In this document: positions 1 through 64,000 of the stretch, piece after piece
Layout: the number at the start of each line of letters is the position of its first letter
How positions within the stretch are numbered: the stretch's first letter is position 1
The notes under the pieces: model-generated
Seen by the model: only the letters and a program-made list of their open reading frames with translations
Databases searched by the model: none
What the model was told of the DNA's origin: nothing
Program-made: the position numbers and the translations under genes
DNA from: Gluconobacter cerevisiae
GTDB lineage: Bacteria > Pseudomonadota > Alphaproteobacteria > Acetobacterales > Acetobacteraceae
Direction: 5' to 3'
Length of the DNA: 64,000 bases
NCBI RefSeq assembly: GCF_015244675.1
Contig: NZ_JABCQO010000002.1
Location: 1 to 64,000, forward strand

Positions 1-135
1 CCATGCGGCGTTATGGGTGTAGCTTCTGGCTAGCCCACGGCTGACACTGACCACCTCGTGACTTTGATCGATAAGCGCTGGCACAAGATATGTCCCGATA
101 TGGCCCGTGCCACCGATGACGATAATTCTCGACAT
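1..135 (-). CDS. NAD(P)-binding epimerase/reductase, N-terminal fragment
   Basis: The first 45 codons of a minus-strand gene run off the left edge of the window. The start is the ATG at 135 to 133. The fragment opens with a beta strand and the dinucleotide-binding loop GGTGHIG, then a helix and an acidic/serine-rich second strand. This is the Rossmann start typical of extended or atypical short-chain dehydrogenases and NmrA-like epimerases. The substrate cannot be judged because the catalytic YxxxK region lies outside the window. The family call is good; the specific function is unknown. Confidence 0.75.
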   Translation of the reverse strand, partial: MSRIIVIGGTGHIGTYLVPALIDQSHEVVSVSRGLARSYTHNAAW

Positions 136-673
136 TGCTAATCTCCATGCAGATACATGTTCACAGTGTGTCGTTGAGAATAGCGCCTACTGCAGCTTTT
201 TCTTTCCTCTACTCTTTCAATGTAGCGATGAAGAGAACTCACCAAAACAAAATAGACGGTCTTTTCATAGCTATTGATAGCGCGAGGACGATCAAAGATT
301 TTGTGTAGGATTTCTGCATTGTATTGAAGAAAAGACCTATTGGATCGTCTATTTCCCTGATCGGATCGAGACCGCGCACTTTGATTGCAGTTTCTTTAGG
401 CCAAGTATGGGTAAAACGGGTTGTATTGAATGTTCTGACGATCCACTAACCCTTAACGGGCTTGCGTACCTGTACTGCTTCGGGCCTCTACCGCTCACAC
501 CATATGGGAGAGGGTGCCTGCGGCGAGATCGTTAGCATTCGCGATGGATTTGGTGTGGTCCACAAGACAGACTCCGAAAAAGAACGGAGCTATCGCTGGT
601 CCAGAATCGCCACTTAATTTTTAGCTTTGGCGCCTAGTTCAGCTCTGAATTGCTGACGCTATTACCAAAAAAT
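136..673. other. AT-richer intergenic stretch next to tRNA-Glu
   Basis: About 540 bases between the epimerase start and the 3' end of tRNA-Glu hold no convincing gene. The base composition is visibly more AT-rich than the rest of the window. It contains an imperfect inverted pair: AAATAGACG plus GGTCTTTTC at 250-266, and the reverse complements of both blocks at 329-354 separated by 8 extra bases. The position downstream of a tRNA 3' end is where integrating elements often sit. No integrase or repeat of the tRNA end is visible here. Confidence 0.5.
504..617 (+). CDS. doubtful 37-residue ORF
   Basis: An open frame runs from ATG 504 to TAA 617 and stays open upstream to a stop at 447-449. The peptide contains the stretch GEIVSIRDGFGVVHKTDSEK, which looks more protein-like than random sequence. 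No ribosome binding site is evident before the ATG. I do not recognise the family. It could be a remnant of a larger gene or chance; it is listed only because it is the sole candidate in this gap. Confidence 0.2.
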   Translation: MGEGACGEIVSIRDGFGVVHKTDSEKERSYRWSRIAT

Positions 674-749
674 TGGTGTCCCGTACGGGATTCGAACCCG
701 TGTTGCCGCCGTGAAAGGGCAGTGTCCTAGGCCTCTAGACGAACGGGAC
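674..749 (-). tRNA. tRNA-Glu (anticodon UUC)
   Basis: The reverse complement folds as a standard cloverleaf. The acceptor strand GTCCCGT pairs with ACGGGAC, the T arm carries GGTTCGAATCC, and the anticodon loop CTTTCAC gives anticodon UUC for glutamate. The discriminator A and a genomically encoded CCA lie at 677-674. The gene is 76 nt including CCA and sits 41 bp downstream of the recJ stop on the same strand. Confidence 0.95.
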
Positions 750-790
750 TGGAGGCGTGAGCGGGTGTATAGAAGGGGTTTCGGGGGGCG

Positions 791-2590
791 TCAAGCGGCT
801 GTTGCGTCGGAAATGAAAAAAGATAGATTTTTTCGCTCCTGCCATGTTTCGGCGCGCAATGTGCCTGCGACGTGGAGCAGGGGCATGGCGCGGTCTTCCA
901 GCAGGGGGGCGAAGGGTTTGTCGCCCGCACGGAAGATCAAACCCCGCAGGCGGGTGTTTCCGTCCTCGCCCTGAAGGATGACGCGGAGCGTGTTGCCGTC
1001 CTTGCCGATCCGTTCGCTTTTGACACAGCGGACATTGCTGATGGCGAGGACCGGTTCTTCATTGCCGGGGCCAAAAGGTTCCAGTCGGGCGAGCTGATCG
1101 GCCACGGCAATGGATGCTCCGGCCAGTGTCATGATGCCATCGAGTTTCAGCGCGTCCTGTTGGGGCAACGCTAGCGCGGTGGAGAGTTGGGCGTTCAGGG
1201 TGGCGTGAAACTCTTCGGCTCGGTCTGCGGCAAGGGAGAACCCGGCGGCCATGGCGTGTCCGCCGCCTGTGAGGAGGAGGCCGTTCTGACGGGCGGCGAT
1301 GATGGCGGTTCCGAGGTCCAGTCCGGGGACCGAGCGGGCCGAACCTTTGATGACGCCATCGGTCAGAGCAGCGACCAGAGCGGGGCGGTTGTAGCGCTCT
1401 TTCAGGCGGCCTGCGACGATGCCGACGACGCCGGGGTGCCAGTTTTCACCGTGCAGAAAGATGACGGCATGGCCTGCATCAAGCTGCTGCTGGGCCTGTT
1501 CCATGGCGGAATCGAGGATCGCGGATTCGACGGTCTGGCGCTGGCGATTGACGCGGTCGAGCTGTTCGGCGAGGGCGCGGGCTTCCACGACATCTTCGGA
1601 GAGCAGAAGTTTCAGGCCCAGATCCGCCTGTGCGATGCGGCCTCCGGCATTGATGCGGGGGCCGAGGGCGAAACCGCAGGCCATGGCACTGGCTTCTTCC
1701 TTCACGCCTGCGACGGAGGAAAGTGTGGCCAGTCCGAGGCGCTCTCCGCGCGACATGACGCGCAGACCCTGCATGACCAGTGCGCGGTTCAGGCCGGTCA
1801 GGGGCATGACGTCACAGATGGTGGCGAGGGCCGTGAGGTCGAGGCGCTGGAGCAGGTCGGGGATGGTCTGCCCGTCGTCGAACCAGCTGGTGCGGCGCAG
1901 GAGGCGGATCGTGGCGACCATGGTGAGGAATGCGACGGCGGTGGCGCAGATGTTGTTCAGTCCCGATGCGCAGTCCAGCCGGTTCGGGTTGACCACGATG
2001 CCTTTCGGCAGGGCTGCTCCATCGGGTTTGTGGTGATCGAGAACGATGATGTCGGCACGGTCTGTCAGGCTGTTGAGGATGTCGATCGCTGCCGTGCCGC
2101 AGTCGATGCAGACAAGCAGGGTCGCACCTTTCGACAGCAGGTTTTCGAGGGCTGCGGTGTTGGGGCCGTAGCCTTCGGTCAGGCGGTCGGGGATATGGGT
2201 GCTGACGGTACAGCCGAGTTCGCGCAGCGTGTCGCAGACGAGGGCCGTGCCGCAGGCGCCGTCCACGTCGTAGTCACCAAACAGGCCGACATGCTCGTGG
2301 TTGCGGACGGCCTGTGCGAGACGTTCGGCGGCCCGGTCCATGTCCTGCAGGCAGGAGGGGTCGGGCATGGCGTCGCGCAGGCGGGGATTGAGAAACGAAG
2401 AGGCGTCGTGGGGTGCGACGCCTCGTGCCGAGAGGATACGAGCAAGAAGTTCAGGAATATTGGCCTGCTGGGCGAGAGCGAGAGCCAGTCGGTTGTCTGC
2501 TTCCGCCAGTCTGGGATCGCGCCAGATCCAGCGGCGGTTTCCTGCGCTTCGGGTTACGCCGAGGACGGCGCCCGTATCGTCTGCGAGCAT
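791..2590 (-). CDS. recJ: single-stranded-DNA-specific exonuclease RecJ
   Basis: This 599-residue protein is a 5'-to-3' single-strand DNA exonuclease of the DHH phosphoesterase superfamily, used in recombination and mismatch or base-excision repair. Visible motifs are DYDVDG at about residue 100, DCG and DHH (the metal-binding DHH motif), then the DHHA1 domain with GGHAMAAGF near residue 450, followed by an OB-like C-terminal domain. Length fits the family (about 570-600). The ATG at 2590 lies 10 bp after the glpX stop, so recJ is the last gene of the alaC-hom-glpX-recJ run and is probably co-transcribed. Confidence 0.95.
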   Translation of the reverse strand: MLADDTGAVLGVTRSAGNRRWIWRDPRLAEADNRLALALAQQANIPELLARILSARGVAPHDASSFLNPRLRDAMPDPSCLQDMDRAAERLAQAVRNHEHVGLFGDYDVDGACGTALVCDTLRELGCTVSTHIPDRLTEGYGPNTAALENLLSKGATLLVCIDCGTAAIDILNSLTDRADIIVLDHHKPDGAALPKGIVVNPNRLDCASGLNNICATAVAFLTMVATIRLLRRTSWFDDGQTIPDLLQRLDLTALATICDVMPLTGLNRALVMQGLRVMSRGERLGLATLSSVAGVKEEASAMACGFALGPRINAGGRIAQADLGLKLLLSEDVVEARALAEQLDRVNRQRQTVESAILDSAMEQAQQQLDAGHAVIFLHGENWHPGVVGIVAGRLKERYNRPALVAALTDGVIKGSARSVPGLDLGTAIIAARQNGLLLTGGGHAMAAGFSLAADRAEEFHATLNAQLSTALALPQQDALKLDGIMTLAGASIAVADQLARLEPFGPGNEEPVLAISNVRCVKSERIGKDGNTLRVILQGEDGNTRLRGLIFRAGDKPFAPLLEDRAMPLLHVAGTLRAETWQERKNLSFFISDATAA

Positions 2591-2600
2591 GGTTCTCCGT

Positions 2601-3602
2601 TCAGGACGCGGGTTCTGCCTGTGGTGTGAAGCTGTGATGGCTCTCTATATAGCGCACCGTGCGGGATTTTGAACGCATGACGATGGAATGCGTGCGGGCG
2701 CGGGTTGCGCTCGGACGTTCCACGCCCTTCAGGAGCGGACCGGATGTGACGCCTGTTGCGGAGAATAGGACGTTGCCGGCGGCCATGTCGTGCAGGTAGA
2801 GCTTGCGGGCCGGATCAAGGCCATTCGCCATTTCCCGGGCGCGCTGGCGCTGGCTGTCGTCTTCGAACAGAAGACGGCCCTGCATCTGTCCTTCCATGCA
2901 GCGGATGGCTGCGGCGGCCAGAACGCCCTCAGGCGCACCGCCAGAACCGGCGTACAGATCCACACCGCCACCGTCCACGCAGGTTGCGATGGCAGCCGCA
3001 ACGTCGCCGTCGCTGAGAAGCATCACGCGGGCGCCGGCTTCGCGGGCGTAGGCAATCAGCTCTTCATGTCTTTCACGGTCAAGCGCGCACAGGACCATGT
3101 CCGACACGTTGCGCTTTTTGGCCTTGGCCAGCGAACGCAGATTGTTGCCGATCGAGGCGTCCAGATCCACCACGCCTTCCGGAAGATCCGGGCCGACGAC
3201 GATCTTTTCCATGTAGATGTCAGGCGCATGGAGGAACTTGCCGCGTTCGGCCAGCGCCACGACTGTCAGGGCGTTGGGCAGGCTCTTGGCGCACAGATTC
3301 GTGCCTTCGAGTGGATCGACCGCGATGTCCATCGCAGGGCCGCCGGAGCCGACTTTCTCGCCGATATAAAGCATCGGGGCTTCGTCCATCTCGCCTTCGC
3401 CGATGGTGACGACGCCGTCGATGGCGACAGTATCGAAGGCAGCGCGCATGGCCTGTACGGCTGCGCCGTCTGCCTCGTTCTTCTGGCCGCGACCGGTCCA
3501 GTGCGCGGAAGCGATTGCGGCCGCTTCCGTCACGCGCACGAGCTCAAGGGCAAGGTTGCGGTCAGTGACGCGATAGGGAGGGATGTTCTGAGGGTCAATC
3601 AC
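2601..3602 (-). CDS. glpX: class II fructose-1,6-bisphosphatase GlpX
   Basis: The 333-residue product hydrolyses fructose 1,6-bisphosphate to fructose 6-phosphate in gluconeogenesis and the cyclic pentose phosphate pathway. The GlpX family is recognised by the N-terminal block ending in WTGRGQKNEADGAAV, the metal-site segment GEGEMDEAPM, and DPLEGT near residue 100. The start codon is GTG and overlaps the hom stop by 4 nt (GTGA), which argues for translational coupling. In this type of organism carbon is oxidised largely through pentose phosphates, so this enzyme would help recycle triose phosphates; that role is an inference. Confidence 0.95.
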   Translation of the reverse strand: MIDPQNIPPYRVTDRNLALELVRVTEAAAIASAHWTGRGQKNEADGAAVQAMRAAFDTVAIDGVVTIGEGEMDEAPMLYIGEKVGSGGPAMDIAVDPLEGTNLCAKSLPNALTVVALAERGKFLHAPDIYMEKIVVGPDLPEGVVDLDASIGNNLRSLAKAKKRNVSDMVLCALDRERHEELIAYAREAGARVMLLSDGDVAAAIATCVDGGGVDLYAGSGGAPEGVLAAAAIRCMEGQMQGRLLFEDDSQRQRAREMANGLDPARKLYLHDMAAGNVLFSATGVTSGPLLKGVERPSATRARTHSIVMRSKSRTVRYIESHHSFTPQAEPAS

Positions 3603-4888
3603 GCAAGGGGATCCTCGATTTTGAGCACAAGCGGCTTTCCGGTCACGACAGGAAGGACGGCAAGTGCTGTTGCGGCTGCATGAATGGCTTTTTCAGGAAC
3701 CTGATGGGTGATGATTGTCAGGTCGGCACATCCGGTTGCAGCGTCATGCTGGGAAACAAAGTGAACGGAGACATCGTGGTCCCGGAGAACCGATGTCAGC
3801 TCTGCCATTACGCCCGGACGGTCCTGAACGTTCAGACGTAAATAGAAAGCGCTGTTCAAATCAGCGAGACTGGCACAGTCAGCGGCAGGTAAAACAGTGG
3901 TCGTGCCCCACACGGGAATGGCGGTTCCCCGCGCCAGATCGATCAGATCGGCGACGACGGCGCTGGCGGTCGGGCCTTCGCCTGCACCACGGCCGGAGAT
4001 GGTCATCGGACCGCTGAAGACGCCCTGTGTGGAGACGGCGTTGAACACGCCTTCGACGGCAGCGATGGGAGCTTTGGCGGGAACGAGGCAGGGGCGGACC
4101 CATGCTGCGACACTGCCGTTGTCAGCCTGCCGGGCCATGCCGAGGAGCTTGATGCGGTATCCGAGTTCGTCGGCGAATTTCAGATCGGTCGCGGTGATGT
4201 CGCGGATGCCCTGAACGGAGAGCGTATTGAACGCGATGGGGCGGAAGGCCAGACCGGCCAGAATGGCGAGCTTGTGGGCCGTGTCCCAGCCATCCACATC
4301 CGTGGAGGGTTCGGCTTCGGCATAGCCCTTGGCCTGTGCTTCGGTCAGGACGTCCGTGAAATCCCGGCCTGTGGCGCGCATTTCGGTCAGGATGTAGTTG
4401 CAGGTCCCGTTCAGGATGCCGCCGACGCTGAGAAGGCGGTCTGCGGCCAGACCTTCGCGCACGAGCTTGATGGCGGGAATGCCGCCCGCAACGGCGGCCT
4501 CGAACAGGAGGGGGGCGTTCTTTTCCGAAGACAGGCGGCTGAGGCTGTCGCCGTGCAGAGCGACAAGCGCCTTGTTGGCGGTCACGACCGGCAAGCCGCG
4601 CTCGAGCGCGGTGCGGACCATGTCATACGCCGGACCTTCGGAGCCGCCGATGAGTTCGACGGCCACGTCGATGTCCGGGTCCTGCGCCACGGCGGCGGCA
4701 CTGTCGTGCCAGCTCATGGCGGACAGGTCGGCGCCACGATCGCGCGTGCGGTCACGGGCCGTGATGGCCACGACTTCGATCGGCCGGCCGGCCCGGGCGG
4801 TAATCAGGTCAGCATTCTCACGCAGGAGACGAATGACACCGATCCCGACAGTTCCGAGTCCAGCCAGTCCGATCCGCAGTGGTTTCAC
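3599..4888 (-). CDS. hom: homoserine dehydrogenase
   Basis: The 429-residue enzyme reduces aspartate semialdehyde to homoserine, the branch to threonine and methionine. The N-terminal NAD(P) site GLAGLGTVGIG, the catalytic-domain segment beginning GGILNGTCNYIL near residue 160, and a C-terminal ACT domain from about residue 350 (RPGVMAELTSVLRD) give the monofunctional ACT-containing form. The ACT domain suggests threonine feedback. The start is GTG and overlaps the upstream aminotransferase stop by 4 nt. Confidence 0.96.
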   Translation of the reverse strand: MKPLRIGLAGLGTVGIGVIRLLRENADLITARAGRPIEVVAITARDRTRDRGADLSAMSWHDSAAAVAQDPDIDVAVELIGGSEGPAYDMVRTALERGLPVVTANKALVALHGDSLSRLSSEKNAPLLFEAAVAGGIPAIKLVREGLAADRLLSVGGILNGTCNYILTEMRATGRDFTDVLTEAQAKGYAEAEPSTDVDGWDTAHKLAILAGLAFRPIAFNTLSVQGIRDITATDLKFADELGYRIKLLGMARQADNGSVAAWVRPCLVPAKAPIAAVEGVFNAVSTQGVFSGPMTISGRGAGEGPTASAVVADLIDLARGTAIPVWGTTTVLPAADCASLADLNSAFYLRLNVQDRPGVMAELTSVLRDHDVSVHFVSQHDAATGCADLTIITHQVPEKAIHAAATALAVLPVVTGKPLVLKIEDPLA

Positions 4889-6111
4889 GATGATGCAGCT
4901 CCAAGAAGATCAGCGGTTCCGGCCCCGGCGCCGTGCCGGGTCATGAAGCCCTTGATGGCCCGCGTCGCCTGACGCAGCCGCTGGGTGTTTTCGACAAGTC
5001 CGATCCGGACAAAGCCCTCGCCGTATTCCCCGAATCCGAGGCCTGGCGCAACTGCAACCCCGGCTTCCTTGAGCAGGAGCTTGGAGAAGGCGACGCTGCC
5101 CATTTCGGCGAAGGCAGGGGGGATGGGGGCCCAGGCGAACATCGAGCCTGCGGGAACGGGCACGTCCCATCCGGCACTCTGAAGACCACGCAGGAGAACA
5201 TCTCGGCGGTCTTTGTACATGGCGCGGATTTCGGACACGTAGTCCTGCGGGCCGTTCAGTGCGGCAACGGAGGCGACCTGAATGGGCGTGAAGGCGCCAT
5301 AGTCCAGATAGGATTTGATGCGTGTGAGGGCTTGGATCAGTTTCGGATTGCCGACCGCAAAGCCCATCCGCCATCCAGCCATGGAGTAGGTCTTGGACAT
5401 GGACGTGAATTCGACGGCCACGTCCTTTGCGCCCGGAACAGCGAGGAGGGACGGGGGCGGCTCGTTCTCGTTGAAATAGATTTCCGCATAGGCCAGATCG
5501 GAGAGGATCCAGATTTCTTCCCGGCGCGCGAAGGCCACGAGTTCCTTGTAGAAATCGAGGTTTGCGACAAAGGCTGTCGGGTTGGACGGGAAGTTGACGA
5601 TCAGTGCTGTCGGCTTGGGTACGGAATGGCGGACGGCGCGCTCCAATGCGCGGAGCATGTCCTCATCCGGCGTGGCCGGGATCGAGCGGACGGAGGCTCC
5701 GGCGATGATGAAGCCAAACTGGTGGATCGGGTAGGACGGGTTCGGGACGAGGATCGTGTCGCCGGGGCTCGTGATGGCGGCGGACAGGTTCGCCAGCCCT
5801 TCCTTGGAGCCGAGCGTTGCAATGACTTCGGTTTCCGGGTCCAGCGAGACGTTGAAGCGGCGCTCGTAATAATTCGCCATGGCCTTGCGCAGGCCCGGAA
5901 TGCCGCGGCTGACGGAATAACCGTGAGCGCGGGGATCGCCGACCGTTTCAATCAGTTTCTGCACGACATGAGCCGGAGGCGCACTGTCGGGGTTGCCCAT
6001 GCCCAGGTCGATGATGTCGTCACCGGCGGCTCGCGCGGCGGCCTTGGCCTTGTTCACTTCAGCGAACACGTAGGGCGGCAGGCGGCGGATGCGGTGGAAC
6101 TCTTCGGTCAT
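4885..6111 (-). CDS. alaC: class I/II PLP aminotransferase (AlaC/YfdZ type)
   Basis: This 408-residue fold-type I aminotransferase shows the PLP lysine in SMSKTYSMAGWRMGF (about residue 240), the cofactor-binding NPSNPTA block, and the N-terminal GMGNPD segment. These features match the alanine-forming AlaC/YfdZ subgroup, which automatic pipelines also label LL-diaminopimelate or aspartate aminotransferase. Its tight linkage to hom suggests a role in aspartate-family or alanine metabolism. The family call is firm; the amino acid specificity is not determined by sequence reading. It is the first gene of the four-gene operon. Confidence 0.85.
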   Translation of the reverse strand: MTEEFHRIRRLPPYVFAEVNKAKAAARAAGDDIIDLGMGNPDSAPPAHVVQKLIETVGDPRAHGYSVSRGIPGLRKAMANYYERRFNVSLDPETEVIATLGSKEGLANLSAAITSPGDTILVPNPSYPIHQFGFIIAGASVRSIPATPDEDMLRALERAVRHSVPKPTALIVNFPSNPTAFVANLDFYKELVAFARREEIWILSDLAYAEIYFNENEPPPSLLAVPGAKDVAVEFTSMSKTYSMAGWRMGFAVGNPKLIQALTRIKSYLDYGAFTPIQVASVAALNGPQDYVSEIRAMYKDRRDVLLRGLQSAGWDVPVPAGSMFAWAPIPPAFAEMGSVAFSKLLLKEAGVAVAPGLGFGEYGEGFVRIGLVENTQRLRQATRAIKGFMTRHGAGAGTADLLGAASS

Positions 6112-6247
6112 GACCAGCTCTGGGGCAGAGGGTGAAAGGGAGAGGGGACGATAGACAGGTTTTTCCAGGAGTGGAACAGTCTGACTGTGACAGACCTCAC
6201 AATGTGTCTTTTCGCCTCTTGGTCAGCCCCTTGTCATAAGCCTCCTG

Positions 6248-7240
6248 TCAGCCCCCGATCGTGACGCGTACTCCGTCGCCGATGGCTTCGGCCTTGAGAA
6301 TAATGGCCGAAGCCGGAACGCCGCGCTCGACCAGAGCGCGGGCAACCACACGGGCACGGAGCAGGCCAAGGGCGATTTCGCGGTTCTGATCCGCAGGAGC
6401 GAGGGCAGCATCAGAACTCATGAAGGCTCCGAAACCCCGGATTGTCAGAGAGCGGTTTCCGCGCTGCGAGACGATATGCTGGTAGTCGCCCTGTGGACTG
6501 CCCATGACGTGATCGGTGGCGGGTTGAAAGCGGATCAGGGTGCCTTCGGGAGTTGAGGTGTCGATGTCCGGGCGGATGGGATCGCTCAGCAGAGCGTCAC
6601 GCGGGAGGTCGAACCCCGGAAACTGCGGCGGCGGCGGGGGAAGGTCCCCGATTTTCGGAAACTGGCCGGGAGGGGTGGGGGGGATGGATTTGGCCACCAC
6701 GGGAGGAAGTTCGGCTTCCGGGGCGGGGGGCTGAGCCTGAACGGGAGGCTTTTTCGCGGGGGCCGGGGGCGGTGCAGACGCTACTGCGGGGAGGTCTGGC
6801 GCCGGGTTGATGGCGGACGGGGCAGGAGGCTCCGGCTGGCCAACAGTTGTCATGGTCATGCCGCTCTGTTCTGCGTTGGCGGTCGTCACGGCTGCCGGGG
6901 TGGTTTTGGGTGGAGGCGGGATGACCGGGAGGGCGCCTTGGGCGGCACTTTCGCGATGGGCGAGGTTGCGCTGCGCCTCAAGGCGGGTCGTTAGCGACAG
7001 CCGGGCTTCCGGGGTTGGGAGGTTTGGCGCTTGTGTAGGGGTGCGGCCGACATGGGGGTAGGCCAGATTTTCGCCTGGCGGGGGGGCGCGCAGCTTTGCG
7101 ATTTCGCCGCCCTGGAAACCATGCCACCAGCCAGTAACGGTATCGGTCATGTCCCGATGTTGGCAGGCTGAGAGCAGTGGCGCGGTCATCAGCAGAAGAA
7201 ACGGGATTTTCCCCGCAGTTCTGCGTGTTGCCGCTGTCAT
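6248..7240 (-). CDS. proline-rich OmpA-like lipoprotein
   Basis: The frame stays open further upstream, but the start chosen is ATG 7240 because it yields a clean lipoprotein signal: basic n-region (TRRTAGK), hydrophobic core, and lipobox LLSAC around residue 26. The 330-residue product then has a long proline/alanine-rich linker (roughly residues 90-200) that could span the periplasm. It ends in an approximately 100-residue domain whose last part (ALGLLRARVVARALVERGVPA) resembles the OmpA-like peptidoglycan-binding helix-strand pattern. It may tether the envelope to peptidoglycan. The start lies 165 bp from the divergent clpP-like gene. Confidence 0.6.
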   Translation of the reverse strand: MTAATRRTAGKIPFLLLMTAPLLSACQHRDMTDTVTGWWHGFQGGEIAKLRAPPPGENLAYPHVGRTPTQAPNLPTPEARLSLTTRLEAQRNLAHRESAAQGALPVIPPPPKTTPAAVTTANAEQSGMTMTTVGQPEPPAPSAINPAPDLPAVASAPPPAPAKKPPVQAQPPAPEAELPPVVAKSIPPTPPGQFPKIGDLPPPPPQFPGFDLPRDALLSDPIRPDIDTSTPEGTLIRFQPATDHVMGSPQGDYQHIVSQRGNRSLTIRGFGAFMSSDAALAPADQNREIALGLLRARVVARALVERGVPASAIILKAEAIGDGVRVTIGG

Positions 7241-7405
7241 GGGCTGCCTGTTGATCCCTGGGGCCACTGTGCCGTTCCTGCCGTCTTTGGAATATCGAAA
7301 TATGGCGGACACTAGCGGTTCGGAACCGGGAAGGCGAGTGGTGCTGTCCGGTTCACGTAGAAGGAGGACTTGGCACCGACGAAAACGAAGCGCAGGATAG
7401 GGGGT

Positions 7406-8083
7406 ATGAAGATGCATGCTGGATCTGGAAACGATATGGATATCACCAGAATGAACCCGACCCGCCTGGATGACGAGCCGGATGCTCCGGAGCGCGAAAC
7501 CCGCGAGGAAGACAACAAGACGCTGAACAGCCCGATCAGCGAGCTTGAAGGCCGTCTGTTCGATCAGCGGAAAGTTCTGATTTTCGGCGGTATCAACGAC
7601 AAGATCGCGCGTGATGTCACGGGGCGTCTGCTGGCGCTGGCCGGAACGTCCGACAAGCCGATCGACGTCTATGTGAACTCGCCGGGTGGTCATGTGGAGA
7701 GTGGTGACACAATCCATGACATGATCCGCTTCGTGGATTCGATTGCGCCGATCAACATGATCGGAACCGGCTGGGTCGCTTCCGCCGGGGCGCTGATCTA
7801 TGCGGCTGGCCGTCCGGAACGGCGTGTCTGCCTGCCAAACACGCGCTTTCTGCTGCATCAGCCGATGGGCGGGGTGCGCGGCCCGGCTACGGATATCGAC
7901 ATCGAGGCCCGCGAGATCATCAAGATGCGCGAGCGTCTGAACCGGCTTTTCGCTAGAGAAACCGGACAGACCTACGAGAAGGTCGCCAAGGATACGGACC
8001 GCAACTACTGGATGTCAGCGCAGGAAGCGATCGAATACGGGCTTGTGAACCGTATCATCCACTCTGCGACCGATCTGAAGTAA
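7406..8083 (+). CDS. clpP: ClpP-family serine protease subunit
   Basis: The 225-residue product is a Clp proteolytic subunit paralogue. The catalytic Ser sits in GWVASAGA instead of the usual GxAASMGA, the His in LLHQPMGG, and the Asp in KDTDRNYWMS. All three triad members are present, so it should be active. The N-terminus is about 30 residues longer than housekeeping ClpP and rich in charged residues. The ATG at 7406 follows an AGGATAGGGGG stretch; a TTG at 7370 just after AAGGAGG is an alternative. No clpX or clpA is adjacent, so it may be the accessory ClpP found beside the main clpPX locus in many Alphaproteobacteria. Confidence 0.85.
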   Translation: MKMHAGSGNDMDITRMNPTRLDDEPDAPERETREEDNKTLNSPISELEGRLFDQRKVLIFGGINDKIARDVTGRLLALAGTSDKPIDVYVNSPGGHVESGDTIHDMIRFVDSIAPINMIGTGWVASAGALIYAAGRPERRVCLPNTRFLLHQPMGGVRGPATDIDIEAREIIKMRERLNRLFARETGQTYEKVAKDTDRNYWMSAQEAIEYGLVNRIIHSATDLK

Positions 8084-8104
8084 AACGACAAGCTCCAAGG
8101 GGCA

Positions 8105-8126
8105 CGGCGTGTCTTCGGACACGCCG
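8105..8126 (+). promoter_or_regulatory. intercistronic hairpin with UUCG tetraloop
   Basis: CGGCGTGTC and GACACGCCG form a perfect 9-bp stem closed by the very stable TTCG tetraloop. It lies 22 nt after the clpP stop and 12 nt before the next ATG. No T-run follows, so it is not a normal intrinsic terminator. It could stabilise the clpP mRNA 3' end or affect initiation of the downstream gene. Confidence 0.6.
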
Positions 8127-8137
8127 CGAAGACCATC

Positions 8138-9112
8138 ATGAAAAGTCTAGCCGAAATTTATTCCCATCTTCCCGACGCACCATCGGAGAAGACGCTAGAG
8201 CGCGTTGATTACGAAGCGCGCCACTGGAGCAGCCCGATCCAGGGTCCGCTCAAGCCCGGTACGGAAGAGCACAAGCGGGCTGTCGCTGTGATGTTCCGCG
8301 ACACGTTCAATCCGTACAAGCCCTCCGTCATCGACTGGCCTGAACTGGACCCGGAGACGCTGCATCGCATCACGTCTCTGCCGATTTGGGATATTGCGGT
8401 TCAGACCGAGGGTAAGGCGCGTCTGCGCATGGCTGCCTATGCGGACATGATCAGCGATCCGGACATGAAGGACGCTCTTTCTCGGAATGCATGGGAAGAG
8501 AACCGGCACAAGGAAGTCCTGTCCAAGCTGGTCGAGGCCTACAAGATTCCGATGGCGCCGGAGCCTCCGTACATTACGCCGAAAGATACGGAATGGGCGT
8601 ATCTGGTCACGGGTTTTTCGGAATGTGTGGACAGCTTCTTTGCATTCGGACTGTTTGCTCTTGCCGAACGAGCCGGTCTGTTTCCACAGGAGTTGATCGA
8701 GACGTTCGAGCCGGTGATGCAGGAGGAATGCCGTCATATCCTGCTGTTTGCGAACTGGCTGGCCTGGCATCGGGCGACCATGCCGGTGTGGAAGCGGCCT
8801 TGGTTTGAGCTGCGTGTAATCGGAGTGTGGCTGTTCCTCGCCTATGAGCGCATGGGGCTGGCCCGCTCGATTGACGACAATGGCGAAGAACACACTCAGG
8901 ACAACAACTTCACCGTCACGGGTGCCAAGGACATGACGGCTATGGACGTCAAGGTTCCTGACCTCATGCAGCTCTGTCTGGATGAGAATGACCGTCGGTT
9001 TGCAGGCTATGATCCGCGGCTGCTGCGGCCCACGACGACCCCGGCGATTGCACGCGTCATTATCAAGGGTGCGAAGCTCTGGGACCGGGTTCGCAATCGG
9101 GCTGTCGCCTGA
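8138..9112 (+). CDS. ferritin-like diiron protein of unknown function
   Basis: The 324-residue, mostly helical protein has two ExxH-type motifs, EENRH around residue 122 and EECRH around residue 196. This spacing is typical of a carboxylate-bridged diiron centre in a ferritin-like four-helix bundle (as in rubrerythrins and diiron oxidases). A hydrophobic stretch near residues 228-240 (VIGVWLFLAYERM) may be membrane-facing. There is no signal peptide. The substrate is unknown. It follows clpP on the same strand with a 54-bp gap containing the UUCG hairpin, and a strong terminator follows it. Confidence 0.6.
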   Translation: MKSLAEIYSHLPDAPSEKTLERVDYEARHWSSPIQGPLKPGTEEHKRAVAVMFRDTFNPYKPSVIDWPELDPETLHRITSLPIWDIAVQTEGKARLRMAAYADMISDPDMKDALSRNAWEENRHKEVLSKLVEAYKIPMAPEPPYITPKDTEWAYLVTGFSECVDSFFAFGLFALAERAGLFPQELIETFEPVMQEECRHILLFANWLAWHRATMPVWKRPWFELRVIGVWLFLAYERMGLARSIDDNGEEHTQDNNFTVTGAKDMTAMDVKVPDLMQLCLDENDRRFAGYDPRLLRPTTTPAIARVIIKGAKLWDRVRNRAVA

Positions 9113-9142
9113 ACGGTCTTTTTCGCAAGAAACGCAGGCAAT

Positions 9143-9173
9143 AAAAAGGGCTCCAGTACGGGAGCCCTTTTTC
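9143..9173. terminator. bidirectional intrinsic terminator
   Basis: GGGCTCC and GGAGCCC flank a short loop, with AAAAA on one side and TTTTT on the other. The hairpin therefore terminates in both directions between the converging ferritin-like gene and recA (whose stop is at 9177). Confidence 0.9.
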
Positions 9174-9176
9174 GTT

Positions 9177-10214
9177 TCAGTCTTCCGAAGTGCCGTCTGC
9201 GTCGGGTTCTGGGTCCGTCATCAGGGCGTCGGCGAGGACACCGGCTTCGGCACGGATGCGCCGTTCGATTTCGGATGCCATTTCCGAATGGTCGCGCAGG
9301 AACTGCTTGGCGTTTTCACGTCCCTGACCAATCCGCTGGCTGTCGAAGGAGAACCATGCCCCCGATTTCTCGACGATGTTGCCCTTCACGCCCAGATCGA
9401 GCAGTTCGCCCATCTTGCTGATGCCTTCGCCATACATGATGTCGAACTCAACCTGACGGAAAGGCGGGGCCATCTTGTTCTTGACAACCTTGACGCGGGT
9501 CTGGTTGCCAACAACCTCGTCCTTGTCCTTGATGGACCCGATGCGGCGGATGTCGAGGCGGATGGAGGAGTAGAACTTCAGAGCGTTGCCGCCTGTCGTC
9601 GTCTCCGGATTGCCAAACATCACGCCGATTTTCATGCGGATCTGGTTGAGGAAGATCACGAGCGTGTTGGAGCGCGAGACTGTTCCCGTCAGCTTGCGCA
9701 GCGCTTGGCTCATGAGACGGGCATGCAGACCGACATGGCTATCGCCCATATCGCCTTCAAGCTCTGCGCGTGGGACGAGGGCCGCCACGGAATCTACGAC
9801 CAGAACGTCCACGGCGCCGGAGCGAACCAGCGTATCGGCGATTTCCAGAGCCTGTTCGCCGGCGTCCGGCTGGCTCAGGAGAAGATCGTCAATATTCACG
9901 CCGAGTTTGCGGGCGTAGCCGGGGTCCAGCGCGTGTTCGGCGTCGATGAAGGCGACGGTGCCGCCCTTCTTCTGGGCTTCGGCCAGAACATGCAGGGCGA
10001 GCGTAGTCTTGCCCGAGCTTTCCGGGCCATAGATCTCAACAATACGGCCCCGGGGCATGCCGCCGATCCCCAGAGCAATGTCCAGCCCGATCGAGCCGGT
10101 GGAAATCACATTGGCTTCCACTTTTGGCCGCTGGCCCATGCGCATGATCGAGCCCTTGCCGAAAGCACGCTCAATCTGGCTGAGTGCGCCTTCAAGCGCC
10201 TTGGTCTTGTCCAT
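9177..10214 (-). CDS. recA: recombinase RecA
   Basis: The 345-residue RecA forms filaments on single-stranded DNA, drives strand exchange and stimulates LexA self-cleavage. The Walker A GPESSGKT near residue 65, the ATP-contacting segment around VDSVAAL, the L1/L2 DNA-binding loops ([19 protein letters not shown]) and an acidic C-terminal tail are all present. Length is standard. A LexA-type box lies about 100 bp upstream. Confidence 0.98.
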
Positions 10215-10315
10215 TCAATCCTCGCAATAGGTTCGGGCTGGCGTTTGCAGGATACGATAGACCGGGCAGTCATTCTCGCAAAGTGCCGTATCAGACACGA
10301 TTATCGCCTGCTCGT

Positions 10316-10330
10316 GTTCTCAAAACGTTC
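10316..10330. promoter_or_regulatory. LexA (SOS) box upstream of recA
   Basis: GTTC-N7-GTTC is present exactly, matching the direct-repeat LexA operator of Alphaproteobacteria. It lies about 100 bp upstream of the recA ATG. On the recA strand it overlaps a possible -35 region (TTTTGA) followed by TAATCG. SOS induction of recA is the natural inference. Confidence 0.8.
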
Positions 10331-10419
10331 TTATGAAAGGCATATCATGTTTGGCCCCTGAAAAGCCAAGGGGAAGATGGGCCTTGGAGGAAGATTTTTT
10401 CCAGACCAGGCGGTCAGGT

Positions 10420-11496
10420 TTATTCCCGAGGAAGTGAAAGACCGCCGGGACGTTTGAGTTTCCACACATAGGCGATAATGGTCGCGACAACCTTGAAATG
10501 CTCGGCCGGGATCTCGCTTTCCAGTGGCAGGGTGAAGAGGGCACGGGCCAGAGGCGGGTTGGGCACAATCGGAACGCGGTTGTTCCGTGCGATTTCCCTG
10601 ATTTTGGCGGCCACGTCATCCATGCCTTTGGCGACGATTTTCGGTGCGCCGCCTGTACCTTTTTCGTAAACGAGAGCGACTGCATAATGCGTTGGGTTGG
10701 TGACGACGACGGTGGCTGTTTTGACGGCTGACATCATGCGTTGTCTGGCCGCTTTGGCGCGCAGGGCTTTCTGGCGGCCTTTGACATGAGGATCGCCCTC
10801 TGCATTTCGATACTCGTCCTTGAGGTCTTCCCGACTCATTTTTAGTTTGGAAAGATGGCGAAAGCGCATCCAGAAAATATCTAAGCCCGCGATCACCAGT
10901 TGCGCGCCGATCATGGCCGCGGCGGCACTGAATCCGAGATCCGTCATCATTTTCAAAAGCGGGCCGGGCTCCAGTCCGACCATTCGCGATGCAGTTGGAA
11001 TGGCGTTTTTAGTAATGTGCCAGAGGACTGCGGCGAAAATGGCAAATTTTGCGAGAGCTTTGAACGTATCCGGCAGGGTCCCGCCTCCCGCGATGCGCTT
11101 GAAGCCAGCGAGAGGGGAAACCCGTTCGAATTTTGGTAGTAATGAGCCGGGATGGATCAGGAAACCCGTTTGCAGGAAACCGGCTCCGAGGCAAAAGACG
11201 GCAACGGTAGCGGCCATTGGGACGGCTAGGGAAATACCTGCTTCAATGGCATGATCCGTACTGCTCAGCAGGCCTCCTTGCGCCATTGGTACGGTTCCGG
11301 CATTGGCCATGAGCGTCTTCATGCTGTGAACGAAATCCGCCATGAGATAGGGCAGAATCATGAAGATTCCCGCAAATCCGCCTAGCAGAGCCATAGAGCT
11401 CATGGCCTCTCGGGACATGACGATCTGGCCGTCCTCGCGCGCTTTCTGCAGGCGTTGGGCCGAGGGGGCTTCTGTTTTGTTGTCGGAATCGGACAT
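10420..11496 (-). CDS. flhB: flagellar export switch protein FlhB
   Basis: The 358-residue inner-membrane protein of the flagellar type III export gate has four hydrophobic segments in its first 210 residues. These are followed by a cytoplasmic domain with the autocleavage motif NPTH (around residue 263) that switches substrate specificity from hook to filament. It begins 3 bp after the fliR stop and is the last gene of the flgB-to-flhB run. Confidence 0.96.
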   Translation of the reverse strand: MSDSDNKTEAPSAQRLQKAREDGQIVMSREAMSSMALLGGFAGIFMILPYLMADFVHSMKTLMANAGTVPMAQGGLLSSTDHAIEAGISLAVPMAATVAVFCLGAGFLQTGFLIHPGSLLPKFERVSPLAGFKRIAGGGTLPDTFKALAKFAIFAAVLWHITKNAIPTASRMVGLEPGPLLKMMTDLGFSAAAAMIGAQLVIAGLDIFWMRFRHLSKLKMSREDLKDEYRNAEGDPHVKGRQKALRAKAARQRMMSAVKTATVVVTNPTHYAVALVYEKGTGGAPKIVAKGMDDVAAKIREIARNNRVPIVPNPPLARALFTLPLESEIPAEHFKVVATIIAYVWKLKRPGGLSLPRE

Positions 11497-11499
11497 TGC

Positions 11500-12354
11500 T
11501 TAGAGCCCTGGAAGAGCCCGGAGGACGTCGAAAGCCTGTCCCTGCCAGATAGCGATCATGGTGCGGAGGGTGAGACCGAGAAGGGCGATGCCGCCCAGAA
11601 GTTGCAGGGGGCTGGCAGCATTATAGATCTGCAGCGTTGGCAGCAGGCGTGTCATGATGCCTAGTATGCCCTGCCAGACAAGAGACAGGATCAGGAAAGG
11701 CGCGCTGAGTTCCAGCCCCAGAGCGAAGCTGTGCTCCGTGAGCTGAATGATGCCCTGTGCGGAGTCGCCCAGCAGGTTCCAGTGTGCATGTGTGTTGGCA
11801 AGGAGGAGCGTGCCGCCGGGAGGAATGATGGTGTAGCTGCCGAGGATTGCGTGGATGGGCAGGATATAGGCACCCGTCACGAGCAGTACGAGCGGAGCCA
11901 GCAGGTTGAGGAAACGGGCGGGCGCGGAACTGCCGGAACCCAGATCCGGATCAGGCTGAAGGACGCTGGAAATTCCCATGCACACCGCGATGATCTGACC
12001 GGCGATTGGCAGGGCCATGCAGATCAGTCGGGCCATCCAGCCGATCAGCACCCCTGCGAAAAGCTCAACGGCAATCATGCCGCACAAGCCGACAGGAGCG
12101 AGGGTGTCCAGATGCGTCTGCATCAGAAGGGGGGCGACGAGCGGAAGGAGCAGGATCGTCAGTGTGATGGCGCATCCGGCACGGACGATCATGGGCATGG
12201 ACTGTTCGCCAATGCCTGGCATGAGCATGACGACCCCGCCAGTACGAGAGAGAACCAGAACGAAGGCAAGGGCCCAGATGCTCAAAACCGGACCGCTGAG
12301 ATCAAGGCCCTGAAGTGCTGTGGGGGCTGCCGTATCGACGAGACCCATGTTCAT
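11500..12354 (-). CDS. fliR: flagellar export gate protein FliR
   Basis: The 284-residue protein has six or so hydrophobic segments and the FliR pattern of conserved glycines and prolines (PGIGEQSMP; the PAPFLILSLVWQGILG-like region near the C-terminus). It is a core component of the FliPQR export gate. The ATG at 12354 is followed by a second ATG two codons later, and either could be used. The gap to fliQ is 59 bp. Confidence 0.93.
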   Translation of the reverse strand: MNMGLVDTAAPTALQGLDLSGPVLSIWALAFVLVLSRTGGVVMLMPGIGEQSMPMIVRAGCAITLTILLLPLVAPLLMQTHLDTLAPVGLCGMIAVELFAGVLIGWMARLICMALPIAGQIIAVCMGISSVLQPDPDLGSGSSAPARFLNLLAPLVLLVTGAYILPIHAILGSYTIIPPGGTLLLANTHAHWNLLGDSAQGIIQLTEHSFALGLELSAPFLILSLVWQGILGIMTRLLPTLQIYNAASPLQLLGGIALLGLTLRTMIAIWQGQAFDVLRALPGL

Positions 12355-12413
12355 AAAACGGTTTCTTTGAGCGCGGGCATGTCGGTACGATCCGGATCTG
12401 AAAGGCGGCAGGT

Positions 12414-12686
12414 TCAGGTCGTGCCGACGAGAATGAGCTGATCGAAGAGTTGTCGGGCAAAACCGATGAGCGTTGCGGTCATGAAAGAGCCTGCCATCAC
12501 CATGACGGCGCCAATGGCCAGAACCTTCGGAACAAAGGACAATGTGGCTTCGTTGAGTTGGGTCACGGCCTGTATGAGGGAGACCAGAAGGCCGACACCA
12601 AGTGCGGTAAGCAGGGCAGGAGCGCTCAGTTTGAGAGCAACAATGAACGTCTGCTCCAGAATGGCGCCTAGATCGATGGCCTGCAT
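12414..12686 (-). CDS. fliQ: flagellar export gate protein FliQ
   Basis: This 90-residue two-helix membrane protein shows the typical FliQ pattern: hydrophobic segment around residues 15-38 with SLIQAVTQLNEATLSFVPK after it, then a second segment at 55-77. Length equals the family norm (about 89). It starts 2 bp after the fliE stop. Confidence 0.95.
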   Translation of the reverse strand: MQAIDLGAILEQTFIVALKLSAPALLTALGVGLLVSLIQAVTQLNEATLSFVPKVLAIGAVMVMAGSFMTATLIGFARQLFDQLILVGTT

Positions 12687-12688
12687 GG

Positions 12689-13036
12689 TCAGATCGTCAT
12701 CTTCATCACGTCCTGATACGCCTGCACCATGCGGTCGCGGATCACGGTCGTGGTCTGAAGGGCAAGCTGTGCGTTTGAAATGGCGGTGACGATCTGGGTC
12801 ATGTCGCCACCGCCCTTGAGGCCCTGAGCTGCCTTGGCTTCGGCATCGTGGCCGCTGTCGATGACGCTGCTGACGGACTGGGAGAGGACGGAGCCGAAAT
12901 CTGTTCCGGAAGTGCTGCTACCTGTTGCAGATGAAGTCCGAAGACCGTCCGCAATATCGTCCGTTACACCCTCAAGGCGACTCTGGAGGCTCTGGGCAGC
13001 ATAGGCGTTATGGGCGTGGGAAATGGAGTTGAGCAT
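12689..13036 (-). CDS. fliE: flagellar hook-basal body adaptor FliE
   Basis: The 115-residue product links the MS ring to the rod. The C-terminal half (AQGLKGGGDMTQIVTAISNA followed by the QLALQTTTVIRDRMVQAYQ region) matches the FliE signature. The N-terminal half is serine/threonine-rich. It lies between flgC and fliQ with gaps of 5 and 2 bp, so it is translated from the same message. Confidence 0.94.
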   Translation of the reverse strand: MLNSISHAHNAYAAQSLQSRLEGVTDDIADGLRTSSATGSSTSGTDFGSVLSQSVSSVIDSGHDAEAKAAQGLKGGGDMTQIVTAISNAQLALQTTTVIRDRMVQAYQDVMKMTI

Positions 13037-13041
13037 CTGGA

Positions 13042-13449
13042 TTACTTCAGCAGATCGAGCGTGCGGGACAGCATGGTCCGGCTGCTCTGCATGGCGTTCA
13101 GGTTGGCTTCGTAGGAGCGCTCGGCTTCACGCATGTCCATCATTTCGGTCATGGAATCCACGTTGGAAACCTTCACGTAGCCGCGCGTGTCTGCGGCGGG
13201 ATGGGATGGGTCATAACGGGTGTTGAAATCCGACATGTCCTGACCGATGTTCTGGACACCGACGGTCGAGGCACCGCTTTCGTTATCTACCTGTTCGGCG
13301 AAAGTGATGGTCTTGCGGCGATAGGGATCCGCGCCGGGCTGGGAGCCGGTCGTATCCTGATTGGCGAGGTTTTCCGCAACAACACGCAGGCGCTGGGCCT
13401 GTGCGTCCATGCCGCTTGCGGAAATACCGATGGTGGTGGACAGGTTCAT
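13042..13449 (-). CDS. flgC: flagellar proximal rod protein FlgC
   Basis: The 135-residue rod protein has the N-terminal SASGMDAQAQRLRVVAENLAN helix and the C-terminal helix (MREAERSYEANLNAM) that pair in the rod core. Both are conserved in the FlgC/FlgG family. It follows flgB by 13 bp. Confidence 0.96.
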   Translation of the reverse strand: MNLSTTIGISASGMDAQAQRLRVVAENLANQDTTGSQPGADPYRRKTITFAEQVDNESGASTVGVQNIGQDMSDFNTRYDPSHPAADTRGYVKVSNVDSMTEMMDMREAERSYEANLNAMQSSRTMLSRTLDLLK

Positions 13450-13462
13450 CCGTCAGCGTCCT

Positions 13463-13873
13463 TTATTTGCCGAGCGCGGTCTGGAACATGCTCAGATATT
13501 TGGAATAGACGTTCACAGCGAGGTGCTGCTGGTCGTTCACATCCGCGACCTGTTCCATCTGTCGGTCCAGTGAGATCTGGTTTCCGTCCAGGGATTGCTC
13601 CGACGATGTTTCGATGACGTGCGCGCCGGAGGCCGTGTATCCGATATGGTTGGGCTGCGTGACGGTCGGGGTGATGTCGAACTCGCCCAGGGCTGCTTCG
13701 AACGGGGAGACGTCTCTGGCCTGATAGTCCGGCGTGTCGGAATTGGCGATGTTACCGGCCAGTACCTGCTGGCGGGCCTGAAGCCAGTTCATACGGTCAC
13801 GACCCAGAGAAAAGAGGTCGGTGCCGCCTGCGCTGGTTGAGTCGATGTTACGCATCGCGACAGTCTCCGTCAT
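13463..13873 (-). CDS. flgB: flagellar proximal rod protein FlgB
   Basis: FlgB is recognised by the NIANSDTPDYQARDVSPFE segment near the N-terminus and the C-terminal helix ending in YSKYLSMFQTALGK. It is the first gene of the minus-strand flagellar run. Two starts are possible: ATG 13873 (136 residues, poor Shine-Dalgarno) or ATG 13855 (130 residues), which has GGAG about 8 nt upstream. The frame stays open further upstream but without sense. The promoter must lie in the 207-bp divergent gap with fliO. Confidence 0.93.
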   Translation of the reverse strand: MTETVAMRNIDSTSAGGTDLFSLGRDRMNWLQARQQVLAGNIANSDTPDYQARDVSPFEAALGEFDITPTVTQPNHIGYTASGAHVIETSSEQSLDGNQISLDRQMEQVADVNDQQHLAVNVYSKYLSMFQTALGK

Positions 13874-14023
13874 GCAGGAACCGGGAAAATGCCGGCGTGG
13901 AGTATGATGGCGCGAAATATTTAATAAATGGTTGCCTAAGTCGCAGATTCGGGGGCGACCGACCGATATGCCCCGCACGTCTCTGAGGTTGTCGTCAGCC
14001 TTCTGCGTAAAAGTCGTCGTCAA

Positions 14024-14039
14024 TTAAGCGGTCATTAAC
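14024..14039 (+). promoter_or_regulatory. CtrA box in the flgB/fliO divergent region
   Basis: The sequence TTAA-N7-TTAAC matches the CtrA consensus with no mismatch. It lies 42 bp before the fliO ATG and about 150 bp before flgB. CtrA is the alphaproteobacterial response regulator that controls flagellar genes in Caulobacter and several Rhodospirillales. A second, weaker site (TTAA-N7-TTGC) begins at 13921 on the flgB side. Binding is inferred, not shown. Confidence 0.75.
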
Positions 14040-14080
14040 CGATCTTGGGCATCATGCCGGGGAATGAGGATGACTGACCT

Positions 14081-14386
14081 ATGACCCTGCATGAGTGCGT
14101 GAACGCGATTGCCGCGCTGATTTTCATTGTCGTGCTGATTTTCTGTACCCGGCCTCTGTTGAGGCTTCTGGAGCAAAAAAAGAGCGGTGCGAGGGGCGGG
14201 CAGGCGGGGCTGTCGCTTGTGGGGCAAATGGCGCTTGATCGGACGCGGCGTCTCTCGGTCGTGCGGTATGGCACGCGGGAAGTTCTGGTTCTTACAGGGG
14301 GTAATCAGGACATCCTGATGGACTGGACGGAGCGGGAGACTTTTACTTCGGCACTGGATGAATCCGCTGCGGAGGACGTGGCGTGA
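14081..14386 (+). CDS. fliO: flagellar biosynthesis protein FliO
   Basis: The 101-residue protein has one transmembrane helix near residues 8-27, then a short cytoplasmic domain with the FliO-like core (LSVVRYGTREVLVLTGG). It directly precedes and overlaps fliP by 4 nt. FliO is the assembly factor for FliP rings. FliO proteins diverge strongly, so the assignment rests on topology, core and position. Confidence 0.85.
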   Translation: MTLHECVNAIAALIFIVVLIFCTRPLLRLLEQKKSGARGGQAGLSLVGQMALDRTRRLSVVRYGTREVLVLTGGNQDILMDWTERETFTSALDESAAEDVA

Positions 14387-15150
14387 GGAAGGTTCTGATG
14401 CGGCTTGGGGCGGCTTTGCCCTTCGTGCTGCTGCTGGCGTGTCTGTGCGTGCCGCATCTGGCGCATGCTCAGGCTGTGAGCATTGATTTGGGGCAGAGTG
14501 GAGCGAACGGAGGGGCCGGGACGACCAGTCGTCTGGTGCAGCTTACGGCGCTGATTACGGTTCTGTCGCTGGCGCCGAGCCTGTTGGTGATGATTACGGC
14601 GTTTACGCGCATCGTGATTGTTTTGTCGCTGTTGCGCAGTGCGCTTGGCGCGCAGGGGACGCCGCCCAATACGGTTCTGATCGGGTTGTCGCTGTTTCTG
14701 ACCCTGTTCGTGATGCAACCGACGCTTCAGAAGTCGTGGGATGCGGGAATCGAGCCGATGATGGCCGGACGTGTCGGGGAAATGGAAGGGCTGACGGCAG
14801 CAGCCCAGCCGTTTCACGACTTCATGGCGGCAACGGCACGTCCTGCGGATGTGGCGACGTTTCTCAATATCGCGCATGAGAAGCCCCCCGCGAAGATTGG
14901 TGATACGCCTTGGCGCGTACTGGTGCCTGCATTCATGATCGGGGAACTGCGGCGCGGTTTCGAGATGGGATTTCTGCTCTATCTGCCATTTCTGGTCATC
15001 GATCTGGTGGTGTCCAGCGTGCTGATGAGCCTAGGCATGATGATGCTGCCGCCGAGTACCGTGTCGCTTCCGTTCAAGCTGATCTTTTTCGTGGTCGTTG
15101 ACGGATGGTCACTGGTGGCGGGAAGTCTGGTGCGAAGTTTTACCGGATAG
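14383..15150 (+). CDS. fliP: flagellar export gate protein FliP
   Basis: The 255-residue protein starts with GTG (overlapping fliO) and has a cleavable signal peptide ending near AHAQA. It then shows the FliP signatures FTRIVIVLSLLRSALG and, near the C-terminus, LMSLGMMMLPP. Four membrane segments flank a periplasmic loop. FliP forms the pentameric core of the export gate with FliQ and FliR, encoded on the other strand. Confidence 0.96.
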   Translation: MRKVLMRLGAALPFVLLLACLCVPHLAHAQAVSIDLGQSGANGGAGTTSRLVQLTALITVLSLAPSLLVMITAFTRIVIVLSLLRSALGAQGTPPNTVLIGLSLFLTLFVMQPTLQKSWDAGIEPMMAGRVGEMEGLTAAAQPFHDFMAATARPADVATFLNIAHEKPPAKIGDTPWRVLVPAFMIGELRRGFEMGFLLYLPFLVIDLVVSSVLMSLGMMMLPPSTVSLPFKLIFFVVVDGWSLVAGSLVRSFTG

Positions 15151-15162
15151 AATCCAGAGATA

Positions 15163-15203
15163 AAAAAGCCCCGCCGTTTCAACAATCGGCGGGGCTTTTT
15201 TTT
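15163..15203. terminator. bidirectional intrinsic terminator
   Basis: GCCCCGCCG and CGGCGGGGC form a 9-bp GC stem with AAAAAA on the left and eight Ts on the right. It ends both fliOP (plus strand) and the GGT-like gene (minus strand). Confidence 0.93.
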
Positions 15204-15204
15204 G

Positions 15205-16635
15205 TTAGTGGGTGCTGTCGTTTGTGGTCCCTGCTGCGAGGCCTGCAGCGCGGGGGTCGGTGACGCCGCGGCACGAATCGTCGCCGTGGCAGACAATCGC
15301 GTTGATGCGACCGGCGCCTTCATGAGGGATCGGAGCATCATGCGCGGCGGCGCGTGCAGCGTCTCCGACGGCGTCCGCGGCCTCGTTCTGGCCTGAAGCC
15401 GCAATGACGGCGCGCAGGCTGCGCTGGTCACGCAGGATTGCAGCGGAAAGCAGCGGCTGCGGCGTGCGGGCCGGGGAGGCGCTGAGGACAACGCCGGTGC
15501 TGCCGGCGATGCGGCCTATTCCGAACAGGTTGTTTTCGCTCAGGGCGCAGGCCACGGCCATGCCGGAATGATCAGTCACCACAAAGGACGTCGAAGCCGG
15601 AAGGGACGGCAGGCTGCCGCTGCCGGAACGGCCGCTGTCGAGGGCTGCCTGAGCGGCGGCCAAGGTCGTGTTGCCCGAGGCGCGCCATGCGGCGACAGCG
15701 CCCTGTGCGGAGGCGCCCGTCGTATATCGGATGGCCGCGCCGAGGCCACCATCAGCGGGCGGAGCGAGGAACGAGGCGTTCATGCCACCCTGATGGGTCG
15801 TCAGCGCGTCCGTCTGGACGGGGAGGGTCTGTCGCATGTTGTCGTCGTTCAGACCGCCGCCCGCTTTCTGGGCGGCGGTGACATAAACATCGGCGAGGGC
15901 GCCGTTATAGAGGTCGCCGACGCCTGCGACGCGAATGCGTTCAAGAAAGCCTGCGAGGCGGGGCTGGGCCAGACTGTCACCAGCGGCGAGCGTGTTGGCT
16001 TCGCCACGTCCGAAAATGGTGCGCGCACTTTCATCCGCCAGAAGGGCCGTGCGGACGGCTGCCAGATCGGTCGCAAGGGCGCGGCTGACAGTGATGCCGG
16101 TGCTGGCCAGGTTCAGGGCTGGGGCGATCAGATCGTTGAACTCGACCGTGCCGTAATGGAGCTGCATCAGATACAGGCCACGGAAGCTGGCAGGCGTGCC
16201 TGCCGGGCGGTCAGCGCCCTTGCTGGTGCCGGGGCGGGGCAGGAAGGCAATGGACTGCGCTGCTTCGCCGGGCCGGCTGATCAGGCACGCTCCGCCGCCG
16301 CCGTAGGAGGCGCGGGAGGGTAGGGTGACGCCGAGGGCGAGGGCCGTGGCGGTCGCGGCATCGGCAGCGTTGCCGCCGCGGGCCAGAACGTCATGGCCGA
16401 CCAGTGCGGCCTGAGGCTCGTCGGCGACGACCGTGCCGATGCTGCCGCCTGCGGGAGCGGCCGTTTCGCTGATGCCCACGAGGTGGGAGCCCGGGATCCA
16501 TGAGCAGGCGCCCAGAGGCACGCCCAGAAGGAGGCCCGAGGCAACCGAGGCCATCAGTGAGGCCGGAAGACAGGACGCGATGCGACGGGTCTGTGTGGCG
16601 TCCGGGGTGGAAATCTGGTGTTGACGATGCGCCAC
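15205..16635 (-). CDS. divergent gamma-glutamyltransferase-family protein
   Basis: The N-terminal half matches GGTs (GGNAADAATATALALGV, then the glycine run GGGGA after LPSRASY), and the C-terminal half carries the small-subunit start. However, the position of the catalytic Thr of TTHFSVVD reads STSFVVTD (Ser at the nucleophile), and the GSPGG oxyanion-hole motif reads as ASGQN. The frame is open to 16833. I prefer GTG 16635, with GGAG upstream, giving 476 residues. This start is followed by a basic stretch (TRRIAS), a hydrophobic segment and lipobox PLGAC. ATG 16554 and ATG 16749 are alternatives. It could be a Ser-nucleophile amidase-like enzyme or an inactive relative. Confidence 0.65.
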   Translation of the reverse strand: MAHRQHQISTPDATQTRRIASCLPASLMASVASGLLLGVPLGACSWIPGSHLVGISETAAPAGGSIGTVVADEPQAALVGHDVLARGGNAADAATATALALGVTLPSRASYGGGGACLISRPGEAAQSIAFLPRPGTSKGADRPAGTPASFRGLYLMQLHYGTVEFNDLIAPALNLASTGITVSRALATDLAAVRTALLADESARTIFGRGEANTLAAGDSLAQPRLAGFLERIRVAGVGDLYNGALADVYVTAAQKAGGGLNDDNMRQTLPVQTDALTTHQGGMNASFLAPPADGGLGAAIRYTTGASAQGAVAAWRASGNTTLAAAQAALDSGRSGSGSLPSLPASTSFVVTDHSGMAVACALSENNLFGIGRIAGSTGVVLSASPARTPQPLLSAAILRDQRSLRAVIAASGQNEAADAVGDAARAAAHDAPIPHEGAGRINAIVCHGDDSCRGVTDPRAAGLAAGTTNDSTH

Positions 16636-16867
16636 CTGGCGTTTCTCCAATGTCTGGTCACGACTGTCCGGCCTCGTGGCCTTCGCGGAGGACGGGCGCG
16701 GGCAGACGGGTCTGCGCCGTGGGTCCGGTTCCGGCTTTTGTTCCCTCATAACGGCAATCTGCGGTTTGTGGGAGGGGCGAGTTGGTGTCTTCTCTTTGCG
16801 GTGGACGTTCTTTATGGCGTATGGATCAGACATTCTGTCTTTCTTTCAGCTGATCCGGAGCTTTCCA

Positions 16868-17626
16868 TTGAAACACCATCTGCTTGCCACGGCGTCTGCT
16901 GTTGTTGCCGGAATGGCCTTTCTTGTGGGCGGACAGGCTCTGGCGGCTCCGGCCACGTCTTTCACGCCAGCCCAGCGCGCCGAGATCGTCGGCATCATGC
17001 GCGACGCATTGCAGAACGACCCGAGCATTCTGACGGATGCCATCCGTTCGATCCGTGAAAAGGCCGAGGAGCAGAAGCAGGATTCGACGCTTGCTGCCGT
17101 GAAGGCGCATCAGTCCGAGCTTCAGAGCGCTCCTGACTTTGCCATCCGGGGCAATCCGCATGGGAAGATCACGGTTGTGGAATTCTACGATCCGCGCTGT
17201 TCGTACTGCCGGTCCATGATGGGCGAGGTGGATCGTTTCCTGACCCGTCATCCGGATGTGAGGCTTGTCGAAAAGGTCGTGCCGGTTCTTGGGAGCAATA
17301 GCGTTCTGGACACGCGCGCCATTTTCGCGGCCAGTGCGCAGGGCAAGTACGACGTCATGCGCAAGGCGCTGATGGAAGATACCAGCAAGCCGAGCATGGA
17401 ACGGATCGTCGCACTGGCGCAGGCCAATGGTCTGGATGCCAAGAAGCTGACCGCGGATATGAGTTCGCCCCAGACTGTGGCGCTGATTACGACCAATCTG
17501 GATCAAGGTCGCGCAGTCGGTCTGGATGGGACGCCGACTTTCATTTTCGGCACGGCGGCTGTGGCGCCTGGAGCGCTTGAGGCAGATCAGATGGATGCTT
17601 TTCTGGAACGTGCCCGCAAAGCCTGA
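16868..17626 (+). CDS. periplasmic DsbA-family thiol oxidoreductase
   Basis: A thioredoxin-fold protein with active site CSYC in the segment FYDPRCSYCRSMMGEV and the cis-proline loop GTPTFIFG near the C-terminus. This is the DsbA/Com1-like group, which introduces or rearranges disulfides in exported proteins. I chose TTG 16868 because CCGGAG lies 7 nt upstream and the result begins with a textbook signal peptide (KHHLLATASAVV up to ALAAP). An ATG at 16814 in the same frame adds 18 residues that spoil the signal. An N-terminal helical region (residues 30-85) may mediate oligomerisation, as in ScsC-like proteins. The mature protein has 252 minus about 27 residues. Confidence 0.85.
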   Translation: MKHHLLATASAVVAGMAFLVGGQALAAPATSFTPAQRAEIVGIMRDALQNDPSILTDAIRSIREKAEEQKQDSTLAAVKAHQSELQSAPDFAIRGNPHGKITVVEFYDPRCSYCRSMMGEVDRFLTRHPDVRLVEKVVPVLGSNSVLDTRAIFAASAQGKYDVMRKALMEDTSKPSMERIVALAQANGLDAKKLTADMSSPQTVALITTNLDQGRAVGLDGTPTFIFGTAAVAPGALEADQMDAFLERARKA

Positions 17627-17854
17627 TGGTGCGGGCGTTAGAAACCCTTCTAAAAGGTTAAAAACGGCTGGTGCCGTCGGGGTTCGCGGAGGGAGACTTC
17701 GTGAACGTTAAAGGAACTCGCGCAGAACCGGTTTTCCGGGGGTTGGCACGCGCGTGTTTGCCGTTATGGTTTTCCGGTTTTCGTGAAACGGCGTTCTCCT
17801 GATCCTAGAGAAGTCGTTTCGGACTTTTGACGTGCTCCACTGGTATGACGGTGT

Positions 17855-20440
17855 ATGACAGACGACAGACAGTCCGGCGCGGGGAGCAGCGTCGGCGGGG
17901 AACGGGGATCCGGGGCATCTGGCACGTCTGAGTGTCAGGATGGAGCCTGTGCTGAAGAACCTGACCGGCAGGGTTCCGGAGCAGCGCGCCTGAAAGGGTG
18001 GTTCCGACGATCGCTGTTCGTGCGATGGGCTGTCTTTCGTATTTTCAATCGCATCCGCGCCTCCGGTTTGAGGAAAGACCTGTTTTTTCAGGCGACGCAG
18101 GTTCCGGCGTATTTTCAGACGGCGTTCAACCGGGGCCAGTTGCGGACGATGAGATTGCTGCTTCCGCATCATCTTCTGGCGCAGGCCATCAGTGCCCCTG
18201 TGGTGGCTCTTGGGGTATGGTCATCGAGCCGATGGCTGGCTCTCCTGCTGCTTGCAGGGGTCGAAGGCACTTTGCTGCTCTGGTTTTTCCGGATTCAGCC
18301 AAACATTCGAAACATGAGGAGCTTTGCGGATTACGTGTCGCTCCGCTGGGCGCTCCGGGTGCTGAACGGAACTCTCGGGGCGGTCTGGTTCGCGTTCATC
18401 ATTCTGGTCTTTAGGCTGCATTGTGAGGACATCCACCTTCTGACGCTCGGTGTGTGTTTTGGGTTCATGGCGCCACTTCTGCTCTGTGCTCCGGTGAGTG
18501 GAGCGGTCGATGTCATGGTCGTGCCGGTCATTGCGGGAGCTTACGGTGCATTGTTGGAGGGCTGTTTTGATCGCTCCCTCTTGTTTACGGCCTCGTTTTT
18601 TCTCATGGCCACGGTTTGCGGGCTTTTCGTGTTGGGGATCAGCCGGCTGGTGAGTGTTCTGCTGTGGCGGATGCAGATGGCGCGCCTGAAGCAGCGGGAG
18701 CAGGCGGATATCCTGTCGCTGCTTACGCGACAGTCTGCGGCGCCGACCGGGCGCTGGCTCTGGGAAACGGACGAGGCAGGTGTTCTGCGCAATCCTTCTG
18801 CAGGGCTTTGCCGGGTTCTAGGGCGCGATGAAACGCAGATTGCGGGAAGGACACTGGGAAGTCTTCTGGAAATTCCGGCGTCAGGTATCGATCAGTCGGG
18901 TCCGATCTCTCCGGAACGGCATCTGGCGCATTGCCTGACGCACCGACTGGCGTTTCGGGAATTGATTGTTCGGGCTATGGCCGCGCCGGATGCAAGATGG
19001 TGGATGCTGACGGGAGAGCCGGTCTTCCGCGACGGGGTGTTTCGTGGATATCTGGGGGTCGGTGCGGATGTGACGGCCCTTCAGCGTATCCGGGACCGGC
19101 ATTTTCATCGTGTAAGGCATGATGCCCTGACGGGGTTGCCGAACCGGCTGGCTTGTCAGGAATATCTTCAGAAAAGTCTGCTAGAGGCGATGCGGCTCGC
19201 GCAGACATTCGTGGTGATTCTTATCTCGCTGGACGTTTTCAGTCTGGGAAGGCGACGCGTCATGACGTCGGACGAGGCGGCGGCAGTATTTCAGATGAGC
19301 CTGTCGCGTCTGGATGCCTGTCTTGCCCAGAATGTGCCCAAAGATCTGAACGGTGCGGATGGCTGTTTTGTGGCCCGGTATGGCGCGATGGATCTGGCGG
19401 TTGTGACGGGAATTCCGGTCGAACAGAAGCGTCACTTCATGGAGACTCTGGCTCTGGAGATTCTGTCAGCACTGAGTGGGCCTGTGACCGTGCCTGAAGA
19501 TGTGGTCGAAGACAGGCTCGACGTGGAGCCTGCAATCGGCATGGCGATATCGACGACAGGAGATGGTGAGGTTCTGGTCGAGGCCGTTGAGACGGCGTTG
19601 CGGGATGCAAGGGCCGAACGTGTCGGGCGCTACAGCATTTTTGATCCATGCGAGGAAATGGCAGGAAGCCGCCAGCAGACTCTGTTTCGCGATGTGCGTC
19701 AGGCTTTACGGCAAAAAGCGTTCGCCTTGGTGTATCAGCCGATCGTGAATGCCCAGACCGGGCTGGTGATCGGGTTCGAGGCGCTGTCCCGGTGGAAGGG
19801 GTCGGCACATAAACATCTGTCGATCGAAAAGGTCATCGACACGATTGCCGAGACGGGGAGCGGTCTGGAGTTCGATTTCTGGGTTCTGGAGAGCGCATGT
19901 CGGGTGGCGCGGCGCTGGCCTGCGCCCTTGTGGGTCTCGGTCAACATGACAGCGACGCATTTCTCCCTTCCCGATATCGCGGAGCGTATTTTCCGGGTTC
20001 TGGATCAGGTGGGTCTGGCGCCGCACCGGTTGCAAGTTGAAGTGACGGAGACGCAGGCGCTTGAGGTAGGTCCGCTTGTACATCATGCCTTTCGCGAACT
20101 GGAATTCAGAGGGGTGCGAATTGCGCTGGATGATTTTGGTAAAGGATTTTCGACGCTGATGTATCTGCGGCAGTTTCCGTTTTCCAAAATCAAGCTGGAT
20201 GCGGCCTTTATTCAGGACATGTTGCAGGATGCGCGCAGTGCGGCGGTGGTGCGGAATGTGATTGCGCTGGGGCGGGATCTAGGCGTCGCGGTGACGGCAG
20301 AGGGCGTGTCATCGCCGGAGCATTGCCGCCATTTGCAGGAGCAGGGCTGTACGGAAGTTCAGGGGTTCTATCTGGGGCGCCCGGTTCCGGAGGAAGACGT
20401 GCCGCTCTTCTGGGGGCGGCGGGTGGCGGACCTGTCCTGA
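17855..20440 (+). CDS. membrane c-di-GMP phosphodiesterase (PAS-degenerate GGDEF-EAL)
   Basis: The 861-residue protein has several hydrophobic segments between residues 100 and 270, then a PAS-like domain. A GGDEF domain follows whose signature is lost (RYGAMDLAV near residue 508 instead of GGDEF). A C-terminal EAL domain starts near residue 605. EAL catalytic residues are intact: FEAL, the Asn in SVNMT, the Glu in EVTETQ, the DDFG pair, the Lys in KIKLD, the Glu in TAEG and the Gln in VQGFYLG. It should hydrolyse c-di-GMP to pGpG, with the dead GGDEF perhaps sensing GTP. Its stop is 7 bp from folP, so it likely leads the folate operon. Confidence 0.9.
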   Translation: MTDDRQSGAGSSVGGERGSGASGTSECQDGACAEEPDRQGSGAARLKGWFRRSLFVRWAVFRIFNRIRASGLRKDLFFQATQVPAYFQTAFNRGQLRTMRLLLPHHLLAQAISAPVVALGVWSSSRWLALLLLAGVEGTLLLWFFRIQPNIRNMRSFADYVSLRWALRVLNGTLGAVWFAFIILVFRLHCEDIHLLTLGVCFGFMAPLLLCAPVSGAVDVMVVPVIAGAYGALLEGCFDRSLLFTASFFLMATVCGLFVLGISRLVSVLLWRMQMARLKQREQADILSLLTRQSAAPTGRWLWETDEAGVLRNPSAGLCRVLGRDETQIAGRTLGSLLEIPASGIDQSGPISPERHLAHCLTHRLAFRELIVRAMAAPDARWWMLTGEPVFRDGVFRGYLGVGADVTALQRIRDRHFHRVRHDALTGLPNRLACQEYLQKSLLEAMRLAQTFVVILISLDVFSLGRRRVMTSDEAAAVFQMSLSRLDACLAQNVPKDLNGADGCFVARYGAMDLAVVTGIPVEQKRHFMETLALEILSALSGPVTVPEDVVEDRLDVEPAIGMAISTTGDGEVLVEAVETALRDARAERVGRYSIFDPCEEMAGSRQQTLFRDVRQALRQKAFALVYQPIVNAQTGLVIGFEALSRWKGSAHKHLSIEKVIDTIAETGSGLEFDFWVLESACRVARRWPAPLWVSVNMTATHFSLPDIAERIFRVLDQVGLAPHRLQVEVTETQALEVGPLVHHAFRELEFRGVRIALDDFGKGFSTLMYLRQFPFSKIKLDAAFIQDMLQDARSAAVVRNVIALGRDLGVAVTAEGVSSPEHCRHLQEQGCTEVQGFYLGRPVPEEDVPLFWGRRVADLS

Positions 20441-20447
20441 AAGATAT

Positions 20448-21272
20448 GTGGAGACTGTGGATGGGAACGGCAGCATGAACCGGTTTGGAAACGGGCAGGT
20501 GGCGGTCATGGGGATTGTGAACGTCACGCCGGATTCCTTTTCTGACGGGGGACGTTTTTTTCGGCCTGAAGCAGCTCTGGCCCATGGTCGGACGCTCGTG
20601 GCGGACGGGGCGGACCTGCTGGATGTGGGGGCTGAGTCCACGCGGCCGGGTTTCGTGCCGGTTGCGGCGGAAGAAGAATGGGCGCGTCTTGCACCGGTCG
20701 TGGGGCAGTTGGTCGAGGACGGAGTGGTCGTTTCGGTGGATACGACCAAGGCGTTCGTTGCGAAGCGGGCGCTTGAAGTCGGTGTCGCGGTCATCAACGA
20801 TGTCTGGGGATTGCAGGCGGACCCGGACATGGCCTCGGTGGTGGCGGATTCGGACGCGACGGTGGTTGTGATGCATAACCGTCATGACGTGGACGAGGCG
20901 CTGGATCTGCGCGCGGACTGGCGGCGTTTCTTCGATCGGTCGCTAGAACTGGCGGAAAAGGCCGGGATTATGCGCGACCGGATCGTGCTGGACCCGGGTG
21001 TAGGGTTCGGCAAGACGCAGGCGCAGAATGTGGAGGCCGTGGCGCGACTGGGCGATCTGCGGGCCGAGTATGGGCTGCCGGTTCTGCTAGGGGTGTCGCG
21101 CAAATCCATGTTCGGGCATTTTCTGGGGCGTGTGGCGTCCGAGCGGTTGGCGGGAACGCTGGTGACCCATTTGTATGGGGTGGAGCAGGGCGCTGCGATC
21201 CTGAGGGTGCATGACGTGCGCGAGCATGTGGATGCGTTGAAAATTCGCCAGATTCTGAAGGATGTCCGATGA
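20448..21272 (+). CDS. folP: dihydropteroate synthase
   Basis: The TIM-barrel enzyme joins p-aminobenzoate to hydroxymethyl-dihydropterin pyrophosphate and is the sulfonamide target. Both signatures are present: GIVNVTPDSFSDGG near residue 25 and DVGAESTRPG near residue 60, plus DPGVGFGKT further on. The GTG at 20448 gives 274 residues; ATG 20475 (265 residues) is equally plausible because neither start has a strong Shine-Dalgarno. The stop overlaps the folBK start by 4 nt. Confidence 0.95.
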   Translation: METVDGNGSMNRFGNGQVAVMGIVNVTPDSFSDGGRFFRPEAALAHGRTLVADGADLLDVGAESTRPGFVPVAAEEEWARLAPVVGQLVEDGVVVSVDTTKAFVAKRALEVGVAVINDVWGLQADPDMASVVADSDATVVVMHNRHDVDEALDLRADWRRFFDRSLELAEKAGIMRDRIVLDPGVGFGKTQAQNVEAVARLGDLRAEYGLPVLLGVSRKSMFGHFLGRVASERLAGTLVTHLYGVEQGAAILRVHDVREHVDALKIRQILKDVR

Positions 21273-22168
21273 TTGTGCCTGCCCTGACGTCCGTTTTCGT
21301 GCGGGATCTGTGTCTGTTTGGCTATCATGGTGTGCTGCCCGAAGAGACGCGGATCGGGCAGCGTTTCGTGGTGGATATCGAGATCCGTGCGGACCTGTCG
21401 GATGCGATTGCGGGCGATGATTACGAACAGGCCGTCTGTTACGGGACGCTGTGCGATATCGCGTCGGACATCGTGACTGGAAAGCCGCTTCAGCTGATCG
21501 AGACGGTCGCCGGGCGGATTGCGGAAGCGATCTTGGCGAAGCTGGAGCGTGTGGAGTGGGTTCGGGTTGAAGTCCGCAAACCATCCGCGCCGGTGCCGTA
21601 TGTGGTGTCGGGGACGGCCGTGGTGGTGGAACAGGCCCGGGTTCACGAGGTTGCGCTCTCTCTGGGCAGCAATCTCGGGGAACGTGAGGCTGTTCTGGCG
21701 GCGGCAGTGGATCGGCTGTCGCTTGTGGACGGGCTGGAGATCGTGAAGGTGTCGTCGCTGTATGACAGTGCGCCTTGGGGCGGGGTAGAGCAGCCGACGT
21801 TTGTGAATCTCTGTGTGACCGGACGGACGACTCTGGCGCCTCATGCGCTTCTGCGGGAGTGCAAGGCGATCGAGACGGAGCTGGGACGTGTGCCGGGCGT
21901 GCGCTGGGGCGCGCGGGCCGTGGATATTGATGTTCTTTATTATGGCGCGCGGGATGTTCGGGACCGGGTTCTGAGGCTGCCGCATGCCTGTCTGTTCGAG
22001 CGGGCTTTCGTGCTGGAACCGCTGGCGGAAATTGATCCAGATCATGTCATTAGTGGACGTCGCGTGCGGGACGCGCTAGCAGTCCTGCCGCGGAGCCCGG
22101 GGGATGTGACCCGGCGCGTCCCTGATGGCACGGGCCGTTGGGGCATAGAGGAGCCTGAACCCGCATGA
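21269..22168 (+). CDS. folBK: bifunctional dihydroneopterin aldolase / HPPK fusion
   Basis: Residues 1-118 are a FolB domain ([11 protein letters not shown] start, then YGTLCD and the catalytic-region [14 protein letters not shown]). Residues 125-290 are a FolK pyrophosphokinase ([60 protein letters not shown]). One polypeptide therefore carries two consecutive steps: dihydroneopterin to 6-hydroxymethyl-dihydropterin, then its pyrophosphorylation, feeding FolP encoded just upstream. Both domains look complete. It overlaps folP and folE by 4 nt each. Confidence 0.93.
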
Positions 22169-22839
22169 CCAACCTGAACGCCACGACCGTAGCCACTGCA
22201 TCGGCCTATCAGTCGGACAATCAGGAGAGCCTCTCGTCCGAGGAGCGTCGTCCGATGGGAGCGTTGCCGCTGCCTGCGGATGCGGAAGTGCGGATTGCGG
22301 GGGCTGTGCGGGAAATTCTTGAGGCGCTGGGTGAAAACCCGGATCGCGAGGGGCTGCTGGATACGCCGCAGCGCGTGGCGAAGATGTATCTGGAAGTGTT
22401 CAGTGGCCTGCATCAGGACCCGCGGGATCATCTGAAGACGCAGTTCTCGGCGGACCGGCATCATGGTGCGGTGATCGTCAAGGATATCCGCTTCCATTCG
22501 ATGTGCGAGCATCATCTGCTGCCAGTTTATGGCAAGGCGCATGTGGCTTACCTCCCGGCAGGTGGGCGTCTGACGGGACTGAGCAAGATTGCGCGGCTGG
22601 TGGAAGGCTTTGCGCGTCGGCCGCAGCTTCAGGAGCGGCTGACGGACCAGATCGCGCAGGGCATGGAAGATGTTCTGGCACCGGAAGCCGTTCTGGTCGT
22701 GATTGAAGCCGAGCATATGTGCATGAGCATGCGCGGCGTGCGCTCGCCCGGTTCCACGACCGTGACGTCCATCGCACGAGGAAGCTGGCAGCATGACAAT
22801 GCGGCCCGGATGGAGATTATGTCGCTTCTGCGCGGGTAA
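22165..22839 (+). CDS. folE: GTP cyclohydrolase I
   Basis: The 224-residue type I enzyme converts GTP to 7,8-dihydroneopterin triphosphate, the entry point of folate synthesis and also the precursor for queuosine. Zinc ligands appear as the Cys and His of MCEHHLLP and the Cys of [24 protein letters not shown] is the family signature. The first 45 residues are a low-complexity extension. It is the last gene of the fol operon, and que genes lie 5 kb downstream. Confidence 0.97.
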
Positions 22840-22957
22840 TCCGCGCCGGGCGTTCCGGGGTAATCTGAAAAACGGATGATTCTTCAGGGCTTTTGAAGCC
22901 CGCGTTTCTGCGCGTGGATGGCTTGCGAATCAAAACGCGGATTTATATGGTCTGCGT

Positions 22958-23500
22958 ATGGCACTTTATGGCGCAAGCACCGAATACGTCCTGCACAGTC
23001 TGTTGTGGCTCGTGGAGCATCCCGAACCGGTCAGCAGTCTGGATCTGGCGGAACTTCAGGACATTCCGGCGGCATTTATGGCCAAACAGCTTCCGAAGCT
23101 GGAGAAGGCCGGGATTCTTGCAGCTTCCGAAGGGCTGAGGGGCGGCTACAGGTTGGCCCGCCATCCGGCGCAGATCAGCGTGCTGGATGTCGTGGACGCG
23201 GCGGAAGGCCGGAAGAGCCTTTTTAACTGTCAGGAAATTCGCGGGCGTTGCGTCCTGTTCGACGACACGCCGCCGCAATGGGCCACGAAGGGCGTGTGCA
23301 GCATTCATGCGGCCATGCTGCGGGCTGAGCAGACCATGCGCGAGGAACTGGCGCGGACGTCTCTGGCTGATCTTGCAGGCTCCATGCGGGACAAGGCGCC
23401 TTCTGCGTTTCTGGGAGAAGCGCAGGGATGGCTTGAGAACCGGGCCCAGACACGCCGGACCAGTAAAGTCAGGCAGCGGCGGACAGCGGATACGGACTAA
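22958..23500 (+). CDS. Rrf2-family transcriptional regulator, probable Fe-S sensor
   Basis: The 180-residue protein starts with the Rrf2 winged helix (SLDLAELQDIPAAFMAKQLPKLEKAGIL, then GLRGGYRLAR). Three cysteines follow in the pattern C-x7-C-x17-C around residues 90-117, the usual site for a [2Fe-2S] or [4Fe-4S] cluster as in NsrR and RsrR types. It may sense nitric oxide, redox or iron. The C-terminal tail is basic. It is followed within 30 bp by the cupin gene and may regulate that cupin-SDR group. Confidence 0.85.
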   Translation: MALYGASTEYVLHSLLWLVEHPEPVSSLDLAELQDIPAAFMAKQLPKLEKAGILAASEGLRGGYRLARHPAQISVLDVVDAAEGRKSLFNCQEIRGRCVLFDDTPPQWATKGVCSIHAAMLRAEQTMREELARTSLADLAGSMRDKAPSAFLGEAQGWLENRAQTRRTSKVRQRRTADTD

Positions 23501-23530
23501 TTTTTTTCACATCCAACATCAGGATACAGA

Positions 23531-23923
23531 ATGATGCGTCGTTTTATTGCGCTTGGCGCCTTGGCTTTGTGCGGCTGCACGTCGTCCCTTCATGCCGCGA
23601 CGAAGGTCACGCCGCTTTTGGCCCATGATCTGCCGGGCATACCGGGAAAAGAAGGGGCCATGCTGACCGTCGATTACCCGCCCGGCGGGTCGGACCCGAT
23701 CCATCGGCATGGGGCTTCGGTGTTCGTTTATGTGTTGCAGGGCAGTGTCGTCATGCAGGTTCGGGGCGGGAAGGTTGTAACCCTGCATCCGGGGCAGACG
23801 TTCTTTGAAGGGCCGGATGATGTGCATCTCGTCGGACGCAATGCCAGCCAGACCGAGCCAGCCAGGTTCCTTGCGTTTTTCGTCAAGGACAAGGCTGCGC
23901 CGTTCGTCTTGCCCGCGAAGTGA
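23531..23923 (+). CDS. secreted cupin-domain protein
   Basis: A signal sequence is followed by CGC, which could act as a lipobox, or the protein is cleaved after SLHAA. The remaining ~105 residues form one cupin barrel. Metal-binding motif 1 appears as HRHGASVFVYVLQG (two His and, atypically, no Glu at the usual place), and motif 2 is represented by the segment after HPGQTFFEGPDDVH. This is a small periplasmic cupin of unknown substrate. It is co-directional with the downstream SDR, 19 bp away. Confidence 0.8.
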   Translation: MMRRFIALGALALCGCTSSLHAATKVTPLLAHDLPGIPGKEGAMLTVDYPPGGSDPIHRHGASVFVYVLQGSVVMQVRGGKVVTLHPGQTFFEGPDDVHLVGRNASQTEPARFLAFFVKDKAAPFVLPAK

Positions 23924-23942
23924 CGTCTGAAGGAGCCGAACC

Positions 23943-24851
23943 ATGAAAATTCTGCTGGCTGGGGCAAGCGGTGCTGTGGGGCGCCCTCTGATCGCGCGTC
24001 TGGTGAAAGCGGGACATGAGGTCTGGGGCATGGTGCGTCGGGCTGAAAATGCTCCTGTTCTTCAGGAGCTTGGCGCACGGCCGGTGGTGGGGAATGCGTT
24101 GGATCGGGCGGAGATGTTCGCTCTTTTGGATCGGGTACGGCCGGATGTAGTGATCGATCAGTTGACGTCCCTGCCGTCCAGCCCGTTCGATCTGGCGCAG
24201 AGACTGCCTGCGGATCGGGTGCTGCGTCTGGCGGGCGGGGGCAATCTTCATGATGCTGCACGGTCTGCGGGGGTACAGCGTTATGTGCAGCAGTCCTGCG
24301 GGTTTTACCTGAATGGGGGCGGAGCACTTGCGACCGAAGAGTCACCGTTGAGGACAGATGCTCCTGGGGGGATCGGGGAGAGTGCGCGGATGTATGAGAC
24401 GCTGGAAAAGCGCGTTCTGGGCGATGATGTCATGGAGGGTGTGGCGCTCAGATACGGGTTTTTCTACGGTCCGCGCACCTGGTACTGGCCTGATGGTGCG
24501 TTCAGCCTGCATGTCCGCAAGGGTGAGGTACCCGTGATTGGAGCAGGACGGGGTACGTTTTCATTCATTCATGTGGAGGATGCGGCACAGGCGACAGTTG
24601 CGGCGCTGGAAGCACCTTCAGGGGTCTATAACGTGGTCGATGACCAGCCGACGACGCTTGGCCGATGGTTGCCGGCCTATGCGGAGTGGGTTGGGGCAGA
24701 TGCTCCGGCGCATGTGGATGAGGACGAGGCTGTCAGGCGGGGTGGAGAGGAGAGCGTCTATTACCAGAACAGCCTGAGCGGGGCCTGTAATCGCAAAGCG
24801 AGAGCGGTTCTCGGCCTTGAATTTGGCAGGATACCATGGCTTGGCGTTTGA
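23943..24851 (+). CDS. NAD(P)-dependent epimerase/reductase (atypical SDR)
   Basis: The 302-residue protein opens with the Rossmann loop GASGAVG and shows an extended/atypical SDR layout. The catalytic Tyr is not in a clear YxxxK; the nearest candidate is Y-E-T-L-E-K around residues 151-156. A substrate-side segment RYGFFYGPRTWYW and FSFIHVEDAAQA follow. AGGAG-type Shine-Dalgarno lies upstream (GAAGGAGCC). The substrate is unknown; nucleotide-sugar or polyketide-like ketone reduction are both possible. Confidence 0.8.
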   Translation: MKILLAGASGAVGRPLIARLVKAGHEVWGMVRRAENAPVLQELGARPVVGNALDRAEMFALLDRVRPDVVIDQLTSLPSSPFDLAQRLPADRVLRLAGGGNLHDAARSAGVQRYVQQSCGFYLNGGGALATEESPLRTDAPGGIGESARMYETLEKRVLGDDVMEGVALRYGFFYGPRTWYWPDGAFSLHVRKGEVPVIGAGRGTFSFIHVEDAAQATVAALEAPSGVYNVVDDQPTTLGRWLPAYAEWVGADAPAHVDEDEAVRRGGEESVYYQNSLSGACNRKARAVLGLEFGRIPWLGV

Positions 24852-25003
24852 TGACCTAAGGCATCGATGGGATAAAAATCCGGTTATGTAACGTCATTTA
24901 ATAATGAAAAATTATTACGTGTCACAAATCTTAAACTTATAATAAATTGATGAGATCTGGTTTATGGATTAGTGGAAATTCCCAAAATAGTTTGTGGAAT
25001 ACC
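24852..25003. other. AT-rich intergenic region with a 7-bp hairpin
   Basis: The gap before the desaturase is far more AT-rich than its surroundings. TAATAAT (24899-24905) and ATTATTA (24911-24917) form a perfect stem around GAAAA. It could be the terminator of the SDR group, a promoter element or a site for a nucleoid protein. The AT-rich frame in front of the desaturase may be untranslated. Confidence 0.5.
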
Positions 25004-26035
25004 ATGGTAATTTTTGTGGAAGACCAGTTGAAGGGTTTGATATATCCGGATGAAACCGCAAAGTCGGTTCGGAAATATCAGGGCTCCCATTTCTGGACCA
25101 GTCTGTTTCAGGTCGTTTCCACCGTCAGTCTGCTTCTTTTCTGTTACGTTCTGATTTATGTAGGGCTAATGCGGGGATGGTGGTGGTCGCTGGTGCTCAC
25201 GCCGCTTGCGTCCGGTCTGTCGATCCGGACGTTTGTTCTTCAGCATGACTGTGGGCATGGTTCCCTGTTCCGCAACCGCTGGGCCAACGACGTCACGGGC
25301 TGGCTATGTTCGTTGCTGACCTTGACACCCTATGATCACTGGAAGAAGCATCACGCGCTTCATCACGGGTCCTGGAACAACATGGACACGCGCGGGCGGC
25401 TGTCTGACCTGTATTCGGACTGTATGACTGTTGCTGAATACCGGAAAATGACGCGCCTGAAGAAATTTCTTTACCGCATGAGCAAAAATCCGGTTCTGAC
25501 AGTCTTTCTGATGCCGCCGGTCATCTTCTTTATTGTCTATCGATTTGCTTTCGATACGCCGCGACACTGGATCCGCGAGCGGGCGGGCGTTTATGGCACG
25601 AATCTCTGCCTGCTGGCGGGAGGGTTTGCCCTGTCGTGGCTGGTCGGGGTGAAACTCGTGATGCTTGTCAGCTTCATGGTGATCTATCCGGCCGCGGTGA
25701 CCGGCGTGTGGCTCTTTCTTGTGCAGCACAAGTTCGAAGGTGTGCAGTGGGCCGAACACCCACAATGGAACAGCTATGATGCGGCGGTGACGGGGTGCTC
25801 TTTCCTACGTTTTTCTCGGATCATGCGATGGTTTACCGGCGATATCGGAACGCATCATATCCACCATATGGCACCAGGTATCCCGAACTACCGGTTGCTG
25901 GCGTGCCACGATGCTCATCCTGTCTTTCAGGGTGTGAAAATTCTAAACTGGCGTGACGGTGTTCGTGAAGCGCGGCTGAATGTGTTGTGGGACGAGGACA
26001 TGCAGGCCATGGTTGATCTGCGTTCGGTGACATAA
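25004..26035 (+). CDS. membrane fatty acid desaturase
   Basis: This 343-residue integral-membrane diiron desaturase carries the three histidine boxes HDCGHG (~residue 82), HHALHHG (~residue 117) and HHIHHM (~residue 285), with four hydrophobic segments between them. It introduces double bonds into acyl lipids using O2. The spacing resembles delta-12/omega-6-type enzymes. The frame is open back to 24947 (TTG, then ATG 24950), but ATG 25004 removes an AT-rich, low-sense extension. No electron donor gene is adjacent. Confidence 0.85.
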   Translation: MVIFVEDQLKGLIYPDETAKSVRKYQGSHFWTSLFQVVSTVSLLLFCYVLIYVGLMRGWWWSLVLTPLASGLSIRTFVLQHDCGHGSLFRNRWANDVTGWLCSLLTLTPYDHWKKHHALHHGSWNNMDTRGRLSDLYSDCMTVAEYRKMTRLKKFLYRMSKNPVLTVFLMPPVIFFIVYRFAFDTPRHWIRERAGVYGTNLCLLAGGFALSWLVGVKLVMLVSFMVIYPAAVTGVWLFLVQHKFEGVQWAEHPQWNSYDAAVTGCSFLRFSRIMRWFTGDIGTHHIHHMAPGIPNYRLLACHDAHPVFQGVKILNWRDGVREARLNVLWDEDMQAMVDLRSVT

Positions 26036-26150
26036 GGAGCGCTTCATGCCGCCCTTTCCCAATCTGAGGCGTTTGCGCTTGTTGTAGTCGTGGCTCCCTG
26101 TGTTTTTGCCTCGGCTTTTCCCGCAGGCATCAGCATGAAGGAATGAGCCC

Positions 26151-26756
26151 ATGTCGTTTGGAAACCGTGCCTTTCAGGCCCTCACGCGTTATGCGCTGGC
26201 CTATCAGCAGGACGAATGGGGCTGGGAGATCGGCCCGCATACTTATGGCGTCCCCACTGTTCTGGAAGGCGGAGAAGCCGGGCTGCGGATTGGCGACTAT
26301 TGCTCGATCGGTCCCGGCGTCATCATCATTCTGGGAAATCACCGGGCCGATCTGGTCAGCACCTATCCGTTCAAAACGCTCTCGCATTTCTGGCCTGCTG
26401 CCGAGGAGGGGCAATACGATCACTCCAGCAAAGGTAATGTCGTGATCGGTAATGACGTCTGGATCGGGGCGCAGGCTACGGTCATGTCTGGCGTGACGAT
26501 TGGCGACGGGGCGGTGATTGCCGCGCAGGCTCTCGTGACGAAATCGGTGCCGCCTTATGCGATTGTGGGGGGTAATCCGGCAAAAGTGATCCGGTATCGC
26601 TTTTCGGAAAGCGTGATTGTACGGCTTCTGGCGCTGGCATGGTGGGAATGGCCGGAAAGTCTGGTGAAAGAGCGCTGCGGAGGGTTGATGAGCGACGATA
26701 TCGAGGCGTTTCTGGCGCTTTATGAAAATGGTCACAACGGCTCTGAAGGGGGCTGA
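26151..26756 (+). CDS. CatB-type hexapeptide acetyltransferase
   Basis: The 201-residue left-handed beta-helix acyltransferase shows hexapeptide repeats (IGDYCSIGPGVIII; VIGNDVWIGAQATVMSGVTIGDGAVIAAQALV) and the conserved NPAKVIRYRF tail segment. The H of GNHRAD corresponds to the catalytic His of xenobiotic acetyltransferases. Members of this family acetylate antibiotics, but chromosomal copies more often modify sugars or surface glycans. Resistance should not be assumed. It is 115 bp after the desaturase. Confidence 0.85.
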   Translation: MSFGNRAFQALTRYALAYQQDEWGWEIGPHTYGVPTVLEGGEAGLRIGDYCSIGPGVIIILGNHRADLVSTYPFKTLSHFWPAAEEGQYDHSSKGNVVIGNDVWIGAQATVMSGVTIGDGAVIAAQALVTKSVPPYAIVGGNPAKVIRYRFSESVIVRLLALAWWEWPESLVKERCGGLMSDDIEAFLALYENGHNGSEGG

Positions 26757-26947
26757 TCCTAATTTGGTGAGCGAGGAGCCGCTTCATCGGGTGTCAGGCG
26801 TGGGCTATGATTTTCCGAAGCCGTCGGGCAGGAACCATTCCGGGCGTCGGCGCGATTGGACTGTGTCGGGAAACGTACTGCGAGGCGGGGTGATCCGTGG
26901 GGTCCTTCGGGAGCGGTGACTGTTTTCCTGTATCGAAGGGGATCTTG

Positions 26948-27847
26948 ATGAGCACCGCAGATAAAATGATGTCACAGATGGCGGATAAAGGCGGGTTTAT
27001 TGCCGCTCTGGACCAGAGTGGCGGTTCCACGCCGGGCGCGCTGAAGCAGTATGGCATTGCCGAGAGCGAATATTCGGACGAAAGCCAGATGTTCGCGCTC
27101 ATGCACGACATGCGGGTTAGGATCATTACGGCGCCTTCTTTCACGGGCGATAAGGTGATTGGGGCCATTCTGTTTGAGCGCACGATGGATGGCGATGTGA
27201 ACGGTGAATCCGTTCCGGCCTATCTGTGGCGCGAGCGGGGCGTTGTGCCGTTTGTGAAGATCGACAAGGGGCTGGAGGCGGAAGCGGACGGCGTTCAGCT
27301 TATGAAGCCGATGCCCGATCTGGATGCCCTGCTGGCGCGTGCGGCAAAGCTGGGCGTTTATGGAACTAAAGAGCGTTCAACGATCCGCCTGCCATCCGAA
27401 AGCGGCATCCGGGCCATTGTCCGGCAGCAGTTCGCGGTGGCCGAACAGGTTCGCAAACATGGGCTGGTGCCCATTCTGGAACCGGAAGTGCTTATCAAGA
27501 GCTCGGACAAGGCCGCGTGCGAGCAGCTCCTGCACGATTACGTTCTCGAAGAGCTACAAAAACTGCCCGAGGACGCCCGGATCATGCTGAAGGTCACGAT
27601 TCCGGAAGTTGCGGACCTCTATGACGATATTGCGCGTGATCCGCGGATGGTTCGGGTCGTGGCGCTGTCAGGAGGCTATCCGCTGGATCAGGCCTGCGAG
27701 AAGCTGCGGCACAATCACCGGATGATTGCGAGCTTCTCCCGCGCGCTGATCGGTGATCTACGGCATCAGATGGATGATGCGCAGTTCGACGCCGCGCTGG
27801 GAGAGGTGATCGGGGAAATTTACGACGCTTCGGTCCACAAGGCCTGA
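26948..27847 (+). CDS. fda: class I fructose-bisphosphate aldolase
   Basis: The 299-residue Schiff-base aldolase cleaves fructose 1,6-bisphosphate into triose phosphates. The family is recognised by FIAALDQSGGSTPGAL, the catalytic Lys segment PFVKIDKGL, LVPILEPEVLI, and ALSGGYPLDQACEKL. ATG 26948 has AGGGG 7 nt upstream; the in-frame GTG/ATG further up is unneeded. With glpX in the same window it supports a gluconeogenic or pentose-phosphate-recycling flow of triose phosphates, an inference from gene content. Confidence 0.93.
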   Translation: MSTADKMMSQMADKGGFIAALDQSGGSTPGALKQYGIAESEYSDESQMFALMHDMRVRIITAPSFTGDKVIGAILFERTMDGDVNGESVPAYLWRERGVVPFVKIDKGLEAEADGVQLMKPMPDLDALLARAAKLGVYGTKERSTIRLPSESGIRAIVRQQFAVAEQVRKHGLVPILEPEVLIKSSDKAACEQLLHDYVLEELQKLPEDARIMLKVTIPEVADLYDDIARDPRMVRVVALSGGYPLDQACEKLRHNHRMIASFSRALIGDLRHQMDDAQFDAALGEVIGEIYDASVHKA

Positions 27848-27857
27848 AGCATAGTCC

Positions 27858-27889
27858 GGACGTCAGGAAATGCTGGCGTCCGCTTTATT
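27858..27889. terminator. probable terminator between converging fda and queD
   Basis: GGACGTCAG and CTGGCGTCC form a 9-bp stem (one G-U pair) with a 6-nt loop, followed by GCTTTATT. The hairpin overlaps the last codons of queD. The T-tract is interrupted, so efficiency is uncertain. Confidence 0.45.
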
Positions 27890-28390
27890 CCACCAGCACT
27901 GTTCCGGAGGCCTTGAGACGGCAGGCAGGTAATGCTGCGGATTGCCGCCGAGGCGCACGGTGTTGGTGGGAGTTTCTTCCAGTTCGATTTCATGAACGCG
28001 CAGAATGTCGCCCTGATCCGCGAGAATAGCGGTCAGTTTGGCGAGCATGAGGGCGGCCATCAGTTCCGTTGTCGGATCGCCGGGCGTGACGACGATCCGG
28101 CTGGCGCGCTCGGGTTCGTTGGCGCGGAACCATGCGAGCAGCGGGTCTGTTTCCGAAAGCTGGAGCGCGTGGTCGAGGCTGTTGTCCACGAAATGATGCC
28201 AGCGAGTTTTGGCTTCGGCGAAGGGTAGGATCATGTTCGCGTGCCCGTCCAGCCGGGTCTGTCTGGCCGGACGGAGCGTGACGCGGACATATTCGTTATG
28301 GCCGTGCGGGATGGCACAGCGTTCGCTGGTGCCCGTAATGAGCCGGTGCCCCATGCAGAAACGCCGGGTGAAGACGAGTTCGGCGGTCAT
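27863..28390 (-). CDS. queD: 6-carboxy-tetrahydropterin synthase QueD
   Basis: The 175-residue tunnelling-fold enzyme converts dihydroneopterin triphosphate to 6-carboxytetrahydropterin, the second queuosine-pathway step. The zinc ligands are the His of FCMGHRL and the two His in CAIPHGHN, with the catalytic Cys just before. The Glu anchoring the pterin lies in the ELEETPTN segment. The frame is open to 28429, but ATG 28390 overlaps the queC stop by 4 nt and gives the normal N-terminus. Confidence 0.93.
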
Positions 28391-29121
28391 ACGGTGCCTC
28401 CGTGGCGGCTCTGCTGGTAGCGGCGCCATCCGTCGGCCCGCAGATTGCAGGCCGGGCAGGTGCCGCAGCCATAGCCCCAGTCATGCTGATGCGTACGATC
28501 GCCCATGTAGCACGAATGGCTGTCACGGTTGATGACGTCCACGAGCTTCTGGCCGCCGAGTTCTTCGGTCAGGTCCCATGTCTGGGCCTTGTCGATCCAC
28601 ATCAGCGGCGTGTGCAGGACGAAACGCTGGTCCATACCGAGATTCAGGGCGACCTGAAGAGCTTTGATCGTGTCGTCGCGGCAGTCCGGGTAGCCGGAAT
28701 AGTCGGTTTCGCAGACGCCGGTGACGATGTGGCGCGCATTGCGGCGAACGGCGAGGGCGGCGGCGAAGGTCAGGAAAATGATATTGCGGCCCGGCACGAA
28801 CGTGTTGGGCAGACCGTTTTCGCTTAGTCCGATCTCGGCTTCGCGGGTCAGGGCCGTTTCGGACAGCGCGCCGAGTGAGGCGAGGTCGATCGTGTGATCG
28901 TCGCCGAGGCGTGCTTTCCATTCCGGCGAAAACGCGGCCATCTGGTCGCGCAGGGTGTCGCGGCAGTCGAGTTCGATGGCGTGGCGCTGTCCGTAGGCGT
29001 ATCCGACCGTCTCGACGCGGTCGAAGCGGGAGAGGGCCCAGGCGAGGCAGGTTGCGGAATCCTGACCGCCGGAGAACAGGACGAGCGCGGTGTTGCTGCT
29101 GATGGCCGTGTTCGTGCTCAT
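28387..29121 (-). CDS. queC: 7-cyano-7-deazaguanine synthase QueC
   Basis: The 244-residue ATP-dependent enzyme turns 7-carboxy-7-deazaguanine into preQ0. The PP-loop LFSGGQDSA lies at the N-terminus, and the zinc-binding cysteines cluster near the C-terminus in [13 protein letters not shown]. Middle and C-terminal segments ([24 protein letters not shown]) match the family. It sits between queE and queD, overlapping queD by 4 nt. Confidence 0.96.
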
Positions 29122-29123
29122 GG

Positions 29124-29765
29124 TCAGGGGATTCCGATCAGCTTGTGCGTTTGGAGCGACAGGCGCCAGCGCGGGTGACGCAGGCAGTAGGCGACGGCGG
29201 CCTGCGTGTTGGCAATGCGGTCGGGGCCGTCCATCGGCTGAAGCCAGAAATGCTGGAAGGGCAGTGTCTCGAACAGTTCAGGCGGTAGGTCCGGCTGGGG
29301 GTAGATCAGCTTGAGTTCTGCGCCTTCGGTCTGGACGAGCGTGCTGTTCGGCTTGGGGCTGACGCAGACCCAGTCGATTCCGGCAGGCGCTGCGATCGTG
29401 CCGTTGGTTTCCACGGCGATCTCGAAGCCCTGCGCTTTTACGGCGGCAATCAGCGCATCATCAAGCTGGAGCAGGGGTTCGCCCCCGGTGAAGACCACAT
29501 AGCGCCGACCGCTCTCATCAGCGGTGCCGGTCCAGCAGGCCGCGATGGTGTTGGCCAGAGCCTCGGCGGTGTCGAAGCGGCCGCCGCCTTCGCCGTCCGT
29601 ACCGATGAAATCGGTGTCGCAGAACGTACAGGCGGCCGTGGCGCGATCCTGTTCGCGCCCCGACCACAGGTTGCAGCCCGCGAACCGGCAGAACACCGAG
29701 GCACGGCCTGTCTGTGCACCCTCGCCCTGGAGGGTCACGAACATTTCCTTCACAGCATAAGACAT
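29124..29765 (-). CDS. queE: 7-carboxy-7-deazaguanine synthase QueE
   Basis: The radical-SAM enzyme (213 residues from ATG 29765) makes 7-carboxy-7-deazaguanine. Its cluster motif is the longer C-x14-C-x2-C form (CNLWSG...CTFC), rather than the classical CxxxCxxC. This matches the QueE subclass seen in many Proteobacteria. GGEPLLQ is the SAM-binding motif and VETNGT follows. It is the first gene of queE-queC-queD, with a 2-bp gap to queC. Confidence 0.95.
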
Positions 29766-29901
29766 GACCGCAGCATGTCGGCGAGGATGGCGCAGGATGC
29801 AAGGGAAATCATCATCCCGGACTGAAGGTGTCATGCGAAGTGGGATGTTTCGCAGGCAAGGGGGGATGGGCAGCGCCTGCTTTCATGGTAGGGAAGGCGG
29901 C

Positions 29902-30741
29902 ATGGAAGACATGAATGCCCGTTCTCCTGTTCTGACCCTTGAGCCCCTGCGGGGATGGGGGCTTGTCCGCGCCGCCTGGAGCGACTTGCGGGCGGGTTTG
30001 CGCTTGCTGCCGCTTGCTGCAACGCTCGGCTGGCTGGATATCAAGATGCGGTATCGCGGCTCCATTCTGGGGCCGCTGTGGCTGACGCTGTCCACGGCTG
30101 TCATGATCGGTGCGATGGGGGTGGTGTATGGCTATCTCTTTCATATGGATCTGAAAGCCTATCTGCCGTTCCTGTCACTCTCGATTGTGTTGTGGGGATA
30201 TGGCGGGACCGTCATCAATGATGCGGGAACGGTCTTTACGCAGAGTACGTCCCTGTTTCATGCGATGCGGATTCCGGCCAGTCTTCCTGTGATGCAGGTG
30301 ATTGTCAGGAATCTGCTGATCCTGCTGCATAATATGGTTGTCGTTGTCGTCGTGTTTGCGCTCTTTCACGTCTGGCCGCAGCAGATCTGGAGCCTGCTGT
30401 TCAGCCTACCCATCTGGATTGTGAACAGTTTCTGCATCATTCTGCTGATCGGAATGCTGGGTGCGCGGTTCCGGGACATCGCGCCCATCGTGGCGTCGCT
30501 GATGCAGATTTTCTTTTTCGTGACACCGGTTATCTGGAAGCCGGAACTGATCACGACCGGACGGCAGTATCTGCTGCTTGATCCGTTTTATCCGCTGCTT
30601 GAAATCGTGCGTGCACCGCTGTTGGGACAGACGGTAGAGCCCGTCGTCTGGGAAGCAGCCCTTGGGCATAGCGTGCTTCTGTGGCTTTTGGCGGCCATCC
30701 TGTTCTGCCGGATGCGGTCGCGCATTCCTTACTGGATCTGA
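29902..30741 (+). CDS. ABC-2 polysaccharide/polyol-phosphate export permease
   Basis: The 279-residue membrane protein with six hydrophobic segments belongs to the Wzm/KpsM/TagG group. LGWLDIKMRYRGSILGPLWLT is the typical amphipathic start before TM1, and FFFVTPVIWKP lies in the last third. It would form the channel exporting a lipid-linked or capsule-like glycan. ATG 29902 has GGGAAGG upstream. The ATPase gene follows 4 bp later. Confidence 0.88.
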   Translation: MEDMNARSPVLTLEPLRGWGLVRAAWSDLRAGLRLLPLAATLGWLDIKMRYRGSILGPLWLTLSTAVMIGAMGVVYGYLFHMDLKAYLPFLSLSIVLWGYGGTVINDAGTVFTQSTSLFHAMRIPASLPVMQVIVRNLLILLHNMVVVVVVFALFHVWPQQIWSLLFSLPIWIVNSFCIILLIGMLGARFRDIAPIVASLMQIFFFVTPVIWKPELITTGRQYLLLDPFYPLLEIVRAPLLGQTVEPVVWEAALGHSVLLWLLAAILFCRMRSRIPYWI

Positions 30742-30745
30742 TCTG

Positions 30746-31516
30746 ATGCCCGGGATTGTTGTTGACCGCCTCTGTATCGATTTTCCGCTGTATCATGGGC
30801 AGAGCCGCTCCCTGAAAAAGCAGGTTGGCAAGACGATGGCCCGGTTTGCGCCATCCTCGCCTTCGGCTCATCTGATGCGTGATATGCGGGAGCGCACGAT
30901 CGTGAGCGTGCTGCGAGAGATCAGTTTTACGCTGAATTCCGGCGAGCGGCTGGGTCTGATCGGCAGCAACGGTGCTGGAAAAACCACCCTTTTGCGTGCG
31001 CTTGCAGGGATTTATGAGCCCGTTTCCGGTCGCGTGCGGCTTGATGGAACGATGCGGACGCTACTGGACAGCAGTTTGGGCATGAATCCTGAACTGACAG
31101 GGCGCGAAAATATTCGCCTCAAGGGACGGTATGAGGGACTCTCACGTCAGCAGATCGACCGGATCGAGCAGGATGTGCAGGATTTCGCAGAGCTTGGGCC
31201 GTATATGGACATGCCGGTCAAAGCTTATAGTGCAGGCATGAGTGTTCGTCTGGCGTTTGGTCTTGCGACGGCGTCTGCTCCCGAAATCCTGTTGATGGAT
31301 GAATGGTTTCTCGCAGGGGACGGGGTGTTCATGAACAAGGCCAAGGTGCGCCTTGAAGAACTCGTCCAGCAGGCGGAAATCCTCGTGTTGTCCACGCATC
31401 AGCCCAAGATTATGCGTCAGTGGTGCACACGCGTCATCTGGCTTGAGAACGGACGTATCCGGATGGACGGCACGCCAGATGAGGTTCTGGATGTCTATCT
31501 GGAAGAGGCTGGCTGA
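30746..31516 (+). CDS. ABC export ATPase (Wzt/KpsT/TagH type)
   Basis: The 256-residue ATPase shows Walker A GSNGAGKT, signature AYSAGMSVRLAFGLAT and Walker B ILLMDEWF, where Trp-Phe replaces the usual residues after Glu, as in polysaccharide exporters. The first 55 residues are the family-specific N-terminal extension. It lacks the C-terminal O-antigen-binding domain of Wzt and so resembles the KpsT/short type. No glycosyltransferase genes are nearby; the exported glycan is unknown. Confidence 0.9.
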   Translation: MPGIVVDRLCIDFPLYHGQSRSLKKQVGKTMARFAPSSPSAHLMRDMRERTIVSVLREISFTLNSGERLGLIGSNGAGKTTLLRALAGIYEPVSGRVRLDGTMRTLLDSSLGMNPELTGRENIRLKGRYEGLSRQQIDRIEQDVQDFAELGPYMDMPVKAYSAGMSVRLAFGLATASAPEILLMDEWFLAGDGVFMNKAKVRLEELVQQAEILVLSTHQPKIMRQWCTRVIWLENGRIRMDGTPDEVLDVYLEEAG

Positions 31517-31525
31517 AGGTCAGTT

Positions 31526-31876
31526 TCAGCCGCCTGTGCCGAAACGGGTGAGTGCCCATGTCGTACAGAGATACAGAACAATCGTAAGTGCGCATCCTGC
31601 TGCCAGGGCAAGCCAAAATGGCAATCCTGCCCGGAGAAGTCGCGGGATCAGCAGAAACATGGGCAGTGACGGAAGCACATACCAGAATGTCGCTTCCGCA
31701 TGACGGCTCATGACGACGCGGTCCGGCTTTTCCAGCCAGAGCCAGATCATGCCCAGAACCGATACAAGCGGTAGGGATGCAATCAGCGCACCGAAGCCGG
31801 GAAAACGTCGCGCAACGCCTGAGGCGGTAGCGATCAGTAGCCCTGAAATCAGGCATTTTAGAATGAAGAACAGCAT
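31526..31876 (-). CDS. small DUF3147-like membrane protein
   Basis: The 116-residue product has four hydrophobic segments, with the second preceded by FPGFGALIASLPLVSVLGMIW and the third by the H-x-E-A-T-F-W segment, as in DUF3147 proteins. It is an inner-membrane protein of unknown function. It converges with the ABC ATPase; the 9-bp gap contains part of a GGCTGAA/TTCAGCC inverted repeat without a T-run. Confidence 0.65.
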   Translation of the reverse strand: MLFFILKCLISGLLIATASGVARRFPGFGALIASLPLVSVLGMIWLWLEKPDRVVMSRHAEATFWYVLPSLPMFLLIPRLLRAGLPFWLALAAGCALTIVLYLCTTWALTRFGTGG

Positions 31877-31949
31877 AGTCTTCCCTAAAAACGGGCAGTG
31901 GCTTCTTCAGATTTTTTTTTGGAAAATATGGCCAACTCCATAAGAGGAG

Positions 31950-32026
<77 letters not shown>

Positions 32027-32227
32027 AGAGACACTTTTCAGTATCTTGGGACCTTCCGTTCGGAAGCTGTTTGGCTTCCTCTTGGTCGGTGGCGGTGATG
32101 TATCAGCCTGCCTGTGGGGTGGCAAGAGGGTTTTGTGAAAAAAAAGCCTTTCGGATCAAAAAACTGCCTTGCCGCGCATGGAGAGGGCGTGTCCTGTGCA
32201 ACGGAACGATACAGGCGGGAGGGCCTC

Positions 32228-33157
32228 ATGGCGTTGGGACGACTGGGTGCATTGTTGTTGCTGGGGGTAGCCCTGGCTGGTTGCGAGACAGGACCGCGTC
32301 AGTGCAAGCTGATCACAAGCGGAAATATGCTGGTTCTGAACGACTGGGGCAGCCCTGTCGTACGCGCGGCGATCAACGGGCATCCTGTCGCGCTGATCGT
32401 TGATACCGGGGCTTTTTCCACAGTTGTTGGACAGAGCTTTGTCGAGCCCCTTGGATTGAATGATATGGGAACGACGGTGCTGATCCACGGCGTCGGCGGT
32501 CAGGACTATGGACGTGTCGCGACGATTAATACGTTGGACATGGGGAGTTCCAAAGCCACCAACATCGCTGTTGCTGGTGCGGGCAAGTTTGTTGGAAAGG
32601 TTGCGGGACTTCCAGTTGTAGGACTGTTCGGACGTGATTTCCTTGGGCGTTACGACACGATCGTAGATATGCCTTCACATCAGGTGCGACTGGTCGAAAC
32701 TCAGGACTGTGATACCCCCACGCCGGGCTGGGAAGGGCATGTCCACAGCGTTCCAATCAGCCACATCTATAATGAGGGGCATAAGACCACTCTGGAGATA
32801 AGCCTGAACGGTCATCCAGTTGATGCGACACTGGATACGGGAGCGGCAACGACCTTCATCAGTCTGGATGCAGCTCGGGCGGCGGGTGTGACGCGTGTCA
32901 TGCTGGAAAAAGATCCTGTTTCAATTGGATATGGGCTGACACGGGATCCTGTGAAAAATTATCTTCATCATTTTGATACCCTTCAGGTGGGCGATATCAT
33001 TTTCCGGGATATCTCTCTGAAGGTTGGGGAAGGGCTGCCAGATACGGAGGCCCTACTGGGCGCGGATGTTCTGAAGCATTACCGGATCTGGATTCCCCGT
33101 TATGGCAACAGGATGTTCGTGCAGCACGATATCGATATTCCAGCCTCCCCCCACTGA
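32228..33157 (+). CDS. lipoprotein with two retropepsin-like aspartyl protease domains
   Basis: A 309-residue protein with lipobox LAGC at about residue 20, followed by two tandem domains. Each carries a DTG motif (IVDTGAFST near residue 60; TLDTGAATT near residue 205) and, near its end, a hydrophobic-hydrophobic-Gly stretch (VVGLFGRDFLG; ALLGADVL). This is the retropepsin-like fold (gag-asp/DUF4124-type bacterial proteases). Classical retropepsins need two DTG units to form one active site, so a tandem copy can be a self-sufficient pseudo-dimer. The frame is open to 32114; ATG 32228 is chosen for the signal peptide. The neighbouring tRNA is unrelated. Confidence 0.8.
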   Translation: MALGRLGALLLLGVALAGCETGPRQCKLITSGNMLVLNDWGSPVVRAAINGHPVALIVDTGAFSTVVGQSFVEPLGLNDMGTTVLIHGVGGQDYGRVATINTLDMGSSKATNIAVAGAGKFVGKVAGLPVVGLFGRDFLGRYDTIVDMPSHQVRLVETQDCDTPTPGWEGHVHSVPISHIYNEGHKTTLEISLNGHPVDATLDTGAATTFISLDAARAAGVTRVMLEKDPVSIGYGLTRDPVKNYLHHFDTLQVGDIIFRDISLKVGEGLPDTEALLGADVLKHYRIWIPRYGNRMFVQHDIDIPASPH

Positions 33158-33273
33158 GATTGTCTGACGGCGCATTAACGGAGTTTCAATCAACTGTTCT
33201 CTAAGAAGGAGAGCATCTGGCTGGCTGCCTGTGGCCGGCGTGGTGTGATCTGTGTTTCTGGAGACGGCTTGGC

Positions 33274-34746
33274 ATGTCCGACATACGCTCTGTTCCCATG
33301 CAAGGGACTTTCCTGCTTCGCCGGCGGTTGCTTCTGGCATTTGTCATTCCTGTGGCCGTCGGGGTTTGTGGGTTGGTTTGGGAATTGCGGATGGTCGGCA
33401 TTTCTGCCTTATCTGTCAGGCAGTTGCTTATCCCCGGGATCGCGCTCCTTGGAGCGTTTGTGGTCTCTGGAATTTTTGCATTTGTTCAAGTGGCGGGCCG
33501 CGGGGATGCTCTGACGGGCGCAGTCAGGCAACTCGCTGCGCAAGGAACCCTGCCGAAGGACGCTCGCGAGGCTGGTCTGGTCCGGTTGCAGGTCATGCTG
33601 GGAGAGGCTCGCACGGGCTCTGAGAAAAGCGAAGTCCTGGCATCGCAGGCGCAGTCTGCTCTTGCGGCTGCCCGGATCGAAGCAGAAGATGCGCGCCAAT
33701 CGGCCAAGCAGGAAGCCGCAGAGCATGAGCGGGTCATTGATGTTCTGGGTAATGCCATGGCGAGTCTGCGCGATGGTGAGCTGGGATTTCGTCTCGAGGA
33801 GGCATTACCTGCCCGCTATGACCGGCTGCGACAGGATTTTAACGAAACGGCGTCGACCCTTCAAAAAATAATGGTCTCGCTGAACGATAGTATTTCGACC
33901 ATTTCATCAGGGTCAGCTGAAATTGCATCAGCGGCAGACGATTTGGCCCGTCGTACGGAGCTTCAGGTCGCCCGCCTTGAAGAGACGACGATTTCTGTTG
34001 GAAATGTCACGGAAACTGTTCGCAAGACGGCTGCGGCATCCGTTCATGCAAGTGAAGTTGCTACTCAGACGCGTGATCGTGCTGAAAGATCGGGAGAAGT
34101 GATGATGGCTGCCACGGCGGCCATGCAGGACATTCAGAAATCTTCGATCCACATTGCGCAGATACTCGGACTAATTGACGACATTGCCTTCCAGACCAAT
34201 CTGCTGGCCCTGAACGCCGGTGTTGAGGCTGCCCGGGCAGGTGACGCAGGCAAAGGATTTGCTGTTGTTGCTGCTGAGGTCCGCGCGCTGGCTCAGCGAT
34301 CGGCGGATGCGGCCAAGGAAATCAAGGGCCTGATTACCTCGAGCACACAACAGGTCAGTCGAGGTAGCTCTCTGGTTGAAGAGACTGGGGTCGCGATGAA
34401 ATCCATCGTGGAGAACGTCAGTGAGATCAGTGTCCTGATCGGCGAAATTGCGACGGCGGCGCGGAGTCAGGCGAATGACCTGTCAGAAATCAGTGTGGCT
34501 GTCAGCCAGATGGATCAGAATACCCAACAAAATGCTGCCATGGTCGAAGAAGCAACGGCCGCCAGTCATAATCTGAGTGCTGAAGCCAGGGAACTCGTAG
34601 GAAGTCTCCAGCGGTTTCATCTTCAGGAACACGGAGATGACGAGTTCGGTTCTGTAAAAGAGGATTCCATTTTGGCGCCCTTAAGTCCGCAATGGGGGGA
34701 AAGTTCTTTTCAAACGTCGGACGAAGGCTGGGAGGAGTTCCGGTGA
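33274..34746 (+). CDS. methyl-accepting chemotaxis protein with minimal periplasmic loop
   Basis: The 490-residue chemoreceptor starts with two transmembrane helices (about residues 18-37 and 51-73) separated by only about 15 residues, so there is no periplasmic ligand domain. A coiled coil, a HAMP-like segment around residues 155-200 and the signalling domain follow. The hairpin tip is [19 protein letters not shown], ending in [16 protein letters not shown]. It lacks the C-terminal CheR-tethering pentapeptide. It opens the che operon, whose second gene overlaps by one base. Confidence 0.92.
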
Positions 34747-35015
34747 TGGAAGTTCTCATTCTCCCAGAATTTCTGGACACCAGATATGCGGTTCCGTTTT
34801 CAGAGCTCCTGAAAAAACAGGAGGGCGGTTTTCTTCTGGATGGAGAGAGCGTGCGCCGTGTCGGGGGACTCTGTTTTCAATTGCTGGTCTCAGCTTTTGC
34901 GACTGCACAGGCGCTGGGCACATCTTTTGAAATCAGAAATATTTCTGATGAAATGAAAGAAAACCTTGCGCTTCTGGGCGGAAACTTTCTTCTGAACATG
35001 GCAGGTGAGGCATGA
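34746..35015 (+). CDS. STAS-domain protein in the chemotaxis operon
   Basis: The 89-residue protein fits a lone STAS domain: a short N-terminal strand, then LLDGESVRRVGGLCFQLLVSA matching the conserved DLS-x-V-x-x-IDS-x-G-L-x-x-L-L core, then a further strand/helix pair. The phosphorylatable Ser of SpoIIAA-type STAS proteins is replaced (VGGL in place of VDSxGL). Its role in chemotaxis clusters is not settled. It is coupled to the MCP (TGATG) and to the next CheY (ATGA). Confidence 0.65.
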   Translation: MEVLILPEFLDTRYAVPFSELLKKQEGGFLLDGESVRRVGGLCFQLLVSAFATAQALGTSFEIRNISDEMKENLALLGGNFLLNMAGEA

Positions 35016-35371
35016 ACATTCTGGTTGTTGATGATTCCAGAACCATGCGGGATCTTGTCGGCCGGGAGCTTCGCAATGGCGGATATGATGTCGAAACGGC
35101 TGAAGACGGCGTGGATGCGCTGGAAAAAATCAAAGGATTTTCACCTGCCGTTATCATAACGGATCTGAACATGCCGCGTATGAACGGTTTGGAACTGACC
35201 CAGGTCCTGCGTGCCCAAGATGAGACGAAGTTTGTTCCCATCATTTTTCTGACGACAGAATCCGGTGACGAGCTTCGGCGCGCTGCACGCGAGGCCGGGG
35301 CGACAGGATGGATCGTCAAGCCGTTTGAAGGTCCCAAACTGCTCGCAGCCGTCAGGCGCGTCAGCTCATGA
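35012..35371 (+). CDS. cheY: chemotaxis response regulator CheY
   Basis: The 119-residue single receiver domain has the acidic pair in VVDDSRTMRD, the phospho-acceptor Asp in IITDLNMPRMNG, the Thr in FLTTES and the Lys in WIVKPF. As a stand-alone receiver it should bind the flagellar motor switch or act as a phosphate sink. It overlaps its neighbours by 4 nt. Confidence 0.93.
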   Translation: MNILVVDDSRTMRDLVGRELRNGGYDVETAEDGVDALEKIKGFSPAVIITDLNMPRMNGLELTQVLRAQDETKFVPIIFLTTESGDELRRAAREAGATGWIVKPFEGPKLLAAVRRVSS

Positions 35372-37416
35372 GTAAGGCAGAATTTACGGATGACATGGAT
35401 GCCATCCGGCAGATTTTCTTTGATGAGTGCGACGAACAGCTCGCGCTTCTTGAAGAAGAACTGACGATACTTGGTGAGGAGCCGGAAGACGGAGAAAAGA
35501 TCAATACGATCTTTCGATGCGTTCATTCCATCAAAGGCGGAGCGGCGGCCTTTGGAATGGAAGAGCTTGTAAAATTCTCCCATCTCTTTGAGAGCGTGCT
35601 CGACCTGTTCCGGTCAGGAGCACTGCCAGTCAGTACTGAGAGCATCGCTACGTTTTTAAAGTGCAAGGATGCTCTGTTCGACATCGTTGCAGCCTTTAAA
35701 AATGAGGGGGCCGCTTGTGAGGTCGCCCCCGAGACGGTTGTTGAACTGGAGCGATATCTTCACTCAGGGAAGGGGGAGCCGGAGCCGCCAATTGAAAATA
35801 TCGAGATGGATGACATCTTCGGGATGGCATTCGCGCCTGTCAAAATTGAGATTGAAGCGCCGATCGATCAGCAGTTTTTGATTTCCCTGAGAGTAACGAC
35901 TGAGTTTTACGAATGCGGCGATGATGTCCGGAATATTCTGCTTGCGTTGAGGGAATTGGGGACGCTTCAGGTCGAGGTGGATACAGACGTCGTTCCGCTG
36001 ATAGGGGATATTTCACCTGAGCGGAGTTATCTGACGTGGAAGCTTGTGTTGGAAACGCAGAAGTCACGTGGTGATGTCGAGGAAATTTTCGAATGGTCCG
36101 GAGAGGATCTTCAGGCGACGGTCACGCTCGTAGCTGAAAATATTGAAGACGTTCCCGCCTCTCTACCTGTGGTGGTTGAAGAAAAAAGAGACATTCAGAT
36201 CAAGAAGTCTCCTGAACGCAAGGATTCCGCGACTGTTCGGGTCGATATCCAGCGCATCGACAAGCTCGTCGATCTGATCGGAGAACTGGTTATCAATCAG
36301 GGCGCCATCCAATCACAGATGCGGCGTAACAAAGTTCATGGAGATTCGGTTCTGGGGAATGTCGTGACGGCGCAGGAGCAGCTTATTCACGAGCTTCAGG
36401 AAAACGTCATCACCATGCGCGCCTACCCGATCAAAACCGTTTTTCAAAAGCTGGGTCGGGTCGTACGCGAGACCGCAAGGCTAACGGGAAAGCAGGTCCG
36501 GCTTGTGCTGGAAGGAGAAGACACAGAGGTGGACCGGTCCATTCTCGAAAAACTGTCCGACCCTCTGACGCATATGGTCCGTAATGCGATTGATCATGGC
36601 ATCGAAAGCCCACAAATCAGGTCTCACGCTGGAAAGGAGCCGGAAGGACTGCTCAGACTTCGGGCTTTTCAGCGTTCTGGGCGGATCATTGTGGAAATTC
36701 AGGATGACGGCGCCGGTCTGGACCCTGACAGAATTTACGAAAAAGCGGTTGAAAAAAAGATTATCGAAAGAGGTCAAAAACTGGATCGAGAAGAAATTTA
36801 TTCTCTGATTTTCGAGCCGGGTTTTTCCACAGTTGCGGAAGTCACTGATGTTTCCGGGCGTGGCGTGGGAATGGACGTGGTCAAGCAAAGCCTTCAGCAA
36901 ATCAACGGAAGAATTTTTATTAACTCTGCGAAAGGGAAAGGAACGACTTTTTCAATTTCATTGCCGTTTACACTATCAGTTATTGAGGGAATTATTTTCA
37001 AGGCTGAAGGGCAGGATTTTGTAATTCCGGTCAATAATGTTCTTGAGACAATCATCTTCGACGCAAAAAAAGCTTTTCATGTGGGGGAAGGTAAATACGG
37101 ATATCCTTATCGGGATGGTTATTTATCTGTGATTTATGCTTCCGATATTATCGGGACGTCTTCTGGTGGAATAAACCAAAAAATATGCTTCGTCATTGAA
37201 AATGAAAACGAAGAAAAACTAGCATTTATTGTTGATAAAATCATCGATCACTCAAGGTTTGTGGTAAAGAATCTTGAGGATAATTATAGAAAAATCGCCT
37301 GTTTTTCGACGGCTACTATTCTTGGTGATGGAAACGTAGCGTTTATTCTGGACGTTGAATTTCTATTTGGTGAAGTTCTGAAGAAAAGAGAAGGTTCGTT
37401 GGAGGAAAGGGTATGA
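35368..37416 (+). CDS. cheA: chemotaxis histidine kinase CheA
   Basis: The 682-residue kinase shows all modules: Hpt with the phospho-His in VHSIKGGAAAFG (~residue 50), an acidic linker containing a P2-like region, the P3 dimerisation segment (VRVDIQRIDKLVDLIGELVINQ, here cited only by its start), the ATPase with NAIDHGIE, DDGAGLD and GRGVGMDVV, and a C-terminal CheW-like P5. From about 36900 the gene becomes clearly AT-richer. It phosphorylates the CheY and CheB encoded nearby. Confidence 0.96.
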   Translation: MSKAEFTDDMDAIRQIFFDECDEQLALLEEELTILGEEPEDGEKINTIFRCVHSIKGGAAAFGMEELVKFSHLFESVLDLFRSGALPVSTESIATFLKCKDALFDIVAAFKNEGAACEVAPETVVELERYLHSGKGEPEPPIENIEMDDIFGMAFAPVKIEIEAPIDQQFLISLRVTTEFYECGDDVRNILLALRELGTLQVEVDTDVVPLIGDISPERSYLTWKLVLETQKSRGDVEEIFEWSGEDLQATVTLVAENIEDVPASLPVVVEEKRDIQIKKSPERKDSATVRVDIQRIDKLVDLIGELVINQGAIQSQMRRNKVHGDSVLGNVVTAQEQLIHELQENVITMRAYPIKTVFQKLGRVVRETARLTGKQVRLVLEGEDTEVDRSILEKLSDPLTHMVRNAIDHGIESPQIRSHAGKEPEGLLRLRAFQRSGRIIVEIQDDGAGLDPDRIYEKAVEKKIIERGQKLDREEIYSLIFEPGFSTVAEVTDVSGRGVGMDVVKQSLQQINGRIFINSAKGKGTTFSISLPFTLSVIEGIIFKAEGQDFVIPVNNVLETIIFDAKKAFHVGEGKYGYPYRDGYLSVIYASDIIGTSSGGINQKICFVIENENEEKLAFIVDKIIDHSRFVVKNLEDNYRKIACFSTATILGDGNVAFILDVEFLFGEVLKKREGSLEERV

Positions 37417-37841
37417 TCATGGAAAAAGCTCTGGTCTTTTCTCTGGGGAACCAGGAATTTTCTGTTCAGATTTCTGCTGTGAAGGAAATCAAAGAATGGG
37501 CGAAGGCGACGCCTTTTCCGGCTGCTCCGGCTTTTGTGGAAGGGGTGGTCAATGTTCGTGGCTCAGTGATCCCGCTTGTGAATATGGCTCAGATGATGGG
37601 AGTTTCTGATGATAATGACGAAAAAAAAGCCATTATTTTCCTGAAAAACGAGAAAAAAATTATTGGTTTTTCAGTTTCTAATGTCACTGATATTTCGGAT
37701 ATCGATGAAGACGATTTTAAGCCTCTTCCAGAACTCTCTAGCGATAATCTTAAATATTATTCAAATGGGATTTTGTCTTTAGGCAGGCGCTTGGTTTTTT
37801 CTGTAAATGTGTCTTCGTTGTTTGACGGAAGTCTGCAATGA
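37413..37841 (+). CDS. cheW: chemotaxis adaptor CheW
   Basis: The 142-residue SH3-like coupling protein joins CheA to receptors. The pattern VKEIKEWAKATPFPAAPAF followed by VEGVVNVRGSVIPLVNM is the CheW signature. The gene is AT-richer than the window average, like the 3' end of cheA. It overlaps cheA and cheR by 4 nt. Confidence 0.95.
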   Translation: MIMEKALVFSLGNQEFSVQISAVKEIKEWAKATPFPAAPAFVEGVVNVRGSVIPLVNMAQMMGVSDDNDEKKAIIFLKNEKKIIGFSVSNVTDISDIDEDDFKPLPELSSDNLKYYSNGILSLGRRLVFSVNVSSLFDGSLQ

Positions 37842-38695
37842 CCGTGATGGAATTGCAGGATTTGCAAGAAATATCAGACGACAATTTTCAGATTATTGCA
37901 GATATCGCTAAAAAATCTGCTGGGATTTCTTTGTCGGAAAAGAAAAAAAGCCTCGTCTATTCGCGAATTTCCCGTCGTGTTCGGCAGGAAGGCTTTGGAT
38001 CATTCGATGACTATTGTGCTTTTCTGGTTAGTGGCGCTGGCGTGGATGAGAGACACCATCTCGTTTCCGCCCTGACGACAAACGTCACCAGTTTTTATCG
38101 CGAAAAACATCATTTTGCGTATCTGGAACAGTTGTTGCGCCAGAAATTATACTCACGTCTCGAACGTGGCGAAGAGCTTAGGATATGGACTGCTGCGTGT
38201 TCGAGTGGCGAAGAAGCATATTCGATCGCCATGACTGTCATGAAATGTCTATCCGCAGTGCCAGGTCTGAAGGTGAAAATCTTGGCGACGGACATTGATT
38301 CCGACATTCTCAATCAGGCCAAACGGGGCAGTTACAACTCTGTAGAAGCTGAAGCGCTTTTTGAATCGGGCGTTTTGTCCTTCTGTCGACTTGAAGGGAA
38401 CCGGGTCGTCATGTCTGAAAAAATTCGGGATATGATACGATTTCGTCGCTTGAATCTGGTTGAGCCGTGGCCGTTCTCCTCTCGGTTTCATGCCATTTTC
38501 TGCCGGAATGTCGCAATTTACTTCGACCGGGAAACTCAGGACAGACTCTGGGGTAATCTTGCAGCACGCATTTTCCCTGGCGGGGAGCTTTATCTGGGAC
38601 ATTCGGAACGTATTGCTCATCCCGAGCGCTTCGGAATGGAGAGCATCGGGTATAACACCTACCGTAAGGTCTCGCCTGGAGAGATGTCTCCATGA
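37838..38695 (+). CDS. cheR: chemoreceptor methyltransferase CheR
   Basis: The 285-residue SAM-dependent enzyme methylates glutamates on receptors. It has the N-terminal helical domain, TTNVTSFYRE, the SAM motif WTAACSSGEEAYSIAM, LATDIDSDIL, and FHAIFCRNVAIYF near residue 222. No receptor tethering domain is seen, consistent with the MCP lacking a pentapeptide. Confidence 0.96.
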   Translation: MTVMELQDLQEISDDNFQIIADIAKKSAGISLSEKKKSLVYSRISRRVRQEGFGSFDDYCAFLVSGAGVDERHHLVSALTTNVTSFYREKHHFAYLEQLLRQKLYSRLERGEELRIWTAACSSGEEAYSIAMTVMKCLSAVPGLKVKILATDIDSDILNQAKRGSYNSVEAEALFESGVLSFCRLEGNRVVMSEKIRDMIRFRRLNLVEPWPFSSRFHAIFCRNVAIYFDRETQDRLWGNLAARIFPGGELYLGHSERIAHPERFGMESIGYNTYRKVSPGEMSP

Positions 38696-39753
38696 GTTGT
38701 TCAAAACCTCTGACGGTCGTTGTCGTCGATGATTCCTTGACAACGCGGGCGCTGATTGCGGCCGCTCTCAAACGTGATCCTCGCGTCAAGGTCGTTGGGA
38801 CGGCTGGAACGCCTTTCGAGGCTCGCGATTTGATCGTGCGCCTGAATCCCGATGTGCTAACCCTGGATTACGAAATGCCGTCCATGAATGGATTGCAGTT
38901 CCTTGAAAAGATCATGAGGTTGCGTCCGATGCCCGTGGTGATGGTATCGGGGCGTCTTTCCAGTCATCAGGGGTTGGTTGAGCAGGCCCTCCGTATGGGG
39001 GCTGCAGAATGGTATTCGAAAATGGCACTCGGGAGCGGAGAAGAGCCTTTTGCGGGTCTGGGAGACGCGATCGTTCGAGCTGCAACAACAAAAAACCATC
39101 CCTCTGTGTCGATAGGTGAAAGTCTGGGGGCCAGAGTGATGGCTGCCACGAAAACCGGAACTGTCGTGGGGATCGGTGCGTCGACGGGCGGTGTGGAAGC
39201 TCTGACAGATGTGCTTGAGCATTTTCCAACAGATTGCCCCGCGACAGTCATTGTTCAGCACATGCCAAAGCAGTTTTCCGAGAGCTTTGCGCGCCGTCTG
39301 GACAGGATCGTGAAACCTGACGTCAGGTTGGCAGAAGAGGGCGATGTACTGAAACCGGGTGTGGTTTATGTCGCGTCCGGCGGTGAGCGCCACCTGCGGG
39401 TCAGGTGCAGCGCTCGGCCCGGTGAGTATGTCTGCCAGTTGGTGACGGCGCCTCCAGTTAATGGGCACCGGCCGTCAGTGGACGAACTGTTTTATTCTCT
39501 TGCCGCCACAGTGGGAAAAAACGCCGTGGGCGTCATCCTGACCGGAATGGAGTGCGATGGCGCGCAGGGACTGCTGGCCATGCGCCATGCCGGCGCCTGT
39601 ACGATCGGTCAGGATCGGGCAAGTTCTGTCATCTATGGCATGCCGCGCGCTGCCTACGAACTGGGTGCGGTGGACACGCAGCTTCCACTGTCCGCCATTG
39701 GCCCCGCTATTCTCAATCTTTGTGAACGCCGTTCTTTGGAGACGTATCCATGA
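38692..39753 (+). CDS. cheB: chemotaxis methylesterase/response regulator CheB
   Basis: The 353-residue protein has a receiver (VVDDSLTTR; acceptor Asp in LTLDYEMPSMNG), a linker, and the methylesterase with catalytic Ser in GIGASTGGVEAL, His in VQHMPKQ and Asp in TGMECDGAQG. It removes receptor methyl groups or deamidates glutamines, opposing CheR. Confidence 0.96.
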   Translation: MSCSKPLTVVVVDDSLTTRALIAAALKRDPRVKVVGTAGTPFEARDLIVRLNPDVLTLDYEMPSMNGLQFLEKIMRLRPMPVVMVSGRLSSHQGLVEQALRMGAAEWYSKMALGSGEEPFAGLGDAIVRAATTKNHPSVSIGESLGARVMAATKTGTVVGIGASTGGVEALTDVLEHFPTDCPATVIVQHMPKQFSESFARRLDRIVKPDVRLAEEGDVLKPGVVYVASGGERHLRVRCSARPGEYVCQLVTAPPVNGHRPSVDELFYSLAATVGKNAVGVILTGMECDGAQGLLAMRHAGACTIGQDRASSVIYGMPRAAYELGAVDTQLPLSAIGPAILNLCERRSLETYP

Positions 39754-40145
39754 TTTCCGCCTCTTCCATGTCCGTGCTCCTTGTGGACGACCAGACTTCC
39801 ATTCGTTCGATACTGCGCAATACGCTTGCCCAGATCGGTTTTGTGCAGATTGCCGGTGTCCGGAACGGGGTGGAGGCTCTGGAGCATCTGAAGAGCAATT
39901 CGGTTCATCTGATTATTTCGGACTTCAATATGCCCGATATGGATGGGCTTGAGCTGCTGAAGGCCGTCAGGAGCAATGCCCGGACCGCGAAAACGGGTTT
40001 CATCATGCTGACGGGGCAGGCCAGCAAGGAATTGGTGCAGCAGGCCGTTGCGGAAGGGGTGAACAATTTTCTGGCCAAACCTTTTACGGCCAGTTCTCTC
40101 AAATCCCGCATTGAGGCCGTATTCGGGCCAATCAGTGGTGCGTGA
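39750..40145 (+). CDS. second CheY-type receiver protein
   Basis: The 131-residue receiver has LLVDDQTSIRSI, the acceptor Asp in IISDFNMPDMDG, the Thr in MLTGQ and the Lys in FLAKPF. It starts within the cheB stop (ATGA). Having two CheY proteins in one operon suggests one motor-binding form and one phosphate sink; which is which cannot be read from sequence. Confidence 0.92.
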   Translation: MISASSMSVLLVDDQTSIRSILRNTLAQIGFVQIAGVRNGVEALEHLKSNSVHLIISDFNMPDMDGLELLKAVRSNARTAKTGFIMLTGQASKELVQQAVAEGVNNFLAKPFTASSLKSRIEAVFGPISGA

Positions 40146-40476
40146 CGTGGCAGCGAGACTCCCTTTGCCGCAGGTTCTCGAGGGGCTTGGAGCGCAGCTT
40201 ACCGTCAGTCTTCAGGAACTACGAAGACTGGAGGCAGTCTGTCTGCAGGCTCTTCTGGGAGAAAATCCACTTGAGTTGCAGGACTTTGACAGGATCGCAC
40301 AGGTTCTGGATCAGTTGGCGACCTGCTGTGAAGGACTGAGCCGTGAGTCTGGAGTGCAGGCTGTGCAGGTCCAACGATGTGTCGTGGATCGTTTGACGAT
40401 GGGAGAGATCCGTCAGCGCCTGTTAGCGGAAGAATCCCATACGTCTGTCGGTTCAGGAGATGTTGAGCTTTTCTGA
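40138..40476 (+). CDS. small helical protein ending the che operon (CheZ-like tail?)
   Basis: About 112 residues from GTG 40138 (GTG 40147 is also possible), overlapping the second cheY. The protein is leucine/glutamine-rich and predicted helical, followed by a flexible stretch and the acidic-aromatic terminus GDVELF. CheZ-type phosphatases bind CheY through a short C-terminal acidic-aromatic peptide after a linker, so a CheY-binding function is conceivable. No CheZ catalytic Asp/Gln pair (D-x-x-x-Q) can be placed with confidence, although FDRIAQ and LDQLA contain candidates. The family is not recognised. Confidence 0.6.
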   Translation: MRDVAARLPLPQVLEGLGAQLTVSLQELRRLEAVCLQALLGENPLELQDFDRIAQVLDQLATCCEGLSRESGVQAVQVQRCVVDRLTMGEIRQRLLAEESHTSVGSGDVELF

Positions 40477-40480
40477 AGGA

Positions 40481-40876
40481 TCAGCTTGGTTGGCTGGCAT
40501 CCTGAGGGTTGGAGCGGATCATGGTGCGCTGTTTTTGCAGGCCGCGAATGATCTGTTCGACGTCCTGCGGGCCGAAAACGACACCGACAGGGCCATAAGC
40601 CGGATGCTGGAAGGCCAACATTGAGCCCTCTGTCAGGGCATCGATCTGAAGGGCCCAGTTTGTAGTGTAGACGGGCGTGAAACGTGCGCCTGCAATCGGT
40701 GCGGGTGGGCGTTTTTCGATCAGGGCCGCATGGGCCAGGCCCAGACTTGTGATCAGTTGGGACAACTGGGCCTCGTCGAGGGAAAGGCTGCCCGAAACGC
40801 CGCTGCCTTCAAGAAAAGACAAAACGGCCGTTACGCCATCTTCTGAACGTGTGACCTGCATGCGTGGGGCTGTCAT
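40481..40876 (-). CDS. small protein of unknown function
   Basis: This 131-residue product from ATG 40876 (GGAG about 9 nt upstream) has no signal peptide or membrane segment. Central strands (AVLSFLEGSG; LQIDALTEGSMLAFQHP) and a C-terminal helix with QKQRTMIR are visible. It faces the che operon end with a 4-bp gap and follows ispE on the same strand by 32 bp. I do not recognise the family. Codon use is normal for the window. Confidence 0.65.
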   Translation of the reverse strand: MTAPRMQVTRSEDGVTAVLSFLEGSGVSGSLSLDEAQLSQLITSLGLAHAALIEKRPPAPIAGARFTPVYTTNWALQIDALTEGSMLAFQHPAYGPVGVVFGPQDVEQIIRGLQKQRTMIRSNPQDASQPS

Positions 40877-40908
40877 GATGTTCGGCTCCCTGCCCGGTTG
40901 TGGTGTGA

Positions 40909-41823
40909 TCAGGTTGAAGATCCAGTGTGGTGGAAGCCGCCTGCCCATGTCCACCAACCCAGACGTGCGTTTTGTTCGTTCAGGATCCGGGCAGCGGTTA
41001 TGGCGGTATCAGGATCGGGGAAAATGCCGAAGCAGGTGGCCCCTGAACCACTCATGCGCGCGAGAAGGCAATCGGGAAGGCTGCCGATGGACGCCAGAAC
41101 CGTGCCAATCACCGGACATTGCGACAGGGCCGGGGCCTGAAGGTCGTTGGTTGTGGTGTTCAGGTCGGCGGCCATGTCCTGTGCGCTGTTCCAGCGGGTG
41201 GGCAGGAAGGCTTCGGGCCGTTCCGTAATGCCCCCACTTGCGGCAAAGGCCTGGAAAACTTCCGGTGTCGAGACGCCGACGCCGGGATTGACGAGTAGAA
41301 GGCCCGCATCGGGCAGGATCGGAGCAGGAGCGAGGATTTCTCCGATCCCCTGCATTCGCGCCGGACGTTGCGCGATGCAAACTGGGACGTCTGCCCCCAG
41401 TTTCTCGGCGATCGGAAAGAGTATGGTCTGATCCGCGTCCCATTCACGGGCCAGCAGACGCAGCGTTGCTGCCGCATCGGCGGAACCGCCGCCGATGCCT
41501 GAAGACACGGGCAGGTTCTTCTCCAGTTTCAGACGAAAAGATTCGGTCAGGCCATTAAAAGCTGTGCCGGCCTTGGCCTGAAGGGCGCGGGCGGCGCGCA
41601 GGACCAGATTCTGGCTGTCCGCTTCCAGTCCTCGACCGAATGGGCCGTCGATCGTCAGTGACATCGTATCGGCAGGGCCTTCAAGCGTGATGCGGTCTGC
41701 AGCACCTGCAAAAACCGCGAGGCTGTCGAGCAGGTGGTATCCGTCGTCGCGTCGGCCCGTGATGTGCAGGAACAGGTTGATCTTGGCGTGTGCTGTAGCT
41801 TGAGGTGTGTCTGAAAAGGTCAT
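40909..41823 (-). CDS. ispE: 4-diphosphocytidyl-2-C-methyl-D-erythritol kinase
   Basis: The 304-residue GHMP kinase phosphorylates CDP-methylerythritol in the MEP isoprenoid pathway. It has the N-terminal [20 protein letters not shown], the ATP loop [14 protein letters not shown] and [12 protein letters not shown] near the C-terminus. The frame is open to 41928, but ATG 41823 is in the right place before AHAKINL and overlaps the TPR gene stop by 4 nt. Confidence 0.95.
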
Positions 41824-43595
41824 GGTTTCTGTTCGAAAGCTGCGAGATGGGGGCCGCCGTTCTGGAGCGCCTGAAGGAGAAGGGCGCGATCCTGCGGCTG
41901 CGGGTTGTCGTCGAGGGACTGGTTCCACTGGTCCTGTGCTTCTGTATGCCGTCCGAGATACCAGTAGGCCACGCCAAGATGGTAGCCGATTTCGGCGTCG
42001 CCGGGTGCGTGCTCGGCAGCTTGTATCAGCATGGGGAGTGCGGTTTTAAGGTCAGCCCGGTATTTGAGAAGGGCCCAGGCGTAGCTATCCTGAATGGAGG
42101 CGTCTGTTGGCTGAAGGTCGACGGCTTTTTTCAGAATGGCGAGAGACTGTGCCTGATCGGCGTTATGCTCGATATTGGCATAGCCGACGAAGTTCAGGAC
42201 TTCGGGCTGGTCCGGGGCGAGTTCAAGCGCATGTTTCATGTCGTCCTGCACCATGGGCCAGTTGCCGCTTTCCTGAGCGGCCATCGCGCGGCCCAGCAAA
42301 ATAGGCCAGAGAATTTCCTTGCGGGGCGGCGAGGCTTCGAGGGCGCGGGTATAGAGTGCGATGGCGTCTGTATGATGACCGCGCTGGTCTTCGACTTCGG
42401 CAAGCTGGATCAGGAATTCCGGGTTTTCGGGACGCAGGGCGAGCGCGCGGTGCAGGGCATCGGCTTCCTGCGCGAGGTCTCCTGAGCGCAGGGCAAGGTT
42501 GATGCGCTCCTGTGCGGCCAGAGCCGCGAGGGGATCGGAGGGCGAAATGTTGTTCAACTCGGCCAGGCCGCTGGTGATCTGGTTGGCTTCGCGGAAGGTG
42601 TCAGCCAGAAAAATGCGTGCGATTGTCAGGCCGGGATCAAGGAAAATGGCCTGTTGTAGGGCGATGATGGCCGGGTCGCGCGGAATACCATCCTGCTGGA
42701 TGGCGTCCGTGATCATAAGGGCCATCTGAAGGTTGAGGATGGCCCCGCCAAGCGCTGGCGTCGGCTTTTTAAGGTTTTGAAGATCCTGCTGGATCGGGCC
42801 GATGACGAGTGCGGCCAGCGGAGAGGTTACGCCCAGAGCGGCGACGGCGTCGCTGGCCTCTTTGTGATGACCATGGCGTTCCAGCCAGTCGCCATAGAGT
42901 TGCGCATAGAGGATCTGGAGAGTCAGTGGATCTCCGGATGCGCTTCCCGTGCGGTGATAGAGTTGGCCTGCGAGCAGGGGTGTCGGGAGGTGTTCCGCGA
43001 CCATGGCTGCATGCAGAAGATAGAGCCTGCGCGTGGTAGGCTGACCTGCGGCTTCCGCCAGCAGGTTCAGGGCCTTGTCGGGATGGCCTTCCGCAGCAAG
43101 GCTCCAGCCCATCAGAACAGGTGCGGCGATCGTGACGAGCGGACCGTGATGGGGGCTGCGTGTGAGGATGCGGCGCATCGCGGCCCAGTCCTGGCGGGCA
43201 AAGGCGTCCTGCGCGAGAATGAGCGTGCCAATATCGCTGCCGGAGCCCTGGTCGGGGAGGGCGTTGGCGAGTTTGAGGGCTTCGGCCTGATGACCGGCCA
43301 TGGCCGCATAGCGCAGGGAGTCGTGCTGTAACTGAAGGTTATGCGGTGCGAGCGGCAGGGCGTGGGAGAGGGCCATATTGGCGGCGGGGACGTCTCCACG
43401 TTCCATCATGACCGTGGCGGCCAGCATCCAGCCAGTCAGGGAGTTTTCCGGGTTGACTGTGGGCTTCACCGCCGGAGGCAAGGCGGCCAGCGCGCTCCCT
43501 GTCAGGCTACCGCCCAGCGCAAGGGCGGGGAGCGCCAGACGGAGCGGGCGGGAAAATTCCTCGAATGATCTGGGCCAGCCGCGTGTGATCTGCAT
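41820..43595 (-). CDS. exported TPR-repeat protein
   Basis: A 591-residue protein made largely of tetratricopeptide repeats; the best are near residues 390-560, where A-x-x-x-Y/L and P-x-x-A-x-I/L patterns recur about every 34 residues. The N-terminus has arginine followed by a hydrophobic core and ALAALPP, a likely Sec signal, so it acts in the periplasm or outer membrane. ATG 43595 is preferred over the longer frame to 43679; no Shine-Dalgarno is obvious. It probably scaffolds a protein complex; partner unknown. It is coupled to ispE downstream. Confidence 0.8.
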
Positions 43596-43694
43596 AATGG
43601 AGGAAACTCTAGCCCTCTTGAGGCTCCACGCCAACCGGCATCCCTGCGGGGGCTGTGTGGTGATGGAGCAGGAGGCCATCAGGACGGATCAACC

Positions 43695-44552
43695 ATGACG
43701 CCCCCAGTCAGTAGTGTGTCGGCAGTTCTCAGCCGGGCCGATCTGCTGGCCGCGCTTCAGCTCCAGTATGACTGGGGTGTGGACGAGGCCCTGTGTGAAA
43801 TGCCGGTGGATCGTCTGGCCGAGGCGACACCGCAACTGCCGCCGCGTGTCAGCGCGGAGCGGCAGGACTTTGCGCAACGTTTGCCTGAGGCTTTTTCGGG
43901 AGGCGACGCGGTGCGTCGGATTCCTGCGAAGGCGGGTAGTGCGTCGGTGAGCGGGCTGTCTGCGCGTGCGGTGGAAGAGGCGCCGGATCTGCCGACGCTG
44001 ATGCGCCTGACTGAAGCACCGGGTGACCTGTTTCTGGCCCGGACTGCCACGCATCGGCTGGAGCCGGTTTTCGTGGAGGGGGCGCCGTTCATGCTGATCG
44101 GTGAGGCGCCTGATGCGGATGAGGACCGTTCCGGCACACTGTTTGCGGGCGAGGGCGGGGCATTGCTGGAGAAAATGCTGCGGTCTGCGGGACTGGAGCG
44201 TGGAGGGATTTCGATGGCGCCCGCCCTGCCATGGCGTCCGCCCGGCGGAAGAACGCCGAGCGATGCGGAAATGCAGGCCTGTCTTCCGCTTCTGTTACGG
44301 ACAATCGCCCTGTGTCAACCGGGATTTCTGGTGACGATGGGGGTGACGCCGCTGAAGATGCTGGTGGGTCCGGATGCTGCCGTCGGGCGGATGCGGGGAC
44401 GGTGGACAAACGTGTCGGTGCCGGGGCTTGCGACTCCGTTGCCGCTTCTGCCGATGCGTCACCCTCTGCAACTGCGGGCAAGTGCGGCTGCGCGGCGGAA
44501 TGCCTGGCAGGATCTGCTGATTCTGATGGAGAAACTGTCTCCGGAAGAATGA
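43695..44552 (+). CDS. uracil-DNA-glycosylase-fold protein lacking Fe-S cysteines
   Basis: The 285-residue protein carries the family 4/5 UDG motif A (GEAPDADEDRSGTLFAGEGG, matching GEAPGxxED-x-x-G-x-PF-x-G), a central LVTMGVTPLKMLVG segment and a motif B position HPLQLR instead of HPSxLL. The N-terminal CxxC and the later cysteines that hold the 4Fe-4S cluster in classical members are absent; the corresponding stretch reads LMRLTEAPGDL. A proline/alanine-rich N-terminal extension of ~90 residues is present. It may be a cluster-less DNA glycosylase or a repurposed relative. Confidence 0.8.
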   Translation: MTPPVSSVSAVLSRADLLAALQLQYDWGVDEALCEMPVDRLAEATPQLPPRVSAERQDFAQRLPEAFSGGDAVRRIPAKAGSASVSGLSARAVEEAPDLPTLMRLTEAPGDLFLARTATHRLEPVFVEGAPFMLIGEAPDADEDRSGTLFAGEGGALLEKMLRSAGLERGGISMAPALPWRPPGGRTPSDAEMQACLPLLLRTIALCQPGFLVTMGVTPLKMLVGPDAAVGRMRGRWTNVSVPGLATPLPLLPMRHPLQLRASAAARRNAWQDLLILMEKLSPEE

Positions 44553-44713
44553 GGACTAAACGGGTTCAAATTCTATCGTTAAAAAACTTCGGAAAAACGT
44601 AAAAAAACGCGCGATGACAGGTGTTTGCCACTGGATTGTTTTAGGGTTGGGTTATATCATTGCCCAGTCCAAGGATGCGTAGAACTTAACAATTCCTTGC
44701 CAAGGCACTGCAA

Positions 44714-44731
44714 AGCGGGTAGCAACCCGCT
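44714..44731 (+). promoter_or_regulatory. hairpin directly upstream of the transglycosylase start
   Basis: AGCGGGT and ACCCGCT form a perfect 7-bp stem with an AGCA loop, ending 3 nt before the ATG at 44735. This is where the Shine-Dalgarno should be, and no purine-rich site is visible outside the hairpin. Either initiation is structurally restrained or the true start is elsewhere. Confidence 0.45.
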
Positions 44732-44734
44732 GCT

Positions 44735-46699
44735 ATGCGAAGGACCCCCCCTTTCATTTCAGGCAGTAGCGCCCGGGCTTTGCTCGTCAGCGTACTGATT
44801 CTGGCCGGCGGCTCACTGTCTCCGGCGCGTGCTGACAGCACACGCAACCTTTCCCCCCAGCCGGAACCGGTCGGGGATGAGACTGCGTTTGCCGAAGCCC
44901 GGCCGTCTTTGGGCGGGGACGGCGTTGTGTCGCTGCCCCATCCTCTGACGGCGGCGATGGCCAGCCGTTACCGGTTGATCTTTCAGGCCCAGCGCGAAGG
45001 CAATTCCCGGATTATTCAGGAGCAGATGCGTCTGCTGACGGATCATGTTCTACTGCCCGATGTGCTGGCCGAACGCTATCTGGCGCCGGGCGCGCATCCT
45101 GCGGTCGAACAGCTTCGGGAATGGTTACATGACTACGCCTCTCAGCCTGATGCGTCGAACATTCAGGCACTCCTGCTGAAAATCGCGCTGCCGGGAACGG
45201 TGCAGGCGCAGTCTTTCGTTCGTCCGCTTGCGGCTGATGCGCGGGCTGACGATGCGAAGGGGAGTGCCGTTCCCGTTGACCCGCTGATGCATGCATTTTC
45301 CCGCAATCCGCTACTGGACCGCACAGTTCAGGAACGGGCTCTGACGGGTGTGCGGGGCGCGGAAAGCGCTTTGCACTTGGTGGACATCACACCGGGGATG
45401 ACTGCTCCTTACGCGGCGCAGCTTTACGGCGAGATTGCGCTTGGTCTGCTGTCACAGGGGGAAACTCTTGCGGCTTTGCGGAACGCGAGTGCGGGATTTG
45501 GTCGTGGAGACCATCAGGTTGGGCTGCCCGCCTATGTTGCCGGGCTTGCTGCCTGGCGCGAAGGGCATGTCGAGGCGGCCTATGACCTGTTCCAGTCTGC
45601 GGCCAATGCGCCTGTCACGGCGCTGGAAATCCGTGCAGCTGCCGCGTTCTGGGCAGCACGGGCCGAGGGGCGTCGTCATGATATGGCGGGCTATGTGAAG
45701 TGGCTGCATCGCGCTGCCACGCATCACGAAACCTTCTATGGCATGCTGGCTTCCCAGACGCTGGAACTTGGACGTCATGGCCATGCGCGTCTGCCCGGTG
45801 GGCGGATTGAGGTCACGCTGCATGACCCAGTGCCTGTGCTTGCGGAAATTGACGTCGAGGCTGTGGGCGCTCTACCGCAGGGGCGTCAGCTTTTTGCACT
45901 GCTTCAGATCGGCGAACGGATGCGGGCCGAAAACCTGATCCGGCGCATGTGGGTTGATGTGGCGGCGGATAGCGCGCGCTCGCGATCCCTTCAGCTTGTG
46001 GCTCAGGCGGCGGGTTATGAGGATCTGTCCGAGCAGCTTGCCTCTCTGGTCATGCATCGGGAATCTGAGGTGACGCCGGCGACCCCCCTGCCTCTGCCCG
46101 CCTTGAAACCCAGCCATGGTTTTCGGATGAATCCGGCGCTGGTCTATGCGCTGACGCGGGTGGAATCCAATTTCGATCCGTCCGCGACGTCAGGGGCTGG
46201 TGCGCATGGCTTGATGCAGATCCGTCCGGTGACGGCGAGTTTCGTCACCACGTCGCACATGACCTATGATTCGCATGGCGTGGCAGTGATTCCAGTGGCG
46301 CCCGATATGGTCAGCCGTCTGCACAATCCGTCTTCCAATCTGGAGATCGGGCAGCTTTATGTGCTTTATCTGGCGAACCAGTCGAGCCGTATTGCGACGG
46401 TAACGCCTCCCGAAGGTGGCGATCTGGTTCGGGTTCTGGCGTCCTATAACGCTGGGCCGGGGGCGATTGCGCGCTGGGAAGGCGCGCAGAAGGCGGACAT
46501 GCATGATCCGCTGTTCTTCATGGAAACGCTGCCGAATAATGAGACGCGCGATTATGTCCATCGCGCCCTGACCTATACGTGGCTCTATGCGCACCGTATG
46601 GGTCTGCCATCTCCGTCCCTGAAGGCGCTGACGCGCTCGGAATGGCCGTCTTTTGGTGAAGAACAGGCTATGGCGCATGAGCGCATGGCCCTGAATTAA
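44735..46699 (+). CDS. slt: soluble lytic murein transglycosylase (Slt70 type)
   Basis: The 654-residue exported enzyme has a signal peptide (basic start, hydrophobic core, SPARADS), a long helical superhelical U/L-domain, and a C-terminal GH23 lysozyme-like domain. The catalytic Glu is in ALTRVESNFDP (~residue 478), followed by GAHGLMQIRPVTA and the conserved Asn-Ala-Gly of ASYNAGPGAIARW. It cleaves peptidoglycan with formation of anhydro-muropeptides. A hairpin sits at its initiation region. Confidence 0.94.
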   Translation: MRRTPPFISGSSARALLVSVLILAGGSLSPARADSTRNLSPQPEPVGDETAFAEARPSLGGDGVVSLPHPLTAAMASRYRLIFQAQREGNSRIIQEQMRLLTDHVLLPDVLAERYLAPGAHPAVEQLREWLHDYASQPDASNIQALLLKIALPGTVQAQSFVRPLAADARADDAKGSAVPVDPLMHAFSRNPLLDRTVQERALTGVRGAESALHLVDITPGMTAPYAAQLYGEIALGLLSQGETLAALRNASAGFGRGDHQVGLPAYVAGLAAWREGHVEAAYDLFQSAANAPVTALEIRAAAAFWAARAEGRRHDMAGYVKWLHRAATHHETFYGMLASQTLELGRHGHARLPGGRIEVTLHDPVPVLAEIDVEAVGALPQGRQLFALLQIGERMRAENLIRRMWVDVAADSARSRSLQLVAQAAGYEDLSEQLASLVMHRESEVTPATPLPLPALKPSHGFRMNPALVYALTRVESNFDPSATSGAGAHGLMQIRPVTASFVTTSHMTYDSHGVAVIPVAPDMVSRLHNPSSNLEIGQLYVLYLANQSSRIATVTPPEGGDLVRVLASYNAGPGAIARWEGAQKADMHDPLFFMETLPNNETRDYVHRALTYTWLYAHRMGLPSPSLKALTRSEWPSFGEEQAMAHERMALN

Positions 46700-46724
46700 G
46701 ATCCGGAATTAAGATTCGAATGTC

Positions 46725-47303
46725 TTAAAGAAATTCGATCAGGGCGATGCCGCCTGCGATCAGGATCAGGGCGCCGAACAAGACGAGCGCCAGACGCTTT
46801 TCGATGAAATCGCGAATGGGCTCTCCGAAAGCGCGAAGCAGAGCGGCTTCCAGAAAGAAGCGTGCGCCCCGGGTGACGATGCTGGCGGCGATGAACGGCA
46901 GTAGCGGGAAATGCGCCGCACCTGCCGCCAGCGTGACGAATTTGTAGGGAAGCGGGGTCAGGCCTTTGGCGAGGATGATCCAGACGCCATAGCGACGGAA
47001 CATGGCTTCCAGGTTCAGGATGCGCTGGTCGGCGTGATAGAAATGGGCGATCGGCATGCCGATATGCTTCATCAGGAAGGCCCCGAGGAGCCAGCCGATC
47101 AGACCGCCTACGACGCTGGCGGTCGTGCAGACAAAAGCCAGAAACCATGCCCGCTCACGATTGGCGAGCAGCATAGGCACGAGCATCAGATCCACGGGGA
47201 GTGGAAACACGGAAGATTCCGCCACGGCGACAACGATCAGCCACCAGACGGCACGCGGAGAGGCGGCCAGTTCGGTGATGCGGGTGTAGAGCAGTGTCAG
47301 CAT
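46725..47303 (-). CDS. DedA/YqaA-family membrane protein
   Basis: The 192-residue protein from ATG 47303 has four to five hydrophobic segments, with VFPLPVDLMLVPML and KGLTPLPYKFVTLAAGAAH matching the VTT/SNARE-associated (YqaA-like) family thought to be lipid scramblases or transporters. The frame extends to 47675, but that extension overlaps the cytochrome gene and is basic/low-sense. It converges with slt, 25 bp away. Confidence 0.88.
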   Translation of the reverse strand: MLTLLYTRITELAASPRAVWWLIVVAVAESSVFPLPVDLMLVPMLLANRERAWFLAFVCTTASVVGGLIGWLLGAFLMKHIGMPIAHFYHADQRILNLEAMFRRYGVWIILAKGLTPLPYKFVTLAAGAAHFPLLPFIAASIVTRGARFFLEAALLRAFGEPIRDFIEKRLALVLFGALILIAGGIALIEFL

Positions 47304-47447
47304 GGTGGTCTGATATTCCTGTAAGAACGTGCGTACTGTCCTACCCGGCCTGCGGGAGCTTGCAAATCCGTAACTCTGTGCAACATGTGTTTCGGTAAAC
47401 GAACGGCTATAGGACATGGAACCGTTCTTCCGGAGTACTGCCGTTTC

Positions 47448-47996
47448 ATGGACAACACCCCTGCGCCGTTTCAGCGTTATTCCCTTGTGGCCAGACTGTT
47501 CCACTGGGGTATGGCGGCGATCATCATTCCGCTGTGGCTGCTGGGGTTTTATGTGGGGCGGATCATGCCGCATGCAGCAACGCCCCAGAAGGCGCTCCTG
47601 CTGCTGATCCACAAGGAAATTGGACCGTTCATCATCATCCTGACGGTTCTGCGGCTTGTCTGGCGGGCGACGCACCGGCCGCCTGCAATGTCATCGGATA
47701 TTCCCGAGGAAGAGCATCTGGCGGTGCAGGTCGGGCATTTTGGCCTCTATGCGATGATGCTTGTTGTACCGCTGACGGGTTGGGTGCGGAGTTCGGTTCA
47801 TGGCCTGCCGATCCCGATGCTGTGGATCGTCGATCTGCCGCCGCTGGCGCATAAGGCACCCGTTTTCGTGCCGCTGGTGAATGTGCTGCACCAGTTCTCG
47901 TCATGGATTTTAGGTATCTTGATCGCTGGACACATGATCGCAGCACTGCTGCATCGCTACGGCCGTAAGGATACAGTCATGAGCCGGATGCTCTGA
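47448..47996 (+). CDS. cytochrome b561-family protein
   Basis: The 182-residue protein has four transmembrane helices and conserved haem-ligand histidines (RLFHWGM in TM1, LIHKEIG and HFGLYAMM further on, HQFSSW and GHMIAALLH in the last helices). This is the prokaryotic b561/YodB group, which passes electrons between quinones and periplasmic partners. The start ATG 47448 is preferred; the frame is open back to 47385. It is divergent from the DedA-like gene. Confidence 0.92.
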   Translation: MDNTPAPFQRYSLVARLFHWGMAAIIIPLWLLGFYVGRIMPHAATPQKALLLLIHKEIGPFIIILTVLRLVWRATHRPPAMSSDIPEEEHLAVQVGHFGLYAMMLVVPLTGWVRSSVHGLPIPMLWIVDLPPLAHKAPVFVPLVNVLHQFSSWILGILIAGHMIAALLHRYGRKDTVMSRML

Positions 47997-48021
47997 GAAT
48001 GACCTCTGTACGGTATGCTCG

Positions 48022-48216
48022 TTAGAGCGTGAATATAATAAAGAAAATAACATAGGAAATATAAAACATATTTAAAAATAATAAAATAACAATTAAAGAC
48101 AAAATAAATCCGCTAATTTTATTTTTATTTAAAAACATAGTTCTATAATTATATAATATATATACGAAAATAAGAATAGAAGTTACTAATAAAACCCACA
48201 GAGAAAATTTCATCAT
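48022..48216 (-). CDS. possible AT-rich 64-residue membrane peptide
   Basis: An open frame in an extremely AT-rich patch encodes a peptide with two strongly hydrophobic segments (residues ~5-22 and ~35-62), rich in Ile, Leu, Phe and Tyr. There are two tandem ATGs and only a weak purine stretch upstream. Codon use is unlike that of every neighbour. It may be a recently acquired small membrane protein or simply a by-product of AT-rich DNA (TTT/ATT/TTA codons give hydrophobic residues). Confidence 0.3.
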   Translation of the reverse strand: MMKFSLWVLLVTSILIFVYILYNYRTMFLNKNKISGFILSLIVILLFLNMFYISYVIFFIIFTL

Positions 48217-48288
48217 TATCTTGGGTGTGCCTTCTATTGCGTTATCGACAGATCTGACGGTCGTAAGGCTCTGGCATTTTTCCGCATC

Positions 48289-48319
48289 CTGACGGACCAG
48301 CTGTTTGCCAGTCCGTCAG
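48289..48319. terminator. 9-bp inverted repeat, possible terminator
   Basis: CTGACGGAC and GTCCGTCAG are perfect complements around a 13-nt loop. On the plus strand AGGTTTTC follows, so it might end cytochrome b561 transcription. It lies 12 bp from the stop of the tricorn-like gene on the minus strand, without a good U-tract in that direction. Confidence 0.45.
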
Positions 48320-48331
48320 AGGTTTTCTGAA

Positions 48332-51300
48332 TCAACGTGGCGCGGCGGGTTGCTGGGCCGGGAAGGGAGCCGGTTTCAGGGTTGGGCGCGGATGGTCGGC
48401 CATATCCTTGCGCAGCCATGTGAGGGCGGCGTCAAGCTGCTGGTCCTGTCCGTTGAAGGTGGCGACCGGCATGTTCTCGACTTCGATGTCCGGAGAGACA
48501 CCTTTGTTCTCGACCAACCATTGTCCGTTCAGGTCAAAATACGGATTTTCGGCCGTGCGGGCATTACCGTTGTCGATCAGGCGGTCTCCGTCCGAGAGCC
48601 AGACGCCCGCGCCTGCGGTACGCTCTCCGAGAAGAGGAGCGATATGCAGGGATTTGATGCCCTGCGAGAAGGTCTCCCCGTCCGAGTAGGTCATTTCATC
48701 GGACAGAACGATCAGACGCCCCTGAAAAGACTGCTGCATGTCCACCGACGGTGCGTTGCCGTAGCGACCCCAGAACATCCACGGGCGACGCATGAGCTGG
48801 GTGAGGACCCAGCTGTCGATATTGCCGCCCGTGTTGCCGCGGACGTCCACGATCAGGCCGTCCTTGTCGATATTGGCATAGAACTCGCGGGCAAATGCTT
48901 CCATGTCGTCACCGACCATGGATTGCAGATGCAGATAACCGACGCGGCCGTGGCTGGCGCGATCGACGATATCCGCGCGACTGACTTCCCAGTCCCGCGC
49001 GCGCAAATCACGCTCTTTCATATAAGACACGGGCGTCACGATAATCTTGTGGTCTTTCCCGCCGCGCGAGAGCGTCAGGAGAACTTGCTTTCCGGCCTGA
49101 TCGGCAAGGAGCGAGCCGAGGTCGGGCTGGCCTGCGGTCGACTGACCGTTGACGGCGGTGATGAGGTCACCGTTCCGGGCGTCCACGCCGGGGGCGGCTA
49201 GCGGCGATTGCTGGTCGGGAAGGTCGCGGTCGCCCTGATAAATGTGGTCGATCCGGAAACCCTTGTCCTCATGCGTCAGATGCGCGCCGAGGCCTGCAAT
49301 GAGGCTGGAAGCGGGTTGGTCGACGGTCGTGGGGGCGTGGAGCTGCGAGTGCATTGCGCCGATTTCCGCGACCATCTGACCGAGCAGATCGTCGAGATCC
49401 GCACGGTCGCCGAGACGGTCCACGAACGGTGCGAAATGCGCCCGCACGGCTTTCCAGTCCACGCCGTGCAGGTCGCGGTCATAGTAATGGTCGCGGTGCA
49501 GGCGCCAAGCATCCACGAATTCGTCCGACCACTCCTGTCCAGGGTCGATCCGCAGACGCAGATGATCAAGCTCGATCTTTTTGCCGTCCAGTTCCTTGGG
49601 CTGCTTCTCGCCAGTGGGCGTCAGGAGCAGTTCCGGCGCGTTCTTACCGCGACGGCTGAGGGTCAGCAGGGTCTTGCCGTCCGGGGTGATGTCGAAATCC
49701 GAAATCTTGGCGGCGTAGGTTTCGATTTTATGCTCGTTATTGTCGATATGGATCGACTTCAGATCGCCCGGACCGTCGCCTGAGCCGGAATTGTCGATCG
49801 TGAAAAGATAGTCGTCAGAGACGCCGAGGCCTTCATAGTCTCCCGCTGGAATCGGAGCCTGATAGAGACGTGTGGCGATCCCAGCCCATTCGATGGCGGG
49901 AAGGGATTTTTTCTTGTCGCCGTCTTTCTTCTTGTCGTCCTTTTTATCGGCGTCGGCCTTCTTGTCCGCCGGGTCCAGTTCGGTTGCGGGCTGAAACGGG
50001 AAGCGTTCGCCGGATTGAAGAGCGAGGGCGTAGATGCCGGTGCGTTTTGGGAAGGCTGGTCCGATATTACGGTCTCCCCAGGGCGAGCCGTTGGCGAGCG
50101 AGAACGTGCGGTCTGACAGGAACCACAGCCATTTTCCGTCCGGGGAGAAGCTGGGCGTATAGGATTCGTAGCGCCCGTCCGTCACCCAGTTCGACTGGCC
50201 CGTGGCGGGAACGTAAAGGGCGATCTGCCGACGCAGATTCGTGCCGCGTGTGCGGACGTAAGCCAAAACGTGTCCATCCGGGGACCATGAGACGGAGTCA
50301 AAGACGTTGGTGCCGTCCACGGTGGCATTGTCGACCAGCTTGTCGGCCTTGGTGGATAGGTCCGTCAGCCAAAGGCGACCCAGAAGATCGGTATGGGCGG
50401 CGTATTTGCCATCCGGCGAGAGGGATAGGGACACAGGTTCGGTGGATGAGGGCTGGGTGATGGCCTCACCCTTGCCGCTGCCATCGGCTGCAAAACGCCA
50501 CAGGGCGGAATCGCCGCCCACATCGCTAAAGGCGATGACGGATCTGCCGTCCGGCGTGATCTGGGCCAGACGCAGGCGCACGTTGTCAGGCGTTGCTAGC
50601 ACAACGACCCGGCGGGGCGAGGCTCCGGCGATCACGACATGACCGCGCATGGTAAAGGCGGCGGCGTCCCCCTTTGGCGAAATGATCGAAGACGTCAGGA
50701 AGCGCGTTGGCTTTTCCAGCCAGTACGGGCTGCGGGGCAGGTTGTCGGAGGTCAGGTCCACCTTGACGGGGGTGGTCTCACCGCTGGCCAGATTGAAATC
50801 GAACAGGTCCGCGCCTTTGCGGAAGACGATGTGATCGCCGGAAATAGCGGCTTCGAGAACGCTGTAATCCGTGAAATGGGTGAGCTGTTTCGCGTCCGAG
50901 CCATCGGTGGCGAGGCTCCACAGATTGTAGCGGCCGTTCTCGTCGGAAATGACGATCAGGCGGTCACGCCAGGGCATCGGGCGGATCAGGTTGGCGTCAT
51001 GCGTGCCGATGCGCTCGGCTTCCTTACCGTTCTGAAGATCGAAGCGCCAGAGCTGGGATAGGGCGCCCCCGCGATAGGCGCGCATATGATCGCCGGTCGT
51101 GGCGAGGCCAAAGCGGACGGCGTAAAGCCAGTGTCCGTCCGGGCTGAGAGCGGCATCGTTCGCGCCGGAAAGCGGGAAGATGCGTGTTGCGCCGGTTTTC
51201 GGATCTATGGCCGAAACGGTTTGGCTGTAATAGGGGCCGGTTGCGGCAGGGCTGGCATAGAGCACTCCGGCATGTGCGTCCCAACCGATGATCTTCAGGC

Positions 51301-51652
51301 GGGCGACGTTCTCGAATGTCAGACGGCGCGGCGTGCCGCCATTGCGGGGCATGACGTAGATTTCGGTCGGACCATCAAAATTGGCGGCGAAGGCGATCTG
51401 GGTGCCGTCGGGGGAAATGACGGGGTGCGGGTCGATGGCGTTGGCGCCCTGCGGCACGGTCGTCAGGCGCTGGGCCTGGCCGCCTGCGAGGGGAACGCTC
51501 CAGACGGACTGTTCGGCGTTGAACAGGACGGTCTGGCCGGAAATCGAGGGTTCACGCAGATAGCCCGGTTCGGCCTGAGCAACGCCGAGGCCCAGCCCCA
51601 TCAAGGCTGCGCAGGACAGGAGGGAGCTTCTGAGAGAGGGGCGTTGGGGCAT
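48332..51652 (-). CDS. tricorn-like S41 peptidase, exported
   Basis: The 1106-residue protein has a signal peptide (cleavage near GVAQA), a TolB/PD40 beta-propeller region with repeated SPDG motifs (residues ~60-560), a lysine/aspartate-rich insert near residue 560, a PDZ-like domain around residue 800, and the S41/tricorn catalytic core. The core contains VDVRGNTGGNIDSW and the nucleophile candidate Ser in MTYSDGETFS. The His of the tricorn Ser-His pair is in IGAMHSQL, with Met where tricorn has Ser. It should trim peptides in the periplasm. Inverted repeats occupy its promoter region. Confidence 0.9.
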   Translation of the reverse strand: MPQRPSLRSSLLSCAALMGLGLGVAQAEPGYLREPSISGQTVLFNAEQSVWSVPLAGGQAQRLTTVPQGANAIDPHPVISPDGTQIAFAANFDGPTEIYVMPRNGGTPRRLTFENVARLKIIGWDAHAGVLYASPAATGPYYSQTVSAIDPKTGATRIFPLSGANDAALSPDGHWLYAVRFGLATTGDHMRAYRGGALSQLWRFDLQNGKEAERIGTHDANLIRPMPWRDRLIVISDENGRYNLWSLATDGSDAKQLTHFTDYSVLEAAISGDHIVFRKGADLFDFNLASGETTPVKVDLTSDNLPRSPYWLEKPTRFLTSSIISPKGDAAAFTMRGHVVIAGASPRRVVVLATPDNVRLRLAQITPDGRSVIAFSDVGGDSALWRFAADGSGKGEAITQPSSTEPVSLSLSPDGKYAAHTDLLGRLWLTDLSTKADKLVDNATVDGTNVFDSVSWSPDGHVLAYVRTRGTNLRRQIALYVPATGQSNWVTDGRYESYTPSFSPDGKWLWFLSDRTFSLANGSPWGDRNIGPAFPKRTGIYALALQSGERFPFQPATELDPADKKADADKKDDKKKDGDKKKSLPAIEWAGIATRLYQAPIPAGDYEGLGVSDDYLFTIDNSGSGDGPGDLKSIHIDNNEHKIETYAAKISDFDITPDGKTLLTLSRRGKNAPELLLTPTGEKQPKELDGKKIELDHLRLRIDPGQEWSDEFVDAWRLHRDHYYDRDLHGVDWKAVRAHFAPFVDRLGDRADLDDLLGQMVAEIGAMHSQLHAPTTVDQPASSLIAGLGAHLTHEDKGFRIDHIYQGDRDLPDQQSPLAAPGVDARNGDLITAVNGQSTAGQPDLGSLLADQAGKQVLLTLSRGGKDHKIIVTPVSYMKERDLRARDWEVSRADIVDRASHGRVGYLHLQSMVGDDMEAFAREFYANIDKDGLIVDVRGNTGGNIDSWVLTQLMRRPWMFWGRYGNAPSVDMQQSFQGRLIVLSDEMTYSDGETFSQGIKSLHIAPLLGERTAGAGVWLSDGDRLIDNGNARTAENPYFDLNGQWLVENKGVSPDIEVENMPVATFNGQDQQLDAALTWLRKDMADHPRPTLKPAPFPAQQPAAPR

Positions 51653-51666
51653 GATGATGATCCCGA

Positions 51667-51749
51667 TATGAAACGATTATGCCCCAGTCGTTTCATAAAG
51701 GTGTCATCGCGTCAAAGGCCCTCCGATGACATCCTGTTAAGATATAACA
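51667..51749. promoter_or_regulatory. cluster of three inverted repeats upstream of the tricorn-like gene
   Basis: TATGAAACGA/TCGTTTCATA (51667-51676 and 51688-51697) is a perfect 10-bp pair, 15 bp before the ATG. TGTCATCG/CGATGACA (51702-51709 and 51724-51731) and TGTTA/TAACA (51735-51739 and 51745-51749) follow. The first is operator-like in spacing (one helical turn between arms). They could also serve as a terminator for ccmB on the same strand, but no T-tract follows. Confidence 0.45.
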
Positions 51750-51755
51750 TTTCTT

Positions 51756-52421
51756 TTATCCCACGGCGGCCTTGAGGCCTTGCCCGGCGGCGAGGGGGCA
51801 TAGCGGCAGGCAGGCGAAAAGGCACGCTCCCAGCAGATCCAGACTGGCGGCGGGGGATGTGGCGAGTTGCCCGGCGTAGGACGAGGCCGCACCAAAGATC
51901 AGGACGGGTGTTGCCAGTGGCAGAACGAGCAGCGGGAGCAGAACGCCACCACGCCGCGCGCCAAGTACGATTGAGGCTGCCATGCCGCCGAGAAGCGAAA
52001 GGGACATCGTGCCCATCGCAAGGCCGACCAGCAGAAGCGGCAGTTCGGGACCCTTGACGCCCAGCATGATGCCGAGCGGGATGCTTGCAATCAGCAAAGG
52101 CAGGCCGGTCGTCAGCCAGTGGGCGGTCATCTTGGCGAAGGCCACGGCGGCGGGGGCTGGACCGGTCAGCATCAGCAGATCGAGGGAGCCGTCTTCGAGT
52201 TCGGCTCCGAACAGACGGTCCAGCGGCAGAAGGCAGGCCAGCAGCGCGCAGACCCAGATGATGCCCGGCCCCATATGTCGCAGAAGGTCGGGCGAAGGGC
52301 CAAGGGCGAGCGGGAACAGGCTGCCACATAATATAAAGAAAAGCAGCGAGGCCAGCGTGTCGGCGCCGAAGCGGAAAGCCAGACGGAGGTCACGGTCGAT
52401 CAGGGCGAGAAAAGCGGTCAT
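51756..52421 (-). CDS. ccmB: haem exporter permease CcmB
   Basis: The 221-residue membrane protein has six hydrophobic segments and the CcmB pattern (LIDRDLRLAFRFGADTL at the start, FGAELEDGSLDLLM near residue 70). With CcmA and CcmC/D it works in cytochrome c maturation system I. Its start overlaps the ccmA stop by 4 nt. ccmC and the rest are not in the window. Confidence 0.94.
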   Translation of the reverse strand: MTAFLALIDRDLRLAFRFGADTLASLLFFILCGSLFPLALGPSPDLLRHMGPGIIWVCALLACLLPLDRLFGAELEDGSLDLLMLTGPAPAAVAFAKMTAHWLTTGLPLLIASIPLGIMLGVKGPELPLLLVGLAMGTMSLSLLGGMAASIVLGARRGGVLLPLLVLPLATPVLIFGAASSYAGQLATSPAASLDLLGACLFACLPLCPLAAGQGLKAAVG

Positions 52422-53065
52422 GACAGCCAGAAGGAGTCCACATGCGCGAGCGAGGGCAGTTCGTGCGAGCGGGTGTTGTCGAGGGGAAGCGGCACATGCG
52501 TCGTGACGATCATCGCACCGCTCTTTGCGCGATGGGCGGCCATGACGGCATCGAGGCGCTCGATACTGGCGACATCCAGTCCGACCGTCGGTTCGTCGAG
52601 AAGCCAGAGCGGGGCGCCAGACAGCATGACGCGGGCAAAGGCCGCGCGGCGTTTTTGCCCCGAGGACAGGAGCCGGGCCGGAAGATCGGTCAGATGTGTG
52701 AGGTCGAGCGCGTCGAGCGCGTCGGAGAGGCTGGTTGTTCCGAGTTTCTCGGCCAGAGCAAGGTTCTGCGCCAGTGTCAGACCCGGTTTGAGGGCATCCT
52801 GATGGCCGAGCCAGGCGAGGGCGCCATAACGGATGACGTCCCCTGAATCGGGACGGCGCAGGCCGGAGATCGTACGCAGAAGGGTGGATTTCCCAGCTCC
52901 GTTCGGCCCCGTCAGGATCATGGCATCTCCGGCGTCCAGCGTCAGGGAGACCCCGTCGAGCACCAGACGGTCTCCACGGAACACCGTGACGTCCTCGACA
53001 TCAAGCAGACGGTCGGGCGTGGGAGGGGACGGAAAATCAGACGGGGTGGTCATCGAGGGTCTCAT
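52418..53065 (-). CDS. ccmA: haem exporter ATPase CcmA
   Basis: The ABC ATPase (215 residues) has Walker A GPNGAGKST, signature LSSGQKRRAAFARV and Walker B LWLLDEPTVGLD, characteristic of CcmA. It releases holo-CcmE during cytochrome c assembly. ATG 53065 or ATG 53053 could be the start; neither has a strong Shine-Dalgarno. Confidence 0.94.
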   Translation of the reverse strand: MRPSMTTPSDFPSPPTPDRLLDVEDVTVFRGDRLVLDGVSLTLDAGDAMILTGPNGAGKSTLLRTISGLRRPDSGDVIRYGALAWLGHQDALKPGLTLAQNLALAEKLGTTSLSDALDALDLTHLTDLPARLLSSGQKRRAAFARVMLSGAPLWLLDEPTVGLDVASIERLDAVMAAHRAKSGAMIVTTHVPLPLDNTRSHELPSLAHVDSFWLS

Positions 53066-53302
53066 GGGCGGGGTTCGGTTCTGTCCCGGTGTGTGTGTCT
53101 TTTTGTTTTAGAGACCCTGCGGGCGTCCTTCGCAAGGGTTGGTGTGGCGTCTGCGCGTGGGCAAGGCGGAATGTGATGATCGTATGAATTGTGCCATGAG
53201 CTGCATTAAGGTCTCGATACCCGTGCTCAGGTCCGTTAAGAGGGCTGCACGGTCGTGTGATCGTGTGTCTTTTTTCAAGGGTTTCCGGAACTGGCTGATC
53301 TG

Positions 53303-54049
53303 GTGCTACAGGCGAGTGGTATCGCCAAGTCTTTTGGTGGGAACGAGGTTCTGAAGGGCCTGTCGCTCGATGTGGAGCGTGGGGAGCTGATCTCGATGAT
53401 CGGACCTTCGGGATGTGGAAAATCCACGTTCCTGCGCTGCCTCAATTTTCTGGAACATCCGGATGCGGGTTCTGTCCGGATCGAGGATGTGACGGTCGCG
53501 CGCGCGGGGAAGCACTGGAGCCGCGCCAATGAGGCCGAGGCCCATAAGCTGCGCGCGCATGTCGGGATGGTGTTTCAGGCCTTCAACCTGTTTCCCCATC
53601 GTACGGTGCTCGACAATGTTATGATGGCCCCGATCCAAGTCAAGAAGATGTCCCGTGACGAGGCGCAGTCCATTGCCTGCGAGCTTCTGGAAAAGGTCGG
53701 TCTTGCCGCGACCAAGGATCGCTATCCGGACAGTCTTTCGGGCGGGCAGAAACAGCGCGCGGCCATTGCGCGCGCGCTCGCGATGAAGCCGTCCGTCATG
53801 CTGTATGACGAGCCGACTTCCGCGCTCGACCCCGAGCTTTCCGAGGAAGTCCTGTCCGTGATGCGAGCGCTGGACGATGATGGCATGACGCAGCTTGTGG
53901 TGACGCATGACATGCGCTTTGCACGCGCCGCCTCTGACCGCGTTCTCTTTGTGGAGGGCGGAGAAATTGTTGAAAGCGGTGATCCGGACCTGATGTTCGC
54001 CAACCCCCGGGAGGGACGGACACGCCAGTTCCTGCGGACCTTGCTGTGA
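53303..54049 (+). CDS. polar amino acid ABC importer ATPase
   Basis: The 248-residue GlnQ/HisP-type ATPase has Walker A GPSGCGKST, Q-loop VFQAFNLFPH, signature LSGGQKQRAAIARALA, Walker B VMLYDEPTSALD and the H-loop TH. A 7-residue insert (ARAGKHWSR region) lies before the Q-loop, as in some members. GTG 53303 is assumed because the family begins LxxxGIxKSFG; the frame is open further upstream. It pairs with the fused gene next to it (TGATG). Confidence 0.9.
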   Translation: MLQASGIAKSFGGNEVLKGLSLDVERGELISMIGPSGCGKSTFLRCLNFLEHPDAGSVRIEDVTVARAGKHWSRANEAEAHKLRAHVGMVFQAFNLFPHRTVLDNVMMAPIQVKKMSRDEAQSIACELLEKVGLAATKDRYPDSLSGGQKQRAAIARALAMKPSVMLYDEPTSALDPELSEEVLSVMRALDDDGMTQLVVTHDMRFARAASDRVLFVEGGEIVESGDPDLMFANPREGRTRQFLRTLL

Positions 54050-55581
54050 TGAAGAAATTTTTTGCGCTGGTGCTGGCTCTTGCGGTCAGTCCCGTATCGT
54101 TTGCGCTGGCGGATACACCTCCGGTTGCTGCACCACAGGAGCTACTCTGGGCTTCGGATGGTGAGGCGAACGTGCCTTACGTTTTTCATGATCCCGCTCA
54201 TGAATCGCGAATGACCGGCTTTGAATACGATCTGGCCGATGCGATCGCGGAGCGGATGCACCGTAAGGCGAAGTTTATCCAGAATGACTGGGATGGTCTG
54301 ATTCCCGGTCTGTCCCGCGGGCTGTACGGCATGGTGCTGGACGGCATCGAAATGACGCCGGAGCACAAGGCGGCCGTTCTGTTCTCACGTCCTTATTATG
54401 TCACGAGCGAGCGGATCATCGTCCGGCATGATCAGACCGGGCTGGATACGATGGAAGCCCTCAAGGGTCATACCGTCGGGACGATCAAGGACACGACGGC
54501 GGAGCGGATGCTGCGCCGACAGGGCGGCTCGAATGTGCGCTCCTATGAAGAAGAGACGAATGCGTTCTCGGATCTGCGGAACGGGCGGCTGGATGCGATC
54601 CTGCTCGATGCTCCGATTGCACTTTATTATGGCAGCATCTCGCCGGACATGAAGCTCGTGGGCGAGCCGATTGGCAGCATGGAATACGGGATCGCGTTCT
54701 CGCCGGAAAACCGGGAACTGCGCGACCAGGTGGATGCGGCGCTCGGCGAGGTCATCAAGGACGGAACGCTGCATCGCATTCTGGCGCGCTGGAACCTGTG
54801 GACGCCGCTGATGGCGAACTATACGGGCGACAACAGCCATCCGGATATCGCGCCGACGGAATGGAACCGGTATCAGGAAGCCATGGCGAACACGACCGGC
54901 AGTGGCTGGCGTGTTCTGATGCGGCGCTATGTGAGTTTCCTGCCGTTGATCGGGCAGGCGGCGTTGATGACCCTTGCGGTTTCGGCGCTGGCCATGGTTC
55001 TGGCTGTGGCGCTGGGGCTTCTGCTGGCGCTGGCCCGGCATTATGGCCCTGCTCCGCTGCGCTTTGTTGCGGGGATCTATGTCGAGGTCGTGCGCGGGAC
55101 GCCGCTTCTGATTCAGGTGCTGTTCATTTTCTATGGGCTGCCCGCCTTCGGAATCCGCCTGTCGCCCTTCGTGGCGGGTGTGATTTCGCTGGGTCTGAAC
55201 TATGCGGCCTATGAGGCGGAAAACTACCGTGCCGGGCTTCTTTCCGTGCCGCGCGGGCAGATGGAAGCGGCGATTGCACTCAACATGACGCACTGGCAAG
55301 CGTTGCGGCTGGTGATCGTGCCGCAGGCATTCCGGACGGTCGTGCCGGTCATGACCAATGATTTCATTTCGCTGCTTAAGGATAGTTCGCTCGTCTCCGT
55401 CATTACGCTGACAGAGCTCAGTCAGACCTATGTGCGATTGTCCTCGACCTATTACGATTATTTTGGAACGGGAATCATGGTCGGCATGGCGTATCTGCTG
55501 CTCGGCCTGCCGTTCGTGCGGCTGGCGCGGATGGCGGAGCGGCGGCTGGGGCGTGGTTTTTCGGGAGCCGGGCACCACTGA
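54049..55581 (+). CDS. amino acid ABC importer: binding protein fused to permease
   Basis: The 510-residue protein has a signal peptide, then a type II periplasmic binding domain (residues ~30-270, with NVPYVFHDP, GFEYDLADAIAERM, and SRPYYVTSERIIV). An inner-membrane permease (residues ~300-505) follows, with the EAA loop in YEAENYRAGLLSVPRGQMEAA, here quoted in part. One polypeptide replaces the separate binding protein and HisQ/GlnP permease. The mature domain is tethered to the membrane outside. ATG 54049 or GTG 54046 are alternative starts. Confidence 0.92.
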   Translation: MKKFFALVLALAVSPVSFALADTPPVAAPQELLWASDGEANVPYVFHDPAHESRMTGFEYDLADAIAERMHRKAKFIQNDWDGLIPGLSRGLYGMVLDGIEMTPEHKAAVLFSRPYYVTSERIIVRHDQTGLDTMEALKGHTVGTIKDTTAERMLRRQGGSNVRSYEEETNAFSDLRNGRLDAILLDAPIALYYGSISPDMKLVGEPIGSMEYGIAFSPENRELRDQVDAALGEVIKDGTLHRILARWNLWTPLMANYTGDNSHPDIAPTEWNRYQEAMANTTGSGWRVLMRRYVSFLPLIGQAALMTLAVSALAMVLAVALGLLLALARHYGPAPLRFVAGIYVEVVRGTPLLIQVLFIFYGLPAFGIRLSPFVAGVISLGLNYAAYEAENYRAGLLSVPRGQMEAAIALNMTHWQALRLVIVPQAFRTVVPVMTNDFISLLKDSSLVSVITLTELSQTYVRLSSTYYDYFGTGIMVGMAYLLLGLPFVRLARMAERRLGRGFSGAGHH

Positions 55582-55602
55582 GAGTGTGATGCCCCGTCCT
55601 GT

Positions 55603-56544
55603 TCAGGATGGCTGAGGTGCGGACGGGTCGTTGATGAGTGGGGGCACGAGCGTTGCCGTATCCAGCGTTCCGTCAAATCCCTGACGCAGTACCCGCGACC
55701 AGCCGATCATCCATCGGTCCAGAGCGTCGATGAACTGGGAAGCTTCGGGATTTTTATGTACCGAAGCCTTGCTCCAGTATTGTTGGGGCGCCAGAAGCTG
55801 GCGTGATCCGCGTTCAATGGGAGCGACCAGCGTCTCGACCGTTTCGATGTGAGCCATGCCATTGCTGGCCGCTGCAGCATAATACCAACCCATATTGATC
55901 ATCAGGTTCGGGATTGGAAAGCCCAGCGTGTGCATTCGGTTAAATGCCGCCGTGATGAATGGGTCGCTGCTGACGCTCTGGTTTTCGAGGACGGCATTGC
56001 CGGTGTAGCTGCATTCCTGCGAGACGTCTGGTTTATCCAAAATATGGGCTGCGTAGTTGCGATCGTCGTGGCAGGGCGTTTCGAGCTGTTCGGCCAGATC
56101 TGCCGGGACAGGCTGCTGCGTGGAGCGTACGACGATGACGCCCGAGACGACTCCGCGATCGGTCCGGGCCAGAACCTGCTGGGAGATTTCGCCATGGGCG
56201 CCACTCCGGGAGGTCAGGATCGGGTGCCAGTCTCCGGCCGGAAGCGGGAGGATGCGTCCGGCAATGGCGATGCTGCCATGCTCGACGATCCCCGGATCGG
56301 GAGCAGCAACCTGGTCGCCAAGATTAGACGCGTCGCCGGTCTGCATCTCCTGCCCGTCCGACTGTGATGCGCCGAAACCCAAGTTACTCCGTGCTGCGCC
56401 TGGCGCACTCCCCGGAAGCCAGGGCATGGCTTTTTTGAGCGCCGGGGTAGGGTAAAAGGCAGTCATGCCCAGCGCGCCCAGTGTTACGATCACGCTGGTG
56501 CGCCATAGTGGCGCTCGTCCCCAGAGCCGTCCAAATGCCGTCAT
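55603..56544 (-). CDS. single-pass membrane protein of unknown function, AAA+ operon
   Basis: The 313-residue protein has one membrane segment at about residues 16-30. The rest (residues 60-313) is probably periplasmic or cytoplasmic and carries a cluster of aromatic residues. Two cysteines lie near residues 163 and 182 (TPCHDDRNY; VSQECSYTG), which could form a disulfide if exported. A segment MINMGWYYAAAASNGMAH is distinctive. No family is recognised. It starts 3 bp after the AAA+ gene stop and closes the three-gene operon. Confidence 0.7.
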   Translation of the reverse strand: MTAFGRLWGRAPLWRTSVIVTLGALGMTAFYPTPALKKAMPWLPGSAPGAARSNLGFGASQSDGQEMQTGDASNLGDQVAAPDPGIVEHGSIAIAGRILPLPAGDWHPILTSRSGAHGEISQQVLARTDRGVVSGVIVVRSTQQPVPADLAEQLETPCHDDRNYAAHILDKPDVSQECSYTGNAVLENQSVSSDPFITAAFNRMHTLGFPIPNLMINMGWYYAAAASNGMAHIETVETLVAPIERGSRQLLAPQQYWSKASVHKNPEASQFIDALDRWMIGWSRVLRQGFDGTLDTATLVPPLINDPSAPQPS

Positions 56545-56547
56545 GGA

Positions 56548-57822
56548 TCAGCGACTCACCCGGCCAAGCTGTACTTCGGAATCGTTGGCGATTTCCGTGG
56601 TTACTGTCCCGTTCTCCTGTGCGACGAGGCGGACGCGTTTGGCGCCTTTCTGGCGTGCGACGATCAGACTTTCGCTGACCATCTCTTCAATGGAGCGGAC
56701 GAGATCGCGTGCACTGGCGCCAGTACCGAGGTTCTTTTGCTTCATCATGACCTGGAACAGAATGCCGGCGTCGATGCCTCCGGTTTCGACATGCAGGCCG
56801 TAGCCTTCAATCATGGCTTCGATTTCCAGCGCAGCGACACGGGCGAGATCCAGTCCGCGCAGGGAGCGGAAAACGAAAATCCGATCCAGCCGGTTGAGAA
56901 CTTCAGGAGCGAATCCGGATTTGCGCAGGGCCTCGACCGACTCGCCGCGCATTTTCTCCGGCTCGTTTGCAAGACGATCGGCAATTTCGGTCAATGCTTC
57001 AGTGGCGACGTTGGAAGTGAGCATGAAGATTGCCCGCGTGGTCGAGACCTGCTCGCCGACGGACGCTTCCGTGACATGACCGTCATTCCAGGCAGTAAGG
57101 AATTTTTTGAAGACATCCGGATGGGCCTTCTCGATCTCGTCGAGCAGGACCACGGCATCTGGATGTTCTTTTAGGCCGCCAGTCAGAGTCCCGAACGTAT
57201 CGGAACCCATATAGCCCTTGGGCGAGCCAAAAAGGAGAGATTCCGCATGCGGACTGGACATCTGCGTCATGTCGAAATGCAGCAGGGGACGTTCCATCTG
57301 TTTCGCCATCTGTTTGGCGAGATAGGTCTTGCCCGTCCCTGGGGGGCCTGCCAGCAGGAAAATACCCACGGGCTTGCCGCGAACCTGAAGCGCCAGACGA
57401 CGGCGCATCTGCTGGGCAATATCCTCGCAGACCTGATCCTGTCCGATCACGCGCGCGCGCAGCGAAGCGGCCAGTTCATCGGCGTCGAGGACGGTTTCGC
57501 GGTGTTCGCGGGCCATGAGCTCTTCAAGGGCTCCGCGGTTCGTCAGACGGCTGAGAACATCCATGATGAGACCTTTCCTGCGGCGCAGTCCACGCCGCGC
57601 CAGTTTTTCGGCTGATGTTTCATATGCCAGCCCAGTGACTGCCAGAAGGGCACTGATCCCTGCCAGCGGAAGATAGAAACGCCGTCCCCATTCGATGGCG
57701 GCCCATAGCCCGTTCAGCGACAGGTGTAGCATGATCGAAACCTGAACTACTGCCAGAATAAGGAAGGCAGCCATCATCAGCGGCATGGCCCGGTTGAGCA
57801 TGGGCACGAGAGACTTGAACAC
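56548..57822 (-). CDS. membrane-anchored Clp-type AAA+ ATPase
   Basis: The 424-residue protein has two transmembrane helices (~12-32, ~50-66), then a single ClpB/ClpA D2-like AAA+ module. Walker A is GPPGTGKT (159-166), Walker B VVLLDE (224-229), with sensor Asn 271, arginine finger candidate Arg311 and sensor 2 GASAR (368-372). A GYMG loop at 203-206 corresponds to the aromatic substrate-threading pore loop, so unfolding activity is plausible. Unlike ClpB it has only one ATPase domain and is membrane-tethered. No protease domain is present. Confidence 0.85.
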   Translation of the reverse strand: MFKSLVPMLNRAMPLMMAAFLILAVVQVSIMLHLSLNGLWAAIEWGRRFYLPLAGISALLAVTGLAYETSAEKLARRGLRRRKGLIMDVLSRLTNRGALEELMAREHRETVLDADELAASLRARVIGQDQVCEDIAQQMRRRLALQVRGKPVGIFLLAGPPGTGKTYLAKQMAKQMERPLLHFDMTQMSSPHAESLLFGSPKGYMGSDTFGTLTGGLKEHPDAVVLLDEIEKAHPDVFKKFLTAWNDGHVTEASVGEQVSTTRAIFMLTSNVATEALTEIADRLANEPEKMRGESVEALRKSGFAPEVLNRLDRIFVFRSLRGLDLARVAALEIEAMIEGYGLHVETGGIDAGILFQVMMKQKNLGTGASARDLVRSIEEMVSESLIVARQKGAKRVRLVAQENGTVTTEIANDSEVQLGRVSR

Positions 57823-57833
57823 CGGGCGGTTCC

Positions 57834-58460
57834 TTACTGGACGATCACGTTGAGCAGGACGCGCTGGTCCAGCGTCGTCAGGGCAGGCAGGGCTTCTGGA
57901 CCGAAAGCTGTGAGGGCACCAACGATCAGAGCGGGTGCATGTGGCATGCTCACCGGGGCAATAAGGATCTGTCCGGCTTCAGCGATTGGAATAACAAGAT
58001 GCTGGAATCTGCCGTTAAGGACAACGCGCTGTGTCAGTCCAGAAGAGACTGTGAGATCGATAGTCTGGCCGACTGCGCCCGAAGCATCCAACACCGGCAT
58101 TTCCACGAGGCGCATCTTGCCATCTTTTACGGCCGCGAGAATGCGGGCCTGATCGTCCGGACTGAAACCGCTCTTGGCAAGTGCGGCCGGCGCTTTGACA
58201 GTGGGAAGCATCGAGAGCTGGACAGCCGCGGTCTGGGCGACGGGCACAGCCGGGCTATTCTGGGAAAGTGGCGCCATTGGAGGTGTTGGTAGTGTCGTCG
58301 TGTTGTGCGTGTAGAAAAAAGCGCCTGCCCCGACCGTCAGGGCCGCAATCAGGCCGCCGCCACCCCACAGAACCCGGTTCCGGGAAGCAGGATCGGCAGG
58401 CAGGGGCTGTAGACGCGGTTCCGGGCGCAGTTCCGGACGGGGCTCGGATGGGAAAGTCAT
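57834..58460 (-). CDS. membrane-anchored protein of unknown function, AAA+ operon
   Basis: The 208-residue product from ATG 58460 has a proline/arginine-rich N-terminal tail, one transmembrane segment (~30-50), a threonine/proline linker, and a soluble domain of about 130 residues. The domain ends in repeated hydrophobic strands (LTVSSGLTQRVVLNG; LIAPVSMPHAPALIVGALTA). The frame stays open to 58628, but that part is low-sense. It is the first gene of the operon, 11 bp before the AAA+ ATPase. It could be an adaptor or receptor for it. Confidence 0.65.
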   Translation of the reverse strand: MTFPSEPRPELRPEPRLQPLPADPASRNRVLWGGGGLIAALTVGAGAFFYTHNTTTLPTPPMAPLSQNSPAVPVAQTAAVQLSMLPTVKAPAALAKSGFSPDDQARILAAVKDGKMRLVEMPVLDASGAVGQTIDLTVSSGLTQRVVLNGRFQHLVIPIAEAGQILIAPVSMPHAPALIVGALTAFGPEALPALTTLDQRVLLNVIVQ

Positions 58461-58586
58461 TTCGGAACCATCTGACTCCCGACCGGGCCTGAAGACAAGG
58501 GTTTTCCAGGCATCGAAATGTAAACAAATCTTTCGACTCGCTTTGGGTAACGGGATGTTCGGGAATGAAAGGGATTTGCGTTCCTC

Positions 58587-58615
58587 TTGCGTCTTGAAGG
58601 GAGGTGACTTACATA
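58587..58615 (+). promoter_or_regulatory. candidate rimP-nusA-infB promoter
   Basis: TTGCGT (58587-58592), a 17-bp spacer and TACATA (58610-58615) match a sigma-70-type promoter. Transcription would start near 58622 and give a leader of about 55 nt that ends in the terminator hairpin just before rimP. Confidence 0.5.
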
Positions 58616-58649
58616 AGGCATATTCCATTCATCTTCCGCTCATTTGGGG

Positions 58650-58675
58650 GGTGGCCCTGACGGGCCGCCTTTTTT
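58650..58675 (+). terminator. intrinsic terminator / attenuator abutting rimP
   Basis: GGTGGCCC and GGGCCGCC form an 8-bp stem (one U-G pair) closed by TGAC and followed by six Ts ending 3 nt before the TTG start of rimP. It replaces the space where a Shine-Dalgarno should be. An intrinsic terminator in the leader of the nusA operon points to attenuation, possibly autogenous by NusA. Attenuating rimP leaders are reported in other Proteobacteria. Confidence 0.8.
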
Positions 58676-58678
58676 GTC

Positions 58679-59290
58679 TTGTCTCAGCAGAACGCCTCTT
58701 CCGATATCGAACTGCCCCACCTCACGGGGCTGGAAGCCCGCATCGCGGAACGGATCGCGCCGACCTTGGCCGATCTGGGCTACGAGCTTGTGCGTCTTTC
58801 GGTTCTGGGGCGCGATACGCCGACAATCCAGATCATGGCAGACCGTGCGAACGGCTCTCTGATTTCGGTGGAAGACTGTGAACAGATCAGTCATGCTGCC
58901 GGAGCCATTCTGGATGTTGATGATCCCATCCCCGGTGCATGGATGCTGGAGGTGTCGTCTTCCGGAATTGATCGTCCGCTGACGCGTGCCAAAGACTGGG
59001 AACGATTCGCAGGACATCTGGCGAAGGCCGAGCTGGATGTTCCGCTCAATGGCCGCCGTCGTTTTTCGGGAACTGTCATGGGTGCGCGGGACGGCAATGC
59101 CCTTATCCGCCTGGATGACGGAACCGAAGCCGTTCTGCCGCTGGTGGACATCCGCAAGGCCCGTCTGGTCCTGACTGATGCGCTGATTGAGGCGAGCGCT
59201 GCTTTGGCAGGGCTTGATCCTGAAGGGGAAGATGGCGGCGAAGTGCGCCAAGCGCCCAAACTGAATCCGAAGAAGCCGGGAAAGAAGTGA
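58679..59290 (+). CDS. rimP: ribosome maturation factor RimP
   Basis: The 203-residue protein helps 30S subunit maturation. The N-terminal domain has [18 protein letters not shown] and [20 protein letters not shown], and the C-terminal SH3-like domain follows [13 protein letters not shown]. The only in-frame start before the conserved region is TTG 58679, with no Shine-Dalgarno because the terminator U-tract lies just upstream. Basic C-terminal tail. It heads the rimP-nusA-ylxR-infB operon. Confidence 0.94.
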
Positions 59291-59324
59291 TGACCCGTCT
59301 CATGCTGGCTGGAGGTCCGATCTG

Positions 59325-60878
59325 ATGGACACGTCTGTTACACGTCCCGAACTGCTGCTGGTTGCCGATGCAGTCTCCCGCGAGAAGAATATCGACCGTG
59401 AGGAAGTGCTTGAAGCAATGGAGCAGGCCATCCAGAAGGCTGGCCGCGCAAAGTACGGGCATGAAAAGGACATCCGTGCGACGATTGATCGCAGGAGCGG
59501 CGAAGTTCGTCTGAGCCGATGGACCGAAGTGGTCGATCAGGTCGAAAACGAGGATACTCAGATCCCGCTGCATATCGCCCGGAAGTTCCAGCCGGAAATT
59601 CAGGCCGGTGAGCATCTGGTTGATCCGCTGCCGCCGATCGATTTCGGACGTATCGCCGCGCAGACTGCCAAGCAGGTCATCGTGCAGCGGGTGCGCGAGT
59701 ATGAGCGTAAGCGCCAGTATAACGAGTTCAAGGACCGTGTGGGCGAGATCGTCAACGGGACTGTCAAGCGGACCGAGTATGGCAATCTCATGGTCGAGAT
59801 CGGTCATACCGAGGCCCTGCTGCGTCGTGACGAACTGATCCCACGCGAATCATTCCGTAATTCCGATCGCATCCGCGCCTATATCTATGACGTGCGTGAC
59901 GAACCGCGTGGCCCGCAGATTTTCCTGTCCCGGACGCATCCCGCCTTCCTCGCCAAGCTGTTTGCGCAGGAAGTTCCGGAAATCTATGACGGGATCATCG
60001 AAATCAAGGCCGTGTCCCGTGATCCGGGATCGCGCGCCAAGATGGCCGTGATTTCGCGCGATGCTGCGATTGATCCGGTCGGTGCCTGCGTTGGTATGCG
60101 TGGCTCCCGCGTTCAGGCTGTTGTGGCCGAACTGCAGGGCGAAAAGATCGACATCATTCCCTGGAGCCCGCAGGCTGCAACATTCGTCGTCAATGCACTG
60201 GCTCCTGCTGAAGTCAGCAAGGTGGTGATGGATGAGGAAGCAGGCCGCGTTGAAGTTGTGGTGCCGGATGAGCAGCTTTCGCTTGCCATTGGTCGCCGTG
60301 GACAGAACGTGCGTCTTGCCAGCCAGCTGACCCGCTGGGACATCGACATTCTGACGGAGGCCGAGGAATCGGAACGTCGTCAGGAAGAGTTCCGCAAGCG
60401 CTCCTCGCAGTTCGTGGACGCGCTGGACGTTGATGACGTGATCGCCGGTCTGCTGGTGACGGAAGGCTTCCACTCCATTGAGGAACTGGCCTACACGGAT
60501 CCGGGTGAGCTGAACGATATCGACGGCTTTGACGAAAGCGTGGCTGAAGAGCTTATGCATCGCGCCAATGATTATCTGGCCAGCAAGGAACAGGCTCTGG
60601 ATGACCAGCGCAAGGCGCTGGGCGTTACGGACGACGTGGCCGAACTGGGTGCCTTTACGAACCAGATGCTGGTGACGCTGGGCGAGAAGGGCGTGAAGAC
60701 GCTCGACGATCTGGCAGATCTCGCGGGAGATGAGCTTGTGGAGATTCTCGGTGAGGAGGCTATCGACGAAGATGCCGCCAACGAGATCATCATGGGTGCC
60801 CGTGCGCACTGGTTCGAAGGTGAAGATGCCGACTCGGTAAAACCCGAGAACGGTGACGAGGAGTCGACCGACGTCTGA
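59325..60878 (+). CDS. nusA: transcription termination/antitermination factor NusA
   Basis: The 517-residue protein has the N-terminal polymerase-binding domain, S1, KH1 and KH2 RNA-binding domains ([35 protein letters not shown]), and two C-terminal acidic helix-hairpin-helix repeats (~residues 370-420 and 445-500). It acts on pausing, termination and antitermination and could act on its own leader terminator. Confidence 0.97.
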
Positions 60879-61530
60879 TCTTTCTGATACTGATAATGGT
60901 CCTGTTCGTGGCGCTTTAGGGCGTCGCGGCTCGGAGCGGCGATGTCTCGTAACGCGAGAGCAGAAGCCGCCCGAAGGCATGATCCGCTTCGTCGTCAGTC
61001 CGGATAACCGGGTTGTCCCTGACCTTGCCGGAAAACTTCCGGGGCGGGGAATGTGGTTGAGTGCCAGCCGGGATGTGTTAGATAGCGCCCGAACACGACA
61101 GGCTTTCGCCAGAGCGGCAAAGGCCCAGGTGAGCGTACCGGAAAACCTTGCCGACCTCGTTGGTGGTGCTCTGGTACAGCGGATGCTGGATGCAGTCAGT
61201 CTGGCCCGGAGAGCCGGTCAGACGGTCTGCGGTTTTCAGAAGTGCCGGGAGTGGCTTACTTCCGGCAGGGTAGGGGTGGTGATCCGTTCGGAAAGTGCAA
61301 GTCCGGACGAATTTTCCAGACTGGTGTCGGGCCGGCGTTCTCTGCCGGTGGTGACAGTTCCCGATCGGGTCCTGGAATCGGCGTTCAGCCGGGACCGGGC
61401 GGTCTATGCGGTGATGGCGCCTGGTGCGCTGGCACAGCGCCTGATCGCCGAACATGAGAGATTTTCGGGAGTGGCAGGACGTCCGCTCCCAGACCCCGAA
61501 GGGGTCAGTAAGGAACAGGCGGAACTATGA
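60853..61530 (+). CDS. YlxR-L7Ae RNA-binding protein
   Basis: The 225-residue protein fuses an N-terminal YlxR/DUF448 domain (RRCLVTREQKPPEGMIRFVV, then the GRGMWLS segment) with a C-terminal L7Ae/L30e-like domain (VQRMLDAVSLARRAGQTVCG). It is the usual gene between nusA and infB in Alphaproteobacteria. The start GTG 60853 lies inside nusA (26-nt overlap). It binds RNA or the ribosome/RNase P; exact role unclear. Confidence 0.85.
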   Translation: MTRSRPTSDLSDTDNGPVRGALGRRGSERRCLVTREQKPPEGMIRFVVSPDNRVVPDLAGKLPGRGMWLSASRDVLDSARTRQAFARAAKAQVSVPENLADLVGGALVQRMLDAVSLARRAGQTVCGFQKCREWLTSGRVGVVIRSESASPDEFSRLVSGRRSLPVVTVPDRVLESAFSRDRAVYAVMAPGALAQRLIAEHERFSGVAGRPLPDPEGVSKEQAEL

Positions 61531-64000
61531 GCGACGGCAACGAGCGCAACCAGGACGGAAACAACACCCCATCGCAGGGCGGCGAACAGACCAGAAGCAG
61601 CCGTCTGTCGCTTCGCCCCGCTGGACGGCCGGAGGTCGGGCGTACGGTGGACGCTGGCTCCGTGCGTCAAAGCTTCAGTCATGGCCGCTCCAAGGTCGTG
61701 CAGGTTGAAGTACGCAAACCCAAGCGCAATGCGACCGGTCCGGGTGCCGGTGCGGCAGCCCGTGGTGGCCGCGCAGGTGGCCGTGCACTGACGGCAGCTG
61801 AGTTGGCAACACGCCAGCGTGCGCTTGAAGGACAGCGTCAGGCTGCGGCCGATGAAGCTGCGCGGCGTGAAGAAGAGAAGATCCAGATCATGTCTGCCGC
61901 CGAGGCTGCGCGTCGCGCTGCTGAGGAAGAGCGTCTGATCGCCGAGCAGAAGGCGGCTGAAATCGCTGCCCTGAAGGAAAGTGAACAGCAGGCCGCACGG
62001 GAGCAGGCTGCTACCGAAGCTGCCGCACGCGCTGCAGAGCACGCTGCGGCTGAAGCCGCGGCCCGCGAAGCTGAGGAAGCCAAACGTTCAGCTCCGCTGG
62101 ACCCGCGTACGCATTCGACCGGTGGTGTTCAGCTTGCCGCTCCGGTGCAGCGTCTGCGTCCGCTGGCCGAGCGTGCCATCATGCCGCCGCGTCCGGTTCA
62201 GCCGTCGCGTCCTGCTGCGACAGCCGCTCCCGCTCGCAACAACGAAACCCTTCATCTGCGTTCCGGCGCAGCCGCCGCTGGTGGTGAAGAAGAGCGTCGT
62301 CCTGCTCCCCGTCGTACGGGTCCGGGCGCGCCTCCGGCACCGCCGCGCCGTCCGTCTGCACCATCCCGCAAGGCTGGTGGTAGCGACCGCCGTTCAGGAC
62401 GCATCGACGTTCGCGCTGCGATCGAAGGCGATGACGACAAGACCCGTTCGCTGGCTTCTGTCCGTCGCCAGCGTGACCGCGAGCGCCGTCAGGCCGAACT
62501 GGAGCGTCTGCGCTCCGACCAGGTTCGCGTCGTGCGTGACGTTATCGTGCCGGAAACCATCACGGTGGCCGAACTGGCCAACCGTATGGCATCCCGTCAG
62601 GGTGAAGTCATCAAGGCCCTCATGAAGATGGGTGTCATGGCAACGGCTGCACAGAGCATTGATGGCGACACCGCCGAGCTGGTGGTCGAGGAATTCGGCC
62701 ATCGCATCAAACGTGTTTCCGAAAGCGACGTTGAGATCGGCATTGAAGGCGTGGAAGACAACGCCGACGAGTTGCTGCCGCGTGCTCCGGTCGTGACGGT
62801 CATGGGACATGTCGATCACGGCAAGACCTCTCTGCTCGACGCGCTGCGCACCACTGACGTGGCGGCGAGCGAAGCCGGTGGCATCACGCAGCACATTGGC
62901 GCGTATCAGATCACGGCGCCGTCGGGGAAGAAAATCACCTTCATCGACACACCGGGTCATGAGGCCTTCACCTCAATGCGTGCCCGTGGTGCGTCCGTTA
63001 CCGATATTGTGGTGCTGGTTGTTGCAGCCGATGACGGTGTGATGCCGCAGACGATCGAAGCCATCAAGCACGCCAAGGCGGCCAATGCTCCGATCATCGT
63101 GGCGATCAACAAGATCGACAAGCCGGGCGCCAATCCTGCCCGTGTTCGTCAGGAACTCCTGAGCCATGAGATCGTGGTCGAGGAAATGGGTGGTGACACT
63201 CAGGACGTCGAGGTTTCTGCCCTCAAGCGGACCGGGCTGGACAAGCTGGAAGAATGCATCCTGCTTCAGTCCGAAATGCTGGACCTGCGCGCTAACCCAG
63301 ATCGCGTGGCCGAAGGTGTGGTGATCGAAAGCCGTCTTGATCGTGGACGTGGTCCTGTGGCTTCCGTTCTTGTCCAGAAGGGCACGCTGCGTCGCGGTGA
63401 CATCCTCGTGGCTGGTTCCGAATGGGGCCGTGTCCGCGCAGTGCTCGATGACCGTGGTCGTCAGCTCAAGGACGCCGGTCCGTCCATGCCGGTCGAGGTT
63501 CTCGGTCTGACAGGTGTGCCGGGTGCAGGCGAGCCGTTCGTTGTTGTTGAAACCGACGCCCGGGCCCGTGAGATCAGCGAGTTCCGTCAGCGTAAGATCA
63601 AGGACAAGGAAGCCGCTTCGCAGGTTGCAGCTCGCGGTACTCTCGATCAGATGCTGGCTCGAATTCAGGCTGGTGTTCAGAAAGAGGTTGCGCTTCTCGT
63701 CAAGGCTGATGTGCAGGGGTCTGCGGAAGCAATTTCCACGACGGTACAGAAGTTGGCTCATGAAGAAGTTGCGGTTCGCGTTCTGAATGCAAGTGTCGGC
63801 CAGATCACGGAAAGCGATATCCAGCTTGCCAAGGCTTCGAATGCCATTATCGTGGCGTTCAATGTCCGTGCCACCACGCAGGCCCGTGAACTGGCCCAGC
63901 GTGAGGGCGTGGATATCCGTTACTACTCGATCATCTACCAGGTGGCAGATGACGTGGAGCAGCTGGTCAAGGGCAAGGTCGCGCCGAAGCATCGCGAGAA
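61527..64000 (+). CDS. infB: translation initiation factor IF-2 (3' end outside window)
   Basis: ATG 61527 overlaps the ylxR stop (ATGA). The first ~370 residues are a low-complexity Ala/Arg/Glu-rich region, followed by the IF2N domain and the GTPase: G1 [13 protein letters not shown]3 DTPGHEAF, G4 NKID and G5 SAL. Domain II and the following linker are reached before the right edge. About 824 codons are visible. IF-2 delivers initiator tRNA to the 30S subunit. Confidence 0.97.

Follow-up and report, generated by a model that had tools for sequence, protein, structure and literature searches.

A membrane-anchored Clp-type AAA+ ATPase encoded with two predicted membrane proteins in the Acetobacteraceae

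Introduction

The familiar Clp-type unfoldases are soluble rings. The described proteins closest to the ATPase reported here, which we call A, are ClpA and ClpB, whose second AAA+ module we take to belong to the HCLR clade. This second module shares with A an AAA_2 domain, the Walker motifs, a tyrosine pore loop, an arginine finger, and sensors, and A is 38–39% identical to a ClpB-like and 32% identical to a ClpA-like protein of its own genome (both named by length and loop). Unlike ClpA and ClpB, however, A has neither an N-domain nor a first AAA module, and carries a membrane hairpin instead.

Two other systems resemble A and its genomic neighbors in architecture. FtsH, like A, starts with two membrane helices and continues into a cytosolic AAA+ domain. 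The FtsH profile nevertheless reaches 21.4 bits on A against a cut-off of 600, matching residues 151–179 only, and A has no metalloprotease domain. Torsin acts with LAP1 and LULL1, so that a single Clp-like module at the membrane is combined with bitopic partners, as appears to be the case here. In contrast to Torsin, A keeps an aromatic pore loop, and its match to the Pfam Torsin family stays below the cut-off (24.7 bits against 27). One of the two proteins encoded alongside A, named D, is predicted to share a fold over its residues 87–293 with Mog1/PsbP/DcrB/LpqN-like proteins. It would differ from these in being bitopic and in carrying an anchor motif linked to the ATPase, and it has no sequence match among solved structures. 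Among the matches listed, no literature title or abstract opening names such a module, and the word “ATPase” occurs 0 times in the excerpts of PMC8602642 and PMC10727944 that were available.

Results

Gene organization and genomic context

The window is the whole stretch of 64,000 nucleotides of Gluconobacter cerevisiae DNA that was analyzed. Within it, three consecutive genes on the minus strand run from 58460 to 55603, separated by gaps of 11 bp (U–A) and 3 bp (A–D):

57834..58460, minus strand: U, 208 aa, with a Pro-rich tail, one membrane segment, and a predicted periplasmic beta domain; no family in four libraries
56548..57822, minus strand: A, 424 aa, a Clp-type AAA+ ATPase with one module and a membrane anchor; GTG start
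55603..56544, minus strand: D, 313 aa, with a short N-terminal anchor, one membrane helix, and a predicted periplasmic domain; no family

The GTG start codon of A is an ATG at the equivalent position in close relatives, and in 52 of 80 homologous loci, the ends of U and A share 4 bp (starts chosen by script). In the window and in all 7 acetic-acid-type loci listed (L090–L094, L100, and L101), the trio has rimP-nusA on one side and an amino-acid ABC transporter on the other.

The trio in the Acetobacteraceae

Scanning species genomes for A gave 116 loci, of which the best 80 were kept. All 80 belong to Acetobacteraceae, and nearly all presumably come from genera of acetic acid bacteria. Among the matches listed, A is 93–94% identical to its counterparts in most Gluconobacter species. 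D was found beside A in all 80 kept loci, and U in 75 with the window protein as query and in 80 with a profile. As U, A, and D are neighbors in each of these best 80 loci (with U of L032 not in one frame), their adjacency is beyond chance.

In a family sample of 249 genomes, A was detected in 59 at E<=1e-60 and D in 65 at E<=1e-3. Two of the six additional D genomes (G061 and G070) contained a diverged A adjoining D, in one (G049) the contig ends at D, and the remaining three (G011, G063, and G156) encode only D-domain proteins and no A. The sample thus holds 61 trio-type genomes including the window, 59 found via A and two via D. D immediately follows A in the window, as it does in all 60 of the loci that were fetched. 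Samples of the class (385 genomes) and the phylum (398 genomes) each gave two genomes with A at E<=1e-55, both of them Acetobacteraceae: G056 and the genome that contains the window. No trio was found outside this family in these samples, in searches that scored the best few candidates per genome (7 in the family scan, 4 in the class and phylum scans) and may therefore miss divergent relatives beyond the family.

A is a single Clp-type module on a membrane hairpin

A matches Pfam AAA_2 at 5e-35 and contains one AAA+ module only (residues 150–314). In NCBIfam, it scores best against the second module of ClpB, at 165 bits, followed by that of ClpA, at 161 bits. With one module, and with 129–165 bits against ClpA/ClpB cut-offs of 993–1417, which it misses by far, A was rejected as a ClpA/B orthologue. 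The motor motifs of a D2-type AAA+ protein are present, behind two hydrophobic stretches (residues 14–32, KD 2.36, and 49–67, KD 1.64) and a basic stretch:

57622..57783, minus strand: two-helix membrane hairpin, residues 14–67, predicted from hydropathy and as conserved in six degenerate forms (see below) as in five divergent intact ones
57325..57348, minus strand: Walker A, GPPGTGKT, identical in 134 of 135 intact-motif rows (GAPGTGKT in the other)
57199..57228, minus strand: pore loop, GSPKGYMGSD, aromatic in 135 of 135 intact-motif rows (134 Y, 1 F)
57136..57153, minus strand: Walker B, VVLLDE (within VVLLDEIEK), with DE in 135 of 135 intact-motif rows

The 135 rows do not correspond to 135 genomes, as 80 loci of the species scan and 54 of the family sample overlap; the contigs of L032 and L124, for instance, have the same length. 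The complete conservation of the pore-loop aromatic among them makes A itself look like a threading motor. No protease family was among the Pfam and NCBIfam hits shown for A, and nothing follows the small AAA subdomain in the chain. ClpP-coupled unfoldases (ClpA, ClpC, and ClpX) bind ClpP through an IGF/L-type loop. By eye, this motif is absent from A and from the ClpB-like protein of the same genome, and present as IGF in the ClpA-like protein. Coupling to ClpP is thus unlikely, and A as a ClpP-coupled protease was rejected on this ground; remodeling or extraction is likelier than degradation. A would most likely form a hexamer on the cytosolic face of the membrane.

An earlier note, made from the sequence alone, had given the coordinates, strand, gene order, and both gaps, all of which re-reading confirmed. 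Its description of A as a single membrane-anchored Clp/ClpB D2-like module with an aromatic pore loop agrees with the profile matches, motifs, and hydropathy, and the one AAA+ module, the lack of a protease domain, and the missing IGF/L motif support its statement that the module is neither duplicated nor coupled to a protease.

U carries a proline-rich tail and a predicted outer domain

The topology of both partners was predicted from hydropathy and charge. U can be divided into three parts:

58374..58460, minus strand: Pro-rich N-terminal tail, residues 1–29, predicted cytosolic; PxP within the first 15 residues in 75 of 80 U homologues
58314..58370, minus strand: presumed membrane segment, residues 31–49, from sequence and homologue hydropathy; low pLDDT in the model
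57837..58238, minus strand: predicted beta-rich outer domain, residues 75–208; AlphaFold2 pLDDT 78–96 per ten-residue block, with weak, non-specific fold matches

The N-terminal segment of U is moderately hydrophobic, staying below KD 1.6 in the window and reaching at least 1.3 in 79 and at least 1.6 in 54 of the 80 homologues. The sole stretch of the window protein above KD 1.6, residues 165–183, falls inside the predicted beta domain. Mean net charge is +1.1 before and -0.2 after the membrane segment, and the median lengths on its two sides are 23 and 158 residues (80 homologues).

Searches of Pfam, NCBIfam, PADLOC, and PHROGs found nothing for U at E<=1, and 43 homologues run singly against Pfam fell into no family, with scattered matches at E 0.013–0.1 (a range that covers the D homologues as well). 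A profile of U had one match at E<=1 among solved structures, at E 0.2. The best structural match (CBM60, Z 6.8) reflects a common beta-sandwich arrangement and was not taken as evidence. Among the matches listed, none had an AAA-like or Clp-adaptor fold, which by itself proves nothing.

D combines an anchor motif with a predicted Mog1/PsbP-like domain

In D, a short N-terminal motif precedes and partly overlaps the presumed membrane helix, followed by a large outer domain:

56500..56526, minus strand: anchor motif LWGRAPLWR, residues 7–15, on the predicted cytosolic side; LWxxAxxWR in 140 of 141 trio loci and in 0 of 18 other D-domain ORFs
56455..56511, minus strand: presumed membrane helix, residues 12–30, a helix in the model, and from homologue hydropathy
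55666..56286, minus strand: outer domain, residues 87–293, predicted Mog1/PsbP/DcrB-like fold; confident model, VIA-align Z up to 8.2
56071..56073, minus strand: Cys158, candidate disulfide; Cys in 80 of 80 homologues
56011..56013, minus strand: Cys178, candidate disulfide; Cys in 80 of 80 homologues

The N-terminal segment is moderately hydrophobic here too (below KD 1.6 in the window; at least 1.3 in 79 and at least 1.6 in 39 of the 80 homologues), and the mean net charge of +3.1 before and +1.9 after it is a weak topology signal. The structure model has a mean pLDDT of 85.5. Its outer domain aligns with Mog1p (Z 8.2, rmsd 4.3, 150 aligned), CyanoP (7.8), DcrB (7.3), and LpqN (6.5), which we take to be members of one superfamily. 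A Z-score near 8 can reflect a common arrangement; as several members appear in the list, we lean toward the Mog1/PsbP superfamily for D. Foldseek found no match to the model at E<=0.001. GntR effector domains came first in that search (E 0.006) and were rejected on their low TM-scores and on Z-scores below those of the Mog1/PsbP group. In sequence searches at E<=1, D matched nothing in the same four libraries (Pfam, NCBIfam, PADLOC, and PHROGs), nor did its profile among solved structures, and 45 homologues run singly against Pfam likewise belonged to no family, with scattered matches in the joint range given for U.

Relatives of the D domain were detected at E<=1e-6 in 13 of 288 other genomes of the class, and in a few of the family. 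From 11 of these 13 genomes and the family genomes, 18 D-domain ORFs outside a trio were examined, most of which begin, by eye, like a signal peptide or a lipoprotein. None of the 18 contains LWxxAxxW. Among the trio loci, which overlap between samples and include L104, whose A lies beyond the contig end, the lone exception to LWxxAxxWR is L133, in which the first W is replaced by R. This confinement to trio D proteins suggests that it is the motif, along with the membrane helix, that makes an otherwise general secreted domain a partner for A. In six non-trio D-domain proteins that were scanned, two carried DUF2061 and one SHOCT.

As the earlier note had proposed, the two flanking proteins fit no family, at least in the four profile libraries searched. 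Its suggestion that the downstream protein acts outside is consistent with the large outer domain of D predicted from hydropathy and the model. Its upstream “adaptor”, in contrast, finds no support for U in the cytosolic Clp sense, as most of U follows the membrane segment. Flanking-gene homologues scattered without the ATPase, which the note had named as evidence against a common module, were found for the outer domain of D only, in ORFs lacking the anchor motif, and not for U, which was searched for in nine genomes.

Loss of U coincides with degenerate motors

The motor motifs of A are intact in 55 of the 61 trio-type genomes, including two (G126 and G165) in which the frame of A is not whole. 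U lies upstream of A in all 54 of these that could be judged, window included; in the 55th (G208), the sequence begins inside A at a contig end. Two of the 54 deviate in detail: in G101, U is split over two frames beside an intact A, which suggests that U may go before the motor motifs do, and in G126, it lies 291 bp off because the N-terminus of A is in another frame.

U is missing at the locus in the other six genomes (G061, G070, G116, G136, G158, and G201), and a whole-genome profile search for U elsewhere in them gave a best E of 0.095. Exactly these six have a degenerate A, in which Walker A and Walker B are altered and the pore-loop aromatic is absent (0 of 6). The last T of Walker A is replaced in all six, and the DE of Walker B has become QN, DG, KE, NE, ED, and ED. 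The arginine-finger motif is gone in four; G158 and G201 keep it, along with an acidic Walker B (ED). The degenerate forms are not clear-cut dead, as the Walker A lysine is kept in all six. Their reading frames are whole in 6 of 6, and a D with the anchor motif adjoins A in each. As to the note's question whether the three genes always occur together in Acetobacteraceae, they did so throughout the sampled acetic acid bacteria; U is missing in these six genomes of the family.

As the absence of U goes with altered catalytic motifs in A, U is tied to catalysis, possibly as a substrate or as an activator. A Pro-rich tail would be a fitting handle for a threading motor, which led us to rank U first as a substrate or moving part, and second as an activator. 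An alternative in which U serves the motor as an obligate activator, and not as its substrate, strikes us as unlikely, though it deserves a serious hearing. LAP1 and LULL1, which activate torsin, provide the model: U would stimulate the ATPase activity of A, which would be useless without U and decay. The same co-loss data fit this explanation, as does a single Clp-type module with a sub-threshold Torsin match. However, the invariable pore-loop aromatic of intact-motif forms gives A the look of a threading motor, and the bulk of U is predicted to lie across the membrane from the ATPase.

Repeated loss, and selection on a degenerate motor

To count the events, a NusA tree of 47 rows was used (NusA was found in 46 of 53 loci taken; the rest were L145–L150, from other genera, and L130, a short piece). 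On this tree, the U-loss/degenerate trait changes 4 times. A single clade of all six degenerate genomes was rejected (p-AU 2e-78), while holding g61 and g70 together was not (p 0.23), indicating 3–4 co-loss events. A tree of D (22 rows) agrees with the NusA tree. Counterparts with intact motifs were G029, a genus mate of G116, and G101 for G158 and G201. Independent pairs for the co-loss numbered 2 when only well supported branches were used and 4 with all branches included, which is too small a number for testing; since the same labels were given for both traits, the pair tool only counts pairs.

The degenerate A is under purifying selection in the one measurable pair, G158–G201, with a dN/dS of 0.057 for A and 0.058 for D, compared with 0.016–0.085 for A in five intact pairs. 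Three further pairs include a degenerate A, and in these silent sites were saturated or nearly so (L093–L100: 0.128 at dS 2.8).

Conservation, measured as identity to consensus, was compared between the six degenerate A and five hand-picked divergent intact A. The ranges for degenerate and intact forms were 0.23–0.40 and 0.23–0.50 in the hairpin, and 0.53–0.81 and 0.58–0.97 in the N-box. The nucleotide-binding core fell to 0.30–0.50 from 0.62–0.88, and the linker (0.32–0.48 against 0.47–0.73) and small subdomain (0.40–0.49 against 0.51–0.75) showed a smaller fall than the core. That the hairpin and N-box are kept while the nucleotide core falls points to a structural role of A without ATP turnover, shared with D.

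These data also bear on a different explanation, to which we assign a rather low probability: A could be a general extractor of membrane proteins or quality-control unfoldase, with U and D as accessories and the co-loss as mere genome reduction. Msp1, or an FtsH without its protease, would be the model, and the order of two membrane helices followed by AAA+ in A suits it. All six degenerate-A genomes are small (1.9–2.4 Mb), and general genome reduction may contribute to the joint loss of U and the motifs. However, other small genomes, namely five of g33 (1.9–2.0 Mb) and G029 (1.9 Mb), keep both U and the motor motifs, purifying selection acts on the degenerate A of the measurable pair, which has D beside it, and D adjoins A in every one of the 60 fetched loci.

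Discussion

Our preferred reading, to which we give about an even chance, is that U, A, and D form an inner-membrane remodeling machine with A as the motor, D as a standing partner, and U as a motor-dependent partner that is likely pulled or remodeled by A. A Clp/ClpB-D2-type module on its helical hairpin would thread protein via the Tyr pore loop without a protease of its own. D would dock to A via LWxxAxxWR and its membrane helix, while its Mog1/PsbP-like domain would work in the periplasm. U, probably bitopic, would present a Pro-rich tail to the cytosol and a beta domain to the periplasm, and A would pull on or remodel it, most likely as a substrate or moving part, with a pure activator as the next possibility. 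U would thus go with a running motor, and D with A as such. A and D seem to share another, non-catalytic role that would need no ATP turnover, as the two persist in genomes that lack U and have altered catalytic motifs.

A more specific form of this machine can be put forward tentatively. It would be a lineage-specific device spanning the envelope, in which a cytosolic Clp-type ring works the Pro-rich tail of U and so drives a periplasmic action together with D, and in which an ATPase-dead A–D scaffold persists in 3–4 lineages after the loss of U.

A mobile, defense, or conflict system is highly improbable and was rejected: Clp-like ATPases do occur in candidate defense systems, and A matches PADLOC PDC-M37B at E 5.9e-24, but among the anti-phage systems catalogued in PADLOC-DB 2023 there is a match for A alone, as an ATPase and along part of the chain, and none for U or D, while the site at rimP-nusA and the ABC transporter is fixed in the window and the seven listed loci, distribution and trees look vertical, and the window D has no match at E<=1e-5 in 72,556 plasmid and 50,697 phage records.

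As to physiology, the Acetobacteraceae include acetic acid bacteria and acidophiles, and a link of the trio to acid tolerance was considered for that reason. A role in the assembly of membrane-bound dehydrogenases was considered as well, and nothing in the data pointed to it.

If the preferred reading is true, a membrane-anchored, protease-free Clp-type unfoldase with two dedicated bitopic partners would constitute a new route for ATP-driven force across the inner membrane. The co-loss pattern in a few relatives hints at which partner works with which. The recurrent joint loss of U and the catalytic motifs predicts that a deletion of U resembles a Walker B mutant of A, and that both differ from deletions of A or D. 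A knockout collection exists for Gluconobacter oxydans, which makes this genetic prediction testable (excerpt of PMC8602642).

Broken reading frames in the trio of other genomes

Loss of U, the predicted bitopic protein encoded upstream of the membrane-anchored Clp-type ATPase A, may precede degeneration of the motor. This order is suggested by genome G101, where U is split and the adjoining A has intact motifs, together with both of its genus mates, in which U is absent and A is degenerate, with altered Walker A and Walker B motifs and no pore-loop aromatic.

3800-4347 (locus L124, G101): U in two overlapping frames

Frames were also broken at two further loci. In genome G126, a frame break lies at the N-terminus of A, and three frames are needed to cover D, the predicted bitopic protein encoded downstream; NusA, RimP, and the ABC transporter of this locus, unlike A and D, appear whole. 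Either the trio is decaying in this genome, or the sequence contains errors at this locus. In genome G165, the profile match of A begins only at position 74, reflecting either a draft error or a truncated form.

3460-5789 (locus L101, G126): A and D with broken frames
3680-4776 (locus L097, G165): A across two frames

D-type domains in other proteins

Relatives of the outer domain of D were found in other proteins, among them these:

3928-5919 (locus L085): D-type domain, then DUF2061 membrane segment
1432-2412 (locus L159): D-type domain, then DUF2061 membrane segment
3671-5053 (locus L086): protein with C-terminal D-type domain

The domains at L085 and L159 belong to a family of secreted domains in Alphaproteobacteria that has no name and in which duplication is seen at times (locus L155). 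By eye, the N-terminal half of the L086 protein resembles ClpP-like proteases; this protein had no match in Pfam.

Neighboring genes in the window

Three genes in the window were annotated by eye:

53303-54049 and 54046-55581, plus strand: amino-acid ABC transporter genes
48332-51652, minus strand: 1106-aa secreted protein

The transporter's ATPase gene adjoins that for a 511-aa single chain, which looks like a fusion of binding protein and permease; similar transporter genes adjoin the trio in 7 related loci. The 1106-aa protein looks like a tricorn-type protease, with beta-propeller, PDZ, and protease parts.
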